DNA from: Natronobiforma cellulositropha
GTDB lineage: Archaea; Halobacteriota; Halobacteria; Halobacteriales; Natrialbaceae
DNA length: 64,000 nt
NCBI RefSeq assembly: GCF_025629245.1
Contig: NZ_JANZXN010000032.1
Span: forward strand, 1-64,000
Direction: 5' to 3'
The position numbers and the translations under genes are program-made. This document shows positions 1-64,000 of the stretch, one piece after another. Within the stretch, counting starts at the first letter, position 1; every line of letters begins with the position of its first letter. The notes beneath the pieces were generated by a model, which did not search any database, was not told the origin of the DNA, and saw only the letters and a program-made list of their open reading frames with translations.

Positions 1-551
1 CCGATAGGTTTCTCAGAAGTGCGTTCTCAATGGCTCTCGGAGAGTTCTTTCAGCCTGTTTAGTCGTGAAACCTGTGCATCATAGAGGCATCTTCGCAACA
101 TCAGGCGGGCGATTTCGTATACCGGCATTTGGTGTATGTGGTGCGGCGGCTGTGGTCTCCGTTCGCTTGCTCACCGACGGCCACGGCTCCTCGAGCCTCG
201 TTCCAGCCGGACCGGACCTCTCGTCGCGAACCGATGGGACCAACGGGCGACTCCTCGATCGCTGCTGTCAGCACACCACGACGATCTGTCGTGGTGGGCG
301 GGTGGCACTCGAGACCACTACCGGCTCCCAGTCGAGCGTCCGGCCTGGCCTGTCGTCGCCGTACTGATCACACGAGCACCGCTCGCTCGAGAATCGACAC
401 CGAGCGACTGAGATTGCCGAGCAGGGCCACGGCGCGCCCGCTCTCGAGGATAGACTGCTGAAAAACGCACTCGAGTGCCCGTCCCGTCTCGTGTGCGTGC
501 GTCGAGGTCCGACTTCACGCCGTGGACCGGACACACCCTCACCAGACCGTC
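1..551. other. Left-edge region without a convincing gene
   Basis: Several overlapping open frames exist on both strands, but none has the acidic composition or third-position GC pattern of the neighbouring genes, and none resembles a known family. The most protein-like piece is a 33-codon minus-strand frame at 27-128 (starting MPVYEIARLM). It could be a fragment of a gene lost at the window edge, but nothing confirms it. I see no RNA gene or convincing repeat here. Confidence 0.4.
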
Positions 552-716
552 TCAGGCTTCGCTCGAGTCGATGCCGTTGATCTGGACGAAGCCGTAGTCA
601 CAGTCGGGGCAGTGCCACTTCACTTTCGTCCCGAGGTGGAGCGTGGTGCTCGCCGCGCGGTAGAACGTTCGCTCCCCACCACAGTCGGGACACTCGTGGT
701 CGAGTTCAAGAGCCAT
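552..716 (-). CDS. Small zinc-ribbon protein (54 aa)
   Basis: This is a short protein with two CPDC motifs (CPDCGG near residue 10 and CPDCDY near residue 37) that would bind one zinc ion as a zinc ribbon. Such small CPxCG-type proteins are very common in haloarchaea and most have no known role. I chose the ATG at 716 because the protein then begins MALELDHECPDCGG, close to the first zinc knuckle; an in-frame ATG-less extension upstream to 767 looks non-coding. It stands alone, with no partner gene nearby. The family assignment rests on the cysteine pattern only. Confidence 0.7.
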   Translation of the reverse strand: MALELDHECPDCGGERTFYRAASTTLHLGTKVKWHCPDCDYGFVQINGIDSSEA

Positions 717-918
717 ACCGGGGGGTCTCTCGTCCACGGTGTTTAACGTACTGATTTCCGGGTTCACGCGATATACCGTATGTCGGGATACCGAACTCGA
801 GTATCCCGCTGTGAAATGGCTGGTGTAGCGATACCCATGCTGTTTGCTCCTTCAGCCGGAGGTCGAATTCCATTTTGACTGGGTACTCTCTGCTCGAGAA
901 GGTGCGAACAGTAACCGT

Positions 919-1104
919 TCAGGAATGCAGGTACCAACCGATAACGAAATCAAATATCATTCTGAGAATAATGTACCCGACTGCCGCTACAAGCAACTCT
1001 CCGATATTGAGGGCGCTTTGCCAGTACTGAAATGCTGCAAGAACGAGTACAACGACGAGTGAACCCCTGATATGATATTTGAGTCGTTTCGATGTTTTCT
1101 TCAT
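919..1104 (-). CDS. Small membrane protein, hypothetical (61 aa)
   Basis: Starting at the ATG at 1104, the protein has a basic N-terminus (MKKTSKRLKYHIRG) followed by two hydrophobic stretches, about residues 14-28 and 33-54, so it is probably a two-helix membrane protein with its N-terminus inside. The local DNA is clearly more AT-rich than the flanking genes, and lysine replaces the usual acidic residues. This suggests recent transfer or low selection. I do not recognise a family. The reading frame is the only one in this AT-rich stretch with a sensible membrane topology. Confidence 0.45.
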   Translation of the reverse strand: MKKTSKRLKYHIRGSLVVVLVLAAFQYWQSALNIGELLVAAVGYIILRMIFDFVIGWYLHS

Positions 1105-1179
1105 ATCTGTGATGTTGTTTCGGTGACCTAAAATATATGATACCCGACTCGAGACCGTCACCCACCACCTCTGCGACGG

Positions 1180-2304
1180 CTACACCAGCGACTCGACGTA
1201 CTTCGTCACGTGGTCGCCGATCCGGCGTTTGTACCCCGCCTGTCGCGCCAGACGGTCGAGTTCGCGGGCGACCAGACTCCCGTACTGGACGGCCTTCTTC
1301 TCCCGGTCGACGACCTCGGCGGGGAGGTACGCCCTCGAGACGAGTCGCAACGCCCGTTTTCGCTCGAGGTCGTCAGCGAGCAGTTCCTCCGGGAGGCGCA
1401 GTGCGGCGTCGACCACCGCGTCGTGTAACAGGGGAGCGACCGCCTCGACGCCCGCCGCCTCGAGCGCGAGGACGTCTCTGGGCAACTGCTCGGGGAGCGT
1501 CCGGATCTGCTCACGGACCGCACCGCGGACCGTCCGCGCCTCGACCCGGTGATCCAGGTGAACGACCTTCTCGTAGCCACCGAACAGTTCGTCGGCCCCC
1601 TGGCCGACCGCGAGCGCGTCGACCCCGTCGGCGGCGGCCCGCTGGCCGACGAGATACAGCGGGAGGGCGATCTGGACGTCCATCGCGTTCGTCCGCCCGG
1701 TGGCGCGGGCGACCTCGGGCACCGCGGCTTCGAGGGTCGCCGGCTCGAGTTCGACCACCGTCAGCGCGTCGGCACGCCCCATCGCGCTGGCGGCCGTCCG
1801 CGCTGCCTCGACGTCGTGGCTGCCCGGAAAGCCGACGACGTAGAGTGGTGCGTCGAGCGCCGCCGCGACCAGCGCCGAGTCGATCCCGCCGGAGAAGGCG
1901 ACGGCGGTGTGAGCCTCACTCGAGACGCTCTCGATGGCGGTCTCGAATCCCTCGGCGACGCGCTCGAGCGCGCGCTCGTGGTCGTCGTCTACCGGCGGGT
2001 CGGGCAGCTCCCAGACGCGCTCACAGCCGGTGGCGTCGAGTGCACATCCCGAGGGGACGAGCGTGGGTTCTTCGAGGTCGGTCGGCCGAAACGCCCACGC
2101 CCCGTCGGCGGCCGGATTACTCGCCTCGGCCTCGACGAACAGCGGGACGCGCCCGAGGACGTCGCGGACGAGTCGGCCGTCGAGTTCGCCCGCGAAGCCG
2201 GTCGTGCCAGGAAGTGGGTCACGGTGCTCGAGTGCGTCGCGGACGACCGTCTCGTCGCTACCGCGGAGTCCGTTGGCCGCGGACGGTCCGTCGTGGCCAG
2301 TCAT
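1180..2304 (-). CDS. Asparagine synthase-like amidotransferase
   Basis: The 374-aa protein carries the ATP-pyrophosphatase signature of asparagine synthetases, SGGIDS at residues 138-143, followed by a downstream GQGADELFGGYEK motif typical of the AsnB synthetase domain. The N-terminal ~100 residues correspond to a reduced glutaminase-like region. They start MTGHDG, with no cysteine at position 2, so the usual N-terminal nucleophile cysteine of glutamine-dependent enzymes is missing. Synthetase activity may therefore use free ammonia, or the product may not be asparagine. The start overlaps the stop of the PHP gene by 4 nt (ATGA), so the two are translationally coupled. It is shorter than classical AsnB (about 500-600 aa). 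Confidence 0.8.
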   Translation of the reverse strand: MTGHDGPSAANGLRGSDETVVRDALEHRDPLPGTTGFAGELDGRLVRDVLGRVPLFVEAEASNPAADGAWAFRPTDLEEPTLVPSGCALDATGCERVWELPDPPVDDDHERALERVAEGFETAIESVSSEAHTAVAFSGGIDSALVAAALDAPLYVVGFPGSHDVEAARTAASAMGRADALTVVELEPATLEAAVPEVARATGRTNAMDVQIALPLYLVGQRAAADGVDALAVGQGADELFGGYEKVVHLDHRVEARTVRGAVREQIRTLPEQLPRDVLALEAAGVEAVAPLLHDAVVDAALRLPEELLADDLERKRALRLVSRAYLPAEVVDREKKAVQYGSLVARELDRLARQAGYKRRIGDHVTKYVESLV

Positions 2305-3014
2305 TCGAGGAGCTCCGAGAACCGGTTCTTCGCGCGGCGCTTCGCGCCGCCGGCGGCCTGGCGAAAACTGATGTGCCAGGGGGTTCGTTTGCCCTCGACG
2401 GAGGTCCGTCCGTCGGCGATCGCCTCGAGAATCGCCTCGCTCGCCCGCTCGTCGGCGTCGACCCGGGTGACCGCCTGGCCGACCATCTCGCTGATGTGGG
2501 CGTCGCTCCCGGCGGTCATCGGGAGACCGTGTGTGCGCGCGAAGCGCTCTGCCTGTCGGTTCGCGCGCCCGGTCAGCAGCCGCGAGTTGTACACCTCGAT
2601 CGCGTCGGCCTGTGTGAGCTGGTCGCGTGAAATGCGCGCCATCACACCGTGGCGTGACTCCTGGAACGGGTGGGGGACGACCGCGATTCCCCCCTGCTCG
2701 CGGATGCGCTCGAGCGTCTCCTCGAAGGGGAGTCCTGGCGGCACCGCTCGCTCGACACCGAGACCGAGGACGTGGCCCGCTTTGCTCGAGATTTCGATCC
2801 CCGGAATCGCGACCAGGCCGTACTCGGGGGCGCGCTCGAGCGCCTCGAGACTCGCGTCGATCTCGTCGTGATCGGTGATCGCAATCGCGTCGAGTCCGAC
2901 CGCTGCGGCCTGCGCTAAGATGAGGTCGACGGGGTCGCGGCCGTCGTAGGACTGCTCTGAGTGAACGTGGAGTTCGACCGACAGCACGTCCTCGAGTAGG
3001 GGAGTCGGAATCAA
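2301..3014 (-). CDS. PHP domain metal-dependent phosphoesterase
   Basis: The 237-aa protein has the PHP motifs in order: HVH (H16, H18), ITDHDE around residue 47, a conserved HPFQ motif near residue 114 and GSDAH near residue 168. These are the di- or trinuclear metal ligands of the polymerase-and-histidinol-phosphatase superfamily. Small stand-alone members hydrolyse phosphate esters such as nucleotide phosphates; the substrate cannot be told from sequence. It is the first gene of a two-gene unit with the asparagine synthase-like gene, which it overlaps by 4 nt. The C-terminus is basic (KRRAKNRF), unlike most proteins here. Confidence 0.85.
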   Translation of the reverse strand: MIPTPLLEDVLSVELHVHSEQSYDGRDPVDLILAQAAAVGLDAIAITDHDEIDASLEALERAPEYGLVAIPGIEISSKAGHVLGLGVERAVPPGLPFEETLERIREQGGIAVVPHPFQESRHGVMARISRDQLTQADAIEVYNSRLLTGRANRQAERFARTHGLPMTAGSDAHISEMVGQAVTRVDADERASEAILEAIADGRTSVEGKRTPWHISFRQAAGGAKRRAKNRFSELLE

Positions 3015-3047
3015 AAGTACCCCGATACGAAACCGGGTTCGCGCCGC

Positions 3048-4115
3048 TCAGTCCGCACTCGGCGCTGGCGCGCCGATGTCGATCTCACCGGCGTCGAGTT
3101 TCGCCTCGACGTTGCGTGCGGCCTCGACCATGTTGGCCATCTTGCCGTAGGCGATCTCACGCGGGAGGAGTTTCAGCCCGCAGTCGGGCGAGATGACGAG
3201 CTGTTCCGGGGGGACGACCTCGAGACCCTTCAGGATGTTGCGCTCGATCTGTTCGACCGAGTCGATCTTGGCGATGTGGGCGTCGACGACACCGAGCGCG
3301 AGGTCCTTGGTGAACGCGGGGTCTTTGAACACGTCGAGCTGGTCGTAGTCGCCGTTGGCGAGCTCGAGGTCGAACTCGTCGACGGGGAACTCGAGGATCT
3401 CGGGGTAGATACGCGAGTAGTCGCCGTAGCAGACGTGGAGACCGGTACGGACGTCGTCGGGGAGCCCGTCGACGATGCGCTCGAGACAGCCGCCGACGAT
3501 GGCGTGGTCTCGCGGGGTGGTCGCGAGTGCGGGTTCGTCGATCTGGATGTAGCGAGCGCCCGCGTCGACGAGTTTGTTGATCTCTTCGTTGACGAGGTCT
3601 GCCAGGTCGTAGGCGAGTGCTTCCTCGTCGTCGTAGGCCTCGTTGAACGACCAGTTCGCGAGCGTGTACGGGCCGGTGATGGGGACTTTGACCGGGCGGT
3701 CTGCGGCAGCGGCGGTGAACTTGTACTCCTCGACGAGCCAGGTCTCGTCGTACTCGACTTCGCTGACGACGGAGGGTTTGTCGAAGTAGTTGTGTCCCCA
3801 GACCTTGATGGGACCGTTGAACTCGTAGCCATCGATGCGGTGAGCGAAGTACTCGACCATCTCGGTGCGGCGCATCTCGCCGTCGACGACGACGTCGAGT
3901 CCGGCGCGCTCGTGTTCGTTCGTGATGAGCCGGGAGGCGTCGTCTGTCGCCTCCTGCCAGTGGTCCTCGCTGAAGTCGTGCTCGGGGTCCTGGTAGAGTT
4001 CTTTCGCGCGGTTGAGCCACTTCGGTTTGGGGTAGCTGCCGACGACGGTCGTCAGCAGGAAGTGGTCGTTCGGGTGGTCGTCCGGTCGGAACTGCTGTTT
4101 GTTGTCGTCGCTCAT
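3048..4115 (-). CDS. metE: Methionine synthase, MetE catalytic (C-terminal-type) subunit
   Basis: The 355-aa protein matches the zinc-containing catalytic half of cobalamin-independent methionine synthase (UROD/MetE-like barrel). Zinc ligands are visible as HVCYG (His and Cys), the glutamate in ELANGD and the cysteine in SPDCGLK. It transfers a methyl group to homocysteine. The start at 4115 gives MSDDNKQQF and overlaps the upstream gene's stop by 4 nt (ATGA); a longer frame to 4262 lies entirely inside the neighbour and is rejected. Bacterial MetE is one chain of about 750 aa; here the function is split over two genes. The methyl donor in haloarchaea may be a methylfolate or a methylated corrinoid protein. 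Confidence 0.88.
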   Translation of the reverse strand: MSDDNKQQFRPDDHPNDHFLLTTVVGSYPKPKWLNRAKELYQDPEHDFSEDHWQEATDDASRLITNEHERAGLDVVVDGEMRRTEMVEYFAHRIDGYEFNGPIKVWGHNYFDKPSVVSEVEYDETWLVEEYKFTAAAADRPVKVPITGPYTLANWSFNEAYDDEEALAYDLADLVNEEINKLVDAGARYIQIDEPALATTPRDHAIVGGCLERIVDGLPDDVRTGLHVCYGDYSRIYPEILEFPVDEFDLELANGDYDQLDVFKDPAFTKDLALGVVDAHIAKIDSVEQIERNILKGLEVVPPEQLVISPDCGLKLLPREIAYGKMANMVEAARNVEAKLDAGEIDIGAPAPSAD

Positions 4116-5113
4116 GCTGGGGTCACCTCTGCGAGTGCCGCGGCCTCTGCAAGGGCGGCGAGTTTCTCCTCGAACTTGTTCACTGGGAGGTAGAACGTCT
4201 CGGTGTTCGTGCTCAGATAGACCGTCTCGAACTCGGTGACCGGGAGCTGATCGAACACCCACTCGGTCCGGTCGCGGACCGCTTCGGGGTCTTCGACGAG
4301 CGTGTTCTGGCCGTCGACGAGACCGAGTGCGACGCTGTCCGTGCTGCCGTACTCGTTGATGTTGTAGAGGTTATCCTCCTGGTTGGTTACGAAGTCGTAG
4401 CCGATGGCGTCGACACCGGCGTCGAGCAGGTGTGCGTGGACCTTCTCGGTGAGCGCGCCCCAGTAGGTGTGGACGACGACCTCGGCGTCCGTCGATGCGG
4501 CGACGGTGTCGATGGTTTCGCTCGCGAGTTCGTCCAGTCCGTCTTCGGGCGCGTCGGTCACGAGCGACGGCTCCAAGAGGAACAGCGTCTCGTGCTCGGG
4601 GAACGCCTCGACTTCGCCGGCGAGGAACTCGCCGACGGCGGCGAGGAACTCCTCGTCGGTGCCGTAGTATTCGTCCGTCGAGAGGTCGAACAGCGAGTAC
4701 GGTCCCGGGAGGACTGCCTGGAGGTCGCCGTCGGCCAGTTCGCTCGCGGTCTCGAGTTCGCCCGCGACGTCGCCCGAGAAGTCGAGGTCGTCGGTGACGA
4801 CGGGGTCGCGGTAGAAGTTGTTGTTGTCGTAGTAGCGGACGATTCCACGGGTGTCGACGGCGTCGTGGACGGCCAGCGGGTGCGCGAGCATGTCGTCCCA
4901 GCGCAGCTGCCCCTCGCTGATCCGGTCGAGTCCAGCCTCGTGCTGGACCTCGATCACTTCCTCGCGCGCCTGCTCGTAGGCGGCGGTGATCTCCTCGCCT
5001 TCGTCACCGCTGATCAGATCGTGTTTCTGGTGCCCTTTCAGGTCCGAGAGGTCGTCTTTCGCCCAGTCCGGGAGCGGAAACAGCCCCGGTGTGGTCGAGA
5101 CGTATTCGGTCAT
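4112..5113 (-). CDS. MetE-like subunit lacking the zinc site
   Basis: The 333-aa protein is a UROD/MetE-like barrel related to its downstream neighbour, and is usually annotated as 5-methyltetrahydropteroyltriglutamate-homocysteine methyltransferase. It lacks the catalytic zinc ligands: the position of HxC reads HTYWG and there is no PDCG motif near the C-terminus. It therefore probably acts like the N-terminal half of full-length MetE, binding or positioning the methyl donor, rather than as a second enzyme. It is the first gene of the pair. An AT-rich TATA-like stretch (5142-5151) lies about 33 nt upstream of the ATG. No riboswitch is evident. Confidence 0.82.
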   Translation of the reverse strand: MTEYVSTTPGLFPLPDWAKDDLSDLKGHQKHDLISGDEGEEITAAYEQAREEVIEVQHEAGLDRISEGQLRWDDMLAHPLAVHDAVDTRGIVRYYDNNNFYRDPVVTDDLDFSGDVAGELETASELADGDLQAVLPGPYSLFDLSTDEYYGTDEEFLAAVGEFLAGEVEAFPEHETLFLLEPSLVTDAPEDGLDELASETIDTVAASTDAEVVVHTYWGALTEKVHAHLLDAGVDAIGYDFVTNQEDNLYNINEYGSTDSVALGLVDGQNTLVEDPEAVRDRTEWVFDQLPVTEFETVYLSTNTETFYLPVNKFEEKLAALAEAAALAEVTPA

Positions 5114-5141
5114 GCGTACACCGGGCTAGGCTATGCCGACG

Positions 5142-5151
5142 CTTAATATTT
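5142..5151 (-). promoter_or_regulatory. Probable TATA box of the methionine synthase operon
   Basis: The minus strand reads TAAATATTAA inside an unusually AT-rich stretch. The distance to the ATG at 5113 implies a very short 5' leader. Confidence 0.5.
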
Positions 5152-5262
5152 ACCATCACTGCAAATACGCGCCAGTAATTATACGGCGTGTCTCAGAGGC
5201 GTGTTATCGAGTGACAAAATCGCGGTAGCGGCGTCTGCAGAGGTCCGAGCGGCCTGTTTGGC

Positions 5263-5835
5263 TCACTGCCACAGTTCGAGGACGGTCAGCGTCTCGAACG
5301 GGAAGGATTCGTCGGCGCGGGCGGCGGCGCTGAAGCCGTACTCGCCGGCGAATTCGACGACCTCTTCGACGCCAGTGAGGCTACTGACGAGGAGGAGGAC
5401 GACGCCGTCGGGCGCGAGGACACGCCCGACACCCGTGAGAAACGCTTCGATGACTTCCCGTCCCGTGTCGCCGCCGGAGAGGGCGACCTCCATCCAGTCG
5501 TCTCGCGTCGCCTCCGGGTCGACCGGCAGGTACGGTGGGTTGAACACCACGGCGTCGAAGACGCCGTCGCCGAACGGTTCGTGAAGATCTCCCCGAATTA
5601 CCTCGACACCACGCTCGCGCGCCTGCTCGCACGCGTGTGGATTCAGATCGGCTCCGACGACCGTCGCCCCGGTCTCGGTCTCGATCCGCTCGGCAACGTA
5701 GCCCGACCCGGTGCCGACTTCGAGGACGACCATCCCGTCCTCGAGTCGCTCACCGCAGACGCTCGCGAGTACGTGTGAATCCTCCGCTGGCTGGTAGACC
5801 TCCGTCTCGAGTCCACGGCGTTCTGCGAGGTCCAT
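5263..5835 (-). CDS. HemK2/Mtq2-type release-factor glutamine methyltransferase
   Basis: The 190-aa protein is a class I SAM-dependent methyltransferase with motif I VLEVGTGSGYVAE (about residues 37-49) and the NPPY catalytic motif (about residue 100), which in HemK/Mtq2 enzymes methylates the glutamine of the GGQ loop of a release factor. Archaeal members of this size probably act on aRF1, possibly with the zinc-finger protein Trm112; that part is inferred from the family. It is at the end of the conserved archaeal cluster L21e-Rpb4-DUF655-KsgA, though here an MscS channel gene is inserted before it. The MscS stop and this start are adjacent (5835/5836). Confidence 0.87.
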   Translation of the reverse strand: MDLAERRGLETEVYQPAEDSHVLASVCGERLEDGMVVLEVGTGSGYVAERIETETGATVVGADLNPHACEQARERGVEVIRGDLHEPFGDGVFDAVVFNPPYLPVDPEATRDDWMEVALSGGDTGREVIEAFLTGVGRVLAPDGVVLLLVSSLTGVEEVVEFAGEYGFSAAARADESFPFETLTVLELWQ

Positions 5836-7005
5836 CTACTCGGAGTCGGCACTCGAGGGGGTTGGCTCTTCCGTCTCGTCGCCGCTCTCCCGGCCGCCAC
5901 CCTCGAGCGCGCGTTCGTCCATCGCGACGCTCACCCCGTCGGCGTCGTCTCGACTCGACAGTTCGCGCTGGGGGTAGGGGATCGTGATTCCGTGCTCGTC
6001 GAACGTCGCTTTGATCGCCCCGATGGCGGCGGTCTGTGCGCGCCAGCGCCGACTCGCACTCGGCCGGTCGATCCAGAAGCGGACGCCCAGGACGATCGCC
6101 GAGTCGCCGAATTCCTTCGTGACGACCTGCGGGGCGGGCGCGTCGATCGACTCTTCGAGCTGTTCGACCGCCTCCCGTGCCAGGTCGCTCGCCCGCTCGA
6201 GGTCTGACTCGTAGTCGACGCCGACCTCTACTTCGACGCGCAGACGGCCCTGTTTCGTCCGGTTGGTGACCATCTGCGAGCCGACGACGTCGTTCGGCAC
6301 CATCACGTACTCGCCGTCGAACGAGCGGATGCGGGTGTTGACGATCGAGATGTCGGTGACGATCCCCTCCTGGTCGTCGATCTCGATCCAGTCGCCGATC
6401 TCGAACGGCCGGTCGAACATCAGGACGAAGCCCGCGAGCATCGCGCCGAGGGTCTGTCTGGCAGCCATCCCGAGGACGATTCCCAGGAAGCCTGCCCCGA
6501 CGAGCAGGCCGCTGAGGTCGTCGATCCAGACGCCGAGGACGACGATGAGTGCCAGCCCCCAGATGGTCACCTGCGTCAGCCGGTAGGTAATCTCGCGCTG
6601 GTGGTCGGTGACCGCCGACGCCGAGGCGAGCACCTCCCGGAGCAAGCGGTGGACGAACCGCGCGACGATGTACGCGCTGAGCAGCACCACGAACGAGAGG
6701 ACGGCCCGCGCGATGACGGCACTCTCGAGGTCGTGCGCCGACGCTCGCCGCTGTACTTCTCCGGCCTGCCCCCAGACGCCGACGGTCACCGAGACGGTCA
6801 GTGCGACCGTGCCGACGAGGACGAGCGTCGAGACGATGTCGGCGTACAGCGGCCGGATCCGCTCGTTGAGCCACCGCCCCCGAGGCTGTGAGGTGAGCAG
6901 GACGACGAGTAACAGGCCGGCCACAGCCACTGTCACCGCGAGGCGGCCGTTTACCGTCGTGACCTGCTCTGAGAGCCAGTCCAGGCGTGTGAGCGTCTCG
7001 AACAT
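5836..7005 (-). CDS. mscS: MscS-family mechanosensitive ion channel
   Basis: The 389-aa protein has about four to five membrane helices in the N-terminal half, then the MscS pore helix region with GAGFLGIVLGMAARQ (about residues 160-175), the signature of TM3, and a cytoplasmic beta domain beginning near RPFEIGDWIEI. MscS channels open under membrane tension and release solutes during osmotic downshock, an obvious need for a halophile. The C-terminal ~40 residues are an acidic low-complexity tail. The gene lies between ksgA and the hemK-like gene on the same strand, directly abutting the latter. Confidence 0.92.
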   Translation of the reverse strand: MFETLTRLDWLSEQVTTVNGRLAVTVAVAGLLLVVLLTSQPRGRWLNERIRPLYADIVSTLVLVGTVALTVSVTVGVWGQAGEVQRRASAHDLESAVIARAVLSFVVLLSAYIVARFVHRLLREVLASASAVTDHQREITYRLTQVTIWGLALIVVLGVWIDDLSGLLVGAGFLGIVLGMAARQTLGAMLAGFVLMFDRPFEIGDWIEIDDQEGIVTDISIVNTRIRSFDGEYVMVPNDVVGSQMVTNRTKQGRLRVEVEVGVDYESDLERASDLAREAVEQLEESIDAPAPQVVTKEFGDSAIVLGVRFWIDRPSASRRWRAQTAAIGAIKATFDEHGITIPYPQRELSSRDDADGVSVAMDERALEGGGRESGDETEEPTPSSADSE

Positions 7006-7118
7006 CGTACTCCTCCTCGAGTGCTCAGTCCGTCACTGAATAGTCGTCGGTTCTGCCGCTGCTCGGGCCGTCACCCACTCGAGCACTCACGGTTGCTGTC
7101 TGCGTGAGCGACGCGTTC

Positions 7119-7952
7119 TCACTCCCCGAGACCGACCTCGAGCGCGAGCGTCGCGAGCGCGGCGAACTCCGCGGGCGAGACGGTTCCGGCGCGCCGCGAG
7201 AGCAGGTCTTCGTCGGCCGCCGCGACGACCGCGTCGGCGTCGTCGAGCCCGGAGATGTGGGCCGTGTTCCGGATCGCGTTGCGCATCGTCTTCCGGCGCT
7301 GGGTGAACAGCGCCTTGACGAATCGCAGGAAGAACGCCTCGTCGTCGACCTCGTAGTCGGGGTCGCGCGGGACCGTCCGGACGACCGCGCTCTCGACGGC
7401 TGGCGGCGGTGAGAACGCGCCCTTCGGGACGGGTTCGACGAGTTCCGGCGCGCTGTAGTGCTGGGTCGACACCGAGAGCCGACCGTACTCGGACGTCCCG
7501 ACTTCGGCGACCATCCGCTCTGCGAACTCCTTCTGGAACATCAACACGAGTGGGCGCTTCTCCGGGAGCAGCCGGAACGTGATCTCACTCGAGACACCGT
7601 AGGGGAGGTTCGAGACCGACGCCGTAAACTCGGGGAGGTCGACCTCGAGTGCATCGCCGGCGAGCAGCGTCAGCCGTCCCGAAGCCAGTTCGTCTGCGAA
7701 CTCCTCGCGCAGAAACTCGACGAGCGCCGGGTCGCGCTCGACGGCCGTCACGCGCTCGCCGACAGCGAGCAGCCGGTCGGTGAGCGCGCCCGTTCCGGCA
7801 CCGATCTCGAGGAGGTGACTCGTGTCGGCATCGATCTCTGTGAGGTAGGTCGGCAGTCGGTCGAGCACCCGGTCGTCGATCAGAAAGTGCTGGTCGCGAT
7901 CCGGATTGCCGCGGACGCCCGCCCGCTCGAGCAGGCGATCTGGGTCTCGCAT
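7119..7952 (-). CDS. rsmA: 16S rRNA dimethyladenosine transferase (KsgA/RsmA)
   Basis: The 277-aa protein methylates two adjacent adenosines in the 3' terminal helix of 16S rRNA using SAM. Visible motifs are DQHFLID near the N-terminus, LLEIGAGTGALT (SAM binding) and SNLPYGVSSEI (catalytic NLPY). The length is typical of archaeal KsgA. It belongs to the conserved cluster with the DUF655, Rpb4 and L21e genes, all on the minus strand with short gaps. Confidence 0.96.
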   Translation of the reverse strand: MRDPDRLLERAGVRGNPDRDQHFLIDDRVLDRLPTYLTEIDADTSHLLEIGAGTGALTDRLLAVGERVTAVERDPALVEFLREEFADELASGRLTLLAGDALEVDLPEFTASVSNLPYGVSSEITFRLLPEKRPLVLMFQKEFAERMVAEVGTSEYGRLSVSTQHYSAPELVEPVPKGAFSPPPAVESAVVRTVPRDPDYEVDDEAFFLRFVKALFTQRRKTMRNAIRNTAHISGLDDADAVVAAADEDLLSRRAGTVSPAEFAALATLALEVGLGE

Positions 7953-8036
7953 ACTCGCGCTACTCGAGGCGACGCTGTAAACACACCGTCTCGCCGCGCA
8001 CCTGACCGCCGCGGGATGCGATTCGAAACCAGAGCT

Positions 8037-8624
8037 TCAGGCCGTTTCGCGGCGTCCAACGAACACCTTGTACTTGACGTCCTCGTCGCGCAACTCCTCG
8101 AGAATCCGATCGGCGAGCACCTGGGCGGGGTTGTGGAGTCCGGAGACGCGCTCTTCGAGTTCGTCGAAGCTCTCGAAGGGCTTGCGCTTTCGCTCCTCGA
8201 TGATCGTATCGCGCAACTTCTTCCCGATGCCCGGCAGGAGCGTCAACTGGTGGAGTCGGAGCGTGATCGGCTGCGCCTCGTTGTAGAAGTCGACGAAGCG
8301 CCGCTCTTCCTCGGCGATCAGGTCGGCCACCACGTACTCGAGTTCCGAGTGTGCACCGGAGGTGAGGTCGCCGTAGCCGACGGACCGACACTCGAGGACG
8401 ATATCGCGCGCGTCCCGTGGCTCGACGACGACCCGCGTCCCGATCGTCAGCCGTTCGTTCTCGTCGAACGCTACCTGGTACAGTTCGAAGTCGTCGGTGC
8501 CGAGTGCGTATCCAGCTGGAGACTTCTGATACTGTGGCCGTCCGTCGTCCGACAGACCGTGTGGGAGGTAATCCAGCACCACCGCGCGCCGAACGTCTGT
8601 CTCGTCGCTGTCGGATTCACTCAT
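8037..8624 (-). CDS. DUF655 family protein (OB-fold plus helix-hairpin-helix)
   Basis: The 195-aa protein is the archaea-specific DUF655 family, found almost always between the Rpb4 and KsgA genes. The middle has a helix-hairpin-helix motif, LTLLPGIGKKLRDTI, which binds nucleic acid non-specifically. The N-terminal part looks like a small beta domain. Its role is unknown; conserved linkage with RNA polymerase and rRNA modification genes suggests a role in ribosome or RNA metabolism. I chose the ATG at 8624 (MSESDSDETDVRR) because upstream codons look non-coding. Confidence 0.92.
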   Translation of the reverse strand: MSESDSDETDVRRAVVLDYLPHGLSDDGRPQYQKSPAGYALGTDDFELYQVAFDENERLTIGTRVVVEPRDARDIVLECRSVGYGDLTSGAHSELEYVVADLIAEEERRFVDFYNEAQPITLRLHQLTLLPGIGKKLRDTIIEERKRKPFESFDELEERVSGLHNPAQVLADRILEELRDEDVKYKVFVGRRETA

Positions 8625-8735
8625 AGATTCTGGGTACGGTGAGCGCGTACTTAAAGAGTCGGCCACGCAGGCTGGCGAATTTCCGCACACCGCTGCCCCG
8701 TCGTCGGATCACGAACGCGTCGGCGCGGATTCAGT

Positions 8736-9092
8736 TCAGACGTACTGGGCGACGACGTTGAGGATCTCGTCTAGCTCCTCACCCGAGAGCGTATAGCGCT
8801 GTTGTGAGTAGACCGAGCGCAGTTCGTCGCGGTCTCGCGGCAGCAAGTCAGTGATCTTGTAGGCGGTCTCCTCGTTGACCTTCTCGAGTTCCTGTAACTC
8901 TTCGACGAGTGCCGTCGCGTCGGCGGGGTCGAGGATGGCGAAGCGGTTGACGTGTTCGATCGCTCGAGCCAGTTCGTACCGAAGCTCACGCTCTTCGTCG
9001 AGGGCACGCTCGGTCTCGACGTCGGCGAGCAGTTCCTTCGCTTCCGAGACGGTCAGGTACTCCTCGTCGACGATCTCTTTGAAGATCGTCAT
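8736..9092 (-). CDS. rpoF: DNA-directed RNA polymerase subunit Rpb4 (RpoF)
   Basis: The 118-aa protein is the archaeal Rpb4/RpoF subunit, which pairs with RpoE (Rpb7) to form the stalk of RNA polymerase. It shows the family features: a helical N-terminal part and the HRDC-like C-terminal half (ITDLLPRDRDELRSVYSQQRY). It follows L21e by 3 nt, as in most archaea, so it is almost certainly co-transcribed with it. Confidence 0.95.
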   Translation of the reverse strand: MTIFKEIVDEEYLTVSEAKELLADVETERALDEERELRYELARAIEHVNRFAILDPADATALVEELQELEKVNEETAYKITDLLPRDRDELRSVYSQQRYTLSGEELDEILNVVAQYV

Positions 9093-9095
9093 TCC

Positions 9096-9413
9096 TTACT
9101 GCTCGGGGACCTGCGCCTGATCAGTTCCCTGTGCACGCAGGTGTGCGGCGGTGACGATCAGCGTCTTCTCCTTGCCGCCGTCGGTGATCAGAACCTTGAA
9201 CGCACGGCCCTGTTTGCCGACGACTTCGCCGGTCTGGCCGTCGAAGCGCGGGTGGTAGCGTCCGTCGGGGACGCTCGGGTCGATCTTCAGGTGGACCTTC
9301 TGGCCCTCGTCGAACTCCTGAATCGCCCGCTGCGGTGGCGAGGTACCGCGTTCTCGAGGTTTGTTCGCGAGCTTTCGTCGGGTTCCCTGACGAGGTCCGT
9401 TAGAGTTCGGCAT
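9096..9413 (-). CDS. rpl21e: 50S ribosomal protein L21e
   Basis: The 105-aa protein is a clear L21e: basic N-terminus [17 protein letters not shown], and an SH3-like core with [18 protein letters not shown] and [13 protein letters not shown]. It is a component of the large ribosomal subunit and the first gene of the conserved minus-strand cluster. An AT-rich promoter-like stretch (TTATAA on the minus strand near 9443) lies upstream. Confidence 0.97.
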
Positions 9414-9489
9414 AGTCGTACGCCCCTCTTATTCGGTGGCGGTTATAAAACACACGTCTTCCGCCCGCGGCGATACGGTGGCCGCTCGA

Positions 9490-10611
9490 TCACTCCTCGA
9501 AAACGTGCCCCGAGAGCGCCGAATCGATCGAGTCGCTCGTCGAGTACGCCCGTTTCGTGAACGTAACCACGCGCTCGCCGTCGGTCTCGCGGTCGGAGAC
9601 GACCTCGAGTGTCAGCCCCTGCTCGCGCAGGTGAGCGAGCAGCGCGTCGACCGTCTCGGCGTCGGCGCGGACGGTGTGGCGCTCGCCCGCCGTCTGGCCC
9701 GCCTCGACGTGCGAAATCGTCTCGAGCATCGGCAGGAGAATCGCCTCTCCGAGCCGGTGTGCGCGCGCCCGTCGCTCGGCGGCCGACTCGCCGAACTCGT
9801 GAGACTGGAACGCCTCGCGGACGACCCGGCGGAAGACGAACTCCCGGCCGTAGTCGAACGGGAGCGAGAACGCGTAGGCGAGGTCACCGCGGTTCGCACT
9901 ACCGGCCGTGTACTTCACCTGTCGGTCGCCGTCCGCCGATTGCAGCACCACGCCCTCGCGGCCGTCGCGCTCGAGTTCCTTGACGACGCGCCGGCAGACG
10001 GCTGCGGCTGCGTCGGCGTCTTCGATGGCGAACAGCCGCGTCTGCGGGACCTCGAACCGTGCGTAGCGATGCCGGCGCTCGGCCACCGGAACCGGCTCAC
10101 CGCCCTCGCGCTCGCGCCAGTCGAACGCCCGAAAGGCGAGCGAGTCGACGCCTGGATACTCGTGCTGGATGTAGGGACTCTCCGGGCCTATCATCTCCCC
10201 GCAGACCATCGCCGACGGATAAGCGTCGAACAGCGCGCCGAGTTGTGCCCCCTGTCGCCGCTCGAGTACGCGCGTCGTGAACGGACAGACCAGTCCGCTG
10301 CGCGTGAACGCGAGCAGGTCGCCCTCGAGTCGAACCACGCGGACGTTGTAGCCGTTCAACTTCTCCTCGATGGCCAGGTCGCCGTCGAAGTGGCTCTCGA
10401 TCCCTGGCTCGAGGACGAGCGTCCGTCCGATCTTCGGATAGCCGCGGACGACGGTGTCGCCGATCAGGACCGTCCCTCGCTCGAAACTCCCGCGGGCGTT
10501 CGGGAGGTACCGATACGGGCGTCCCTCGTAGTGCTGGCGGCGAAAGTGCTCCTCGAGCCGTGAGAACACCTCCGGCGAGCACTCGAGCGCCTCGTGGTAC
10601 GCCGCAGTCAT
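9490..10611 (-). CDS. ATP-dependent RNA ligase (Pab1020 family)
   Basis: The 373-aa protein belongs to the archaeal Rnl3/Pab1020 RNA ligase family. The nucleotidyl-transfer motif I is IEEKLNGYNVR (lysine as the AMP attachment site) and further ligase motifs follow (VCGEMIGPESPY, EGVVLQSADGDRQVKY). Members join or circularise RNA in vitro. I chose the ATG at 10611; a GTG at 10617 would add two residues. Upstream and divergent lies the gene for its conserved PIN-domain partner. The C-terminal ~100 residues probably form the dimerisation and regulatory domain. Confidence 0.9.
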   Translation of the reverse strand: MTAAYHEALECSPEVFSRLEEHFRRQHYEGRPYRYLPNARGSFERGTVLIGDTVVRGYPKIGRTLVLEPGIESHFDGDLAIEEKLNGYNVRVVRLEGDLLAFTRSGLVCPFTTRVLERRQGAQLGALFDAYPSAMVCGEMIGPESPYIQHEYPGVDSLAFRAFDWREREGGEPVPVAERRHRYARFEVPQTRLFAIEDADAAAAVCRRVVKELERDGREGVVLQSADGDRQVKYTAGSANRGDLAYAFSLPFDYGREFVFRRVVREAFQSHEFGESAAERRARAHRLGEAILLPMLETISHVEAGQTAGERHTVRADAETVDALLAHLREQGLTLEVVSDRETDGERVVTFTKRAYSTSDSIDSALSGHVFEE

Positions 10612-10732
10612 ACCCACTCCCTACCACAGCCATGGGTAAAGAACGCCCACCGTCCGCCACAGGTGTTCGCTGTCCCCGTCTCCGTGACCCTGCGCCACCG
10701 CCCTATTTGGCGCTGGCCGGTGAACGGTCGCT

Positions 10733-11398
10733 ATGGCAGGCGGCCCGTTCAAACAGCGGTTCGTCCTCGACACCTCCGTCTTCCTCACCGACGAGATTCG
10801 CGACGACGGCGAATCGCTCGAGGACGCCCTCGAACGCCTCCTCGACCTCCTCGCACAGGCCCGACTCGAGTTGCACATCTCCTGTTACATGCCGCCGTCG
10901 ATCCACGACGAACTGACGACGATTCTCGAGAGTCGCGGCGTCTCGGACGACCTCACCTCGAAACTCAACACCTGGGTGATCCGTAAGCATCCGGCCCGCC
11001 ACGAGGTCGCGATTCCCGCGAACGTCGTCTACGAGTTCGTAGACGAGATGAGCGACCGCGTCAACCGGGGGCTTCGCGTCTCCGAGGAGGCGGTCAGGCG
11101 CGCCGAGACCACTCAGGGGGAGCCACCCGCCGAAGACGAGTACATGAGCGCCGTCGACACCGTCATCTCCGACCTGCGCTCGAAGTACCGCGAGGCGTTG
11201 CGCCGGGGCGTCCTCGACTCACGTGAGGACTTCGACCTGCTGGTCCTCGGCATCGAACTCGAGGCGGGCGTCGTCACCGAGGACACCGGCATCATCGCCT
11301 GGACCGAGGACTTCGGCCTGCGCTATCTCCGCGGGCGGGAGTTTCCCGACCTCCTCGAAGAGTACCTCCGGGCCGTCGGCTCACGCGAGCGGGAGTGA
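10733..11398 (+). CDS. RNA ligase partner protein (PIN-like, UPF0278)
   Basis: The 221-aa protein is the UPF0278/RNA ligase partner family, which is almost always encoded next to the Pab1020-type RNA ligase. It has PIN-domain acids: FVLDTSVFL near the N-terminus, a central DELTT, and C-terminal [11 protein letters not shown] and EDTGI, so it may be a nuclease. It starts 121 nt from the ligase start in the opposite direction, so the two genes share a divergent promoter region. A job in RNA cut-and-seal reactions is inferred from linkage, not shown. Confidence 0.9.
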
Positions 11399-11461
11399 GT
11401 GCACCGAGTGAGCCGACGCGTCGCTCACTGGCGGGCTCGGTGCAGAGTCGAAGAAATCGAT

Positions 11462-11728
11462 TCAGATGCGGCCGACGTTCTCGACGGCGACGCTCTCGAC
11501 GTTCTCGACGTCCGCGAAGGTCTCCTCGACGGCTTCGGTGCCGCCTGCGCCATCGGGGACGATGACGGTCGGGTAGAGGGCGACGAGACCGAAGGCGACC
11601 TCTTCGCGCTCGACGCCGTTGATCTTCACGCCCTCGGGGAGGGCGCTCGAGAGGGCGTCCTCGAGTTCGTCGAGGTCGACCTCTGGGCTGCTCGGCATGA
11701 CCTTGATTTTGGCGGCGACTTTTCCCAT
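11462..11728 (-). CDS. ef1b: Translation elongation factor EF-1 beta
   Basis: The 88-aa protein is archaeal EF-1 beta, the guanine-nucleotide exchange factor for EF-1 alpha. It begins [15 protein letters not shown] and has the ferredoxin-like fold pattern with conserved [19 protein letters not shown] (19 residues). The length is typical. It follows a zinc micro-protein gene by 4 nt, the same arrangement seen in other haloarchaea, so they form one operon. Confidence 0.95.
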
Positions 11729-11732
11729 GGCT

Positions 11733-11912
11733 CTATGGTCCGGTGAACCCGCAGTCGGGGCACTCGTAGAGGTTGCTCTGTTTGCGACACTTCGCACAGC
11801 GGTAGATCTGTTTGCCACACTCCGGGCACTTGAACGCTGCTGCGTTCGTCCCCGCGATGTTGATCCCGCACGAGACACACGAACGCGTCTCCTGCTGGTC
11901 CGTCGTACTCAT
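11733..11912 (-). CDS. Two-zinc-finger micro-protein (HVO_2753 type)
   Basis: The protein is 59 aa, read from the ATG at 11912 to the TAG at 11733. It has four knuckles in a row: CVSCG, CPECG, CAKCR and CPDCG, enough for two zinc-binding pockets. It closely resembles the Haloferax volcanii micro-protein HVO_2753, which binds two zinc ions and affects swarming and biofilm formation (recalled from the literature; not checked here). It is the first gene of an operon with EF-1 beta, which starts 4 nt after its stop. That position suggests a function tied to translation. Confidence 0.88.
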
Positions 11913-12023
11913 ACACCCACGTTCCGCACCGGCGCTTTTAACGGTTGTCTTTCGACCGCCGCGGACGGCCGGCCGACAGCGCGTGACCGGTCGGGACTCG
12001 AGCGTCGGACACGCCGCCGCGCG

Positions 12024-13262
12024 TCACGCGCCGACGATCAGCGGCCCGATCAGGACGCCCATCAGGTGGACTCGGCGAGCGCGAAACCGGATGGGAACCA
12101 TGCCGATCGCCGCCGCGACGACGAAGACGCCGACGCCGAGGAAGCCCGTGAAGAGATACGAGAGGACCAGCAGGAGCGCGAGTACAGTGACCGAGATGGT
12201 GAGATACGAGAGCCGTCCGATCACGTCGAGGTAGGCGTCGCCGACGACGATCACGAGGACGAAACCGACGACCCCCGCGAGGAGGACGCCGGAGACGAGC
12301 ACCGGGAGGGCCAACGGCGCGTTCGCGCTCTGGAAGGCGACCATGACGCCCGTCCGTGGCTGGCCGATGGCGACGAGTGCGAAGAGCGCGAAAATAGTGT
12401 TGGCCGTGTCGACGCCGCTCGTCGCGACGATGTAACTCCGGTCGTTCGTCCCGCCCGGAATCAACACCAGGACGGCGACGGCGGCGATGGCCGCCGAGAT
12501 ACCCGGCAGGTAGCCGACGACCGCACCCGCGAGGGCGCCGGCGAGCGCAGCGAGGGCGAGAAACCCGCGTGGGAGCCGTATCTCCCGGTCGCGCTGTGGG
12601 GGAATCCCACCGCCGCGGATGGCGTCGATCAACACCGGCGCGCCGAACAGTCCGGCGAAGATGGGTGCGAGCATCCCGCCCGCCTCGAGCGGCGCGTCGG
12701 GCGATAGCTCGAGCGTGAGCGCGCCGAGAATCGCTGCGAGCGTAAAGGAGAGGAGGCCGCCGAAGCGCGCCCGCCAGGTGTACTCCGAGGCGACGAGGCC
12801 GATTACGACGAGGACGAGGACGAGTGGGAGGTTCGAACGGAGCGTCGGGTAGACGGCGGTGACACCGGCGGTGATCGGAATCGCGAGCGGGACGGCGAGG
12901 ACGACGGCGAGGAGACTGCCGAGTGCGGAGAGGCGGATCGCCTCGTAGCCCCGGCCCGCCAGCACCATCCGGTGGCCGGGGAGGGCGGTGACCGCCATCT
13001 CCGCGTCGGGAACGCCGAGGGCCATCGCGGGGACCGCGTTGAGGAAGGTGTGGACGACGCCCGCAGCGAGCATGGCGACGCCGACTAACAGCGGCGGGCC
13101 GGGGACCGACGGGGCGACGCCAGCGAGTACGAGCGCGAAGTTGTTCGCGTGGAGGCCGGGGACGAGGCCGCTGATCGTCCCGAGGAGGGCACCGGCGAGT
13201 ACCCACACGACGACCTGCCCGCTCAGCGAGAGGTCGACCACCACTTCGGCGGAGGCGTCCAT
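12024..13262 (-). CDS. TctA-like membrane permease (DUF112 family)
   Basis: The protein is about 412 aa, nearly all hydrophobic, with roughly ten membrane helices. It contains the family's GTISGLVPGLHANN motif near the N-terminus and a matching GYLPGISAAIAAV in the second half. These paired proline-glycine motifs are typical of the large permease subunit of tripartite tricarboxylate transporters. No gene for the periplasmic binding protein or small subunit is adjacent, so substrate and energy coupling are unknown. I chose ATG 13262 (MDASAEVVVD) because a TATA element lies 27 nt upstream; ATG 13283 is an alternative. Confidence 0.78.
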   Translation of the reverse strand: MDASAEVVVDLSLSGQVVVWVLAGALLGTISGLVPGLHANNFALVLAGVAPSVPGPPLLVGVAMLAAGVVHTFLNAVPAMALGVPDAEMAVTALPGHRMVLAGRGYEAIRLSALGSLLAVVLAVPLAIPITAGVTAVYPTLRSNLPLVLVLVVIGLVASEYTWRARFGGLLSFTLAAILGALTLELSPDAPLEAGGMLAPIFAGLFGAPVLIDAIRGGGIPPQRDREIRLPRGFLALAALAGALAGAVVGYLPGISAAIAAVAVLVLIPGGTNDRSYIVATSGVDTANTIFALFALVAIGQPRTGVMVAFQSANAPLALPVLVSGVLLAGVVGFVLVIVVGDAYLDVIGRLSYLTISVTVLALLLVLSYLFTGFLGVGVFVVAAAIGMVPIRFRARRVHLMGVLIGPLIVGA

Positions 13263-13286
13263 CGACGGCTCTGGCCGCCCCATCGG

Positions 13287-13292
13287 ATATAA
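13287..13292 (-). promoter_or_regulatory. TATA box of the TctA-like gene
   Basis: TTATAT on the minus strand is centred 27 nt before the ATG at 13262. This spacing fits a leaderless transcript and decides the start codon. Confidence 0.6.
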
Positions 13293-13508
13293 GTTCTCGC
13301 GGCGGTGGTGGTCGGTGTTACGACGCGCTCGAGCCAACTGCTCGAGTCCGCCACTGATACCGGAGACAGTGACGCGGTTTCGCGATTCGGAAACACGCTC
13401 GCAACCGCAGCAGCGGTTCGGTAACTCCGTGCGCGGACTGAACGAAGGCTGATATGTATATAATACTGACTGTGCCTTCTCAGACTATCTTTACACAGCG
13501 AGAAAATT

Positions 13509-13524
13509 CCGCCGTTCACGGCGG
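13509..13524 (-). terminator. GC-rich hairpin followed by T-run, after the lipoprotein gene
   Basis: Perfect 6-bp arms CCGCCG/CGGCGG enclose a 4-nt loop. On the minus strand the hairpin lies 26 nt after the lipoprotein stop and is followed by AATTTTCTC, so it could end transcription. The same sequence also resembles the right-end hairpin of haloarchaeal IS200/IS605-type elements. Confidence 0.45.
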
Positions 13525-13549
13525 GCGTGAATCGCGTCACTCGACCGAA

Positions 13550-16288
13550 TCAGGACGCGTTCTCACACGTCCGTTTGTACGTCTCGTACTCGCGTTTTGC
13601 GTACTCGTAGGCGTGTCTCTTCTTCTTCAGTTGCTTCTCGTCCGTGTTCCCCTTCTCGTATTTCTTTGTGTACTTCTCGTACTCGCGTTTTGCGCGCTCA
13701 TACTCGCGCTTTTTCTTGCGTTTCTTGCCTTTCTTGTCGTCACGAACCGTCGTAAACTCCAGAATGTCGCCGAAGACAACCGCGCTTCCCACCTGGGCGA
13801 CCGCCCGGAACTCGTAGGTTGTGCCAGGCTCGAGGCCGTCGATTTCGGCGCTGAACGGCCCGGGTTCGGTGAGGACCGCCTCGTCCGTAAACAGCCACAC
13901 CGACGTTCCCGTGACGCGGTAGAGGAAGTAGACCGAAACCTCCTCTGCATCGCCAGCCTCGAGCAGTTCGCCGTTGAGCGTCGCCGTCGATCCGGTGACG
14001 TCGGTCGCTGGCAGCGTCTCGACGTCCAACTCATCCGGCGCCAGTTTGGTGAACGAGCGTGTGGATCCCAGGAACTGTTCGTCGTTTGCGACCACGACTG
14101 CACGGAATTCGTACGTGCTGCCGGACTCGAGACCCGCGATTTCGGCGCTGAAGTCGCCGGGTTCCTCGAGCGTCTGGGGTGCGGTCGTGGTCCACTCGTC
14201 CGTGCCGAGTTCACGCCACTCGAAGAAGACGTCGGCGGCGTCGAAGTCTCCGAGATCGATCAGTTCACCGTTGAGTGTTGCCGTCGAGCCGTTGACGTCC
14301 GTCGCTGGCTGTGTCTCGACGCTCGGGACGCCGGGTTCGGCTTTGGTGAACGAGACGATGGTTCCGTCGTAGCGCTCGCCATTGGCCACGGCGACCGCCC
14401 GAAATTCGTACGTGCTGCCGGACTCGAGGCCGTCGATTTCGGCGCTGACGTCGCCGGGTTCCTCGAGCGTCTGGGGTGCGGTCGTGGTCCACTCGTCCGC
14501 GCCGAGTTCGCGCCACTCGAAGAAGACGTCGACGGTGGCGAAGTCACCGAGATCGAGGAGTTCGCCGGTGAGCGTCGCCGTCGAGCCGTTGACGTCCGTC
14601 GCCATCTGGGTCTCGACCATAGGTGCGCCGGGTTCGGCTTTGGTGAACGAGAGAATAGCTCCCTCGGCACGCGTGTCATTGGCCACTGCGACCGCCCGGA
14701 ATTCGTAGGTGGTTCCGGGTTCGAGACCGTCGATTTCGGCGCTGACGTCGCCGGGTTCCTCGAGCGTCTGGGGTGCGGTGGCGGTCCACTCGTCCGCGCC
14801 GAGTTCACGCCACTCGAAGAAGACGTCGACGGTGGCGAAGTCGCCGAGATCGAGCAGTTCGCCGGTGAGCGTCGCCGTCGAGCCGTTGACGTCCGTCGCT
14901 GGCGACGTGATGACCTCCGGTACACCTGGCACCAGCTTGACGATGCGAAGCGTGGCTCCTTCGACCCGTTCACCGTTCGCCAGCCCGACCGCCCGGAATT
15001 CGTACGTGGTGCCGGGCTCGAGGCCGTCGATTTCGGCGCTGACGTCGCCGGGTTCCTCGAGCGTCTGGGGCGCGGTGGCGATCCACTCGTCCGCGCCGAG
15101 TTCGCGCCACTCGAAGAAGACGTCGACGGTGGCGAAGTCACCGAGATCGAGGAGTTCGCCGGTGAGCGTCGCGGTCGATTCGTTGACGTCCGTCGCTGGC
15201 GTCGTTACGACGTCCGGGACGGCCGGATCGCAACTGATGTCGAGCGTCGTGATATCGAGGCCGATCGCGGTACTGTCGGTCTCGAGTGAGTACGTTCCGT
15301 CCGCGAGATTCCCCCACGTCGCCGACCCGCCCGCGGGAACCTCCATCGTCTCCTCGTACCCATCTGGACCGGTGACGGTTACCATCACCGAGACGTCGTT
15401 GGGATTCGTTACCGTGATCGTCCCCTCATCGTCCTCACACGTCGACTCCACTTGCAGGTCTACGAGATCACAGTCGCACCCGGTAACCGTCGCCATCTGC
15501 AGGTTGACGTCGGTCTGGGCGTACAAACAGCCATCCACCGTTGCATTGGTGAGTACGTTGATCCCGGTCTGGGCCAGTACGATCCCTGCGAAGGTCGCGT
15601 TCGTTCCGATCTCGACACCGGCACCGCCGGCGACCACCCAGACGATATTTTCGACCTGCGCACCCCCTTCCAGATTGACCGTTACCCCGCTCGCCACGGT
15701 GAGATCTCCCGCAATCTGGAAGATCCAGGTGTCGTCCGGGCCACCGTCGAGGGTGATGTCGTCGTCGATCAGGACGTCTGTACTCCAGTTGTAGACTCCT
15801 GGAGTGAGTGTCTCATCGCCGATATTGCCGCCGCCTAACTCTGTCTCGTCTGGCGGGACGCGGCCGTAGGCGTCGGTGAAGGCGGTTTCCATATCGCTCA
15901 CGGCCGTGGACAGTCTGGACGGCGTTGGCTCCGCGTAATCGGCCGCGTACACCCGTCCGCCCACCTGGGTCGATGTCGCGTAGACGCCGGATGCATCTAG
16001 CGTCAGACCGAACCCGGTTATCGCCGTCGACGCGATCGGACTCACGCCGATATCTCCTGCCACGTCGGAATTGGGTACGCTCGAGATCCCGGATTTTGCC
16101 AGGATCGAGAAGTTACAGGCCGTCCCGAGATCGACCGGTGCTGGACCGTCTTGCTGGATTTGGATCTGGTTCGCGGACGTATCTCCCGGATCGCTATCTT
16201 CCTGGGCGGCACCCAGACAGCCTGCCAGACCGGCTGTGAGCAGCCCACTCGATGTGATGACGGTTCTTCTGGACGGATTGTAATCCAT
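13550..16288 (-). CDS. Tat lipoprotein: ice-binding-like domain, five Fn3-like repeats, lysine-rich tail
   Basis: This 912-aa surface protein starts with a twin-arginine lipoprotein signal: SRRTVI at residues 6-11 and lipobox LAGC with Cys24. Residues ~50-275 match the DUF3494 ice-binding/adhesin-like domain (NFSILAKSGISSVPNS, GDIGVSP). A small beta domain follows (about 276-355). Five Fn3-like repeats of exactly 99 residues come next (ATDV motifs at 365, 464, 563, 662, 761), with sequences such as VDVFFEWRELGADEW. The last ~62 residues are a lysine/arginine/tyrosine-rich helix, very unlike a halophile surface protein. It probably acts as an adhesin or cell-surface binding protein; ice binding itself is not likely in brine. 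The repeats are nearly identical in DNA, implying recent amplification. Confidence 0.8.
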   Translation of the reverse strand: MDYNPSRRTVITSSGLLTAGLAGCLGAAQEDSDPGDTSANQIQIQQDGPAPVDLGTACNFSILAKSGISSVPNSDVAGDIGVSPIASTAITGFGLTLDASGVYATSTQVGGRVYAADYAEPTPSRLSTAVSDMETAFTDAYGRVPPDETELGGGNIGDETLTPGVYNWSTDVLIDDDITLDGGPDDTWIFQIAGDLTVASGVTVNLEGGAQVENIVWVVAGGAGVEIGTNATFAGIVLAQTGINVLTNATVDGCLYAQTDVNLQMATVTGCDCDLVDLQVESTCEDDEGTITVTNPNDVSVMVTVTGPDGYEETMEVPAGGSATWGNLADGTYSLETDSTAIGLDITTLDISCDPAVPDVVTTPATDVNESTATLTGELLDLGDFATVDVFFEWRELGADEWIATAPQTLEEPGDVSAEIDGLEPGTTYEFRAVGLANGERVEGATLRIVKLVPGVPEVITSPATDVNGSTATLTGELLDLGDFATVDVFFEWRELGADEWTATAPQTLEEPGDVSAEIDGLEPGTTYEFRAVAVANDTRAEGAILSFTKAEPGAPMVETQMATDVNGSTATLTGELLDLGDFATVDVFFEWRELGADEWTTTAPQTLEEPGDVSAEIDGLESGSTYEFRAVAVANGERYDGTIVSFTKAEPGVPSVETQPATDVNGSTATLNGELIDLGDFDAADVFFEWRELGTDEWTTTAPQTLEEPGDFSAEIAGLESGSTYEFRAVVVANDEQFLGSTRSFTKLAPDELDVETLPATDVTGSTATLNGELLEAGDAEEVSVYFLYRVTGTSVWLFTDEAVLTEPGPFSAEIDGLEPGTTYEFRAVAQVGSAVVFGDILEFTTVRDDKKGKKRKKKREYERAKREYEKYTKKYEKGNTDEKQLKKKRHAYEYAKREYETYKRTCENAS
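13985..15220 (-). repeat. Tandem 297-bp in-gene repeats (five copies)
   Basis: The segment coding for the Fn3-like repeats recurs every 297 bp; the ATDVN codons lie at about 15182, 14885, 14588, 14291 and 13994. Four copies are nearly identical in DNA, including synonymous sites, while the copy nearest the C-terminus has diverged. Confidence 0.85.
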
Positions 16289-16642
16289 ATCGGATAACTA
16301 CTGGTGTGCGCTATTGTTTATGCTGAGCTACCCGATATAAACGCGAGTCACATTTCCCCCAGACATTCGTTAAATTCGACCAGGGATCCCGTTCGGACGC
16401 GCTCGATACCCGAGCCAGCCGGTAGGGAGTGATAATACAGTGTTACGTGCATATTTTTGTCTCGGTACTGCGAGAAATGCCGTTGCTCGCTGGCTCACGA
16501 GTGCTCACTATTATACTTCCCACACTTTCCGAGGAGTTTGCAGACAGTTCGAACGACGAACCTGTAGGTGGCAACTACGGGTAATTTCACGGATTCTGAG
16601 GGCTGTTCCAGGAGGGCTTACAGATACCGGTCGACGTACCGA
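16289..16642. other. Intergenic region upstream of the lipoprotein
   Basis: No gene is supported. On the minus strand there are two TATA-like stretches: ATAAACA near 16312-16319, about 29 nt before the lipoprotein ATG, and TTTATATC near 16334-16341. The first would give a leaderless mRNA. The right half is downstream of vapC. Confidence 0.5.
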
Positions 16643-17077
16643 TCACTCCGGCCGATACGGATTCGTGGGGACGTCGAGACGATAGACGTCCGCTGCAGCG
16701 TCGAAGTCGTCGTCGAACGAGTAGAGGTACTCGAGTCCTTCCGTCTGCATCTAGGACACGATAGACGCATCGACGAACGAGAACCGCTCGTACTGCCGGA
16801 AGAGCGCTTTTGCCGCGGCGAATTCGTCCGCGGTCAGTGAGTCGATGTGGAATCGGGTGTTCTCCGCTATCCGGTCGAGGAAGTCGACCGCGGCGTCGTG
16901 ACCTGCGTGCGTCATCAGCCCGTTCAGTGTCTCTGCGAGGACGTACTCGAGGATCACCACCGCTGGAAGGTCTGCGGTGTCGATTCCGACAAGGATTGGG
17001 AGCGCCTCGTCGTGTGTACCGTCACGACGGTAGGCCGCTGCGAAGAGGACGGTCGTATCGATGAGTGCGCGCGGCAT
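16643..17077 (-). pseudogene. vapC: VapC-type PIN toxin interrupted by an in-frame amber codon
   Basis: The reading frame starts MPRALIDTTVLF (PIN acid D7) at 17077, directly after the vapB stop. It runs through a catalytic LAETLNG region to SFVDASIVS, where a TAG at 16751-16753 stops it at codon 109. The same frame continues without further stops for 36 codons to a TGA at 16643, encoding MQTEGLEYLYSFDDDFD and VYRLDVPTNP. That is the conserved C-terminal end of haloarchaeal VapC proteins, including the last acidic residues. A single base change (probably TAC or TAT to TAG) therefore truncates the toxin. The likely result is an inactive ribonuclease, unless the amber codon is read through. Confidence 0.85.
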
Positions 17078-17326
17078 CTAGGTGTCGACGCCCCACGTGT
17101 CGTGCTCGCTCTCGACGGCTGTCGCCCGATCACCATCGTAGCCGTCGAAGTCGCTGAACGTTCCGCCTCGCTGCTGGACGACCTGCACGCGAACCGTGCC
17201 GTCGTCCTCGACGTGCCAGCGGAGTCTGTCGCCGTCGTCGATGTCGAGTTCTCGCCGGATGCGAGCGGGAATGTTCGCCTGATTCCCCGAGACCTTGCTC
17301 TCGGCGTCGACACGCTCGCTACTCAT
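17078..17326 (-). CDS. vapB: VapB-type AbrB/SpoVT antitoxin
   Basis: The 82-aa protein has an N-terminal AbrB-like swapped-hairpin DNA-binding domain: SKVSGNQANIPARIRREL followed by DIDDGDRLRWHV. Its C-terminal part (DFDGYDGDRATAVESEHDTWG) would wrap the toxin. Its stop is immediately followed by the vapC ATG. A TATA element (TTTATA, 17351-17356) lies 27 nt upstream of the ATG, so the mRNA is probably leaderless, and an inverted repeat just behind it may be its operator. Confidence 0.9.
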   Translation of the reverse strand: MSSERVDAESKVSGNQANIPARIRRELDIDDGDRLRWHVEDDGTVRVQVVQQRGGTFSDFDGYDGDRATAVESEHDTWGVDT

Positions 17327-17350
17327 ACTCGAGGCTACGAGACTGCCGTC

Positions 17351-17377
17351 TATAAACCCTAGTGTGTGTCTACACTA
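17351..17377 (-). promoter_or_regulatory. vapBC promoter with adjacent inverted repeat
   Basis: TTTATA at 17351-17356 is the TATA box. Directly upstream, 17360-17377 reads TAGTGT-GTGTCT-ACACTA on the plus strand, an inverted repeat with perfect 6-bp arms. It overlaps the place where TFB would bind, so binding of VapB there could block initiation. Confidence 0.55.
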
Positions 17378-17496
17378 CCTCCCGTGGTGTGTGCGCGGCT
17401 TCGGTTGAACCACTGGGACGTGTGCGCGAGCCGCAATTCGGGTGAGCAGTCCGCACGTATACCGGTGGGACTCGAGCCAACTGCTCGAGTCCTCCC

Positions 17497-18804
17497 TCAG
17501 GAGAGTTCGGGCAGGTAGGCCGCGTTCGCCTCGAGCAGGTCCTCGGTCATCTCGTGAGCCTCGGCGAGTGTGAGCGTCGCCGCAGTCAGCGGATCGAGTT
17601 TGACGGCGCGGTGGATCGCCTCGCGGTCGCCCTCGAGACCGCCGGTGACGGCGAGGCGCTGGACGTCGACGTTCGAGCGGGTGAGCGCGGCGAGTTCCGG
17701 CGGGAGCGATCCCACGGAGCAGGGGTGGACGCCACGGCCGTCGACGAGACAGGGCACCTCGACGCAGCTCTCGCGCGGGAGGTTCTCGATCGCGCCCGTC
17801 TCGTTGCTCACGTTGAGGTTGAGCCGCCGGGGCGTGTCGGTCTCGATCGAGTGGATCAGCCGCGAGGCGTACTCTTCGGAGCGTTCGATCCGTGCCTCCT
17901 CGGGGTCGACCTCGACGCCTGCCGCGTCCCGCTCTGCGGCGCGGCGTTTCCACCCCTCGAGATAGGTCGCCGTCGGCATCCGCCCGGCGTAGCCGGTACC
18001 GGTCAGGCGCTCGATCTCACGCTCGCTCGTCCGAAAGTAGGGGAGGTACTCGCTGACGTGGTGGCTCGACTCGGTGACGAACGCCCCGAAGTGCTCGAGG
18101 AGGTCGAAGCGCACCGTATCTCGCTCGTAGATTTCGGGGTCGGTCATCGCCTCCTCGAGCAGCGGGTAGAGGTCCTCACCCTCGGCGGTACACTCGAGGA
18201 ACCAGGCCATGTGGTTGATGCCCGCGACCCAGTGTTCGAGGTCGTCTCGAGGGACGTCGACGTAGTCGGCGATGGCGTCGGCGGTGTGCTGGACGCTGTG
18301 GCAGAGACCGACGGTCTCGACATCGGTCGCCTCGAAGAGGCTCTGACAGAGGATCGCCATCGGGTTGGTGTAGTTGAGCAGGAGGGCGTCCGGACACAGG
18401 GCTTCGATGTCGCGAGCGATCTCGAGGAGCGTCGGAATCGTTCGCAGGCCGCGGAAGATGCCGCCGGGACCGAGGGTGTCGCCGATCGCCTGCTCTACGC
18501 CGTACCGTTCCGGAATGCGGATCTCGTTCTCGAACGGTTCGGTGCCGCCGACGTTGATCATGTTGAGGACGTAGTCGGCGCCCTCGAGCGCCTCGCGGCG
18601 GTCGGTCGTCGACTCGATGGTCGCGCCGACGTCGCCGTTTTCGACCATCGCCTCCGCGGCGGCGGTCGTCTGGGCGAGTCGGTGCTCGTCGATGTCCATC
18701 AGCGCGATCTCGCTGTCCGCGAGTGCGGGAAACGAGAGGATGTCGCCGACGAGGTTCTTCGAGAAGACGATGCTGCCCGCGCCGATGAACGCGATTCTGA
18801 CCAT
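17497..18804 (-). CDS. GH4 family NAD-dependent alpha-glycosidase
   Basis: The 435-aa protein is a family 4 glycoside hydrolase (MelA/AglA-like). It begins with a Rossmann nucleotide-binding motif, VRIAFIGAGSIVF, needed for the redox-assisted hydrolysis mechanism. It has the metal-binding GLCHSVQ (Cys) and GINHMAW (His) motifs, and NYTNPMAI. Such enzymes cleave alpha-galactosides, alpha-glucosides or glucuronides; the substrate cannot be fixed from this sequence. The CHSVQ form is usually found in alpha-galactosidase/alpha-glucosidase members. I chose ATG 18804 because the Rossmann strand begins at the second residue. No sugar transporter gene is adjacent. Confidence 0.9.
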   Translation of the reverse strand: MVRIAFIGAGSIVFSKNLVGDILSFPALADSEIALMDIDEHRLAQTTAAAEAMVENGDVGATIESTTDRREALEGADYVLNMINVGGTEPFENEIRIPERYGVEQAIGDTLGPGGIFRGLRTIPTLLEIARDIEALCPDALLLNYTNPMAILCQSLFEATDVETVGLCHSVQHTADAIADYVDVPRDDLEHWVAGINHMAWFLECTAEGEDLYPLLEEAMTDPEIYERDTVRFDLLEHFGAFVTESSHHVSEYLPYFRTSEREIERLTGTGYAGRMPTATYLEGWKRRAAERDAAGVEVDPEEARIERSEEYASRLIHSIETDTPRRLNLNVSNETGAIENLPRESCVEVPCLVDGRGVHPCSVGSLPPELAALTRSNVDVQRLAVTGGLEGDREAIHRAVKLDPLTAATLTLAEAHEMTEDLLEANAAYLPELS

Positions 18805-18962
18805 TCGACCTACTCGTCGGCAAGCGAGTCGCATGGATCTACTGGTAGCGGTGGTCCGTGCAACGGCTGTGGTTCCGGCGGCCGTCCCGTTCGAATTCGC
18901 CTGACGCCGCCCACCCGACCGGGACGAAAAGACATTACTACTCCGAGGGTGTCGAAGCGAGT

Positions 18963-20060
18963 ATGCCGCTACAGGCGCCGCCGTTACGTGGGTTACACGA
19001 CGAGCGCGGGGCGAAGTTCACCGAGTTCGGCGGCTGGGACATGCCGGTCGAGTTCGATTCGATCCGCGAGGAACACGAGACCGTTCGCGATGACGTCGGC
19101 CGCTTCGACGTCTCGCACATGGGCCAGATTCACGTCACCGGACCCGACGCGACGGCGTTGATGGGGCGACTCACCTCGAACGACGTCGACGCGCTCGAGG
19201 TCGGTGACGCACAGTACGCGACGATCACCGACGAGGAGGGGATCGTCATCGACGACACGGTCGTCTACCGGCTACCGGACGAAGGCGGCGAGTGCGCCTA
19301 CCTCTTCGTGCCGAACGCGGGCAACGACGAGGCGATGCACGAGCGCTGGATCGACTACCGCAACGAGTGGGGTCTCGAGGCGACCGTCGACAACCAGACC
19401 GACGAGTTCGCCATGTTCGCCGTGCAGGGACCGAACGCCCGCTCGCTCGTCGCCGACCTCGTCGAGGAGTCGCTCACCGGTGTCGGCCGCTTCGAGACGA
19501 CGAGCGTCACCATCGAGGGCGTCGAGTGTCTCGCCGCCCGCACCGGCTACACCGGCGAGGACGGCTTCGAACTGGTCGTGCCGTGGCGCGAGGCGGAGAC
19601 CGTCTGGACCGCCCTCGAGTGTCAGCCCTGCGGTCTCGGGGCGCGAAACACCCTGCGGATGGAGGCCGGACTCGTCCTCGCAGGACAGGACTTCGACCAC
19701 GAGTCGAACCCGCGTACGCCCTACGAGGCTGGCATCGGCTTCACCGTCAAACTCGACACCGAGTTCGTCGGCCGGGACGCCTTAGAGCGCGTCCACGAGG
19801 AGGGCGTCGAGGAGAAACTCGTCGGCTTCCGCCTCATCGACCGGGGCATCCCCCGACACGGCTACGACATCACGAGCACCGAAGGGCGCGTCATCGGCAC
19901 CGTCACGAGCGGGACCATGAGTCCGACGCTCGAGGCACCGATCGGCCTCGGCTACGTGCCGGTCGAGTACGCAGAGCCGGGGACGACCTTCCGCGTCATC
20001 GTCCGCGGCCAATCGAAGAAGGCGCGAGTCGAACCGATCCCGTTCATCGACACCATCTGA
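18963..20060 (+). CDS. gcvT: Glycine cleavage system T protein (aminomethyltransferase)
   Basis: The 365-aa protein is the tetrahydrofolate-dependent aminomethyltransferase of the glycine cleavage system. It contains FGGWDMPVEF and FDVSHMGQIHVTG near the N-terminus and a C-terminal GYVPVEYAEPG barrel domain. It takes the aminomethyl group from lipoyl-GcvH and releases ammonia and methylene-folate. I chose ATG 18963 (MPLQAPPLRG); the extension to 18858 is not family-like. gcvH follows after 9 nt. Confidence 0.96.
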   Translation: MPLQAPPLRGLHDERGAKFTEFGGWDMPVEFDSIREEHETVRDDVGRFDVSHMGQIHVTGPDATALMGRLTSNDVDALEVGDAQYATITDEEGIVIDDTVVYRLPDEGGECAYLFVPNAGNDEAMHERWIDYRNEWGLEATVDNQTDEFAMFAVQGPNARSLVADLVEESLTGVGRFETTSVTIEGVECLAARTGYTGEDGFELVVPWREAETVWTALECQPCGLGARNTLRMEAGLVLAGQDFDHESNPRTPYEAGIGFTVKLDTEFVGRDALERVHEEGVEEKLVGFRLIDRGIPRHGYDITSTEGRVIGTVTSGTMSPTLEAPIGLGYVPVEYAEPGTTFRVIVRGQSKKARVEPIPFIDTI

Positions 20061-20069
20061 TAGATAACA

Positions 20070-20447
20070 ATGAGCTTCGACGTTCCAACCGACCGGCAGT
20101 ATCTGGAATCGCACGAGTGGGCACTCGAGACCGACGGCGTCGTCCGCGTCGGCATCACGGACTTCGCACAGGACGAACTCGGTGACGTCGTCTTCGTCGA
20201 ACTCCCCGACGTCGGCGAGGCCGTCACCGCGGGCGACGCCTTCGGCGTTGTCGAGTCGATCAAGGCCGTCTCCGACCTCTACGCGCCCGTCAGCGGCGAG
20301 GTCGTCGGCGTCAACGACGCCGTCTTCGACGCGCCCGAACTCGTCAACGACGACCCCTTCGGCGAGGGCTGGATGCTCGAGATCGACCCATCGGGAGACG
20401 AGACCGACCTGCTCGAAGCTGTGGAGTACGAAGACCAGATCGCCTGA
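20070..20447 (+). CDS. gcvH: Glycine cleavage system H protein
   Basis: The 125-aa protein is the lipoyl carrier. The lipoylated lysine is in [17 protein letters not shown], and the protein has the expected length. It is the second gene after gcvT. The P-protein genes, which often follow in haloarchaea, are not here: a TrmB regulator lies next on the opposite strand. Confidence 0.97.
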
Positions 20448-20471
20448 GCGCCGACCCGGGCGGTGTCGCGA

Positions 20472-21305
20472 CTACGTGCCGGGTAGGCCGGGGTCGTCGG
20501 TTGGTTGCAGCCCCGTCGCCATCAGTCGGCGGGCGATCACCACGATTCCGTTGTCGAATCCCCGTCCGAACACCGCTTTTTCGTGCGCTTCTCGCTCGGG
20601 CTGGTTCGCGTGAACTGAGCTGACCAGAATCGTGTTTTTGTCGACTAACAGGAGCCGACTGATCGTCGTGTCGTCGGCCGCGTCCGCCGGAGAGCTGTGA
20701 AGCCACTCGAGTCCGGAGACGAACACCCGTGCATCGGGAAGTGCCTCCTCTACCGTCTCGCGGACCTCGTCGTTCGCCGTTCCGACGAGGACGTCGAGAT
20801 CCATCTCGAGGGCGTTTCGCAGGTGCTCGAGTAACTCGTCCGTGAGGATCTTTCGGCGGTTGAGTATCAGCACAACTTCCTGTTCTGCCGACCCGATCAG
20901 CTGGTGTGTTCGGTTCGCGATGGACGTACTCCCCGACAGCGACCAGACTTCGTGTGTGATCTCTCGGTCGGTGTCGAAGTTCGTCGGCTCGAGTTTCCCG
21001 AGAACGTCGACGAGCGTCTCCGTCCGGGATTCGAACTCCCTGCGGAGCGTCTGGGCGGCTTCGTCGGTCATGACCGCACGGAACTGCTGTGGACTCGAGT
21101 GCTGCACTTCGACGAGCCCCTTCGCCTCGAGGACCCGAACGGCGTCGTAGACGCGGGTCCGCGGAACGTCTGAGAGCTCGCTGATCTCCTTTGCGGTCGC
21201 TTTCGGGAGCTGTGAGAGGGCGACGAAACACTTCGATTCGTACTCTTTCAGCCCCAGTTGTTGAAGTAATTCTACTGCTCGTTGGTGATTAGATAGTTCT
21301 TCCAT
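20472..21305 (-). CDS. TrmB-family transcriptional regulator
   Basis: The 277-aa protein has the TrmB N-terminal winged helix (LLQQLGLKEYESKCFVAL, then TAKEISELSDVPRTRVYDAV) and a C-terminal PLD-like region (residues ~110-260) instead of a clear sugar-binding domain. Members control sugar or central metabolism genes in haloarchaea. I chose ATG 21305; an upstream TTG is less likely. It converges on gcvTH. Two copies of TTGGGTCCCAA-like sequence, one across its own start codon and one 185 bp upstream, may be its binding sites. Confidence 0.87.
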   Translation of the reverse strand: MEELSNHQRAVELLQQLGLKEYESKCFVALSQLPKATAKEISELSDVPRTRVYDAVRVLEAKGLVEVQHSSPQQFRAVMTDEAAQTLRREFESRTETLVDVLGKLEPTNFDTDREITHEVWSLSGSTSIANRTHQLIGSAEQEVVLILNRRKILTDELLEHLRNALEMDLDVLVGTANDEVRETVEEALPDARVFVSGLEWLHSSPADAADDTTISRLLLVDKNTILVSSVHANQPEREAHEKAVFGRGFDNGIVVIARRLMATGLQPTDDPGLPGT

Positions 21306-21624
21306 GGGTCCCAACCATACTACCGACTCTGTACCGTGTTACCTGTTGTACGAGTGCTCACAAGAGACTTCCTGTATCGTTTCCAAGGGCTTCACCCGTC
21401 GTCCGTGGCGAAAACGCAATTCACCCAGATAATCACAGTAAGGTTATACGGGGGCCGGGCCAAGCAGTACTCGGTACGGAGTGCAGTTGGGTCCCAACCA
21501 GTGTTCTTCCGTACCATCGCTGTCACCCGGTGACAGCGTTCGTGGGACCGGCAGGTGCGTCGAAACCACTACTTTCCGTCGTCCCACACCGTCTCACTAC
21601 CGGGAAAACCAGGTACGACGGGAG
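21306..21624. other. Intergenic region between two regulators
   Basis: No gene is supported. The stretch holds the upstream region of the trmB-like gene and a duplicated 12-mer: GGGTCCCAACCA at 21306-21317 and again at 21489-21500. The second copy sits in the perfect palindrome TTGGGTCCCAA (21487-21497). A TATA-like GTTATACG is seen near 21440 on the plus strand. Confidence 0.5.
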
Positions 21625-21942
21625 CTACGGCGACTGGTCGTCGACGAGACTGTTCCGCCGCCCGGGTAAGACCGCCAGCAGCGGTTCGATCTTCTCGAAT
21701 TCGGGTCCCTTCTTCACCTCGTGTTCGCCTCGGTTCCATCTGATCAACCCCATGTCCACCAGCTTCGGGAGGTGAACGTGTTCCATCTCGAGGGCCACCT
21801 GTCGGTCCTCGAGCGGCTGGTTCGAGCCGTAGGTGAGTGCTGCGCGGTCGAACTGCGGATTGTGGTCGGTCAGAGCGAGTAACATCTCCCGGCGGTAGAC
21901 GTTCGCCACCGCCTCCAGGTGATCGTCGAGTGTAAGGGCCAT
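21625..21942 (-). CDS. Winged-helix DNA-binding protein (haloarchaeal DUF7344-like)
   Basis: The 105-aa protein is a small winged-helix protein: LEAVANVYRREMLLALT, then LEMEHVHLPKLVDMGLIRW, which is the recognition-helix pattern of the haloarchaeal ArsR/DUF7344 type. No metal or ligand domain is visible. I chose ATG 21942 (MALTLDDHLEAV). It is divergent from dinB with a 190-bp gap. The regulated genes are unknown. Confidence 0.82.
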   Translation of the reverse strand: MALTLDDHLEAVANVYRREMLLALTDHNPQFDRAALTYGSNQPLEDRQVALEMEHVHLPKLVDMGLIRWNRGEHEVKKGPEFEKIEPLLAVLPGRRNSLVDDQSP

Positions 21943-22132
21943 GGCTAGTTTCACACGCCCCACCGTCATATGCTATCGAGTTTTTCATAACTCTCTGTTG
22001 TTTGAGGATCTGAGTGACACCTGTGCACAGCGCTCGACGTGTTGGTTACTGCGGTGCGTCCGTCCGGAACCCGACCGCCGTTCGCTCGAGACAGAACGTT
22101 CACGAGGCTGGACGCCAACTAGCGTCTATCGT

Positions 22133-23407
22133 ATGAGAGAGGGGGCTCGACTGCCCGGTGTCGACGACGGCGGTGACGAGCCGGAGCCGATCGTCCTCCA
22201 CGTCGACGCCGACTGCTTCTACGCCTCGTGTGAGCGACTGCGCGAACCCGCCCTCCGTGGGGAACCCGTCGTCGTCGGCATGGGCTACGAAGCCGACGAG
22301 ACCGTCGGTGCCGTCGCCACCGCGAGCTACGAGGCCCGCGCCTTCGGCGTCGAGAGCGCCCAGGCCATCTCGAGCGCGCTCGAGCGCTTACCGCGCCGAG
22401 CCGACTGCGCCGACCGGCCGGACCTCGACGAGGATGCGACGGGCTACTACCGGCCGGTCGACATGGAATTTTACCAGTCGGTCGCCGCCGACGTGCGGAC
22501 GATCCTCCACGAGTGTGCGGACGTCGTCCGCGAGGTGAGCATCGACGAGGCCTACCTCGACGTGAGCGAGCGGACCGCCTGGCCGGTCGCCGAGGGGTTC
22601 GCCCGTCACGTCAAAGATCGCATCCGTCGCGAGGTCGGCGTCACCGTCAGCGTCGGCGTCGCCTCGACGATGAGCGTCGCGAAGATCGCGAGCGACTTCG
22701 AGAAACCCGACGGTCTCACCGTCGTCGAACCGGCTGCGGTCCGGGAGTTTCTCGCCCCGCTCTCGGTCGACCTGCTCTACGGCGTCGGTCCCGTGACCGC
22801 CCGCGAACTGCGACGGATGGGTCTCGAGACGGCGGCTGACGTCGCCGAGACCGACCCGAAGCCGCTGGTCGACGCCTTCGGCGAGCGTGGCCGCGAACTG
22901 TACGAGCGTGCCCGCGGCGTCGACGATCGGCGCGTCGAACCGACCGGGGTGCCGAAGAGTTTCTCGCGCGAGTCGGCGTTCGACGCGAGTCTCGAAGCGC
23001 CGGGACCGAAACGCGAGACGATCCGCACCCTCGCGGCGGCCGTCGCCGAGCGGGCGACCCGCGAGGGCGCACTGTACCGGACGATCGGCATCAAGGCTGT
23101 CACCCCGCCGTACGACGTTCACACCCGCGAGAACTCGCTGCCGGGACCGGTCGACGACCCCGACCTGGTCGAGCGGACGGCGCTCTCGCTGTTCGCGGAG
23201 TTCGAACGAGAGCGCGTCCGGAAAGTCGGCGTCCGCCTCGCCAACCTCGAGTTCGCCGCGGGTGAACAGACCAGTCTCGAAGGGTGGGACGGCGAGGCGT
23301 CGGTTCCGGTGGGTGAGGACACCGTCTCCACCGACGAGCAGTCGGCGGGGCGTCGCCGTGGGGGGCAGTCGACGCTCGTCGACTTCGCGAACGACGAACA
23401 CGACTAG
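22133..23407 (+). CDS. dinB: DNA polymerase IV (Y-family, DinB)
   Basis: The 424-aa protein is a translesion polymerase. The palm acids are in VLHVDADCFYASCE (D near residue 26) and VSIDEAYLDVSE (DE near residue 128). The finger (ATASYEARAFGV), the thumb helix-hairpin-helix (LLYGVGPVTARELRRMG) and the little-finger domain follow. The C-terminus ends QSTLVDFANDEHD, a PCNA-interaction (PIP) box QxxLxxF. I chose ATG 22133. A longer frame reaching 21941 overlaps the divergent gene's start and is rejected. Confidence 0.95.
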   Translation: MREGARLPGVDDGGDEPEPIVLHVDADCFYASCERLREPALRGEPVVVGMGYEADETVGAVATASYEARAFGVESAQAISSALERLPRRADCADRPDLDEDATGYYRPVDMEFYQSVAADVRTILHECADVVREVSIDEAYLDVSERTAWPVAEGFARHVKDRIRREVGVTVSVGVASTMSVAKIASDFEKPDGLTVVEPAAVREFLAPLSVDLLYGVGPVTARELRRMGLETAADVAETDPKPLVDAFGERGRELYERARGVDDRRVEPTGVPKSFSRESAFDASLEAPGPKRETIRTLAAAVAERATREGALYRTIGIKAVTPPYDVHTRENSLPGPVDDPDLVERTALSLFAEFERERVRKVGVRLANLEFAAGEQTSLEGWDGEASVPVGEDTVSTDEQSAGRRRGGQSTLVDFANDEHD

Positions 23408-23525
23408 CCGAAATACCCAACTTCCTCGAACGCCGACGGGAGGGTGGGACTGACAGGAACGTTGAAATTATACCCCGACGAATCCGAGAGGGAAACGTGG
23501 TCTCCCCAAACACGACAGATCTTCC

Positions 23526-24770
23526 ATGACTGAGGACTTCGACTTCTACGACCTCCTCGAGGTGTCTTCTGAGGCCTCACAGGACGACATCAAGCAGGCG
23601 TTTCGCGAGCAGGTGCGCATCTACCACCCGGACCTGAACGACGACGAGCGCGCACGAGCACAGTTCACCGCGCTGAAGAAGGCCTACGACATCCTCGGCG
23701 ACCCGGTCGAACGGCGGGCGTACGACCGACTCGGCCACGAAGACTACGTCGCAAAGCGCACGAAGGGGCTGCCCTCCCCCGACGCGTGGAAGAAACGCCC
23801 CACGAAGACCAAACGTAAGCGGGTCGTCGGCGAGGACGACGCCACCGGAACCACGGAGACGGCCGCGGGTTCGACGGGGACGAAGACGGCAGGGACGGGA
23901 CAGACGTCGACGTCCTCGAGTCGCTCCCGGCGCACGCGGCGCAACGCAACCAGTTCGACGGCGACCGGATCGGCGACGGGCACGGCAACCGGGACGGCTG
24001 GGAGTGGCACGACGACCGGTTCCAGCGCAACCGGAGCTGGGAGTGGCACGACGACGGGCCGGAGGCGTCGTTCCGCTCGCGGCGCATCGAGCGAGAGCGA
24101 CAACGCGCTCGTCCGCTGGTGGCGCCGACAGAACGTCGCCTGGCCGCTGCTCTGGCTCTCGACGGCCATCTACCTCGGCGGACTCTCCCACTTCGGTCTC
24201 GAGAACCGAAACGCACTCGAGTCGCTCCTCGCGTCGCTGACGGCCGCCGGCGACGTCGGAACGATGTGGGCGACGCTCACCGAGAGTCGTCACGGCGTCG
24301 AGACGGCCGCCGGATTCGTCGCGGGGGTCGACCTGATCGACCCACCGCTCGCTCCGCTCGAGTGGTACGGCGCGCTCGCCGGCGTCGTCTGCGTATCGGT
24401 ACTCGCACTGCTCGTCGCTCGCGTGCGCTGGCGAGCGGACACCTGGGGTCCGGTCTCGATAGACGAGACGATCGTGCTCGCCCTGGCGCTCGCGGTCACG
24501 ACGACGCTCGTCGGCGGCCCGTTCCTCGCGGGGGTCGTCCTCATGCCGCTGCTGTTCGGCGTCGTCGTCCACCGGACGCACGCGCTCCCGGGCTGGTCGC
24601 CGTCGTACCTCTTCGTCCTCGCGGTCTCGGTGCCGGCGCTGGCGCTTGCGCTGGCCGCCGTCGGATACGCGTCGCTACCGTCTGACCTCCTCGCGTACGT
24701 CCTCGTGCCGGTCGCCGGAGCACTCGGCTTGCCGATCCGGACGACGATCCGCAAGCGTTTCGGGCGCTGA
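23526..24770 (+). CDS. Membrane-anchored J-domain protein
   Basis: The 414-aa protein begins with a complete J domain (residues ~5-70: FDFYDLLEVSSEASQ, HPD at IYHPDLN, YDILGDPVERRAYDRLGHE). A long Thr/Gly/Ser-rich spacer with basic clusters (about 95-195) and four to five predicted membrane helices follow. It lacks the G/F and zinc-finger regions of true DnaJ, so it is a type III J protein that would recruit DnaK to the membrane. The spacer is repetitive in DNA (GGCACGACGACCGG-like units). Confidence 0.88.
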   Translation: MTEDFDFYDLLEVSSEASQDDIKQAFREQVRIYHPDLNDDERARAQFTALKKAYDILGDPVERRAYDRLGHEDYVAKRTKGLPSPDAWKKRPTKTKRKRVVGEDDATGTTETAAGSTGTKTAGTGQTSTSSSRSRRTRRNATSSTATGSATGTATGTAGSGTTTGSSATGAGSGTTTGRRRRSARGASSESDNALVRWWRRQNVAWPLLWLSTAIYLGGLSHFGLENRNALESLLASLTAAGDVGTMWATLTESRHGVETAAGFVAGVDLIDPPLAPLEWYGALAGVVCVSVLALLVARVRWRADTWGPVSIDETIVLALALAVTTTLVGGPFLAGVVLMPLLFGVVVHRTHALPGWSPSYLFVLAVSVPALALALAAVGYASLPSDLLAYVLVPVAGALGLPIRTTIRKRFGR

Positions 24771-25409
24771 TCAGCCGATCAGCGTCGCGACGCCTTTCGT
24801 CTGCCGGTAGTCCGACCGGAGAATCGCCTCGAGCGCCGCGACGATGGTGTCTTCGTCGCCCGCTTCCCACTCCGTGGGTTCGCGGACCGGAACCACCAGA
24901 AAGCCGCGGCCGCGGATGTCGACGCCGTGGAGCGCCGCCACGTCCAGGCCGGGCCCGTAGCGGTGGCGCTGGGTCGTGTACTCTCTGAGTACGTGATCGG
25001 TCGCTCGCTCGCCGACCGGCAACAGAATGTGAGCGTTGATCGCGCGCAGTTCCGCGTCGAAGTAGCGCTCGAGTTCGTCGTACTCGGCCGCCGTCGGCGT
25101 CCGTCCGCCCTCGAGTGTACACATGTGGATGTAGTTTAGAAAGCAGTTCTCGAGGGTCGGCCGCTCGGCGGGACCGCTGGCGAACTCGAGCGTCCGCAGG
25201 AGGGCGGCGATCGCGCGGCCGGCTTCGGTCTCGGTGAACGGGACGCCGGTCGTCTCACCGCCGTGGATGCCGGGGTGGTCGCCGATGACGTGGAAGTCCG
25301 CGTTGGCGTCGCCGTAGCCGAAGACTGCAGGGTGGGCGTCAGGATCGTGTCGCTCGAACGGAGGACGCATTCCGAACGGATTGCTCCGTCGATCAGTGAC
25401 GTTCTTCAC
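24771..25409 (-). CDS. Uracil-DNA glycosylase superfamily protein
   Basis: The 212-aa protein has the UDG-superfamily motif GDHPG near residue 50 and a C-terminal HGVDIRGRGFLVVPVREPTEW region. It probably excises uracil or deaminated bases. The cysteines expected for the iron-sulfur cluster of family 4 are not clearly arranged, so the exact UDG family is uncertain. I favour the GTG at 25409 (VKNVTDRRSNPFGMRPP), which fits related haloarchaeal proteins as I recall them; ATG 25370 is an alternative. It converges on the J-protein gene, with the stops adjacent. Confidence 0.78.
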   Translation of the reverse strand: MKNVTDRRSNPFGMRPPFERHDPDAHPAVFGYGDANADFHVIGDHPGIHGGETTGVPFTETEAGRAIAALLRTLEFASGPAERPTLENCFLNYIHMCTLEGGRTPTAAEYDELERYFDAELRAINAHILLPVGERATDHVLREYTTQRHRYGPGLDVAALHGVDIRGRGFLVVPVREPTEWEAGDEDTIVAALEAILRSDYRQTKGVATLIG

Positions 25410-25555
25410 GCGGTGAGTTACGCGTCCACCCCGCATAACGAAATCGATCCGCCGGCAAGGGTCTCTCTCGCGCCGTCTCGTGGTCGAATGCTCGTTTCAC
25501 CACCTCGACCTGTCGTCCAGGGTGACGACGACTCACCGTTCGATACGCGGCGAGG

Positions 25556-25561
25556 GTATAA
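25556..25561 (+). promoter_or_regulatory. TATA box of the 71-aa gene
   Basis: GTATAA is centred 28 nt before the ATG at 25587, the spacing of haloarchaeal leaderless promoters. It supports the small gene that follows. Confidence 0.55.
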
Positions 25562-25586
25562 GCCGGTTCGGTGACTGTCTCCTCTG

Positions 25587-25802
25587 ATGAGTTTCCGAAC
25601 GCGCCTCACCCTCCGCCTGCACCGACTGCTCGTCTACTGGGGACTGTTGAAACACCCCTTCGGTCGTGACTACGTCGCCGAGCACTACACGCCGACGGGC
25701 GGGCAGTCGACGCCCGCAGGCGACGAGACCGCGTCCGTCGACAGGGCGGGTGTACACACCGGGACCGCCCGACCCTCGGTGTCCGACGGCGACGGACACT
25801 GA
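25587..25802 (+). CDS. Small hypothetical protein (71 aa)
   Basis: The protein starts MSFRTRLTLRLHRLLVYWG, an amphipathic basic helix, then HPFGRDYVAEHYTP, and ends in a polar Gly/Asp/Ser tail. I do not recognise a named family. A TATA element at leaderless distance and a start suited to membrane association argue that it is expressed. It lies between the divergent UDG gene and the convergent Bat-type regulator. Confidence 0.5.
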   Translation: MSFRTRLTLRLHRLLVYWGLLKHPFGRDYVAEHYTPTGGQSTPAGDETASVDRAGVHTGTARPSVSDGDGH

Positions 25803-25848
25803 CGGCGCGGGTTCGCTCTCGGGGTGCGGATACGTCCGCTGCCGCCGG

Positions 25849-26520
25849 TCACTTCGGCACGTCGGTATCGGCGGACTCTCCGATGACGACCGTCGAGTGG
25901 ATCAGCGACGCCAGACCGCGCCGCAGTCGCTGTGAGACCGCCGAATCTGACACCTCGAGTTTCTCGCCGAGGTCGACGAGCGTCGTCTGCCGCGGCACGT
26001 CGAAGTAGCCGTCCTCGTAGGCTGCGAGGACGAGTTCTCGCTGGGCCTCCGTGAGACCGAAGCGCGGCCTGTTTTCGGGACCGATCGCCTCGTGGATCTG
26101 GACGAGTTCGACCGAGATGTCCTGCTCGAGACAGCGGGTGTAAAACGCCGAGAGACCTTCGTAGGCGGGAAAGCGGAGCCGAAACGTCCACTGTTCGGCG
26201 GTGGCGGCGGCACCGGTCACGATCGCCGTCGTCTCGCGAACGGACTCGAGAAAGCCGTTGACTTCGCTGGCCCACTCGAGGTGAACCAGGGTGTGGCCGT
26301 CGACCTCGTCGATGACGGCTGCGTCCGTGACCACGTCGACGCGACCCAGTTCCTCGAGTGCACCGTCGGTCGCCCGTTCGGGAATCCAGAGGTACGGGAT
26401 GACCGACTCGTCCGTCGGCACCGTCGACTCGACGCTCACCGTCGAAGCGGTGTCGGACTCGAGGAGCGAACCGAGCGGGAACTCGTCTGCGGGGATCGTA
26501 ACGCTCGCGATGACGCTCAT
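25849..26520 (-). CDS. Bat-type (HTH_10) transcriptional regulator
   Basis: The 223-aa protein has an N-terminal BAT-like domain (residues ~1-150) and a C-terminal HTH_10 domain, GLTEAQRELVLAAYEDGYFDVPR then TLVDLGEKLEVSDSAVSQRLRR, which is the signature of bacterio-opsin activator-like proteins. Receiver, PAS and GAF domains are absent, so it is a short member. Its target is unknown. Confidence 0.9.
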   Translation of the reverse strand: MSVIASVTIPADEFPLGSLLESDTASTVSVESTVPTDESVIPYLWIPERATDGALEELGRVDVVTDAAVIDEVDGHTLVHLEWASEVNGFLESVRETTAIVTGAAATAEQWTFRLRFPAYEGLSAFYTRCLEQDISVELVQIHEAIGPENRPRFGLTEAQRELVLAAYEDGYFDVPRQTTLVDLGEKLEVSDSAVSQRLRRGLASLIHSTVVIGESADTDVPK

Positions 26521-26805
26521 CGGGGAGACACCACCCTGGAGACGCGCTGGCGTGAGTGAACCGGCTGCGCGCTCCGGTCACCATCCGGTGTCGATGCGTT
26601 CGTCGACGAACGTCTGCGTGGGGACTCCATACAGGCTGGTCACTCAGACATTGCTCGTCCACTGCAAGAAAGGTCGCCTTAGATATCGAAGCGCTTTATG
26701 GACGTCTCGAGACTGACCCCACTATCCGACCGTCGGCGCACCTGGTGGCCCACGTACACGTTGTCGGGTGCGGTACCCGGCCGTGGGCCGTCTCACGATA
26801 CCGGG

Positions 26806-27231
26806 CTAGTCTCCCGCGCGTTCACCCTCGCCTCGAGACGGCGGATCGGCGCGTAACAGCATCACCGAGACGCGACTGACTGCGTCGAAGTCCTTGAGAC
26901 TGTAGACGAACTCGCGCACGTCCTCTGCCGGGCCGTGACAGAACACGGTCTCGAGACACCACTCGCCGTGGTGGACGTGGCTGGTCGTGTCGATCACCGA
27001 CTGCCACTCGTGCTGGAGGTCGTGCAGCCGCTCGATCACGTCGTCGTGTTCGTAATCGAAGACCACCGCAGCGGCGACCGGCCCGGTTGCACACTCGAGT
27101 CGGTGGTGGGTTTCGACGTACTCTGAGATCGCCTCGCGTAGTGCACGCGACCGTGAGTCGAGTCCCTCCGCGCGCCACGTCGCGTCGAACTCGTCGATCA
27201 TCTCGTCGGGGACGTTGAGACTCGTCCGCAT
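26806..27231 (-). CDS. NikR-like metal-responsive regulator
   Basis: The 141-aa protein has an N-terminal ribbon-helix-helix (MRTSLNVPDEMIDEFDA) and a C-terminal ACT-like domain with the nickel-site pattern: a His in LQHEW, HVH eleven residues later, and a Cys in EWCLE. The family represses nickel uptake when nickel binds. The cysteine is one residue nearer the HVH than in E. coli NikR as I recall it, so the metal may differ. I chose ATG 27231. A metal-sensing Lrp-TRASH gene lies just upstream in the same direction. Confidence 0.85.
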   Translation of the reverse strand: MRTSLNVPDEMIDEFDATWRAEGLDSRSRALREAISEYVETHHRLECATGPVAAAVVFDYEHDDVIERLHDLQHEWQSVIDTTSHVHHGEWCLETVFCHGPAEDVREFVYSLKDFDAVSRVSVMLLRADPPSRGEGERAGD

Positions 27232-27319
27232 AGCTGTCCGTAGGCGGTACTCGAGGAAAACTCCCGTGATCTTCGTGGGTGCCGTCTCGCCGCGGCGTCG
27301 ACGCGTGCTCGCTTGACAC

Positions 27320-27910
27320 TCAGACGGATTCGGTGAGGCTCGCGTACCGGTTCTCGAAGTTCGATCGACACGTCGGGCAACAGAAGTGATACAGGTCGCC
27401 ACCGAGGCGCAGCGAGACGCCCTCGCTGGTGACGGTGTTCTCACACTCGTCACAGCTGAGTGCGAGTTCTGCGCTCCCGATCGTCGGCTGCCAGCGTCGC
27501 TCCTCGACGAGGTGGACGCGGTAGGAGTCGACGAACTCGAGGTCGATTCCCTCCGCGAGGATGTCTCGGATGCGGCCGATCGGTGCGGTCGCGACGGCGA
27601 GCAGTCGGGCGTCGGCCGTCACGAAGACGTGTTCGATGGCGTCGATAGCCGCGACCCGGTCGACGAGGCGGTCGTCGGTTCCGGCGCGCAGTTCGACGTC
27701 GATCAGCACGTCGATACCGTCGGTGAACGTCGTTCGGTCGAGGTCGACGGTGAAGCCGTTGATCACGCCGAGTTCACTCAGGCGGTCGATGCGGTCGGAG
27801 ACGGTCGGTGCCGAGACGTCGACACGGTCTGCGATGTCGCTGTACGGCCTGCGTGCGTCTTCGACCAGGAGGCGAAGGATGTTGAGGTCAGTTTCGTCTA
27901 GAGTTCGCAT
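27320..27910 (-). CDS. Lrp/AsnC-type regulator with C-terminal TRASH domain
   Basis: The 196-aa protein starts with an AsnC-type HTH (TDLNILRLLVEDARRPYSD, then VSAPTVSDRIDRL), has a ligand-binding-like middle, and ends with a TRASH metal-binding knuckle: CDEC, then FCCPTCRSNFENRY. In Halobacterium a protein of this architecture (VNG1179C) senses copper and controls a copper-export ATPase. The same role is plausible here, but no copper ATPase gene is in the window. I chose ATG 27910. Confidence 0.9.
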   Translation of the reverse strand: MRTLDETDLNILRLLVEDARRPYSDIADRVDVSAPTVSDRIDRLSELGVINGFTVDLDRTTFTDGIDVLIDVELRAGTDDRLVDRVAAIDAIEHVFVTADARLLAVATAPIGRIRDILAEGIDLEFVDSYRVHLVEERRWQPTIGSAELALSCDECENTVTSEGVSLRLGGDLYHFCCPTCRSNFENRYASLTESV

Positions 27911-28078
27911 AGCCACAAGTTGCACCGTACATGGCTTACAATTTTCGACAGTCACTCGGGATGAATTTCGATCGAGCCGTCAGTCGCTCGAGCGACCGGC
28001 CTGGATTTGCGCGGTCGTCTCGCCACGGACTCGCGTTCGGCGGGGGGTTTATTTTCCGGCACGTCCTCGCGGAGAGTG

Positions 28079-28567
28079 ATGTACCGGCCGGGACACTACG
28101 GTGTTGCACTCCTGGTGTACGCACCACTCGGGTTCGTGGTTGCGTCTGCAGGGTACGAACCCGCTGCAATCGTCGGGTGTGTGACCGTCCTCGCCCTCTC
28201 GACGCTTCCGGATTACGACCAGCGGGTCCCCGCGCTCGAGCACCGCGGGCCGACGCACACGTTCGCGTTCGCCGCTCTGGTGGGTGTCGCGCTCGCTGGC
28301 GTCGCAGCACTGCTCGTCGGTGAGGGAGTCGCGTTCGCCGGTCTCGGTGTGGTCGGATTCGCCTTCGCCGTGGGCTCGCTCTCGATTCTCTCACACCTCC
28401 TCGCCGACGCGCTCACTCCGGCGGGTATCCGTCCGTTCTGGCCGCTCTCGAACCGTCGCTACAGCGTCTCGCTCACACGGGCCTCGAACGTGGTCGCGAA
28501 CTACGCACTGTTGGGTCTCGGACTCGCCGTGGCGTTGCTCGCCGCCGTCCTCGCGATCAGTTACTGA
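28079..28567 (+). CDS. YdjM/DUF457 membrane-bound metal-dependent hydrolase
   Basis: The 162-aa protein is a membrane protein with about four helices and the DUF457 motifs LPDYDQRVPALEHRGPTH and SHLLADALTPAGIRPFWP, whose His/Asp residues would bind metal. The catalytic activity of the family is not well defined. The 3' end overlaps the convergent ctaA stop by 7 nt. I chose ATG 28079; the alternative at 28007 adds a non-family N-terminus. Confidence 0.87.
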   Translation: MYRPGHYGVALLVYAPLGFVVASAGYEPAAIVGCVTVLALSTLPDYDQRVPALEHRGPTHTFAFAALVGVALAGVAALLVGEGVAFAGLGVVGFAFAVGSLSILSHLLADALTPAGIRPFWPLSNRRYSVSLTRASNVVANYALLGLGLAVALLAAVLAISY

Positions 28568-29409
28568 CCGTACCGGTGAGTGAGGATGGCACCGGCGAGG
28601 AGGAGCACGACCGAACCAGCCGCGACGACGACGTAGAGGACGTCGAGTGCGGGTGCGAACGCCATGACCGAGCGGCGGCCGAGTACCAGCACTGCGAGGG
28701 CGGCGAGTGGCGTCGAGAGGACGACACCCGAGACGCGACGGCGCTCGTACCGGCGGGCAGTGACGATCGCGGCGAGGATGACCGACGCGAGGAGCGTGAG
28801 GACGACGGCGTACTGGGTCGTCTGGATGACCGAGGTGTACGTGCCGATGAACAGCGGGCTGAGGAGGACGTGCAGCGGTACCATCGCCGCACCCAGTGCG
28901 AGCGCACCCGAGACGTGTCTCGTCGTGATCCGGTCGGCCCAGACGAGCACCGCCGAGGCGACGAACAGGACGAAGATGACGACGGCCGTCCAGAAGTGCA
29001 GCGAGAGGATCGTCAACTCGTAGGAGAGGACGGTCTCCCGGCCCAGGAACACCTGAATCGGCGTCAGGACCAGGCCGAGGGTGATCGCGGCGGTGATCCG
29101 TCGGTCGGTGACCGCCCCCAGCCAGGCGACGACGGCGGTGGCGACGATGAAGACGCCCGCGACCATCGCGACCACGCGGTGGATCCACTCGAAGAAACTC
29201 GGGAAGTTCGCCGGGAACAGGTTGAGGATGCCGCCGTCACACAGCGGCCAGTTCGCGTCACAGGCGAGTCCCGACCCCGTCGCCTTCGCGGCGACGCCGA
29301 GCAGTATCGTCGCCGCGACGAGCGCGACCGTGGCGGCGAGCAGGTGCGGGAAGCCAAACCGGCCGAACGAGGGGCCTCGAGAGTCGGACGTGTGGGTGTC
29401 GAACGACAC
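28561..29409 (-). CDS. ctaA: Heme A synthase (CtaA/Cox15)
   Basis: The 282-aa protein has eight predicted helices and the CtaA motifs KATGSGLACDANWPLCDG near residue 42 (paired cysteines) and EWIHRVVAM (heme-ligand His), with further His in LSLHFWTA and MVPLHVL. It converts heme O to heme A for the terminal oxidase in the cytoplasmic membrane. Heme O synthase and oxidase genes are not in this window. Confidence 0.94.
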   Translation of the reverse strand: MSFDTHTSDSRGPSFGRFGFPHLLAATVALVAATILLGVAAKATGSGLACDANWPLCDGGILNLFPANFPSFFEWIHRVVAMVAGVFIVATAVVAWLGAVTDRRITAAITLGLVLTPIQVFLGRETVLSYELTILSLHFWTAVVIFVLFVASAVLVWADRITTRHVSGALALGAAMVPLHVLLSPLFIGTYTSVIQTTQYAVVLTLLASVILAAIVTARRYERRRVSGVVLSTPLAALAVLVLGRRSVMAFAPALDVLYVVVAAGSVVLLLAGAILTHRYGQ

Positions 29410-29534
29410 GGGTTCTCTGAGCGCCCGTTAGGAACGGCCGTACTTCAAGGTCCCGTGTTCGGCCTGCCCGCCTCGAGTCCGTCGACACCACCGCCTTCGT
29501 CGGATTCAAGAACCCTCCGCTCGAGTCACCGTCC

Positions 29535-30647
29535 GTGCTAGCTGCAAAACTCGAGCGCCTCGACGCCCTCCTCGACGCTGAGGACCTCACCTCGGTCTGG
29601 TTCGCCCGGCCGAACGCCTTCGCCTGGCTGACCGGCGGCGACAACGTCGTCGACCGCGAGTCGCCAGTGGGCGTCGCCGCCGTCGGCTACGACGGGTCGC
29701 AGGTACGCGTCCTGACCGATACGATCGAAGCCGACCGGATCGAAGCCGAAGAACTCCCCGACCTGCCCGACGAGACGCCCGTCGAGACCTATCCGTGGTA
29801 CTCGGCTTCGCTCGCCGAGGCGCTCGCCGACGCCGTCGACGGTCCCGCCGCCGCGGACGTCGACGTTCCCGGCCTCGCCTCGCTCGATCCGACGCCGCTT
29901 CGCCAGCCACTCACCGAACGCGACCGCGAGCGCTACCGTGACCTCGGCCGCGAAACCGCCGCCGCGGTCGAATCGGTCTGTCGCGAACTCCGTCCCGACG
30001 ACACCGAAGACGAGGTCGCGGCCGCGCTCTCGATCGCCCTGCGCTCGCGCGGCATCGAAGCCCCCGTCGTCCTCGTCGGCGGCTCGAAGCGCGCCGGGAT
30101 ATACCGCCACTACACGCCGACGCAGACCGACCTCGGTGCGTACGCACTCGTCTCCGTCACCGCCCAGCGCTACGGTCTCCACGCGAGCTGTACCCGCACC
30201 GTCGCCTTCGACCCGCCCGAGTGGCTCGAGTCCCGTCACCGGGACGCCGCTCGTGTCGAGGCGACGGCGCTCGCGGCCACGCGAGAGACCGCCGCGGCCG
30301 ATGGCACGGCGAGCGACGTCTTCGCCGCGATTCAGGAGGCCTACGCGGCGGTCGGCGTCGACGGCGAGTGGGAACACCACCACCAGGGCGGTGCGGCCGG
30401 GTTCGCCGGCCGCGAGTGGATCGCGACGCCCGACCTCGAGACGCCCGTCGTCGCGCCGATGGCCTACGCCTGGAACCCGACGATTCAGGGCGCAAAGAGC
30501 GAAGATACCCACCTCCTCACCGAGGACGGCGACCTCGAGACGCTGACCGCGACCGGTGGCTGGCCGACGCTCGAGGTCGATGCGATCGATACAGCGGGGA
30601 CACTCGAGCGCCCCGGCATCCTCGGTATCCACCACGGCGACGGGTGA
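29535..30647 (+). CDS. M24-family (Xaa-Pro peptidase-like) protein lacking metal ligands
   Basis: The 370-aa protein (GTG start) resembles aminopeptidase P/creatinase: an N-terminal domain (1-130) and a pita-bread C-terminal domain. The usual metal ligands are missing. The first region reads ALVSVTAQRYGLHASCTRTV where active enzymes have two aspartates, and the GHGIG histidine region reads HHHQGGAAG. Only the final SEDTHLL glutamate region looks normal. It may be a non-hydrolytic relative, such as a binding protein or a creatinase-type enzyme that needs no metal. It is divergent from ctaA. Confidence 0.75.
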   Translation: MLAAKLERLDALLDAEDLTSVWFARPNAFAWLTGGDNVVDRESPVGVAAVGYDGSQVRVLTDTIEADRIEAEELPDLPDETPVETYPWYSASLAEALADAVDGPAAADVDVPGLASLDPTPLRQPLTERDRERYRDLGRETAAAVESVCRELRPDDTEDEVAAALSIALRSRGIEAPVVLVGGSKRAGIYRHYTPTQTDLGAYALVSVTAQRYGLHASCTRTVAFDPPEWLESRHRDAARVEATALAATRETAAADGTASDVFAAIQEAYAAVGVDGEWEHHHQGGAAGFAGREWIATPDLETPVVAPMAYAWNPTIQGAKSEDTHLLTEDGDLETLTATGGWPTLEVDAIDTAGTLERPGILGIHHGDG

Positions 30648-30703
30648 GCCGTCGGGTGCTGGCTCGAGGAGAAAAGTCGTCTGCTCTCCGTCGGCACTCG
30701 TCG

Positions 30704-31342
30704 TTACGGTCCGGGACCGTCGTCTTCGTCGCTTCCGTCCTCCTCGTCGGGACCGCCCGAACCGTCGTCCGAACTCCCGTCAACGGACTCTTCACTCGAG
30801 ACGTCGTCGACGGTGATCCGGACGGGTTCGACGTCCTCGCCGAAGGCGTCGTCCTCGGTGCGTCGCTCGAGGAGACGGTCGAGCGTGAATACGGTGTTCA
30901 ACTCGTGTTGGATCTGGTCGACGACGCCGCCGACGAGTTCGCTCGGCTGGATGGCGGTGTACTCGTAGGGGTTGTTTCCGGCCCCCTCGCTCGCACGTTT
31001 GTGCCGGCTGACGCGTTCTTCGTCGTGGAGTTCGGCGAGCGCCTCTCGTACCGTACTCGGGTAGAGACCGGTGCCTTTCGCGACCTCCTCGCTCGTCGAG
31101 GCGGGGTTCGCGAGCAGGTAGACGTAGATCTTCGCCCGGGTCTCCGTATCGAGAATCCAGGCGAGTACGTCGACGATCCGCCCGTCGATCTCCTCGACGG
31201 CCGCGCCGACGCCCTCTCGAGGGTGTCCGTCCGCATCGTCTGGCTGCTCGACGTGGACCGGTATCTCCTCGTCTTCGCCGTCGCCCACCCTCGAGTCGTC
31301 GGCGTCGTCTACCCGCTCGTCGTTGGTATCATCCGAAGCCAT
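30704..31342 (-). CDS. Acidic winged-helix transcriptional regulator
   Basis: The 212-aa protein has a central winged-helix domain (about residues 60-130: ETRAKIYVYLLANPASTSEEV, with recognition helix STVREALAELHDE) between very acidic tails (the last ~25 residues are almost only Asp, Glu, Gly and Ser). It resembles TrmB/HTH-type regulators of haloarchaea. An inverted repeat TGTCCTC-N5-GAGGACA sits just upstream of its ATG (31344-31362), so it may repress itself. Confidence 0.83.
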   Translation of the reverse strand: MASDDTNDERVDDADDSRVGDGEDEEIPVHVEQPDDADGHPREGVGAAVEEIDGRIVDVLAWILDTETRAKIYVYLLANPASTSEEVAKGTGLYPSTVREALAELHDEERVSRHKRASEGAGNNPYEYTAIQPSELVGGVVDQIQHELNTVFTLDRLLERRTEDDAFGEDVEPVRITVDDVSSEESVDGSSDDGSGGPDEEDGSDEDDGPGP

Positions 31343-31343
31343 G

Positions 31344-31362
31344 TGTCCTCTCGGTGAGGACA
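31344..31362. promoter_or_regulatory. Perfect inverted repeat upstream of the acidic regulator gene
   Basis: TGTCCTC (31344-31350) and GAGGACA (31356-31362) flank a 5-nt spacer. A TATA-like TTTATC lies at 31377-31382, so the repeat falls over the predicted start of transcription, the place of a typical archaeal repressor operator. Confidence 0.6.
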
Positions 31363-31427
31363 AAGTCACCCGCGCGGATAAACCTTTGTGGCACGCCCCT
31401 GTGACGCCGAGAGCGCGTTCTCGTGGC

Positions 31428-32450
31428 TCACTCCGCCGGGAGCGGATCGGTGACGGTGAGTGCGACCGACGTGCCGCCGCCGACGAGGACGGTGAGCCAG
31501 TAGGTCGCGAAGCGAAAGAGCAGGGCGATGGCGGCCGCGACGGTGACGGTCGTCGGCGTCAACAGGACGAGCGCGGTGGCGATGGTCGCCTCGACGCCGC
31601 CGAGACCGCCGGGTGTCGGCACCAGAAATCCGAGTTTGCTCACCGCGAGGACGAGCATCGCGACGCCGAAGGCGACCGGTGCGTCGAGTGCGAGTGCGCT
31701 CAGGTAGAGGGTGGTGGCGAGTGCGAGCCAGCCGAGGTGGGCGTAGACGAGCGCGACCGTCATCGACCGCCGGTCTCGAGAGACGAGCGAGAGCGTGGTG
31801 TAAAAGCCCTCGAGTTTGCGCTCGACGTTCTCGCGGGTGAGCCTGGCCGCGGCGCGCTCGGAGACCCGGGCGACGCCTCGCCGGAGGAGTGATACGAAGC
31901 GGTAGAACACACCGAGTACGAGGGCGCGCTGGGTCGCGAGAACGAGTCCGACGGTCGCGATGACGCCGACCAGGGCGACGATGGGGAGGGCGTGCGTCCC
32001 GAGGTCGACCGGCGGTGAGTAGATCACGACCACGTAGACGGCGCTGAGAAAGCCGAACGTATAGTACGGGAGATAGTTCAGGATGTCGGCTGAGATGATC
32101 GCCGCCAGACTCTCCTCGTAGGCGGTGTCGGTGTAGCGGCTGACGATTGCGGCGACGCCGACCCCGGAGGTGACCTGTCCGTAGGGGGTGACGTACTTCG
32201 CGAACGACGCCGTCAGGAAGACGCTCCCGACCAGCCAGTACGGCCGGGGCTGGTCGACGACGGCCAGCACGCGATACCAGACCGCGCTGCGGCAGGCGAA
32301 ACAGACGCCGGTCGACACGAACGCGAGCGCGTAGGTTTCCGGCGAGGCCCGTCCGATGGCCTCGAAGACCTCTTCCCAGCCGACGGCGAGGACGAGAACG
32401 CCGAGGACGCCGAGTGCCAGGACGAGCGCGAGCGCCGCTCGGCGTTTCAT
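31428..32450 (-). CDS. UPF0104/lysylphosphatidylglycerol-synthase-type membrane protein
   Basis: The 340-aa protein is an integral membrane protein with seven to eight helices. It has the family motif VPTPGGLGGVEA near residue 278 and SFAKYVTPYGQVTSG in the first half. In haloarchaea related proteins (AglD-linked or lipid flippase-like) occur near glycosylation genes, but none is here. The exact role is unknown. Confidence 0.85.
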   Translation of the reverse strand: MKRRAALALVLALGVLGVLVLAVGWEEVFEAIGRASPETYALAFVSTGVCFACRSAVWYRVLAVVDQPRPYWLVGSVFLTASFAKYVTPYGQVTSGVGVAAIVSRYTDTAYEESLAAIISADILNYLPYYTFGFLSAVYVVVIYSPPVDLGTHALPIVALVGVIATVGLVLATQRALVLGVFYRFVSLLRRGVARVSERAAARLTRENVERKLEGFYTTLSLVSRDRRSMTVALVYAHLGWLALATTLYLSALALDAPVAFGVAMLVLAVSKLGFLVPTPGGLGGVEATIATALVLLTPTTVTVAAAIALLFRFATYWLTVLVGGGTSVALTVTDPLPAE

Positions 32451-32663
32451 CGGCCGCTCACCACGCGCGGCGTTCGTCCGTCACAATCTTGGAGGGCGAC
32501 TGTCACTACCATCGATATACGTGGGATGGTTATCAGTTTTTACGAATCGATCCGCGCTCGCACACAACGGAGGAAACGGGGTGAGGACCCGAGCGAGAGT
32601 GGACGAACGGACCGGGTGACTCGAGCGGCCACCGCCGACGGCCCGGCCGACACGTCCCGACCG

Positions 32664-33746
32664 TCACGAGGTCTCGAGTGCGAGCGAGGCACACAGTGCG
32701 TCGTCACCCTCCTCTCGGCGGAGTCGGCGCTGGCGGGTCGACCCGCTGTCGGTCTCGAAGACGCGACGGATGCCGTCGACTCCCAGTCGGTCGCACTCGC
32801 GCTCGACGACCTCCGCGAGCGTGACGGTCCCCTCGAGGTCGCGTGCGATGAACGAGGCCTCGTGGCCGTAGCGCAGCGCGCGCCACTTGTTCTCGTCGAG
32901 CAGTTCGCGCCGGTGGTCGGTAGGGGAGACGCCGTCGTCGTAGTCGTCGGCGAGCGCGCAGACGAGCGCGTGGGCGTACTCGACGAACGCGAGCACCACC
33001 TCCGGGTCGGCCTGCCCGTCGGGCGTGCGGATCTCGACGGTGCCGTGACTCGAGTGTGGGCGGACGTCGTACCAGAGTTCACCGCGGTCGCTGATCGACC
33101 CCGTCTCGACCATCCGGCGCTCGAAGGCGTCGAACGCCTCGTAGTCCGCGAACGCCGTCGGCATGCCGGTGTTCGGCAGCGCCTCGAAGATCTTCGCCCG
33201 CGCGGACTCGAGACCCGTATCGAAGCCACACCAGTACGGCGAGTTCGCAGAGAGCGCGAGGATGATCGGGACGTACCACCGCAGTTCGTTGGCGATCCAG
33301 ACGGCCTTGTCCGCGTCGTCGACGCCGACGTGGACGTGGACGCCCGCGGTCGTGTTCCGGTGCTGTGGGTAGCGAATCCGGTCGAGCTGGGCGCGGTAGC
33401 GGGGTTTGTCCGCGTGCTCGAGTTCGCGCCAGTTCGCGAGCGGGTGTAATCCGGCGGCGGCGATGCCGTAGCCGTGGGCCGCGGCGTGGGAGACGAGCGC
33501 CTCGCGGACCGAGAGCAGCGCCTCGCGGGCGTTGCTCGGGTGGTCGATCACCGGCGTCTGCGTCTCGATGACGAACGTGAACAGTTCGTGGTCGAGTTTC
33601 CCCTCGAGCGCTTCGGGTGGCTCCGTCTCGTAGACGAGTTCGTCGGTCGCGCTCGCGGGTCGGCCCCGCTCGTCGACGACGAAACACTCCTCTTCGATGC
33701 CCAGCGTACCCATCCGCGTGAACGATTCCGGCGACCCGCGTTCCAT
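32664..33746 (-). CDS. gshA: Glutamate-cysteine ligase (GCS2 type)
   Basis: The 360-aa protein makes gamma-glutamylcysteine, the main low-molecular thiol of haloarchaea. It has the GCS2 motifs [11 protein letters not shown] near the N-terminus, [15 protein letters not shown] (metal and substrate His) and [12 protein letters not shown]. The length is typical, and the ATG at 33746 gives [20 protein letters not shown]. It acts in the cytoplasm and probably protects from oxidative stress. Confidence 0.95.
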
Positions 33747-33821
33747 CGGTCCCCGCTTCGGCCCCCGGTACTAAATACGGTGTGGACTGGCCCTCCCGAC
33801 TCCGCGCGGCCCGCCGCCCCC

Positions 33822-34463
33822 TCAGCGCGGGCGTGCGACCACGCCGAGGTGGTCGACGTGGTAGTCGTCGAGACGGCGCTCCTCGAGCACTTCGTAGGCC
33901 GACTCGAGGTCGGTGAGCACGTCGGCGAACACCTCGTCGGGGTCGCGCGTCACGTCCTCGCTGCGGGCTTTCACCGCGAGCAGCAGGCGGCCGTCGTCGG
34001 CCAGGAAACGCCGGTTCTCGACGGCGACGCGTGCCTGTCCGCGGGTCGCCACGTCCTGGACGATGGCGTCGACGTCGGTCTCGACGACGTGGGCGTAGGT
34101 TTCGGGCTGTCGGGCGTCTTTGAGCAGGGGGAACAGCCGTGGCCGGCCCTCGGCGACCTCCAGCAGGTCGCGCGCCGGTCGGGGGGCGAACTCGACTGCG
34201 TAGGTCGCGTCCGCGACGTCGGCGACGTGGCTCACGGTCGTCCCGCTCGCCGCACCGAGGTAGAGGACCGTCTCGCCGCCCTCGAGACCGGTGTCCATCC
34301 CCGACTCGAGCATCGCACCGAGTTTCGAGCGGTTGGGGTCCCACGCGCGCCAGGGACCGTCGGTCGGCTCACCGTAGACCGCCTCGCCGCGGGTGGCGAG
34401 GCGCTCGCGGCCGTCGATCACGCGCCGTTCGACGCCCGCCGGGAGCGCTCCTGGCTCACTCAT
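33822..34463 (-). CDS. flpA: Fibrillarin-like rRNA/tRNA 2'-O-methyltransferase
   Basis: The 213-aa protein is archaeal fibrillarin, with the SAM motif VLYLGAASGTTVSHVAD (17 residues, near 66-82) and the catalytic-side VENRRFLADDGRLLLAVKAR. It works in box C/D ribonucleoproteins with Nop5 and L7Ae. It overlaps the nop5 stop by 8 nt, so the two partners are made together. Confidence 0.97.
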   Translation of the reverse strand: MSEPGALPAGVERRVIDGRERLATRGEAVYGEPTDGPWRAWDPNRSKLGAMLESGMDTGLEGGETVLYLGAASGTTVSHVADVADATYAVEFAPRPARDLLEVAEGRPRLFPLLKDARQPETYAHVVETDVDAIVQDVATRGQARVAVENRRFLADDGRLLLAVKARSEDVTRDPDEVFADVLTDLESAYEVLEERRLDDYHVDHLGVVARPR

Positions 34464-35334
34464 CGTTCCCTCCGTCGTCCGCGCCGTCCGCCCCGCCCGC
34501 TCGAGCCTGAATCGTCTCGATCCGCTCTGTGAGTTCGGTCTCGAGTTCCGGCCGGTAGTCGCCCGCGTAGTGGTCGACGCGGGCGGCGATGGCCAGCTTT
34601 CCGGCGACCGCTCGCGCGGCCGATCCTCGGTCCTCGCGGCGCGTCCCGCGGACGGCGTCGTGGGTGAAGATGATCCCGTGTTTCGGTGACGGGGCGTGGC
34701 CGCGTAAGTGCGCGAACAGGGCGTCTTCCGCGCCGAGCACCTGAATCGTCCCGCTGGGTTTCTTCGCGAGCGACTCGAGACCGCCCGCGAGCGAGACGAG
34801 TCGCGCCGCGAGCACCGGGCCGGCGAGCGCCGAGAGGTTGGGGGCGACCGTCGGCGCGAGGCGTTCGACCAGTGCGTGTAAGTCGTCGGCCTCGTCGGCC
34901 AGATCGACGACGCGCCCTGCCAGCGAGACCACCGCGCTCTCGTGCGGCTCGGGGTCGCGTGCGGCGAGGACGCGCGCGTACTCGAGTCCCGTTCCCGCCT
35001 CGGCCTCGAGCGTGCCCGCCCACTCGGCGAGCCGTTCGGCGAGTTCGTTCGCCGTCCGCCGACAGTCGTCCATCGCGCGCACCGCGTGGACGAGCTGGCG
35101 GTCGTCGGCCCGCTCGCGCTCGGTGACGGCCGCTCGCGTCGCCGTCACCGTCGCCTCGTGGAGGCTGTCGTAGTAGGCGTCCTCGTCGGCGGCGAAGCCC
35201 GCCTCGACGGCCAGTCGCGGCCAGTCGGCGGGACCGTCTGCACGCCCGTTCTCGAGCGCCCGTCGGACACTGTCGGGTTCGTCCCGGTCGACGGCGGCGA
35301 ACCACCCCGCCTCGGCCCGTTCGCTCTCGTTCAT
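34456..35334 (-). CDS. nop5: Nop5/Nop56-58 box C/D RNP protein
   Basis: The 292-aa protein has the coiled-coil middle and the Nop domain: LSALAGPVLAARLVSLAGG, then GTIQVLGAEDALFAHL and KHGIIFTHDAVRG. It bridges fibrillarin and L7Ae on box C/D guide RNAs. It is the first gene of the pair with flpA. I chose ATG 35334 (MNESERAEAGWF). Confidence 0.96.
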   Translation of the reverse strand: MNESERAEAGWFAAVDRDEPDSVRRALENGRADGPADWPRLAVEAGFAADEDAYYDSLHEATVTATRAAVTERERADDRQLVHAVRAMDDCRRTANELAERLAEWAGTLEAEAGTGLEYARVLAARDPEPHESAVVSLAGRVVDLADEADDLHALVERLAPTVAPNLSALAGPVLAARLVSLAGGLESLAKKPSGTIQVLGAEDALFAHLRGHAPSPKHGIIFTHDAVRGTRREDRGSAARAVAGKLAIAARVDHYAGDYRPELETELTERIETIQARAGGADGADDGGNDE

Positions 35335-35490
35335 ACTGCCACTAGCGTGGCCGGAGCCTAAACCGGTCCCGATACGCGCGCCCGCCGAGCGCTCGGGCCA
35401 GCGGCCGCTTTCGCCTCCGGCTGTCCCGTCCACGACGCGCCCCGGTGCGTTCCGGACCAGTTACTGTCATCGAGCGTGAACACCCGGACG

Positions 35491-36456
35491 ATGTCACCGG
35501 ACGAGACTACCGTCGCCATCGCCTGCCAGGGTGGTGGCAGCCACACCGCCTTCACCGCGGGCGTCCTGAGCGAACTGCTCGAGAATCTCCCCGAGAATCA
35601 CCGGATCGTCGGTTTCAGCGGCACCTCCGGCGGCGCGGCCTGTGCGACGCTCGCGTGGTACGGGCAGGTCCACCCCGAGGAGAATCCACGCGATCTCCTG
35701 GAGCGCTTCTGGGACGACCTCTCGGCGTCGACGCCGCTGCACCGCGCCGCGAACAACGTCATCCGCTGGACGATCGGACTCCAGCGCGCGGGCGTCCCGC
35801 TACCCGAGGTGAGTCCGGCGAACTCGCCCGGATCGCGCTGGGGGCTGAAACAGTTTCGCGAGGTCCTCGAGTCACACGTCGACTTCGAGGCGGTTCCGTC
35901 GCTGCTCGAGGGCGACGAACCGGGGCTGTTCATCAGCGCCATCGACGTCTGTGCGGGCCGCTTCGAGGTGTTTCGCGAGGACGACCTCTCGGCGGGGGCG
36001 ATCCTGGCGTCGGCGGCCGAGCCACACCTGTTCGAGGCCGTCGAGGTCGACGGCACCCACTACTGGGACGGGCTGTTCGCGAAGAACCCGCCGATAAACG
36101 ACTTCATGAGCGCCGACGACGTGCCCGACCCCGACGAGATCTGGCTGCTCAAGATCAACCCACAGGAGCGCCCCGGCCCGCCGCAGTCGATGGAGGGCAT
36201 CGACAACCGCCGGAACGAACTCTCGGGCAACCTCTCGCTGAACGTCGAGATCAACTTCCTCGAGAAGGTCAACGGCTGGATCGAGGCGGGCTACCTCCCC
36301 GAGGAGTACACGCACACGACTGTCGAGCGCATCCCGTTCCCAGGCGGTGACGACCTCGACTGGCGGACGAAACTCGACCGCGACCCCGCGTTCATCGACC
36401 GCCTGTTCAGCGACGGCGAGCGCGAAGCGCGTGCGTTCCTCGAGCGAAAAGCCTGA
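35491..36456 (+). CDS. Patatin-like lipid acyl hydrolase, possible PHA depolymerase
   Basis: The 321-aa protein has the patatin catalytic elements: oxyanion loop CQGGGSHTAF, nucleophile serine in GTSGGAA (GxSxG), and the dyad aspartate in YWDGLFAKN. It would hydrolyse acyl esters. In Haloferax mediterranei a patatin-like protein (PhaZh1) degrades polyhydroxyalkanoate granules and is linked to a 3-hydroxybutyrate dehydrogenase gene. Here an SDR gene of that general type lies 3 nt away, convergent. I chose ATG 35491; a GTG at 35476 is possible. Confidence 0.87.
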   Translation: MSPDETTVAIACQGGGSHTAFTAGVLSELLENLPENHRIVGFSGTSGGAACATLAWYGQVHPEENPRDLLERFWDDLSASTPLHRAANNVIRWTIGLQRAGVPLPEVSPANSPGSRWGLKQFREVLESHVDFEAVPSLLEGDEPGLFISAIDVCAGRFEVFREDDLSAGAILASAAEPHLFEAVEVDGTHYWDGLFAKNPPINDFMSADDVPDPDEIWLLKINPQERPGPPQSMEGIDNRRNELSGNLSLNVEINFLEKVNGWIEAGYLPEEYTHTTVERIPFPGGDDLDWRTKLDRDPAFIDRLFSDGEREARAFLERKA

Positions 36457-36459
36457 TCC

Positions 36460-37329
36460 TCAGTAAGTCACCGTCATCCCGCCGTCGTAGGTGAGGTCGG
36501 TGCCGTTGAGGTGGTCGCTGTGATTCGAGCAGCCGAAGACGAACAGGTTCGCGACCTCGACCGGTTCCATCAGCTCGTTGACGCGGGTGGGCTCGAGCAT
36601 CACGTCCTCGACGACCTCCTCGACCGTCAGCCCGCGGCGGTTCGCGGTCGCCGGTAGCTGCTCGGCGAGGAGGGCGGTCTTGACGTAGGCCGTCGAGACG
36701 GTGAACGCCCTGACCGCGCCGTCGCCCTCGGCGGCGATCGATTTCGTCAGCCCGCGCAGGCCGAACTTCGTGGTGTTGTAGCCGACTTTGTCCTGGGTGA
36801 CGACGTGGCCGTGGACCGAACACATGTTGGCGACGACCCCGCCGCCGTTCGCACGAAAGTGTGGGAGACACGCCTTCGCGAGCAGTAACGGCGCACGCTG
36901 GTTGACGGCGTGGATCAGGTCGTAGCGCTCGACCGGAAACGACTCGATGGGGGCGACGTGCTGGACGCCGGCGATGTTCGCCAGGTAGCGAACCGCCCCG
37001 TAGGTCGCTGCCTCGTCGACGAGCCGCTCGATGTCCTCGTCGTCGGTCAGATCGGCCGTCACGGGAACGACCGATCCCGGGAGCGAGAACGCCTCGGCGT
37101 CTTCGCGGACGGACTCGAGCGTCGCTTCGTCTCGACCCGTCCCGACCACGGTGAGACCGTTCGCGGCGAACGCCAGCGCCGTCGCCCGGCCGATACCCGA
37201 ACTGGAACCGGTCACGACCGCGACGTGTTCGCCGTGAAAGTGTGGATCCTCGAGCACCAGCAGGTCCTCGGGGGTGAGTTCGCTCGGTCCGTAGCGTTCC
37301 ATCGCTTCCTCGACGCTCATATCATCCAT
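36460..37329 (-). CDS. Short-chain dehydrogenase, possibly 3-hydroxybutyrate dehydrogenase
   Basis: The 289-aa protein is a classical SDR: cofactor motif TGSSSGIG near residue 40, NIAG near 117, and the catalytic S-Y-K series in CSVHGHV and YNTTK (Tyr and Lys). The N-terminus has a ~35-residue extension. Its position next to the patatin-like hydrolase suggests oxidation of released 3-hydroxybutyrate. The substrate is inferred from context only. Confidence 0.82.
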   Translation of the reverse strand: MDDMSVEEAMERYGPSELTPEDLLVLEDPHFHGEHVAVVTGSSSGIGRATALAFAANGLTVVGTGRDEATLESVREDAEAFSLPGSVVPVTADLTDDEDIERLVDEAATYGAVRYLANIAGVQHVAPIESFPVERYDLIHAVNQRAPLLLAKACLPHFRANGGGVVANMCSVHGHVVTQDKVGYNTTKFGLRGLTKSIAAEGDGAVRAFTVSTAYVKTALLAEQLPATANRRGLTVEEVVEDVMLEPTRVNELMEPVEVANLFVFGCSNHSDHLNGTDLTYDGGMTVTY

Positions 37330-37473
37330 CTGTTCTCTTTCCGTCGACGCTGCGGATAACTCTTGGTACTCGAGACAGTTTCGGGCGGTCTCGAGGACGA
37401 GTCTGCAGGGACCGTCCGAGGGTGACGTCGCTCACAGCGCTCGCGCAACTGCACTGAAACCGGGTGAGTCCGT

Positions 37474-38673
37474 TCAGATGCCGAAGACGGCCCGGAGCAT
37501 GTCGCGCGTGCCGGGACCTAAGCCGACGGCGACGACGGTGACCATGAGCAGGTAGGCGTAGCGCGGACTCTCCTCGAAGACGCTCTCGTCGAAGACCCAG
37601 ATGATCGCGATTGCGGCGGCGATTTTCACGATGAGAAACGGCCAGGCCTGGCCGGTGACCTCGGTGACGGCGCTCGGGAGCAACGCGCCGGTGTACTCGA
37701 CGATGGCCGCGTTGATCGGGTGTTTCGGGCTGAGGTTGTGTTCCCAGCCGAGCGAGGACGCCCAGTCGAGACCGATCACGTTCGCGACGCCGTCGACGGC
37801 GTGCGCCCAGATGACGATGACGCCCATGTAGAGCGTCCCCTGGTTGATCTCCGGCGCGAAGCGGACGATACCCCACCAGGCGAGTCCCGTCGCGGCCGTC
37901 GCACCGACGAGCGTCAGTACGAGGATGGCGGCGTGAAAGTCGACCCAGGGTTCGGTCGCCGCGAGATACGAGAGGTAGCCCACGGTGAGCACGAACGCGG
38001 CCGTCCCGAACCCGAACAGCGGATACTCGTAGCCCGAGACGTACCCGCGGCGCTCGAGAACCACCGAGACGGTGAGCGCGATCGCCGCGACGAGCGCGAC
38101 GGTGAAGTAGATGAACGGGCTGATGATGAGGGCGGTCCAGGGCACCGGCAGCAGCAGGTCGGGAGCGGCGACGTTGGCGTCCTCGACGGTTCGCAGCGCC
38201 CCGCCGAAGAGCATGAACGGGAACAGTGCGTAGAAGCCCGCCCGGTAGCGCGTCACCTCGAGCCTGCGGATCAGGAAGAGGAGTCCGACGAGAAAGAGGA
38301 CGAGCGTCGGGATGTACCCTGCGTAGGAGACGAAGGTGTAGCCGGGACTCGCGGTCGGCCCGGCGTCGGCGGGCGCGTTGGCACAGTTGCCGTAGAGTTC
38401 GTGTGCGCCGTCAGCCCAGGCGACACAGCCGTTCGTCCCGAGACCGTGGGCGTCGGCGTAGACCGGTCCCCAGTAGTACTGCCAGATGAAGTCGACGTAG
38501 ACTTGCTGGGGGAACAACAGCGAACCGAGCGCCAACACGGCGACGAGGGCCAGGACGGTCGCCGCCCAGAGGCGTTCCGCACCGACCCGATCGACGAACG
38601 CCCGCGTGCTCGCCTCTGCGCTCTCGAGCGCCGACGAGACGGACGCACCGAGTCGGCCGATGTTCTCACGCAT
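37474..38673 (-). CDS. DUF63 family membrane protein
   Basis: The 399-aa protein has about ten helices. It belongs to the archaeal DUF63 family by features such as [12 protein letters not shown] and a C-terminal half with [13 protein letters not shown] and LSPKHP. Its function is unknown. It may be co-transcribed with nothing: the flanking genes on this strand are 144 and 55 nt away. Confidence 0.88.
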
Positions 38674-38728
38674 ACCCGATATCGGGTGACACTGGCGTTT
38701 TATCGTTCCGGTTCGTCACGTTCATCGC

Positions 38729-39532
38729 TCACCGCACCGCCTCGATTTCGCGGGCCGCCTCGAGCAGCAGGTCGTGAATCCGGCCGTTCGAGGCGACCAG
38801 TCCGTGGCTGTCGTGACGCCAGCGCTCGCCCTCGAGGTCGGTAACGGTGCCGCCAGCGTCGCGGATCTGGCGGACGCCCGCGACGCTGTCCCAGGGGTCG
38901 GGCGTGAGGTTCGTGATCGTGCCGTCGTAGATACCGGCGGCGACCCGCGAGAGCGAGGCCTGGCCACACCCCGAGCGGTGGAGGTCGGCGAAGCGCTCGA
39001 GGATGGCGCTCGTGGCGGCGGTGAACTCGTCGCGGCGGCCGTGGTCCCACCACATCGTCGGGCAGACGATGCAGGTCTCCGGGTCCGAACGGTCGCTGAC
39101 AGCCAGCGCCTCGTCGTTCAGAAACGCCCCGTCGGGTCCTGCGTGGTAGGTGTCCGAGAGCGCCGGGAAGACGGTCGTCGAGGCGACCGGTTCGCCGTCG
39201 ATGACGGCCGCGACGGCGGTACAGAAGGTTCGGCTCCCCCGGACGTAGTTGCTCGTCCCGTCGATGGGGTCGACGATCCACGCCGGTCCCGTCTCGGGGA
39301 CGACCTTCAGTTCGTCGTCCTCCTCGCCGACGATGGGGTCGTCGGGGAACGCCTCGCGGATGACGGCGACGACCGCCGCCTGGGCATCGCGGTCGGCCTG
39401 CGTCACCACGTCCGTCTTTCCGGCTTTGGTATCCACGTCGTGGTCCGTTCGAAACCGCTCGAGGGCGATCTCTGCACCTGCGTTCGCGGCCCGCGTGGCG
39501 ACCATCGCCCGCCTGGCTGACTCGTCGCGCAT
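38729..39532 (-). CDS. Inositol-monophosphatase family phosphatase
   Basis: The 267-aa protein has the metal-binding signature WIVDPIDGTSNYVRG, the upstream GEED, and a C-terminal PWDSVAGVRQIRDAGG. It hydrolyses sugar or inositol phosphates (in archaea often also fructose-1,6-bisphosphate). I chose ATG 39532. It is minus-strand and divergent from the subtilase. Confidence 0.93.
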   Translation of the reverse strand: MRDESARRAMVATRAANAGAEIALERFRTDHDVDTKAGKTDVVTQADRDAQAAVVAVIREAFPDDPIVGEEDDELKVVPETGPAWIVDPIDGTSNYVRGSRTFCTAVAAVIDGEPVASTTVFPALSDTYHAGPDGAFLNDEALAVSDRSDPETCIVCPTMWWDHGRRDEFTAATSAILERFADLHRSGCGQASLSRVAAGIYDGTITNLTPDPWDSVAGVRQIRDAGGTVTDLEGERWRHDSHGLVASNGRIHDLLLEAAREIEAVR

Positions 39533-39715
39533 GGTCGAGGGTGACCACTGCAACCGTCAAAACGCTGTGGGCTCGCGGGATGGCGGATTCCGTACGCACT
39601 CGACACACCGTTCTCCGCGCCCACCAGACGAACCGCGCACTTCGCACCCACCAGGTACACCGGTCGCTTCACACGCCGTCGACGAACCGCTCGGCACGCA
39701 CGCGCTCGCACCATC

Positions 39716-39794
39716 AAATATATCCCGGCCAGAACCTCTCACTGGCCGAAGCCTCTCACTGACCGGAACCTCTCACCGGCCGGAACCTCTTTCC
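39716..39794 (+). repeat. TATA element and four 17-bp tandem repeats before the subtilase gene
   Basis: After AAATATAT (39716-39723) come four direct repeats of 17 bp at 39727, 39744, 39761 and 39778, each a variant of GGCCGGAACCTCTCACT. They end 25 nt before the ATG. If the TATA element is used, most of the array lies in the 5' untranslated leader. Confidence 0.75.
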
Positions 39795-39818
39795 GCCGTG
39801 AACGCCCACCACCGGTGA

Positions 39819-42800
39819 ATGTCCGGTCCCCGCCTCGAGCGCTCGCACCTTCGAACGACAGTGCTCGTGCTCGTCACACTCTGGCTCTGCAGTGCGTTCC
39901 TCGTCGCCCCCGTGGTCGGCGGTGGTTCGGTAACCGCCGCCGACGAGGCGGCCGAACCCGAGACGGCCGAGCCGCCGTCGTTCGAGTTCGATCCTGCACT
40001 CGAGTCGATGTCGGGAACCGTCGAAGTCGTCGTCCGACTGACGGAGACGACCCCGCCACCTGGCGGGTCGTCCGCCGCGGTCCGGGACCACCTCTCCACC
40101 CACGCCGAGACGACTCAGGTCGACGTCATCGCCTACGCGAACGAGACGCCCGGAGTCACCGTCGAGAACAGCTTCTGGCTCACCAATGCCGTGGTTCTCG
40201 CGGTCGATACCGACCGCGTCGACCTCGAGACGCTCGGCGCGTTCGATGCGGTCCACACCATCCACGCGAATCTCGAGGTGGCCGTTCACGATGGAGCGAC
40301 CGCAACCGCTCCCCTCACCAGTACGGGTGAGGTCGAACCGGCCGCGTACGACACGACCTACGGCATCGAGGCGATCGATGCGACGGCGGTCTGGGAGGCG
40401 TACGAGACGCAGGGTGTGGGGACGCGCGTGGCCGTCCTCGACACCGGCATCGACGCCTCGCACCCCGACCTCTCGCTGTACACGGCCGACGCGACCGATC
40501 CGACCTACCCCGGTGGCTGGGCGGAGTTCGACTCGAGCGGGAACGAGATCGGTGGTTCAGAGCCGTTCGACGCCGGCGATCACGGGACGCACGTCAGCGG
40601 CACCGTCGCGGGCGGGAACGCGAGCGGGACCTGGATCGGCGTCGCCCCCGAGGTCGACCTCATGCACGGGAGCGTCCTCGGACCCGAGGGTGGGACGTTC
40701 TCGAGTGTCGTCGGCGGGATGCAGTGGGCCGTCGACCACGACGCCGACGTGATCTCGATGAGTCTCGGACCCGAAGGCGGCGGCTTCGTCGACGGGATGA
40801 TCCAGCCGATCAGGAACGCCGAGAGCGCGGGCGTCTCCGTCGTCGCCTCCATCGGCAACGACGGCCACGGGATCTCTGGCACGCCGGGCAACAGCTACGA
40901 TTCGGTCGGCGTCGGTGCGGTCGACGCGTCGGGTGACGTGGCCTCGTTCTCCGGCGGCCAGACCGTCGTCACCGACGACGTGTGGTCGAACCCACCGGAA
41001 GAGTGGCCCGAGGAGTACGTCGTCCCCGAGATCGCCGCACCCGGTGTCGCCGTCGAGAGTGCGGTTCCGGGTGGCTACGGCTCGAAGCAAGGGACCTCGA
41101 TGGCCGCGCCACACGTCGCCGGTGCCGTCGCACTCTTTCGCTCGGTTCACCCCGACGCCACGCCCGACGAGGTGAAGGCCGCCCTCTACGACACCGCGTG
41201 GAAACCGGCCGGTGAGCCGAGCGACCCGGACACCAGATACGGCCACGGCATCGTCGACGTTCGCGGCGCAGTCGACAGCTACGCGCCGGCGACGCTCGAG
41301 GGAACCGTCACCGACGAAGTCGGCGATCCGATCGAGAGTGCATCCGTCTCGGTCGACGGCACCTGGACCACGACGACCGCCTCCGACGGCAGTTACGACC
41401 TCCTCGTCGACGCCGGCGAGCGGTCGGTGACCGTCGACGCCGGCGGGTACAATACGAGTACCGGCACCGTCACGGCGCTCAGTGGTGGGGTGACCACTCA
41501 CGACGTCACGCTCGAGGCGACGCTCTCGGTGACGCTCCTCGAAGCGCCACCGGAACTGCTCGAATCGAGCGGAAACGCCAGTGCGAACGCGACGGTCGCC
41601 GTCGCGGGTGCTGACACAGTCTCCGTCTCGCTCACCGAGAACGCGACGCTCGAGACCGACGCGCTCTCACTGGTTGCCGACGGCGCTCCGGAGTCGTTCG
41701 ACGAGCAATTCGAGGTCGGCACTCACACCGAGGGTGACCCCCTCGTCGTCGACGTTGGTATCGACGACGGTGCGAACGGGACGCTCGAACTCGCGTTCAC
41801 GTTCGCCGCCAGCGACGGTGCCGAACGGGTCGTTCGCGTCGGACCCACGGCCGTCGTTCCGCGCATCTACGACGTGGGCGTCGTCGCCGACGGTGAGACG
41901 GAGGCCGCAACCGCCCTTCGCGACGACCTCGACACCCGGCTCTCGGTCGCCCACCGCCTCCACCACGTCGATGCCGCCGAGGTCCCGGCGCTCGTCGACG
42001 AGTACGACGCGTTCGTCGCGCTCGAGTTCGACGGCAACGAGACGGCGTCCGCGCAGTTCGTCGACGCTGCAGCGAGTGAAGGCGTCGGCGTCCTCTACCT
42101 CGGCGGGGCGGACGAGCGGGACGGACTCTCCGGACTGCGCGCCGCGACCGGAACTCCTTCGACGCTCGAGACGGCGCCCGCAGGTGACGACCCCGGCACG
42201 GCCGGGGCGCTCACCGTCGTCGCCGACCGCACACACCCGCTGCTCGCGGGTGTCGCCGCCGAGCGGGAGTCGGTCACGCTCGTCGAGAGCGCCACCAACC
42301 GGACCTGGTTCGACCACGAGGGCGACGACCTCGAGCGACTCGCCGCGGTCACGACCGACGGCGTGCTCGGCGACGGCGGCGGGCTGGCGCTCGAGCGCTC
42401 GCAGCGACAGGTCCTGTTCACCGGCACGCCCCGCGATGGGGCGTTCACCGACGAGGGGGCGGCCGTCGTCGCCAACGCGGTCGCGTACTTCACGGACGGG
42501 GCGACCTACGTGGCTCGGGACGTCGGCCACTACGGCGTCAGCGGCGAGCCAGAGTCGGCGCTCTTCGGCGTCACCGAACCCGGGAACGTCACGCTCTCGC
42601 TCGGCTCCGAGACGACCGTCGACCCCGCGAACGTCACCCTCTGGGCTGACGGCGAGACGGTCACCCCCGGCGACCCGTTCGCGATCGAGGCGAGCCACGT
42701 CCGCGGCGGCGTTCCGGTGAACGCGACGGTCGCGGCGGGTGTCGAGGGCGTCCTCCAGCTCTCACTCGAGGACGAGCGCGGCGGTGTGGCGACCACTCGT

Positions 42801-44498
42801 GCGATGATCGTCTCGAGCGACCCGCCCGCGACCTACGAGGGAACCGTCTCGGTCAACGGCGACCTCGCCCGCGACGGCCTGACGGTCCGCGCGCTCGTCG
42901 ACGGCGAGGAACGCGCGAGCGCCCCCGTCGAGGGTGGCTGGTTCGGCGTCGGCGACCTCGGGGCGAGCGACGGCCCACTCGAGGTTTCTGGAACGGCGGG
43001 TGAGACGGTCGAGTTCGCCCTCGAGAACGCGAGTACGGGCGGCTCGAGCGCGTGGGCGGCCGGTGAGCACGACCGGCTGACGCTGGCGGTCGCCTACGAC
43101 GAGCCGTTCGCGAACGCGACGCTCGAGGGCCCGGCGTGGACGCTCGAAGGTGAACCGACGGCGTTCTCGGTCTCGGGAGACACCGACGCGCTCGAGCGCG
43201 TCGACTGGACGGCCGACGACGAGGAGACGGCGGTCGGCCGGAACGTCTCGCTCGCGTTCGATACCGTCGGCGAGCGACCCGTGACGGCGACGCTCACGGC
43301 CCTCGGCGGAGAGACCCAGACGCTCGAGCGCAGCCTCTACGTCACCGACCGGCCGGCGATCACCATCTCCGGGACACTTACGGGTACGTCTCCGAACGAG
43401 ACGACCGTCCGCGTCGACCCCGAACCGGCCGACTGGGCCGACGACGCGCCGGTCGACTCGAGCGGCGGGTTCGCTGGACTCGGTCTCGAGGACGCACTCC
43501 ACCACGTGACGCTGCTCGAGGACCCGGCCGAGGCCCCGCCAGCCATCGCGACGCTCGCCCACGAGGCGTTCGCGAACGACACCGACCTCGGGTCGCTCGC
43601 CACTCCCGACTGGCACGACCTCGCGATCACCGTCACCGACGACGAGGGCGCTCCCGTCGAGAACGCGAGCGTCGCCATCGCCCCGGTCGCCGACACCGAC
43701 CGCCACCACCACGCACTGACGGGGGCGACGAACGGGAGCGGCGCGTTCGTCGCCGACGGGGCACCGGTGGCGGGCCTGCGAGCAAACGATACTGTCACGG
43801 TCACCGTCCACCCGCCGAACACCGACGAGTTCGCGGCCGACTCGCTCGTCGAAACTCTCCACGTCAACGACTCGACGGCGCTCGAGGTCTCGCTCGCGTC
43901 GCCGTCCTCGGGCGGCGGTGGTGGTGGTGGTCTCCTCCTGTCGCCCACCCCGGACCCCTCCCCCTCTTTCACCGTCGTCTCGGGCAGCGTCTCCCCGGAA
44001 ACCGTCGCCCCGGGCGAGACCGTCACCGTCGAGGCGACCGTCGAGAACACCGGCGGGTCCGGCGAGGAGACGCTCACTCTCCGCGCCGACGGCACCACGC
44101 TCGAGCACCGGACTCTCTCGCTCGAGACCGACGAGCGCCGGACGCTCACCTTCAGCGTCGCGCTCGAGTCTGCCGCGACGATCAGCCTCGACGGCGTGAC
44201 ACTCGGGAGCGTGACCGTCACGGATGGGGCGGATACGCAGACGGCGACCAGCCCGGCAGATGGTGCCGACGACCCGGTACTCGCCGAGGACCTGGCGAAC
44301 GAGTCGGTCGCCGACGCGGCAGCTGACGAAAACTCGAGCGAGAACGCGAGCGAGACGACGAACGAAACGGCGGGCGACGAGCGGGAGGCAGACTCGAGCG
44401 CTCCCTCGGCCAGCCGTGACGACGGACTGCCGGGCTTCGGTGTGGTCCCCGCGCTGCTCGTTCTGCTGGCGATGACGCTGTATTTCCGGCGGCGCTGA
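39819..44498 (+). CDS. Secreted subtilisin-like serine protease with PGF-CTERM anchor
   Basis: The 1559-aa protein has a signal peptide (hydrophobic ~15-37, then VVGGGSVTAADE) and a propeptide-like region. The S8 catalytic domain follows: Asp208 (LDTGID), His255 (DHGTHVSG), Ser427 (GTSMAAPHVAG). A CarboxypepD-type Ig domain (about 495-570) and several more beta-domains come next, then a CARDB-like domain near 1385-1475. The Thr/Glu/Ser-rich stalk ends in LPGFGVVPALLVLLAM plus FRRR, the PGF-CTERM signal for archaeosortase A lipid anchoring. Many N-x-S/T sites suggest N-glycosylation. It probably degrades proteins at the cell surface. It is much larger than secreted halolysins (about 400-500 aa). 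Confidence 0.93.
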   Translation: MSGPRLERSHLRTTVLVLVTLWLCSAFLVAPVVGGGSVTAADEAAEPETAEPPSFEFDPALESMSGTVEVVVRLTETTPPPGGSSAAVRDHLSTHAETTQVDVIAYANETPGVTVENSFWLTNAVVLAVDTDRVDLETLGAFDAVHTIHANLEVAVHDGATATAPLTSTGEVEPAAYDTTYGIEAIDATAVWEAYETQGVGTRVAVLDTGIDASHPDLSLYTADATDPTYPGGWAEFDSSGNEIGGSEPFDAGDHGTHVSGTVAGGNASGTWIGVAPEVDLMHGSVLGPEGGTFSSVVGGMQWAVDHDADVISMSLGPEGGGFVDGMIQPIRNAESAGVSVVASIGNDGHGISGTPGNSYDSVGVGAVDASGDVASFSGGQTVVTDDVWSNPPEEWPEEYVVPEIAAPGVAVESAVPGGYGSKQGTSMAAPHVAGAVALFRSVHPDATPDEVKAALYDTAWKPAGEPSDPDTRYGHGIVDVRGAVDSYAPATLEGTVTDEVGDPIESASVSVDGTWTTTTASDGSYDLLVDAGERSVTVDAGGYNTSTGTVTALSGGVTTHDVTLEATLSVTLLEAPPELLESSGNASANATVAVAGADTVSVSLTENATLETDALSLVADGAPESFDEQFEVGTHTEGDPLVVDVGIDDGANGTLELAFTFAASDGAERVVRVGPTAVVPRIYDVGVVADGETEAATALRDDLDTRLSVAHRLHHVDAAEVPALVDEYDAFVALEFDGNETASAQFVDAAASEGVGVLYLGGADERDGLSGLRAATGTPSTLETAPAGDDPGTAGALTVVADRTHPLLAGVAAERESVTLVESATNRTWFDHEGDDLERLAAVTTDGVLGDGGGLALERSQRQVLFTGTPRDGAFTDEGAAVVANAVAYFTDGATYVARDVGHYGVSGEPESALFGVTEPGNVTLSLGSETTVDPANVTLWADGETVTPGDPFAIEASHVRGGVPVNATVAAGVEGVLQLSLEDERGGVATTRAMIVSSDPPATYEGTVSVNGDLARDGLTVRALVDGEERASAPVEGGWFGVGDLGASDGPLEVSGTAGETVEFALENASTGGSSAWAAGEHDRLTLAVAYDEPFANATLEGPAWTLEGEPTAFSVSGDTDALERVDWTADDEETAVGRNVSLAFDTVGERPVTATLTALGGETQTLERSLYVTDRPAITISGTLTGTSPNETTVRVDPEPADWADDAPVDSSGGFAGLGLEDALHHVTLLEDPAEAPPAIATLAHEAFANDTDLGSLATPDWHDLAITVTDDEGAPVENASVAIAPVADTDRHHHALTGATNGSGAFVADGAPVAGLRANDTVTVTVHPPNTDEFAADSLVETLHVNDSTALEVSLASPSSGGGGGGGLLLSPTPDPSPSFTVVSGSVSPETVAPGETVTVEATVENTGGSGEETLTLRADGTTLEHRTLSLETDERRTLTFSVALESAATISLDGVTLGSVTVTDGADTQTATSPADGADDPVLAEDLANESVADAAADENSSENASETTNETAGDEREADSSAPSASRDDGLPGFGVVPALLVLLAMTLYFRRR

Positions 44499-44648
44499 TC
44501 TCCCAGCCATCCTTTTTCGCTCGCTCGAGCGCTCGAATCCGTCCGGCGATGTGCGCTTCCGTGTGTTCCGGAGGCGTCGGTAGCGACCGTCCGCGTGGTG
44601 GTCTCTCGCGACGAGAAGACAACACACTGATATCTGTGTACGCTGTCG

Positions 44649-44858
44649 GTGGCGACTGTGACTCTCTCGCTCCGCGAGCAGGTCCGCGCCAACCTCGAGT
44701 CCGTACTGTTGCTGGTCATCGGCTTCGTGCTGTTGCTGCGGTCGGTCTCTGACTTTCCGTGGGTCGTCTCCGACGGCGTCTTCTATCTCGTGCTGGCTGG
44801 GTTTCTGTTCGTCAGCGCTATCGTACTTCTCACCGACACGGATGCGAGCGACTCGTAG
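44649..44858 (+). CDS. Small two-helix membrane protein (69 aa)
   Basis: The protein reads (GTG start) MATVTLSLREQVRANLES, then two hydrophobic helices (about 18-34 and 39-60). It ends in an acidic tail, TDTDASDS. A second in-frame GTG at 44658 is possible. I do not recognise a named family. The charge pattern and third-position GC look coding. Confidence 0.6.
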   Translation: MATVTLSLREQVRANLESVLLLVIGFVLLLRSVSDFPWVVSDGVFYLVLAGFLFVSAIVLLTDTDASDS

Positions 44859-44958
44859 TGGTGACTACTCGGGCTTCGGGTTCACAGAACGCTTTGCGAG
44901 GGAAGATCTCTACCGCAGGACCTTCCGCATCTCGTTCGGCACGTTCGTGTGCCTCACT

Positions 44959-45098
44959 GCGATGCGAGGGGAGGGAATCGAACCACCTCCGGGAACCTGC
45001 GCTTCGCGCAGAACCCCAGCGTCATTCGATCCCTCCTGCATCTTACTCAGCGCGTTTGTGCGCTTCGCTACGATGCGAGGGGAGGGAATCGAACCCAC
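44959..45098. repeat. Duplicated 3' end of the tRNA-Leu gene (possible att remnant)
   Basis: The 25-bp sequence at 45071-45095, made of the 3' 21 nt of the tRNA-Leu gene plus its flank, is repeated exactly at 44960-44984. Weaker similarity continues about 45 bp further left in both copies. A tRNA 3' end duplicated nearby is the usual scar of an element integrated by a tyrosine recombinase. Confidence 0.7.
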
Positions 45099-45156
45099 GA
45101 ACTCCTACGAGAGCGGATCTTGAGTCCGCCGCCGTTGGCCGCTTGGCTACCCTCGC
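45074..45156 (-). tRNA. tRNA-Leu (CAA anticodon)
   Basis: The 83-nt gene folds as a class II tRNA. Acceptor stem GCGAGGG pairs with CCCTCGC, the discriminator is A, the anticodon loop CTCAAGA has anticodon CAA (reads UUG), there is a long variable arm, and the T loop is GTTCGATTC. CCA is not encoded. No intron is seen. Confidence 0.95.
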
Positions 45157-45247
45157 ACGCACGTCGGCCTACGCCTGTCGTCGTTGAATACCCTCCGATT
45201 TTCACCGGACGGGACACCGACTCGAGTGGCCCACACACCGGACCTCC

Positions 45248-45364
45248 TCACTCGAGGTACCCGGCCGGGTAGCGCTCCTGGCAGTTGAGACAGATGTACC
45301 CACCCTCGATGTGCTCGGAGAGCCGTCCACCACAGCGCTCGCACGATCCGCGGGGATACTGCAT
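45248..45364 (-). CDS. Zinc-ribbon micro-protein (38 aa)
   Basis: The 38-aa protein reads [20 protein letters not shown] and continues with two more cysteines (CLNC), ending PAGYLE. This gives one four-cysteine zinc ribbon. A TATA-like TTTATTT at 45389-45395 is 28 nt upstream of the ATG, as expected for a leaderless mRNA, which is the main reason to accept so short a gene. Its function is unknown. Confidence 0.72.
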
Positions 45365-45388
45365 TCGGTCTGAATCTGTTTCCAACGG

Positions 45389-45395
45389 AAATAAA
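45389..45395 (-). promoter_or_regulatory. TATA box of the 38-aa zinc-ribbon gene
   Basis: TTTATTT on the minus strand is centred 28 nt before the ATG at 45364. Confidence 0.55.
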
Positions 45396-45450
45396 CGTTC
45401 GCTCGAGCGTCCACCGATGGAGTTACCGGCCCGCCCACCCAACGGCCGGT

Positions 45451-45933
45451 ATGGACGAGCACACCCGCGATCCGACCGTCGGCCCGCCCGCGGGGAACCC
45501 GACCGGGTGGCTCGAGGACGAGCAGGTGTGGGAACACGGGACGCTCCGACGGGCGACCATCCACGGCGTCCGCCTCTACAACGCGGGGGCCTACCACGAG
45601 TCACACGACTGTTTCGAAGACGAGTGGTACAACTACGGCCGCGGGAGCGCCGAGAGTGCCTTCCTCCACGGGATGGTCCAGGTCGCCGCCGGGGCGTACA
45701 AACGCGTCGACTTCGAGAACGACGCGGGGATGCGCTCGCTGTTCGAGACCGCGCTGCAGTACTTCCACGGCGTCCCCCGCGACTACTACGGGGTCGACCT
45801 CCTCGGGGTGCGGACGACGCTCACCAACGCGCTGGCCGACCCGTCGGCGCTCGACGGCTGGCAGATCACCCTCGACGGCGAGCGGCCGGTCGCGGGGCCG
45901 GCCGACTTCGAGTACGCCGAGGCGCTCGAGTAG
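45451..45933 (+). CDS. DUF309 domain protein
   Basis: The 160-aa protein has the DUF309 helical motif: [18 protein letters not shown] (EsHdxfExxW) and [14 protein letters not shown] near residue 75. The motif may form a small active or binding site, but no reaction is known. It stands alone on the plus strand. Confidence 0.9.
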
Positions 45934-46035
45934 CGCGCGCTCGAGCACCGCACTCGCACCACCCTGCCGGTTGTGTGCACGCCACACCCCGGCGGACCGA
46001 ATTACATTTCAGGGAGACGCACCTATGGGTCCTCG

Positions 46036-46830
46036 ATGAGAGTTGCACAGCTGGGAACGGGGACGCCAGAGGTCGCGGTCGTCGCCGGTATCCACGGCGA
46101 CGAACCGTGTGGCGTCCGGGCCATCGAACGGCTGCTCGCGGACCGCCCGCGGGTGACGCGACCAGTGAAACTCGTCGTGGTGAACGAGGAGGCGCTCGAG
46201 CGCCAGGTTCGCTTCGTCGACGAGGACCTGAACCGGGCGTTTCCGGGCGACCCGGACGCAGAGACGCACGAAGGGCGACTCGCCGCCGATCTGGTGGCCG
46301 AACTCGAGGGCTGTCTGACGTTCTCGATGCACTCGACGCAGAGTCACAGCGAGCCGTTCGCGATCGTCCACGGCATCGACGATCTCGCTCGAGAGATCTG
46401 TCCACAGCTGCCGGTCGCGGCGCTCGTCGAGACGGGCAACTTCTCGCGTGGGCGGCTGTTCTCCTCGGTCGAGACGATCGAAGTCGAGTGTGGACTCCAG
46501 GGCTCTGAGACGGCGGCGGAGAACGCCGACCGGCTCACGCGGGCGTTTCTGACGGCTGTCGGGGCGCTCCCCGGCGACACCGTCTCGCGCGAACTCCCGG
46601 TCTACCAGCTGATCGAGCGGATTCCGAAGACCGACGCCGACACCTACGAGGTGTTCGTCGAGAACTTCAGACGCGTCGACGCGGGTGCGCCGTTCGCGGC
46701 CGCTGACGGCGACACGCAGGTGGCCGCGGAGCCGTTTTACCCCGTGCTGATGTCGTCGTACGGCTACCGGAACGTCTTCGGCTACGCGGCGAAGAAACTC
46801 GACGTGATCGCGAAGCCGACGCGCGTGTAA
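46036..46830 (+). CDS. Succinylglutamate desuccinylase/aspartoacylase family deacylase
   Basis: The 264-aa protein is a zinc-dependent M14-like deacylase: AGIHGDEPCG (zinc His and Glu), DLNRAFPGDP, and the third ligand in FSMHSTQSH. It would release an acyl group from an amino acid or similar compound. The substrate is unknown, and no amino-acid pathway gene is adjacent. I chose ATG 46036 (MRVAQLGTGTPEV). Confidence 0.88.
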   Translation: MRVAQLGTGTPEVAVVAGIHGDEPCGVRAIERLLADRPRVTRPVKLVVVNEEALERQVRFVDEDLNRAFPGDPDAETHEGRLAADLVAELEGCLTFSMHSTQSHSEPFAIVHGIDDLAREICPQLPVAALVETGNFSRGRLFSSVETIEVECGLQGSETAAENADRLTRAFLTAVGALPGDTVSRELPVYQLIERIPKTDADTYEVFVENFRRVDAGAPFAAADGDTQVAAEPFYPVLMSSYGYRNVFGYAAKKLDVIAKPTRV

Positions 46831-46889
46831 ACGCTGGCGTCCGCGATAGCCACAATTTTCCCCTCAGTGGGGGGATTCATACCCGTTCG

Positions 46890-46904
46890 CTCCCTCTCGG
46901 GGAG
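46890..46904. promoter_or_regulatory. Inverted repeat before the YeeE-like operon
   Basis: CTCCC-TCTCG-GGGAG directly precedes the ATG at 46907. It may be an operator or an mRNA hairpin. Function is not shown. Confidence 0.35.
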
Positions 46905-46906
46905 TA

Positions 46907-47398
46907 ATGATTCCACCAGAACTGGTCTTCGGGATCCTCGCGGAGCCGTTTCCCGAAGGCATCACCCACTACGCGGTCGGCGGGGTGCTCGTCGGTCTCG
47001 GCGTCGCCGTCATCTACCTCGGCACCGGCCACATCGCGGGCGCGAGCACCTTCCTCGAGTCGACACTCTCCTACGGCTCGAATCTCTCTCGCTTCCAGCA
47101 GTATCGTCCCTCGCGTGACTGGCGCGTCGTCTTCACGCTCGGTATCGTCGCCGGGGCGGGGGTCTACGCCCTGCTGTATCAGGACGCCCTCTGGGTGACG
47201 GAGGTCCAGGCCTGGCGGCTGTTCCTCGGTGGCATCCTCATCGGTATCGGGACGCGTCTCGGAAAGGGCTGTACCTCCGGCCACGGCGTCTGTGGCGTCG
47301 GCTCGGTCTCGTCGACCTCGTTCGTCGGCGTCGCGACCTTCCTCCTGATCGCCATCGGGACCGCCCAGCTCGTGCTCGCCCTGGAGGTGGTTCCATGA
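46907..47398 (+). CDS. YeeE/YedE transporter, first half
   Basis: The 163-aa membrane protein has about four helices and the sulfur-transporter motif GKGCTSGHGVCG, whose cysteine helps pass thiosulfate in TsuA. It overlaps the next gene by 4 nt (ATGA). Together the two encode what is a single chain in larger YeeE proteins. Confidence 0.9.
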   Translation: MIPPELVFGILAEPFPEGITHYAVGGVLVGLGVAVIYLGTGHIAGASTFLESTLSYGSNLSRFQQYRPSRDWRVVFTLGIVAGAGVYALLYQDALWVTEVQAWRLFLGGILIGIGTRLGKGCTSGHGVCGVGSVSSTSFVGVATFLLIAIGTAQLVLALEVVP

Positions 47399-47859
47399 GC
47401 GAGAGCGAGAACCATCCGCTGTTCATGCCGCTGATCTTCCTCGGCGGGCTGGTCTTCGGTTTCGGTCTCGCGTTCAGTAACATGGCCCAGCCGGAGGTTG
47501 TCCTCTCGTTCCTCCAGCTGACCGACTTCGGTCTCCTGTTCGTCATGTTCGGCGCGGCCATCGTCACCGGCATCACCTTCTTCGGGGCGACGCACTTTCT
47601 CGACCGTGCGCCGCTCACCGCGAAGGCCTACGAGCGCCGCCTGAAGTCGCTCGACCGGAACGTCGTCGTCGGCGGCGGCATCTTCGGTGTCGGCTGGGGT
47701 CTCTCCGGCATCTGTCCCGGTGCAGCCTACGCCAGCCTCGGAATCGGAAACTACGCCATCCTCTGGGGTATCGCCGGCATGTTCATCGGCGCGTACGTCC
47801 AGGGCTTCTGGCGTTCGACCCGGCTCGAGAGCGCGTCCGGAACGACGGCCGCGGACTGA
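47395..47859 (+). CDS. YeeE/YedE transporter, second half (DUF6691-like)
   Basis: The 154-aa membrane protein has about four helices, with GLAFSNMAQPEVVLSFLQL and the second cysteine motif WGLSGICPGAAYAS. It pairs with the preceding gene to form a probable sulfur-compound (thiosulfate or polysulfide) importer. A rhodanese or sulfur dioxygenase gene, common partners, is not adjacent. Confidence 0.9.
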   Translation: MSESENHPLFMPLIFLGGLVFGFGLAFSNMAQPEVVLSFLQLTDFGLLFVMFGAAIVTGITFFGATHFLDRAPLTAKAYERRLKSLDRNVVVGGGIFGVGWGLSGICPGAAYASLGIGNYAILWGIAGMFIGAYVQGFWRSTRLESASGTTAAD

Positions 47860-47917
47860 TCGACGACTGAACCGGTGGGACCCAACGATTATGCCCCTCT
47901 CGGCCGATGAAGCGCGT

Positions 47918-48115
47918 ATGCCACGACTCGAGCCACCCTGTCTGCGATCGAAACACGCCTCCCGCGGTGCGGCGAAGGGCGCGAAAACCGGGGGCACAAT
48001 CGGCGGTCTCGGCGGGCCGGTGACCGGTGCCGTCGGCGCTGGCGTCGGCGCGGCGACGGGCTACCTCGCGGGGACCGCACGCGACCGACTCGGCTCGCTC
48101 GTCAGACCGTTCTGA
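47918..48115 (+). CDS. Small glycine-zipper protein (65 aa)
   Basis: The protein starts MPRLEPPCLRSKHASRG. A Gly/Ala-rich stretch follows (TGGTIGGLGGPVTGAVGAG and GAATG), which looks like a glycine-zipper membrane helix pair, and it ends RDRLGSLVRPF. A TATA-like element near 47887-47893 is 28 nt upstream of ATG 47918. An ATG at 47891 would add nine residues. It is near tyrS, but nothing else ties it to that gene. Confidence 0.55.
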   Translation: MPRLEPPCLRSKHASRGAAKGAKTGGTIGGLGGPVTGAVGAGVGAATGYLAGTARDRLGSLVRPF

Positions 48116-48163
48116 CGCGGGCGGAAACAAACGCATAAATCCCTCCTCGCGCTTCCTCCGGGT

Positions 48164-49186
48164 ATGACTAGCCAGTCCGACGCGTCGGACGACCGCGGCC
48201 CGTACGAGACTCACGACCTGCTCACGCGAAACGTCGAGGAGGTCGTCACCGACCAGGAGGTGCTCGAACTGGCCGCCGATCCGGACGGCAAGCGCGCCTA
48301 CGTGGGCTACGAACCCTCGGGCGTCCTCCACATCGGCCACCTGCTGACGGCGAACAAGCTCATCGACCTCCAGGAGGCGGGCATGGAGGTCGTCATCCTG
48401 CTGGCTGACGTCCACGCCTACCTCAACGGGAAGGGCACCTTCGAGGAGATTCGCGACACCGCTGGACAGATGCGCGCACAGTTTCTCGCCTACGGTCTCG
48501 ACGAGGCCTCGACCGAGTTCGTCTACGGCTCCGACTACCAGCTCGACGAGGAGTACGTCCTGGATCTCCACCAGCTCGAGCTCTCGACGACGCTCAACCG
48601 CGCCCAGCGCGCGATGGCCGAGTTACAGTCCGGCGAGTCCGCCCGCGTCAGCCACGTCGTCTACCCGCTGATGCAGGCGCTCGACATCGAGTACCTCGAC
48701 GTCGACCTCGCCGTCGGCGGCATGGACCAGCGCAAGGTCCACATGCTCGCCCGCGAGGAACTCTCGGAACTGGGCTACGACGTTCGCCCGTGTCTGCACA
48801 CCCCCATCGTCGCCGACCTCACGACCGGCGAGGGGAAGATGTCCTCGAGTGCAGGCGTCACCATCTCGATGGAAGACTCGACCGAGGACCTCGAAGAGAA
48901 GGTCAACTCGGCCTTCTGTCCGCCGACGCGCGACCCCGAGGGCGACCTCGAGAACCCCGTCCTCGAACTGTTCGAGTACCACATCTTCGCGCGCTTCGAC
49001 GACGTGACCGTCGAGCGCCCGCCGAAGTACGGCGGCGACCTCACCTACCACGAGTACGAGGCGCTGGCGACCGACCTCGAGTCCGGCGACCTCCACCCCG
49101 CCGACGCGAAGGCGACGCTCGCGCGCTACCTCGACGAGTTGATCGCCCCCGGCCGCGAGAAACTCCGCGAGATCCGCGGCGAGTAG
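48164..49186 (+). CDS. tyrS: Tyrosyl-tRNA synthetase
   Basis: The 340-aa protein is an archaeal class I TyrRS, with HIGH in GVLHIGHLLTANK and KMSSSAGVTI, and tyrosine-site residues in YVGYEPSG and MDQRKVHMLARE. It is shorter than bacterial TyrRS because it lacks the S4-like tail, as usual in archaea. Confidence 0.97.
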   Translation: MTSQSDASDDRGPYETHDLLTRNVEEVVTDQEVLELAADPDGKRAYVGYEPSGVLHIGHLLTANKLIDLQEAGMEVVILLADVHAYLNGKGTFEEIRDTAGQMRAQFLAYGLDEASTEFVYGSDYQLDEEYVLDLHQLELSTTLNRAQRAMAELQSGESARVSHVVYPLMQALDIEYLDVDLAVGGMDQRKVHMLAREELSELGYDVRPCLHTPIVADLTTGEGKMSSSAGVTISMEDSTEDLEEKVNSAFCPPTRDPEGDLENPVLELFEYHIFARFDDVTVERPPKYGGDLTYHEYEALATDLESGDLHPADAKATLARYLDELIAPGREKLREIRGE

Positions 49187-49261
49187 CCCGACACCTGTTC
49201 TGTAGGCGCTCGAGTCCACCCCGAGTCGACCGTTTGAAGAGCGCTCCCGCGAACTACCGGT

Positions 49262-50209
49262 ATGAACGAGACGCGACGGGCGATTCTCGACGCGCTCGCG
49301 GACGGACCGGTCGCCGGTCCCGCACTCGCCTCGCGCTTCGAGATGTCACGCGCGGCCATCTGGAAACACGTCGAAGCGCTGCGTGAAGCGGGCTTCGAGA
49401 TCGAGAGCGGACCGGACGGCTACGCGCTCGCCTCGATTCCCGCCTACAACGGTCCCGCCATCGAGTACGGACTCGAGGCTCCGTTCTCGGTCGAGTTCCA
49501 CGAGACGCTCGCGAGTACGAACGACCGGGCGCGCGAACTCGCCGCGGCGGACGCGGCCGATACGGTCGTCGTCGCCGAGGAGATGACCGGCGGGCGGGGC
49601 CGACTCGAGCGGGCCTGGAGCGCACCTGCCGGTGGCTGCTGGTTCAGCGTCGTCTGTCAGCCGGACGTTCCACCCGCCAGCGCACCGCTGTTCACCCTCG
49701 CGGCGGCGGTCGCGACGGCGCGGGCGGCACGCGAGACGGGCGTCGACGCCCGGATCAAGTGGCCGAACGACGTGGTCGTCCCGTCCGACGAGACCGCCAC
49801 CGGATACCGAAAGCTCGCGGGCATCCTGACCGAGATGGAAGGTGAGACCGACCGTATCGCCTGGCTCGTCGTCGGCATCGGTGTCAACGCGAACCTCGAC
49901 GCTGCGGCCCTGCCCGGGGGGGCCACGAGTATCCGCGACGAGGCGGGCGACGTCGACCGGCGGGTGTTCCTCCAGCGCCTCCTCGAGGAGTTCGACGCCT
50001 GCCGAAACGACCTCGAGCGAACGCTCGAGGAGTGGCGCGCGCTCGCGCTCACGCTCGGCCAGCGCGTTCGCGTCGAGCGAGCGGGCGACGAGGTGGTCGG
50101 GGTGGCGCTCGAAGTCACCGACTCTGGCGGGTTAGTCGTCGAACTCGAGGGAAGCGGCGAGCGGGTGACGGTCACCGCTGGCGACTGTACACACCTCCGG
50201 CCGGTGTGA
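49262..50209 (+). CDS. birA: Biotin-protein ligase BirA, with HTH domain
   Basis: The 315-aa protein has an N-terminal winged helix (RFEMSRAAIWKHVEALREAG), a biotin ligase core with GGRGRLERAWSAPAGG (ATP/biotin loop) and IKWPNDVVV, and a C-terminal SH3-like domain. It adds biotin to a carboxylase, and the HTH domain suggests that it also represses biotin genes. Confidence 0.95.
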   Translation: MNETRRAILDALADGPVAGPALASRFEMSRAAIWKHVEALREAGFEIESGPDGYALASIPAYNGPAIEYGLEAPFSVEFHETLASTNDRARELAAADAADTVVVAEEMTGGRGRLERAWSAPAGGCWFSVVCQPDVPPASAPLFTLAAAVATARAARETGVDARIKWPNDVVVPSDETATGYRKLAGILTEMEGETDRIAWLVVGIGVNANLDAAALPGGATSIRDEAGDVDRRVFLQRLLEEFDACRNDLERTLEEWRALALTLGQRVRVERAGDEVVGVALEVTDSGGLVVELEGSGERVTVTAGDCTHLRPV

Positions 50210-50238
50210 GTAGCGGTCCGGTGGCTCGAGAGGGAGGG

Positions 50239-50718
50239 TTACTCGACGGCGACCTGGGCGTCGGCGCTCGCGTCCTCGAGTCGCTCGCCTCGCTCGACGC
50301 GGACGGTCAACACCGGTACTGGCGAGGAGCGGACGACGCGTTCGGCGACGCTGCCGAGTAAGAGGCGGTCGATGCCGCCGCGGCCGTGCGTTCCCATGAC
50401 GATCAGGTCGCAGTCCTCTGCGCCCGCTTCCTCGACGATAACGCGACTGGGCGACCCCTCGAGGACGACCGTCTCGACGTGGACGTCCTCGGGTGCCAGC
50501 TCCTCGACCCGCTCGACGGCCGCCTGCCCCTCCTGGCGGAGCGCGTCGCTGATGCCGTCCCAGGCGGTCTCCATCGGGAGACCGCCGTAGCTCGCTGCGT
50601 TCACGACGTAGAGCGCCCTGATCGTCGCATCGTGAACCCGTGCGAGGTCGATCGCGTACTCGAGCGCCTGCTCGCCCTCCACCGAGCCATCGGTCGGGAC
50701 GAGGATACAGTCGTGCAT
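50239..50718 (-). CDS. Universal stress protein (UspA family)
   Basis: The 159-aa protein starts at ATG 50718 (MHDCILVPTDGS), the usual Usp beginning; ATG 50736 is an alternative. The ATP-binding motif GTHGRGGIDRLLLGSVAERV is present. The gene has a perfect palindrome GATAACGTTATC 34 nt upstream, which may be a regulator site. Confidence 0.9.
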   Translation of the reverse strand: MHDCILVPTDGSVEGEQALEYAIDLARVHDATIRALYVVNAASYGGLPMETAWDGISDALRQEGQAAVERVEELAPEDVHVETVVLEGSPSRVIVEEAGAEDCDLIVMGTHGRGGIDRLLLGSVAERVVRSSPVPVLTVRVERGERLEDASADAQVAVE

Positions 50719-50751
50719 CGTGTGATCGTATGACATACGAACGCGTGAGTT

Positions 50752-50763
50752 GATAACGTTATC
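50752..50763. promoter_or_regulatory. Perfect 12-bp palindrome GATAACGTTATC before the UspA gene
   Basis: The palindrome lies 34 nt before ATG 50718. It also contains TATA-like bases, so it could serve as both core promoter and regulator site. Confidence 0.5.
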
Positions 50764-50825
50764 GCAGCGAATTTCTCGAGAAAGCAATCTCGAGCGGCCC
50801 GAATGTTTCGATTCGAAACCTCTCG

Positions 50826-51851
50826 TCAGCCCTCGAGGACGACCGTCTTCACGTCCGCCACGCTGGCACGGCGGACGACGGCGCGTACGGGGTCCTGTGC
50901 GCTCGCCAGGTTGTCCGAGTCGCCGTCGAGGACGAACAGGTTCGCCGGACGGCCAGCCTCGAGAATCCCGTCGTCGCGTCCGGCCAGTTGCGCGCCGTTG
51001 GCGGTCGCCATCCGAAGCACCTCGACAGCGGAGAGGTCGCTCAGCTTCGCGACGAACTCCATCTCGCGGAACATCGACGGCGCGTTGAGCATGACGTTGT
51101 CCGTCCCGAGCGCGACGGTCGTCCGCGCCACCAGGTCCTCGAGCGGCGGCAGTCCCACGCCGGTGACGAGGTTCGACCGCGGACAGACGACCACCGGCAC
51201 ACCCTCGTGTTCGATCCGCTCGAGGTGGTGCGCCTCGGGATGGACGACGTGGACGAGAAAGGCGGGCTCGAGGTCGAGCGCGCCGTCGAGGTCGCTCGCA
51301 TCCCCCTCACCCGCGTGAATCGCGAAGGGCGTGTTCGTCTCGCGCGCCGCCTCGCGTTCGCGCCCGAAGTCGGCGTCGTTCGCCCCGCTCGCACCGAAGC
51401 CATCGCCCGCCTCCATCGCCTCGAGCGACCCGCGAGCGTACGCCAGTGCCTCGATCTCGAGACCGTCTGCGGCGTCCCTGAGCAGCTCGACGCCCTCGAC
51501 ATCGCCCTCTCGAAAGTCGAGACAGCGGGCCGTCCCGCCGCGTTGCATGTATCGGATCGAGCGGCGGATCCCCGCACACAGCTCCTCACGCGAGGCCGCC
51601 CGGAGCAGTCGGTGTTTCAGCCCGTCGGGCGGTGCGACCAGTTCCTCGAGTGAGAGCCCCGCGCCCGCCTCTTTTGCGATCGAATCGCCGACGTGCGTGT
51701 GTGCGTTGACGAACGCCGGTACGACGATGTCGCTCGAGTCGACCGCCGCCTCCTCGATCCCCACGATGGTTCCGTCGTCGACGACGAGGTGGCCCTCGGT
51801 CGGTTCGAACGCCTCCCCGGCGAGAATCGTCCCCTCGTATACTGTCTCCAT
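50826..51851 (-). CDS. Amidohydrolase (cytosine/chlorohydrolase type)
   Basis: The 341-aa protein has the metal-dependent hydrolase motifs NAHTHVGDS (HxH), IHAGEG (His), a conserved VVHPEAHH and GTDNVMLN (Asp). It may deaminate a purine-, pyrimidine- or triazine-like compound; the substrate is unknown. I chose ATG 51851. Confidence 0.88.
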   Translation of the reverse strand: METVYEGTILAGEAFEPTEGHLVVDDGTIVGIEEAAVDSSDIVVPAFVNAHTHVGDSIAKEAGAGLSLEELVAPPDGLKHRLLRAASREELCAGIRRSIRYMQRGGTARCLDFREGDVEGVELLRDAADGLEIEALAYARGSLEAMEAGDGFGASGANDADFGREREAARETNTPFAIHAGEGDASDLDGALDLEPAFLVHVVHPEAHHLERIEHEGVPVVVCPRSNLVTGVGLPPLEDLVARTTVALGTDNVMLNAPSMFREMEFVAKLSDLSAVEVLRMATANGAQLAGRDDGILEAGRPANLFVLDGDSDNLASAQDPVRAVVRRASVADVKTVVLEG

Positions 51852-51907
51852 AGTCGATGTGGGCGATTGTGCGCTCGTACCCTTGAAGCGTTCGCCACAC
51901 ACTCGCC

Positions 51908-53140
51908 TCACTCGGTGAACTCGTCGAGCGTCGCGTACAGCCCGTCTCTGACCTCGCTGACGAGCGGGCCGTCGATGTCGAGACCGAGGACGCGACGGGC
52001 CGCGTGGCCGACTGGCTCTCGACACGCCGGGGGCGAGTAGACACCGAGGCGCCACTGGGAGTACTGCGCCGCCCGAAGCGCGTCGACCAGCGGCGACTGC
52101 TGACCCAGCTTCCGGACCTCCCCGTTGACCACCACCCGCGTCGTCGACTCCGCCATCGAGGGCCGGCCTGGGACGTCCACCAACACGTCGTCCGCACCGA
52201 CACCCGCCTCGTCGGCGATCTCACGCTCGAACTCCCGGATCGACTCGTGGTCGGCCTCGATGATCCCCCCCGGCACGTCGTCGATCTCCGCCCACACCGC
52301 CCGCTTGTACAGCCGCCGGTGGTCGAGCCCCTCCGAGAACGTCGCCGCAGCCTCACAGTTTCGTAACGCGACGATCAGGTCGTGGTCGTCCATCCGCTGG
52401 AGGACCTCGGCGTCGACGTCGTTCTCGGGCGACTCGAGTAAGTGCTCGCTCCCGCGGCGCAACATCGACTTCGCGATCCGCGCCGCGCTGTGGCTGTAGA
52501 CGACCGGGTTCATCAGCGCCCGCGCGACCAGCAAACTCTCGGCCGACTGGACGTTCCCCTCACCGACGACGAGTTCGCCGTCGACGAACGTCACCTCCCG
52601 GACCAGCCGTCCGTGGTCGATCGTCCCGTACGGCACCCCCGTGTGGTGGGCATCCCGCACCAGGTAATCCATCCGGTCGACATCGAGCTCGCCCGAGACC
52701 AGCTGGCCGAACCGCCCCTCACCCGCCACCAGCCCCGCCACCCGCTTCGGCTCGAGGTCGTGTGCCTCGAGTACGCGCGCAATCTCCCCGTCGGTCAGCA
52801 GGTGCTCGACATCGTCGTGATAGCGCCCCGTCTCGCGGTAGGTCACGTCCTCGACGTTGTGACTGAACGGGCCGTGACCCACGTCGTGGAGCAACGCCGC
52901 CGCCTGCACCCGCTCTGCCTGTTTGCCGCCGATACCCAGGTGCTCGAGTGCCAGACACGCGAGGTGGTAGACCCCGAGGCTGTGTTCGAACCGCGTGTGG
53001 TTCGCCGACGGGTAGACCATCGACACCGTCCCCAGCTGTGAAATCCTCCGCAAGCGCTGGAGCGCAGGCGTATCGAGGAGGTCTCTCGCCACCCCGTCGA
53101 TCGTGATGTGATCGTGGACGCTGTCTTTGATGATCTTCAT
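51908..53140 (-). CDS. HD-domain phosphohydrolase (dNTPase-like)
   Basis: The 410-aa protein has the HD motifs HTRFEHSLGVYHLA and LLHDVGHGPFSH and the later DVDRMDYLVRDAHHTG, as in SAMHD1-like/YdhJ-type phosphohydrolases. It probably cleaves nucleotides. It lies next to the CRISPR array's trailer end, and could limit dNTPs during infection, but this is only proximity. Confidence 0.9.
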   Translation of the reverse strand: MKIIKDSVHDHITIDGVARDLLDTPALQRLRRISQLGTVSMVYPSANHTRFEHSLGVYHLACLALEHLGIGGKQAERVQAAALLHDVGHGPFSHNVEDVTYRETGRYHDDVEHLLTDGEIARVLEAHDLEPKRVAGLVAGEGRFGQLVSGELDVDRMDYLVRDAHHTGVPYGTIDHGRLVREVTFVDGELVVGEGNVQSAESLLVARALMNPVVYSHSAARIAKSMLRRGSEHLLESPENDVDAEVLQRMDDHDLIVALRNCEAAATFSEGLDHRRLYKRAVWAEIDDVPGGIIEADHESIREFEREIADEAGVGADDVLVDVPGRPSMAESTTRVVVNGEVRKLGQQSPLVDALRAAQYSQWRLGVYSPPACREPVGHAARRVLGLDIDGPLVSEVRDGLYATLDEFTE

Positions 53141-53213
53141 TAGTGTCTCCTCTGTTCGAATCGTACAAAAAACGTCGTCTCGAGTGTGTCACGTTGAGAG
53201 GGGTCGTCTGGGC

Positions 53214-56200
53214 GCTTCAACCCCACAAGGGTTCGTCTGAAACCTGATCTGCGTCGCTGGCGTGTGGGTCGTCGTCTGGGCGCTTCAACCCCACAAGGGT
53301 TCGTCTGAAACACTACTCGAAGCGGAACGTCAGACACACCGCCACGGACTTCAACCCCACAAGGGTTCGTCTGAAACGATGCGTAGTCCGGTCCTTTCCA
53401 CTCTACCTCCTCGAACTTCAACCCCACAAGGGTTCGTCTGAAACGCGGACCTGACTGTCCTGTCTGTTGGGTCCAAACGAACTTCAACCCCACAAGGGTT
53501 CGTCTGAAACGATCTTAGATCACCACCAGTGACTTTTATCTAGTTCGAACTTCAACCCCACAAGGGTTCGTCTGAAACCCTGTGGAGGGGTCTGGAACGG
53601 TGTTCTCCGGAGTTACTTCAACCCCACAAGGGTTCGTCTGAAACACGTCTTCCTCGGTCCAATCGCAGTTCGACCGGAGACTTCAACCCCACAAGGGTTC
53701 GTCTGAAACGTCGTAGACGTAGATGTCCACACGGTTGGCGTCGACTTCAACCCCACAAGGGTTCGTCTGAAACACGGCTCTCGAGACGATCACCGGCGAC
53801 TCGCCAACCCCACTTCAACCCCACAAGGGTTCGTCTGAAACGCGCGCTGTCGATGGCCTCGACGAGCGCGTCGACCACTTCAACCCCACAAGGGTTCGTC
53901 TGAAACGCGCGCTGTCGATGGCCTCGACGAGCGCGTCGACCACTTCAACCCCACAAGGGTTCGTCTGAAACGAGGAAGACCTGGACGTCCTCCGAGAGGC
54001 AGGCCAGACTTCAACCCCACAAGGGTTCGTCTGAAACCGCTCGGTGTCGTCCCGTGCGGACACTCGTCGTACACTTCAACCCCACAAGGGTTCGTCTGAA
54101 ACCCAGACAAGTCGACCGCAAGGAAGGGGAACAGTTAACTTCAACCCCACAAGGGTTCGTCTGAAACTCTAGAAGACGCTGCAGAAGAGTGGCTAGGAGA
54201 ACTTCAACCCCACAAGGGTTCGTCTGAAACCACGTCCTCGCCGAGTACGTCATCGACGACTTAGAACTTCAACCCCACAAGGGTTCGTCTGAAACAACCG
54301 TAGACTTTAGCAAGCCAGGCCGGGCGGGACTTCAACCCCACAAGGGTTCGTCTGAAACTAGAGAGAGACGGGAGAGTCATCACCTACCAGCTGATGACTT
54401 CAACCCCACAAGGGTTCGTCTGAAACCGGTGCCCAAGCCTCTCCGAAGTAGCAGGTCCGGGGACTTCAACCCCACAAGGGTTCGTCTGAAACCTCACGTC
54501 GTACGATGCCAGGTCGCCCTCTCCACGACTTCAACCCCACAAGGGTTCGTCTGAAACCAAATCCAACTCACGGAGGCCGTGCAATTCTCGGAGGACTTCA
54601 ACCCCACAAGGGTTCGTCTGAAACCAGCAGCGGCAACGGACGGTGGCAGCGATGAGTGAACTTCAACCCCACAAGGGTTCGTCTGAAACCCGCGACAAAG
54701 ACGACAGACCGCGCGTTCCGCGACGGACTTCAACCCCACAAGGGTTCGTCTGAAACTGTTCACCGACGACGACCTCACCGGGACCTACGTCCGACTTCAA
54801 CCCCACAAGGGTTCGTCTGAAACCTGTCCTCCCACCGGAACACGGGTTCACTCGTCCGACTTCAACCCCACAAGGGTTCGTCTGAAACACGTCGACGACG
54901 ACGAAGACGACCAGCAGACGATGACCACTTCAACCCCACAAGGGTTCGTCTGAAACCCCGATAGGCGATGACGAGATCGACGCCCCAGTCCATACTTCAA
55001 CCCCACAAGGGTTCGTCTGAAACTGCGCTCGCTCAACCTGTTCGACGAGCTCGAAGTAACTTCAACCCCACAAGGGTTCGTCTGAAACCGTGTACGCCCG
55101 CTCCGGTTGCAGGATCTCGAGCGGACTTCAACCCCACAAGGGTTCGTCTGAAACTCGCGCCCGTTAGGCCATTAGTTGCCATGCAACAACTTCAACCCCA
55201 CAAGGGTTCGTCTGAAACTCGTCGACAAACAGCGTCTCGCCCTGCGACCAGCGACTTCAACCCCACAAGGGTTCGTCTGAAACGATTCCCAGACGACTTT
55301 GGTTCAGACCGACGGCGGCGACTTCAACCTCACAAGGGTTCGTCTGAAACGTGTTTGCGACAGAGATAGAGTGTCTTTATCGAATAACTTCAACCCCACA
55401 AGGGTTCGTCTGAAACCGTGGTTCGACTCCACAGGCGGGCTTCAGGACACATACTTCAACCCCACAAGGGTTCGTCTGAAACTTTCTGTCAGTCGACTCG
55501 ACGTAACTGTACTCTTCACTTCAACCCCACAAGGGTTCGTCTGAAACTCGCGATGTATTCGGGGTTGAGGTCGATGCCCACACTTCAACCCCACAAGGGT
55601 TCGTCTGAAACAGTATCCACGAGCACCCGACCCCACCGACGAGGCCACTTCAACCCCACAAGGGTTCGTCTGAAACGGCACTATCGCTTGCGAATCAGAC
55701 GGCTTCGGCTGACTTCAACCCCACAAGGGTTCGTCTGAAACCGATCGTTGGATTGATACCTCTTTATGTGGTTCTCACTTCAACCCCACAAGGGTTCGTC
55801 TGAAACGCGCACCGAGGTGCCAGAACGCATCGAGGCGGTTACTTCAACCCCACAAGGGTTCGTCTGAAACGCGGTGCCTTCGTCGACACCGAAGTGTCTG
55901 ACGAGACTTCAACCCCACAAGGGTTCGTCTGAAACTCGGCTCGTTGGCGTCATCACGGATGTCAGCGTAAACACTTCAACCCCACAAGGGTTCGTCTGAA
56001 ACAGAGTCGCCGTCAACCGAGACGGGCGACGAGATCCGTACTTCAACCCCACAAGGGTTCGTCTGAAACTACACAGATTCGTCGGAGCCGGAGGACGAGA
56101 GACCGACTTCAACCCCACAAGGGTTCGTCTGAAACCGGAGAACTTCTACGAGGCTCACGGCATGGACGACACTTCAACCCCACAAGGGTTCGTCTGAAAC

Positions 56201-56662
56201 GCGCCCAGAACGGTGCGAGATAGACGGATGTTACCGTACTTCAACCCCACAAGGGTTCGTCTGAAACGACGGATCGGCGTTCTATATGCTCTGCCGAGTC
56301 CGACTTCAACCCCACAAGGGTTCGTCTGAAACAACGCCCCAGTCCATGTAGTGCGTCTGGTCGTCGAACTTCAACCCCACAAGGGTTCGTCTGAAACCAT
56401 GGCTGTACTGCAAGTTGTCTCCGCTTCCCGCTACTTCAACCCCACAAGGGTTCGTCTGAAACTCTGGTCGTCGAGAACGTATTCCAGCTCGTCGTTGATA
56501 CTTCAACCCCACAAGGGTTCGTCTGAAACCTTTCGACACGTTTTTATACCGGGGTCGCGTAGCTGAACTTCAACCCCACAAGGGTTCGTCTGAAACGAGT
56601 CGCCGTCAACCGAGGCGGGAGACGAGATTCGTACTTCAACCCCACAAGGGTTCGTCTGAAAC
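53214..56662 (-). CRISPR. Type I-B CRISPR array, 53 repeats and 52 spacers
   Basis: The 30-bp repeat, read on the minus strand, starts GTTTCAGACGAACCC, has TTGTGGG in the middle and ends GTTGAAGT, close to the Haloferax volcanii repeat. Spacers are 33-38 nt. The array is transcribed leftward from a leader beside cas2. The two left-most (oldest) repeats end in C, not T. One repeat (55321-55350) has a C-to-T change. Spacers 10 and 11 are identical. Repeats contain a 5-bp stem (AACCC/GGGTT). Confidence 0.99.
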
Positions 56663-56763
56663 CGTGCCCAATTTCTGGGCCACAGGTACTCTCTCGAGCG
56701 ATGTGCACTAAGTGTTTCCGTCGACCCTCGATACCCGCTGTGGGGGTGGGGGTCGACGGACGG
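56663..56763 (-). promoter_or_regulatory. CRISPR leader with two inverted repeats
   Basis: The leader lies between the first repeat and the cas2 stop. Near the repeat is GCCCA-ATTTC-TGGGC (56667-56681). Near cas2 is a perfect 10-bp inverted repeat, CCGTCGACCC (56718-56727) and GGGTCGACGG (56750-56759), with a 22-nt loop. This may end cas mRNA or help integration. Confidence 0.75.
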
Positions 56764-57024
56764 TCAGAGAAAGCGCTGGCCGTCAGTGGGGTCGTCGCCG
56801 TAGACGGTTCGGTTGAGCAGGGCTTCCGAGGAGAGTTCGTAGACGATCGTCGACTCGCCGGGCTCGAGCAGGTCCTCGAGTTCGCCGCGGAGTCGGGTGA
56901 GGTCGCCCTCGCTGATCTCGCCCTCGAGGACGGAGTTCTGGACGTGGGTCAGGTAGCGGCGGCCGATCTTCAGCGCCTTGTGTGTTCGGTCCGCTCGGAG
57001 GTCGTAGACCATGACGACGTACAT
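56764..57024 (-). CDS. cas2: CRISPR-associated protein Cas2
   Basis: The 86-aa protein begins MYVVMVYDLRADRTHK, a typical Cas2 beta strand with the metal Asp, then RRYLTHVQNSVLEGE. With Cas1 it integrates new spacers. It shares one base with the cas1 stop. Confidence 0.97.
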   Translation of the reverse strand: MYVVMVYDLRADRTHKALKIGRRYLTHVQNSVLEGEISEGDLTRLRGELEDLLEPGESTIVYELSSEALLNRTVYGDDPTDGQRFL

Positions 57025-58016
57025 CACCACCACCGCCGGAACGGCTCGTAGGGCTCGCCTGCGATGAGGTGTTTCTTGAGTTTGTACGCCTCGAGTCGCA
57101 GCAGGTACTGGTAGCTCACCTTGCGCTTGAGCCGTGGGTGGTCGACGGTTCGCTCGAGGGTCTCTTCGAACGCCATCGTGTACGTCTGCCGTCCGCGTTC
57201 GGTCAGCAGGCACGAGCCGAGGTCGGTCTCGAAGTCGTCGTGGCTGAGCTGTGAGCGGTTGAGGAGGCGGAAGAGGACGCGGTCTGCGAGGACGGGTTTG
57301 AACAGATCGGCGAGGTCGAGCGAGAGCGAGTAGCGTCGTTCGCCGGGTTCGTGGAGGTAGCTGATCGCCGGGTCGAGTGCGGTGGCGCGGATCGCCGAGA
57401 CGCAGTTCGCGTAGACGAGCGAGTTGCCGAAGGAGATCAGGCTGTTGACCTCGTTCGGTGGTGGGTTGTACTCGCGCGCTCCGAGGCGGAACTCGGCGGG
57501 GAGAATCTCGTCGAAGGCTCGGTAGTAGGCCTTGCGTGCGGTCGCTTCGACGCCCATCAGTTCGTCGATGGGGCGGTCGTCGCCCACGCGTGTTTCGATG
57601 GTCTCGAGTTCGTCGCGAATCTCGCTCAGGTCGCGTCCGCGGCCGTCGTAGTAGACGATGTTGGTGCGCATGTTGTGGATGCTTCCACGGACGAACGCGG
57701 CGGCGAGTCGCCGTCGGTGAGCCTCGTCGTCGTAGGCGCGGACCTGTTCGACGACGGTTCGCCCCGAGGTCTGGCCCCGTTTCGGCATGATCGACCCGGC
57801 GTAGTAGTCCTCCCAGCCGAAGACGTGGATGGCGATTCCCTGGCGGTTACAGAATGACATCAGCCGGGTGTTGAAGTCGACCTGGCCGTGGAGGTAGATC
57901 GCTTCGGCGTGCTCGATGGGGATGTACTTCTTCTCGTCGTCTTCGGTGACCAGTCTGATGGTGTCGTCCTGGCGTTCGATGCGACCGTTCGAGACGATGT
58001 GGTAGTTCTTATCCAT
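57024..58016 (-). CDS. cas1: CRISPR-associated endonuclease Cas1
   Basis: The 330-aa protein is the integrase of new spacers. Visible are GVEATARKAYYRAF (metal Glu), ISYLHEPGERRYSLSLDLADLFKP (shown as two pieces: His in SYLHEPG and Asp in LDLADLFKP) and a C-terminal helix domain. ATG 58016 is used. Confidence 0.97.
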   Translation of the reverse strand: MDKNYHIVSNGRIERQDDTIRLVTEDDEKKYIPIEHAEAIYLHGQVDFNTRLMSFCNRQGIAIHVFGWEDYYAGSIMPKRGQTSGRTVVEQVRAYDDEAHRRRLAAAFVRGSIHNMRTNIVYYDGRGRDLSEIRDELETIETRVGDDRPIDELMGVEATARKAYYRAFDEILPAEFRLGAREYNPPPNEVNSLISFGNSLVYANCVSAIRATALDPAISYLHEPGERRYSLSLDLADLFKPVLADRVLFRLLNRSQLSHDDFETDLGSCLLTERGRQTYTMAFEETLERTVDHPRLKRKVSYQYLLRLEAYKLKKHLIAGEPYEPFRRWW

Positions 58017-58018
58017 TG

Positions 58019-58567
58019 TCAACACCAGCAGAGGTCGTGGTAGGCACACGACGAGCAGAACGGCTTCTCTTCGGCGGGTGGCGGTGTCTCTTCGGTGACG
58101 ACCTCGTGGATGGCGCGGATCGCCGCTTCGACCCGTTCCCGGCGCTCGTCGGTGAGTTCGATCGGCTCACGCCTGCGCTCTCTCGGGTGAGCCAGCACGC
58201 CCTCTCGCTCGATACCTGCGACGCACTCGAGGTACCACAGGTAGTACGAGAGTTGCATCTCGGCGGGCTCGGTCAGCGCCGACGAGGGTTTGACCTCGAT
58301 GACGCGCCCGTCTTCGAGGAGGTCGAGCGAGATCATCCCGAGGCGGAGGTGCTCGCGCCGGTCGCTGTAGGCGGTCTCGTCGACGCGCGTCCCGCGGGCG
58401 ACGCTCGAGTTCTCGCGGTCGATCTCGAGGTTGCGGCTCTCGAACCAGAGTTCGCGCGTACAGACGTGGTAGTACTGCATCATCACGCCGGTGACGCGGA
58501 ACGGGTCGCCGGTGGGGGTGCCGCGAGCGGTCTCGAGCAGGCGCTCGATCGGGTCGGTATCGCTCAC
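58019..58567 (-). CDS. cas4: CRISPR-associated exonuclease Cas4
   Basis: The 182-aa protein is a RecB-type nuclease: CTRELWF near residue 36 (cluster Cys), GRVIEVKPSSAL (Glu and Lys), and the C-terminal CSSCAYHDLC for the iron-sulfur cluster. In adaptation it selects protospacers with correct PAM. It overlaps cas3 by 4 nt. Confidence 0.96.
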   Translation of the reverse strand: MSDTDPIERLLETARGTPTGDPFRVTGVMMQYYHVCTRELWFESRNLEIDRENSSVARGTRVDETAYSDRREHLRLGMISLDLLEDGRVIEVKPSSALTEPAEMQLSYYLWYLECVAGIEREGVLAHPRERRREPIELTDERRERVEAAIRAIHEVVTEETPPPAEEKPFCSSCAYHDLCWC

Positions 58568-61188
58568 AGGAACCTCCGTTCAACCGTCGAGTCGGGAACG
58601 ACGAAGCCGGTCGTTGCGTCGAAAAATTTTCCGAACTCTGGACTCGATGGATCGATCCATCGAATCTCGCTCTCGCCATGAATCGGATTGAGACTCGCCA
58701 ACTTGCGTGCCTCTCTCGAGTCTGTCCGGTAGATTGGCACGGAAACCTGCGTTGCACGGAGTTCTCGCAGGAGGGCGTTCGTCCGCTTGAACTCGTACTG
58801 GTCTACAGCCGTCTCGATCTCCCGAGGAAGCTCTTTCTCGGTCTCCGTCCGGAGGATGGCGACCTCGAACGTGTTTCGCTGGTTGATCAGCGACAACGCG
58901 GCGAGTTTGTCGCCTCGCGACTCGTCGACGTAGGTGGCGTACTCATCTCGCCCGACGTTCTTCTCCTCGTGGAGCTGAGAATAGTACCTCTCGACGGCAG
59001 TCTGTGACACGGCGGTCTCTGAGAGCGTGCGGCTGCCTCCTCGAACCTCCTCGAGCGCTCTCACAGTGGCTGGTAACAGCCGCACCCCACGGTTGTACAC
59101 CGCTTCTGCGGGCGTCTTCTGTTGCTCTTCGGGAACATCGAGCCACCAGACGGTAACGCGGCCACGCTCTCGTTCGAACGAGCGGTTACACCGGCCTGCC
59201 GCCTGGACGATACTGTCGATGGGTGCGAGATCACGGTAGACGGTATCGAAGCTAATGTCGACGCCCGCTTCGACGAGCTGGGTGGAGATTGCGACGAGGG
59301 TGTGTCCTCCTTTGGTGAGTTCCTTCGCCGTTTCGATGAGCCGAAGCCGGTCGGCTGGACGAAGCCGAGTCGAAAGGTGTAACAGGGCGCAGTCCCCGTT
59401 TTCGACGACTCGGTCTGCTACCGTTGTCGCATCTACCTCGTCCGGTTCACCCGCCGTCTCGAGCACTTCGCCGTACACTTCACCCACGGAAACGAGGCCT
59501 GGGCGTGACTCGGAGACGAGCTTTGTGAGCGTTTTCGCGCTATCGATGGTGTTACAGATCGCGAGCGCGGACTCGTCCGAATCGACCGTCTCGAAGAGTG
59601 TGCGCGCAGCGTCGTCGTGTGACTTCGCCCCGTCTCGATCTGTGATGTAGCCGATGACGGATTCGTCGAGTTCGTACTCGATTCGTTCCGTGGCTTCGAA
59701 GTAGGTGTGGGAATCTTCGACCAGTTCGACGGCGTCGTCGAACAGTCTCGGCTGTGTGGCCGTCATCGCGATGACGGTCGCCCCGTACCGTTCGGTCAAC
59801 AGCTTCGTGAGGCGTGGAACGAGTTTCCACCACTCGAGCGGGAGGCTCTGGGGTTCGTCGAGAACGACGACGCTGTTTCTGAGTGCGGGTATCTTCATCG
59901 ACTGGGCGTTCGAACTCCCGGCGAGACTTTCGAACAGTTGGACGAAGGTCGTGACGGTGATTCCGGCACGCCACCCGGTTCCCAGCATCCCTGCAACGTC
60001 GTCGTTCCGGTCGGCGTCGTCGGCGTCCTCGTCACTCTCGTCTCTGATGGCCGTCTCTGATAAGTGGTGGTGGGCGCTCAGGAGTCGGCCAGCAGTATCG
60101 GCTTCGTAGATGGTCTCGATGTCGTCGACCACTTGGTCGATGATGCTCGTAAACGGGAGCGCGTAGATGATTCGCTCACCGTCCCGCTGGATTCGGACGG
60201 TATTTGCCGCTGAGAGACCTGAGAGCGTTTTTCCCATCCCTGTCGGGAGCGTAAGCGTCGCGACACCACCGGTATCTGCGAACGTCTCTGCGTTTTCGAG
60301 TACCGATTTGCGTGCCTGGGCGCGATAGTAATTCAGTCGCTGCGCTCGAGTTCCGTGCTCGTCTGCGTCGGCCTTCCTTTCGAGGTCGTCGACGTACTCG
60401 TTCAGGCGCTCGAGCGACGGGGGTATCGCCGCGTACTGATCAGCGCTCGTCTCCACGTCGTCTCTCGCCTGTGCCGCGCTCGTCTTGTCGGCGAAGACGA
60501 GCGCACCCCAGCACTCGAGCACCAGCGAATAGAACGCGTCGGATAACGTCTCTCGAGTTGACACACTTTCGCCGTCATCCGTACGCACGGTGACGTTCGA
60601 CTGGATCGTCTCTCGGAGAGCGCCGAACCCTTCGACGAACTCGCGCCAGGAACTGTTTCCGGCGCTCGCTTCGCGGAGAATATCGTCTGCCAGTTGTGGC
60701 ACCGATTCGTCGATGTCTGCGATCTGTTGTGCGATCGCGAGTAACTGTTTCTCCTCTCTCTCCCGTCGCGTCTCCTCTACCCCTTCTGTGAAGTCCGTTC
60801 GTTTGAAGACGTACGTCGATACGTCGGGTAAGCGACCGTGGTGCTTCGCAACGGCGACGAACCCGGCCAGACAGGTTTCCGGTTCGAACCCTCGTGCCTC
60901 GAGCGCGTAGTAGGCAACGAACGAACTGATCGGTGCGTGATGGCGAAACCGGTCTTTCGGCGGGCTTCCAGCTTCGACGCCGATGTGCTGCTGGAAGTAG
61001 GTCGTCGCTTTTCCGAAGTCGTGTGCGAACCCGAGCGTTTCGATCACCGACTGTAGCGACTCGCCTGCGGGTGTCTGTGCCTCCGAGGGCACGATGTATC
61101 CGCTCCGTTTCGCGACGTCCTCGAGGTGCTCGAACAGCATCACACCGTCGTGGCCATCTTCCGGCGGATGCGAGTACCGGACGGGCAT
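58564..61188 (-). CDS. cas3: CRISPR-associated nuclease/helicase Cas3 (HD plus DExD/H)
   Basis: The 874-aa protein starts with an HD nuclease domain (GFAHDFGKATTYF, RHHAPISSF, AVAKHHGRLPD). A helicase follows: Walker A TLPTGMGKTLS, DEPQ in VVLDEPQSLP, motif VI in STQLVEAGVDISFD and AAGRCNRS. It degrades DNA after Cascade finds its target. ATG 61188 gives MPVRYSHPPEDGHDG. The cas5 stop lies 1 nt upstream. Confidence 0.96.
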   Translation of the reverse strand: MPVRYSHPPEDGHDGVMLFEHLEDVAKRSGYIVPSEAQTPAGESLQSVIETLGFAHDFGKATTYFQQHIGVEAGSPPKDRFRHHAPISSFVAYYALEARGFEPETCLAGFVAVAKHHGRLPDVSTYVFKRTDFTEGVEETRREREEKQLLAIAQQIADIDESVPQLADDILREASAGNSSWREFVEGFGALRETIQSNVTVRTDDGESVSTRETLSDAFYSLVLECWGALVFADKTSAAQARDDVETSADQYAAIPPSLERLNEYVDDLERKADADEHGTRAQRLNYYRAQARKSVLENAETFADTGGVATLTLPTGMGKTLSGLSAANTVRIQRDGERIIYALPFTSIIDQVVDDIETIYEADTAGRLLSAHHHLSETAIRDESDEDADDADRNDDVAGMLGTGWRAGITVTTFVQLFESLAGSSNAQSMKIPALRNSVVVLDEPQSLPLEWWKLVPRLTKLLTERYGATVIAMTATQPRLFDDAVELVEDSHTYFEATERIEYELDESVIGYITDRDGAKSHDDAARTLFETVDSDESALAICNTIDSAKTLTKLVSESRPGLVSVGEVYGEVLETAGEPDEVDATTVADRVVENGDCALLHLSTRLRPADRLRLIETAKELTKGGHTLVAISTQLVEAGVDISFDTVYRDLAPIDSIVQAAGRCNRSFERERGRVTVWWLDVPEEQQKTPAEAVYNRGVRLLPATVRALEEVRGGSRTLSETAVSQTAVERYYSQLHEEKNVGRDEYATYVDESRGDKLAALSLINQRNTFEVAILRTETEKELPREIETAVDQYEFKRTNALLRELRATQVSVPIYRTDSREARKLASLNPIHGESEIRWIDPSSPEFGKFFDATTGFVVPDSTVERRFL

Positions 61189-61189
61189 C

Positions 61190-61987
61190 TCAGACGAACA
61201 CCACTGTCCGGCTGTCGACCCGCGAAGCGTCGATGTCACGCACCCTGAGCGGGTCGGCGTCGGGGTTGTACGTGTACGTCGTGAACCCGGTCGTGGTCCG
61301 TCCGCCAGCGTCCCGTTCCATGAACGCGGGCGACTCCTCGACCTGACAGCGGACCCCTTGCTCGAGGATGACTCGCTCGGACGCGTTGGGTACGGCGGAG
61401 TCGACCTCGACTGTCTCGGTTTCCGGCCCGGCTTCGACGTCGAACTCGCCGTGGTACTCGATCTCAGCGAGGTACTCCGAGAGACCGAGACTGGGTACGT
61501 AGTGGGACTTGCCGGTCTCGAGCATCGACCGTAACTCGCGGTAGCGTTCGTCGTCTGCGAGCGCGACGTCGATGCGGTAGGCCGGGTCTACCAGTACCTC
61601 GTAGTTGTGCTGCTGTCTGAGTGCCGTTGGATCCGGGAGTTTTACGCTGAGTTTCCCACGGCCGTTGAGCGACTGTAGGTTCCCACTCGCCGTCGAGAGG
61701 GTGTTCATCGGCATATTGATCGTGCGAACCTCGCGTACGGGTTGGGTTGCGAGTGCAGACTGCCCTCGGGCGAATAGGTCGTAGTAGCCGTCTCGCTCGA
61801 TACCGAGGATCGCTGCGAGCAACCCTGCTGCGGTCGTTCTGGGCAGTATTCGGTAGGTTTGCTTGACGACGTTTCCCTCGATTCGGCGAAAGTGCCCCCA
61901 TGGCCCACGAACCGTCAACGAGAGACAGCGCTCGGGCTCGAACGCGGCGTCGCCGTCGGTCTGCTCACCGGTCGATTCTGTCGCCAT
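61190..61987 (-). CDS. cas5: CRISPR-associated protein Cas5 (type I-B)
   Basis: The 265-aa protein has the Cas5 N-terminal RAMP strand (CLSLTVRGPWGHFRRIEGN) followed by LPRTTAAGLLAAILG, a hallmark. It caps the crRNA 5' handle in Cascade. ATG 61987 is used; a GTG at 61993 would overlap the cas7 stop (GTGA) and is also likely. Confidence 0.95.
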   Translation of the reverse strand: MATESTGEQTDGDAAFEPERCLSLTVRGPWGHFRRIEGNVVKQTYRILPRTTAAGLLAAILGIERDGYYDLFARGQSALATQPVREVRTINMPMNTLSTASGNLQSLNGRGKLSVKLPDPTALRQQHNYEVLVDPAYRIDVALADDERYRELRSMLETGKSHYVPSLGLSEYLAEIEYHGEFDVEAGPETETVEVDSAVPNASERVILEQGVRCQVEESPAFMERDAGGRTTTGFTTYTYNPDADPLRVRDIDASRVDSRTVVFV

Positions 61988-61989
61988 CG

Positions 61990-63078
61990 TCACTCCGCGT
62001 CCGTCTCGTCCGGGAGCGTTTCTGCGTGCTCGCCGTAAACGTCGACGACTTCGACGGTCTCCTCACCGACCGCCTCGCTCAGCGCGTCGTACAGGAGGTC
62101 AGGGCCGCCAACCTCGCCACCGTAGGTGAGTCGTAGCACGTCGCTCGCAGCCACCCTGATGCGTTCGATCTGCTCGCTCGCGTTCTCGAGACGGGAGACG
62201 AACGCGTCGGTCTCGAGTGCCAGGTCGCGCACGTCTCTGAGTTCTTTCTCCGGTTTGGATCGGTCGGTGTCGAGGACGAGGTCCTTATCGAGTCCACCGA
62301 GGTGGAAACTCTCGTCTGCGTACTCGACGCGACAGTAGAGTCGGGGTTCCTGGCCGACCTTGCTCCGACTGATCGTCTGGTTCTTGATCGCACGCCAGCA
62401 GAGCGTATCCAGCCGCTTTACGTCCTCGTTCGTCAGCCCGGTATCTTCCGCACCGTGTTCGTCGACGAGACCGTGGAAGCGGATGAGTCCGTACTGGATG
62501 CGGTGGTCGTCGAGATCGAACCCGCCCTGTTTTTTGTCCTCCTGAGTCGCGATAACGCTCGTCAGGCTGTCGTACTCCTCGTTCTCGTTGACGGCGTGGA
62601 TGGTCTTCCCCGGTGAGAATTGCACTGGCCCAGTGAAGTGGTCCGGGAGGTGTTTGACGTACTTGTCATCTGCATCGACGGCCATCGTCGCGCCGAAGTA
62701 GCGAACGTCCACGCTGTTCTCGAGGAACGTCCCGAACACGTCTTCACGGAAGCGTGCGGCCTCCTCGTCATCGCCGTCTTCCAGGTCGTACTCGTCTGGC
62801 TCGACCGCTTTCAGGCGGTCCTCGAGTAACTGCCCTCGCGTGAACCGGTCGCCGTCTTCCTGGACGTTGCGAATGTAGACGCCGTGGCCGTCGTCGTCGA
62901 GCTGGTCACGAAGGTAGCGCTTCAGGCGAACATCGGTCACGATCGCCTGTTGGGTTTGCGGGTCGATTCGGGGACGATTTGAGCCGCTGAGCGGATTCCC
63001 GTTCGGGTTCGCGTCGACGGCGTCGTACAGGAAGACGATTTCTGAGCGGTTCGTCACGGTGTCGGTAGTAGTGGACAT
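61990..63078 (-). CDS. cas7: CRISPR-associated protein Cas7 (type I-B, Csh2)
   Basis: The 362-aa protein is the crRNA backbone subunit: VFLYDAVDANPNGNPLSG and RPRIDPQTQQAIVTDVRLKR (20 residues) are typical of Cas7/Csh2. It forms the filament of Cascade along the spacer. The start is 2 nt after the end of cas8b. Confidence 0.96.
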   Translation of the reverse strand: MSTTTDTVTNRSEIVFLYDAVDANPNGNPLSGSNRPRIDPQTQQAIVTDVRLKRYLRDQLDDDGHGVYIRNVQEDGDRFTRGQLLEDRLKAVEPDEYDLEDGDDEEAARFREDVFGTFLENSVDVRYFGATMAVDADDKYVKHLPDHFTGPVQFSPGKTIHAVNENEEYDSLTSVIATQEDKKQGGFDLDDHRIQYGLIRFHGLVDEHGAEDTGLTNEDVKRLDTLCWRAIKNQTISRSKVGQEPRLYCRVEYADESFHLGGLDKDLVLDTDRSKPEKELRDVRDLALETDAFVSRLENASEQIERIRVAASDVLRLTYGGEVGGPDLLYDALSEAVGEETVEVVDVYGEHAETLPDETDAE

Positions 63079-63079
63079 A

Positions 63080-64000
63080 TTAGTGTTCCTCCTCGAGTTC
63101 GGGTTCGTCGTCGGTCTCTATCTGGTCCCAGTCCGGGTGGTCGTTGATGCCGTAGGTCACGCCGAGTGCGTAGTAGAAACGCAGGTCGTCGGTGTCGAGC
63201 GTCCACTCACCCGGGTCGGGGTTGAGAATCGTCTCGCGCAGTCGTTCGACGATGTGTTCGGCTTTCGTTCCCGGATACGATTTTCCGGCCTTCTTCTCGG
63301 CCCGCGTGTAGGTGAGCGTCTTCGCGATGGTCTCCTGTGTGACCTTCTTGATGCGTGAACGGCTAATCGACTTGACCGGATACTGATCGACGAGCGTCGT
63401 CGACCGGTTCTCGCTGTACTCCTGGTAGCTGCCGATGTCACCGACCAGTGCGCCGAGTAAGAAGGCTCCGCGGCGCTGGTCGTTGACTCGCTCCTCGTCG
63501 TCCGGGTCGCTGACGAGAGCGGGTGTCTGTTCGATAAACGATTCGAGTTTCGCCGCCGCGGGATGGCCCCCATCGGCGATCAGAATTTCTTCGGGTGCTG
63601 ACATCGTGTATTCCTCGTACGTGGGTTCGTCCGTGATCGATCGTTTCTGTGGGTCGTTCATCGTCAACAGCTCAAGTTCGTCATCCGCCATCGCACACAG
63701 TTGTGCGAACTGACTGGCGACAAGCAACGAGGGGAAGCCGTCGAACTCGTCGCTCGTCTGTTCGGTGATTATGCGCTCGACGTACTCTTCGAGTAGCAAC
63801 TCGACGGCGGTCGGCTCGCCACTCAGCACGTTGATGAGGACCTCGATTCGCGGGTCGTCGGCCTCGGCTTCGGCATCGTCTCGCTCGGCGAACGTCTGGT
63901 GGAAGTACCAGCCAGTCGTGATTGCGTTGAGGCGGTCACGGTTCTCCGACAACAGGTTCCACTTCTCGTTCGTCGGGAGCGGTGGTGACCACTCGGTGTC
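63080..64000 (-). CDS. cas8b: CRISPR-associated protein Cas8b (Csh1), partial
   Basis: The C-terminal 306 residues are visible, and the frame is open to the right edge (codons at 63953-64000 read DTEWSPPLPTNEKWNL). Haloarchaeal Cas8b is about 700 aa. It contains QRRGAFLLGALVGDIGSYQ and ALGVTYGINDHPDW near the C-terminus. It is the large Cascade subunit that recognises PAM. cas6, usually just upstream, would be outside the window. Confidence 0.93.
   Translation of the reverse strand, partial: DTEWSPPLPTNEKWNLLSENRDRLNAITTGWYFHQTFAERDDAEAEADDPRIEVLINVLSGEPTAVELLLEEYVERIITEQTSDEFDGFPSLLVASQFAQLCAMADDELELLTMNDPQKRSITDEPTYEEYTMSAPEEILIADGGHPAAAKLESFIEQTPALVSDPDDEERVNDQRRGAFLLGALVGDIGSYQEYSENRSTTLVDQYPVKSISRSRIKKVTQETIAKTLTYTRAEKKAGKSYPGTKAEHIVERLRETILNPDPGEWTLDTDDLRFYYALGVTYGINDHPDWDQIETDDEPELEEEH

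What the first reader, a model, noticed from the sequence alone, without database searches (positions are those of the whole stretch)
56003..56632. Two spacers are three-SNP variants of one target with the same PAM position
Spacer 43 (56003-56039) and the newest spacer 52 (56597-56632) are alike except at positions 4, 13 and 18 counted from the PAM side. In the frame encoding RISSP(V/A)SVDGDS the first two changes are synonymous (CGG/CGA, TCG/TCT) and the third is Val to Ala, so both come from the same gene of diverged viruses. Position 4 lies in the type I seed, so the older spacer would probably fail on the newer virus. The newest entry in the array is thus a re-acquisition against an escape variant.
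Basis: partly seen in the sequence, partly recalled or inferred. Interest (0 to 1): 0.85.

Follow-up and report, generated by a model that had tools for sequence, protein, structure and literature searches.

The report
Archaeal CRISPR array re-samples one target
A salt-loving archaeon's CRISPR memory holds two slightly different copies of the same short invader sequence, the newest one included, so it was very probably hit twice by related but diverged viruses or plasmids; this is a neat natural example of a known process, and escape from the older memory is likely but not shown.

Summary
Spacer 43 (56003-56039) and leader-proximal spacer 52 (56597-56632) align without gaps from their PAM side over 36 nt, differing only at positions 4, 13 and 18. 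Chance pairs among the genome's 168 spacers score 13 or less; this pair scores 27. The leader, conserved beside all three arrays of the genome, confirms that spacer 52 is the newest. Different lengths (37 and 36 nt) and unrelated neighbours point to two independent captures, not a copied spacer.

The coding argument is weak: an opposite-strand frame, ESPSTE(T/A)GDEIR, fits as well as RISSP(V/A)SVDGD, and about 55% of random three-change variants do as well in some frame. No protospacer was found in the searched viral, phage, plasmid, genome or own-genome data, so PAM, gene, virus and escape status are unproven. Three changes, one at a base that type I complexes leave unpaired, look more like standing divergence than one selected escape mutation.

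Best reading: type I-B re-acquisition from a diverged relative of the first invader, probably primed by the old spacer. Spacers 27, 48 and 50 of the same array form a second such group. Closely matching precedent exists in Legionella.

The parts
56003..56039 (-). spacer 43 (A43), older variant, 37 nt
56597..56632 (-). spacer 52 (A52), leader-proximal newest spacer, 36 nt; differs from A43 at positions 4, 13 and 18
53214..56663 (-). CRISPR array A: 53 repeats of GTTTCAGACGAACCCTTGTGGGGTTGAAGT (the two most leader-distal copies end in C; one copy has an internal change), 52 spacers
56664..56763 (-). leader, conserved with the flanks of the two other arrays (contig C7)
56764..57027 (-). cas2
   Evidence: NCBIfam TIGR01573
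57024..58049 (-). cas1 (type I-B)
   Evidence: NCBIfam TIGR03641
58019..58567 (-). cas4
   Evidence: NCBIfam TIGR00372
58564..61239 (-). cas3 (HD nuclease plus helicase)
   Evidence: NCBIfam TIGR01587, TIGR01596
61190..61993 (-). cas5b
   Evidence: NCBIfam TIGR02592
61990..63078 (-). cas7 (Csh2)
   Evidence: NCBIfam TIGR02590
63080..64000 (-). cas8b (Csh1), runs past the window to contig position 65233; cas6 follows at about 65220-66035
54957..54993 (-). spacer 27, oldest member of a second related group; its first 14 nt equal positions 21-34 of spacer 48, then C/T at position 15
56333..56367 (-). spacer 48, overlaps spacers 50 and 27; its TTC PAM lies inside spacer 50
56463..56499 (-). spacer 50 (37 nt); its first 33 nt equal spacer B66 of the array on contig C7

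Best explanation
Spacers 43 and 52 are two independent acquisitions, by one complete type I-B CRISPR-Cas system, of the same PAM-anchored protospacer from two related but diverged invaders (virus or plasmid), the second capture being the most recent event in the array. Most likely the crRNA of spacer 43 recognised the later invader imperfectly (seed mismatch at 4, further mismatch at 13, a probably silent one at 18), which impaired direct clearance but could prime Cas3-dependent acquisition, and the same site was taken again with the current sequence. Shown: the two variants, their order, shared PAM-side end, different lengths, intact cas operon. Inferred: TTC PAM, loss of interference by spacer 43, priming, nature of the invader.
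For: 33 of 36 identical in register, score 27 against chance 13. Lengths 37 and 36 nt and unrelated neighbouring spacers argue for separate integrations. Leader conservation fixes the order. Complete cas6-8b-7-5-3-4-1-2 operon next to the array. In the same class of system, H. hispanica type I-B, acquisition from a virus strictly required a pre-existing partially matching spacer (PMC3936756). Haloarchaeal I-B has a 10-nt seed (PMC4326828). A second group in the same array, 27, 48 and 50, tiles one 82-nt stretch in one open frame with the TTC PAM of 48 lying inside 50. There, 48 and 50 lie upstream of 27 on the non-target strand, as priming favours in H. hispanica (86% of upstream protospacers), and the 48-type sequence gives 27 a TAC PAM, which did not block adaptation in H. 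hispanica.
Against: No protospacer of either variant was found in any collection, so PAM and target are unseen. Re-capture of the very same site is not a specific sign of priming and is expected by random re-sampling at this array size. The only haloarchaeal interference data used are from other species.
Confidence: 0.72

Rival explanations
1. Strict escape: the virus lineage hit by spacer 43 mutated at position 4 under selection by spacer 43, and spacer 52 is the counter-acquisition.
For: Position 4 is in the seed; the newer spacer is the variant one; the same pattern with proven targets is reported in Legionella (PMC5071653).
Against: Two of the three differences are outside the seed and one is at an every-sixth, unpaired position; 8% divergence looks like a separate lineage rather than a one-step escape; no virus genomes to test it.
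Confidence: 0.25
2. Neutral re-sampling: two co-circulating relatives of one invader were each sampled by ordinary acquisition, and the same PAM site was hit twice by chance, without any role of spacer 43.
For: A simple simulation gives 1.3-2.4 same-start pairs among 168 spacers from 12-6 families of 40 kb; an identical same-start pair exists between arrays (A50/B66).
Against: The one haloarchaeal I-B system tested showed no acquisition without priming (PMC3936756); a spacer with 3 mismatches would be expected to prime.
Confidence: 0.4
3. Two paralogous copies of one gene in a single invader or host replicon.
For: Not excluded for unseen invaders (no tool result supports it).
Against: Own genome has no copy other than the two spacers at up to 3 mismatches; no paralogue pair in 391 related genomes.
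Confidence: 0.07
4. Duplication of spacer 43 within the array followed by mutation.
For: Duplicated spacers do occur here (10 = 11, B33 = B46).
Against: Those duplicates are identical, this pair differs by 3 substitutions and 1 nt in length; spacer 52 sits at the leader end with unrelated neighbours.
Confidence: 0.02

Closest known systems
Legionella pneumophila ST222 type I-C spacer pairs against LME-1 (Rao et al. 2016, PMC5071653)
   Same: Within one array an older and a newer spacer hit overlapping protospacers; the older carries seed or PAM mismatches to the later target; read by the authors as naturally primed acquisition after escape.
   Different: There the target element is known, and escape by polymorphic protospacers of the same element was tested by plasmid transformation in another strain; here no target is known, the system is type I-B in an archaeon, and the two spacers share the very same start.
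Haloarcula hispanica type I-B primed adaptation to HHPV-2 (Li et al. 2014, PMC3936756)
   Same: Type I-B haloarchaeal system; partially matching old spacer primes new acquisition; TTC PAM; upstream, non-target-strand bias that fits the 27/48/50 group.
   Different: Laboratory infection with known virus; the present case is an unlabelled natural record.
Pectobacterium atrosepticum type I-F priming and interference-driven acquisition (PMC5059440)
   Same: New spacers cluster near the recognised protospacer, starting 5' of it on the displaced strand.
   Different: Different subtype and host; plasmids rather than a natural invader.

Membership tests
Type I-B CRISPR-Cas system | cas6-cas8b-cas7-cas5-cas3-cas4-cas1-cas2 operon next to the array | tested here: met
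   NCBIfam matches above curated cut-offs for all eight
Type I-B CRISPR-Cas system | repeat array with conserved leader next to the newest spacer | tested here: met
   53 repeats; leader shared by three arrays
Re-acquisition of one protospacer from a variant invader | two spacers in register, nearly identical, not copies of each other | tested here: met
Re-acquisition of one protospacer from a variant invader | each spacer matches a real invader genome at the same locus | tested here: inconclusive
   no protospacer found in viral contigs, phage records, plasmids, genome contigs or 391 Halobacteria genomes
Primed adaptation after escape | old spacer mismatched in seed or PAM of the later target | tested here: inconclusive
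   position 4 mismatch lies in the seed as defined for haloarchaeal I-B, but the later target is inferred only from spacer 52
Primed adaptation after escape | old crRNA fails to interfere but triggers acquisition | not testable with these tools
   needs plasmid or virus assays

The most novel reading that the evidence does not exclude
The array records repeated rounds of counter-acquisition in an archaeon: spacer 43 followed by 52 at the same site (seed change), and spacer 27 followed by 48 and 50 walking upstream on the non-target strand after a probable PAM change (inferred TTC to TAC) and a change at position 15 of the old target.
Probability: 0.3. Interest if true: 0.5.

Novelty: new member of a known kind. 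Interest (0 to 1): 0.3.

Why it matters
If the later invader did evade spacer 43 and was re-captured at the same site, the array is a natural record, in order, of escape and counter-acquisition in a haloarchaeal type I-B system, where priming has so far been shown mainly in the laboratory. It gives ready-made spacer and target pairs (43/52 and 27/48) for testing seed and PAM tolerance. As it stands it is a tidy example of a documented process.

Tried and rejected
Protospacer searches, all negative: blastn of spacer 43 against phages and spacer 52 against plasmids (best hits such as HRTV-4, Microbacterium and Streptomyces phages at E >= 0.5, chance level). Exact and codon-degenerate patterns in both frames over viral contigs. 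Codon-degenerate RISSP pattern over genome contigs (one hit in Pandoraea, taken as chance). 391 Halobacteria genomes with up to 3 mismatches. All array-A spacers against 125 genomes of the same family. Two 88-89% hits of spacer 43 there are not homologous (one reads antisense to a dapB-like gene) and were rejected. The composite 27/48/50 peptide INDELEYVLDDQTHYMDWGVDLVIAYR had no viral match and only a weak, non-significant likeness to what I take for ribonucleotide reductase small subunits (from memory of that motif), with the usual metal-ligand residues not kept. Whole array A against phage records: nothing above chance. Most of the array-B spacers against the same 125 genomes, to learn the PAM from mapped targets: no convincing target. 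The original Maier 2013 seed paper is not held, so the seed length is cited second-hand.

Full report
Observation. The window holds a CRISPR array at 53214-56663 with 53 repeats and 52 spacers. The repeat reads GTTTCAGACGAACCCTTGTGGGGTTGAAGT on the minus strand, so crRNAs are read from the minus strand. Among all pairs of the 168 spacers in the three arrays of this genome, this pair scores 27, while two shuffled sets reach at most 13. The similarity is not chance.

Order. The flank at 56664 to about 56760 shares long stretches (for example TCCGTCGACCCCCACCCC, GGTCGACGGAAAC, CGCTCGAGAGAGT) with the flanks of one or both of the two other arrays on contig C7, and cas2 lies just beyond it. This is the leader, so spacer 52 is the newest and 43 the tenth from the leader. 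The system is complete: cas6, cas8b, cas7, cas5, cas3, cas4, cas1 and cas2 all match their NCBIfam models above the cut-offs.

Independent captures. The two spacers differ in length, have unrelated neighbours and differ by three substitutions, whereas true duplicates in this genome (10 = 11, B33 = B46) are identical. Duplication plus mutation is therefore unlikely. Neither variant occurs elsewhere in the own assembly with up to three mismatches.

Coding argument. In the frame RISSP(V/A)SVDGD two changes are synonymous. But the opposite-strand frame ESPSTE(T/A)GDEIR does equally well (GGC/GGA and ATC/ATT synonymous, ACG/GCG Thr to Ala). In 20,000 random triple substitutions, 55% reach two or more synonymous changes in the best open frame. 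The frame, and so the 'same gene' claim, rests on no significant evidence, although variation at one locus of related elements remains the natural reading.

Target. No protospacer was found: viral contigs by exact and codon-degenerate patterns in both frames, genome contigs (one chance hit), phages and plasmids, 391 Halobacteria genomes with up to three mismatches, and 125 genomes of the same family. The PAM is thus inferred from the shared spacer start only. Within the array itself, the base triplet before the spacer-48 sequence inside spacer 50 is TTC, the PAM reported for H. hispanica (91 of 97 protospacers; PMC3936756).

Would spacer 43 fail on the 52-type target? The haloarchaeal I-B seed is given as 10 nt (PMC4326828), so position 4 lies inside it. 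Position 18 is a multiple of six; the same paper states that every sixth base of the guide is not paired, so this difference probably has no effect. Position 13 lies outside the seed. Impaired interference is likely but untested.

Escape or divergence? A selected escape mutant usually shows one seed or PAM change (established knowledge). Here three changes in 36 nt, two of them of little use for escape, look more like a diverged relative. Priming is still plausible, since in H. hispanica acquisition from a purified virus strictly required a partially matching old spacer. A sampling simulation shows that hitting the same PAM site twice is expected: 1.3 to 2.4 same-start pairs for 12 to 6 invader families of 40 kb. 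The number of families is assumed, not measured. So the pair by itself does not prove priming.

A second group strengthens the picture. Spacers 50, 48 and 27 tile an 82-nt stretch, starting at offsets 0, 25 and 45, all in one open frame (INDELEYVLDDQTHYMDWGVDLVIAYR). The TTC PAM of 48 lies inside 50. Spacer B66 on another array equals the first 33 nt of 50. Spacer 27 is older; in the 48-type sequence its site is preceded by TAC and differs at position 15. TAC did not block primed adaptation in H. hispanica, and primed spacers there fell on the non-target strand in 86% of upstream cases. Spacers 48 and 50 lie upstream of 27 on that strand. With two events this is suggestive, not proof; that the original 27 target had TTC is assumed. 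The 48/50 overlap is only 12 nt, read directly from the sequences; the score did not cover overlaps that short.

Comparison. Two spacer pairs in Legionella pneumophila Toronto-2005 (type I-C) show the same pattern: newer perfect match, older spacer with seed or PAM mismatches, interpreted as naturally primed acquisition after escape (PMC5071653). The present case is a new member of that kind, in an archaeal type I-B system, without a known target.

Verdict. Observation confirmed; interpretation partly supported: re-acquisition from a variant is very likely, priming plausible, selection of the variant by spacer 43 unproven, and the reading frame not established.

Noticed in passing
window 53842-53876 and 53907-53941; own genome C15:103270-103304: Identical adjacent spacers 10 and 11 match the host's own gene for a SufS-like cysteine desulfurase 35/35; the 5' flank is GGA, not TTC, so the self-match is probably harmless.
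   Followed up: partly
L011:3282-3316 (spacer B14); own genome C45:150403-150437: Spacer B14 matches the host's uvrA-like gene 35/35 (antisense) with 5' flank AAT, again no TTC PAM; a second tolerated self-match.
   Followed up: partly
window 54957-54993, 56333-56367, 56463-56499; L011:6696-6728: Spacers 27, 48, 50 and B66 tile one 82-nt target in one open frame; B66 and 50 share the same protospacer start with lengths 33 and 37 in two different arrays.
   Followed up: yes
L011:4529-4562 (B33) and L011:5382-5415 (B46): Two identical, non-adjacent 34-nt spacers in the array on contig C7, with different neighbours.
   Followed up: no
L011:2434-2469 (B1) and L011:7223-7259 (B74): The leader-distal spacer B1 and the newer B74 share GGGACATTATCGCC at an offset of 17, just above the chance level; possibly overlapping targets.
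   Followed up: no
window 51908-53140: An HD-domain protein gene with weak likeness to dGTP triphosphohydrolases lies next to the trailer end of the array.
   Followed up: no
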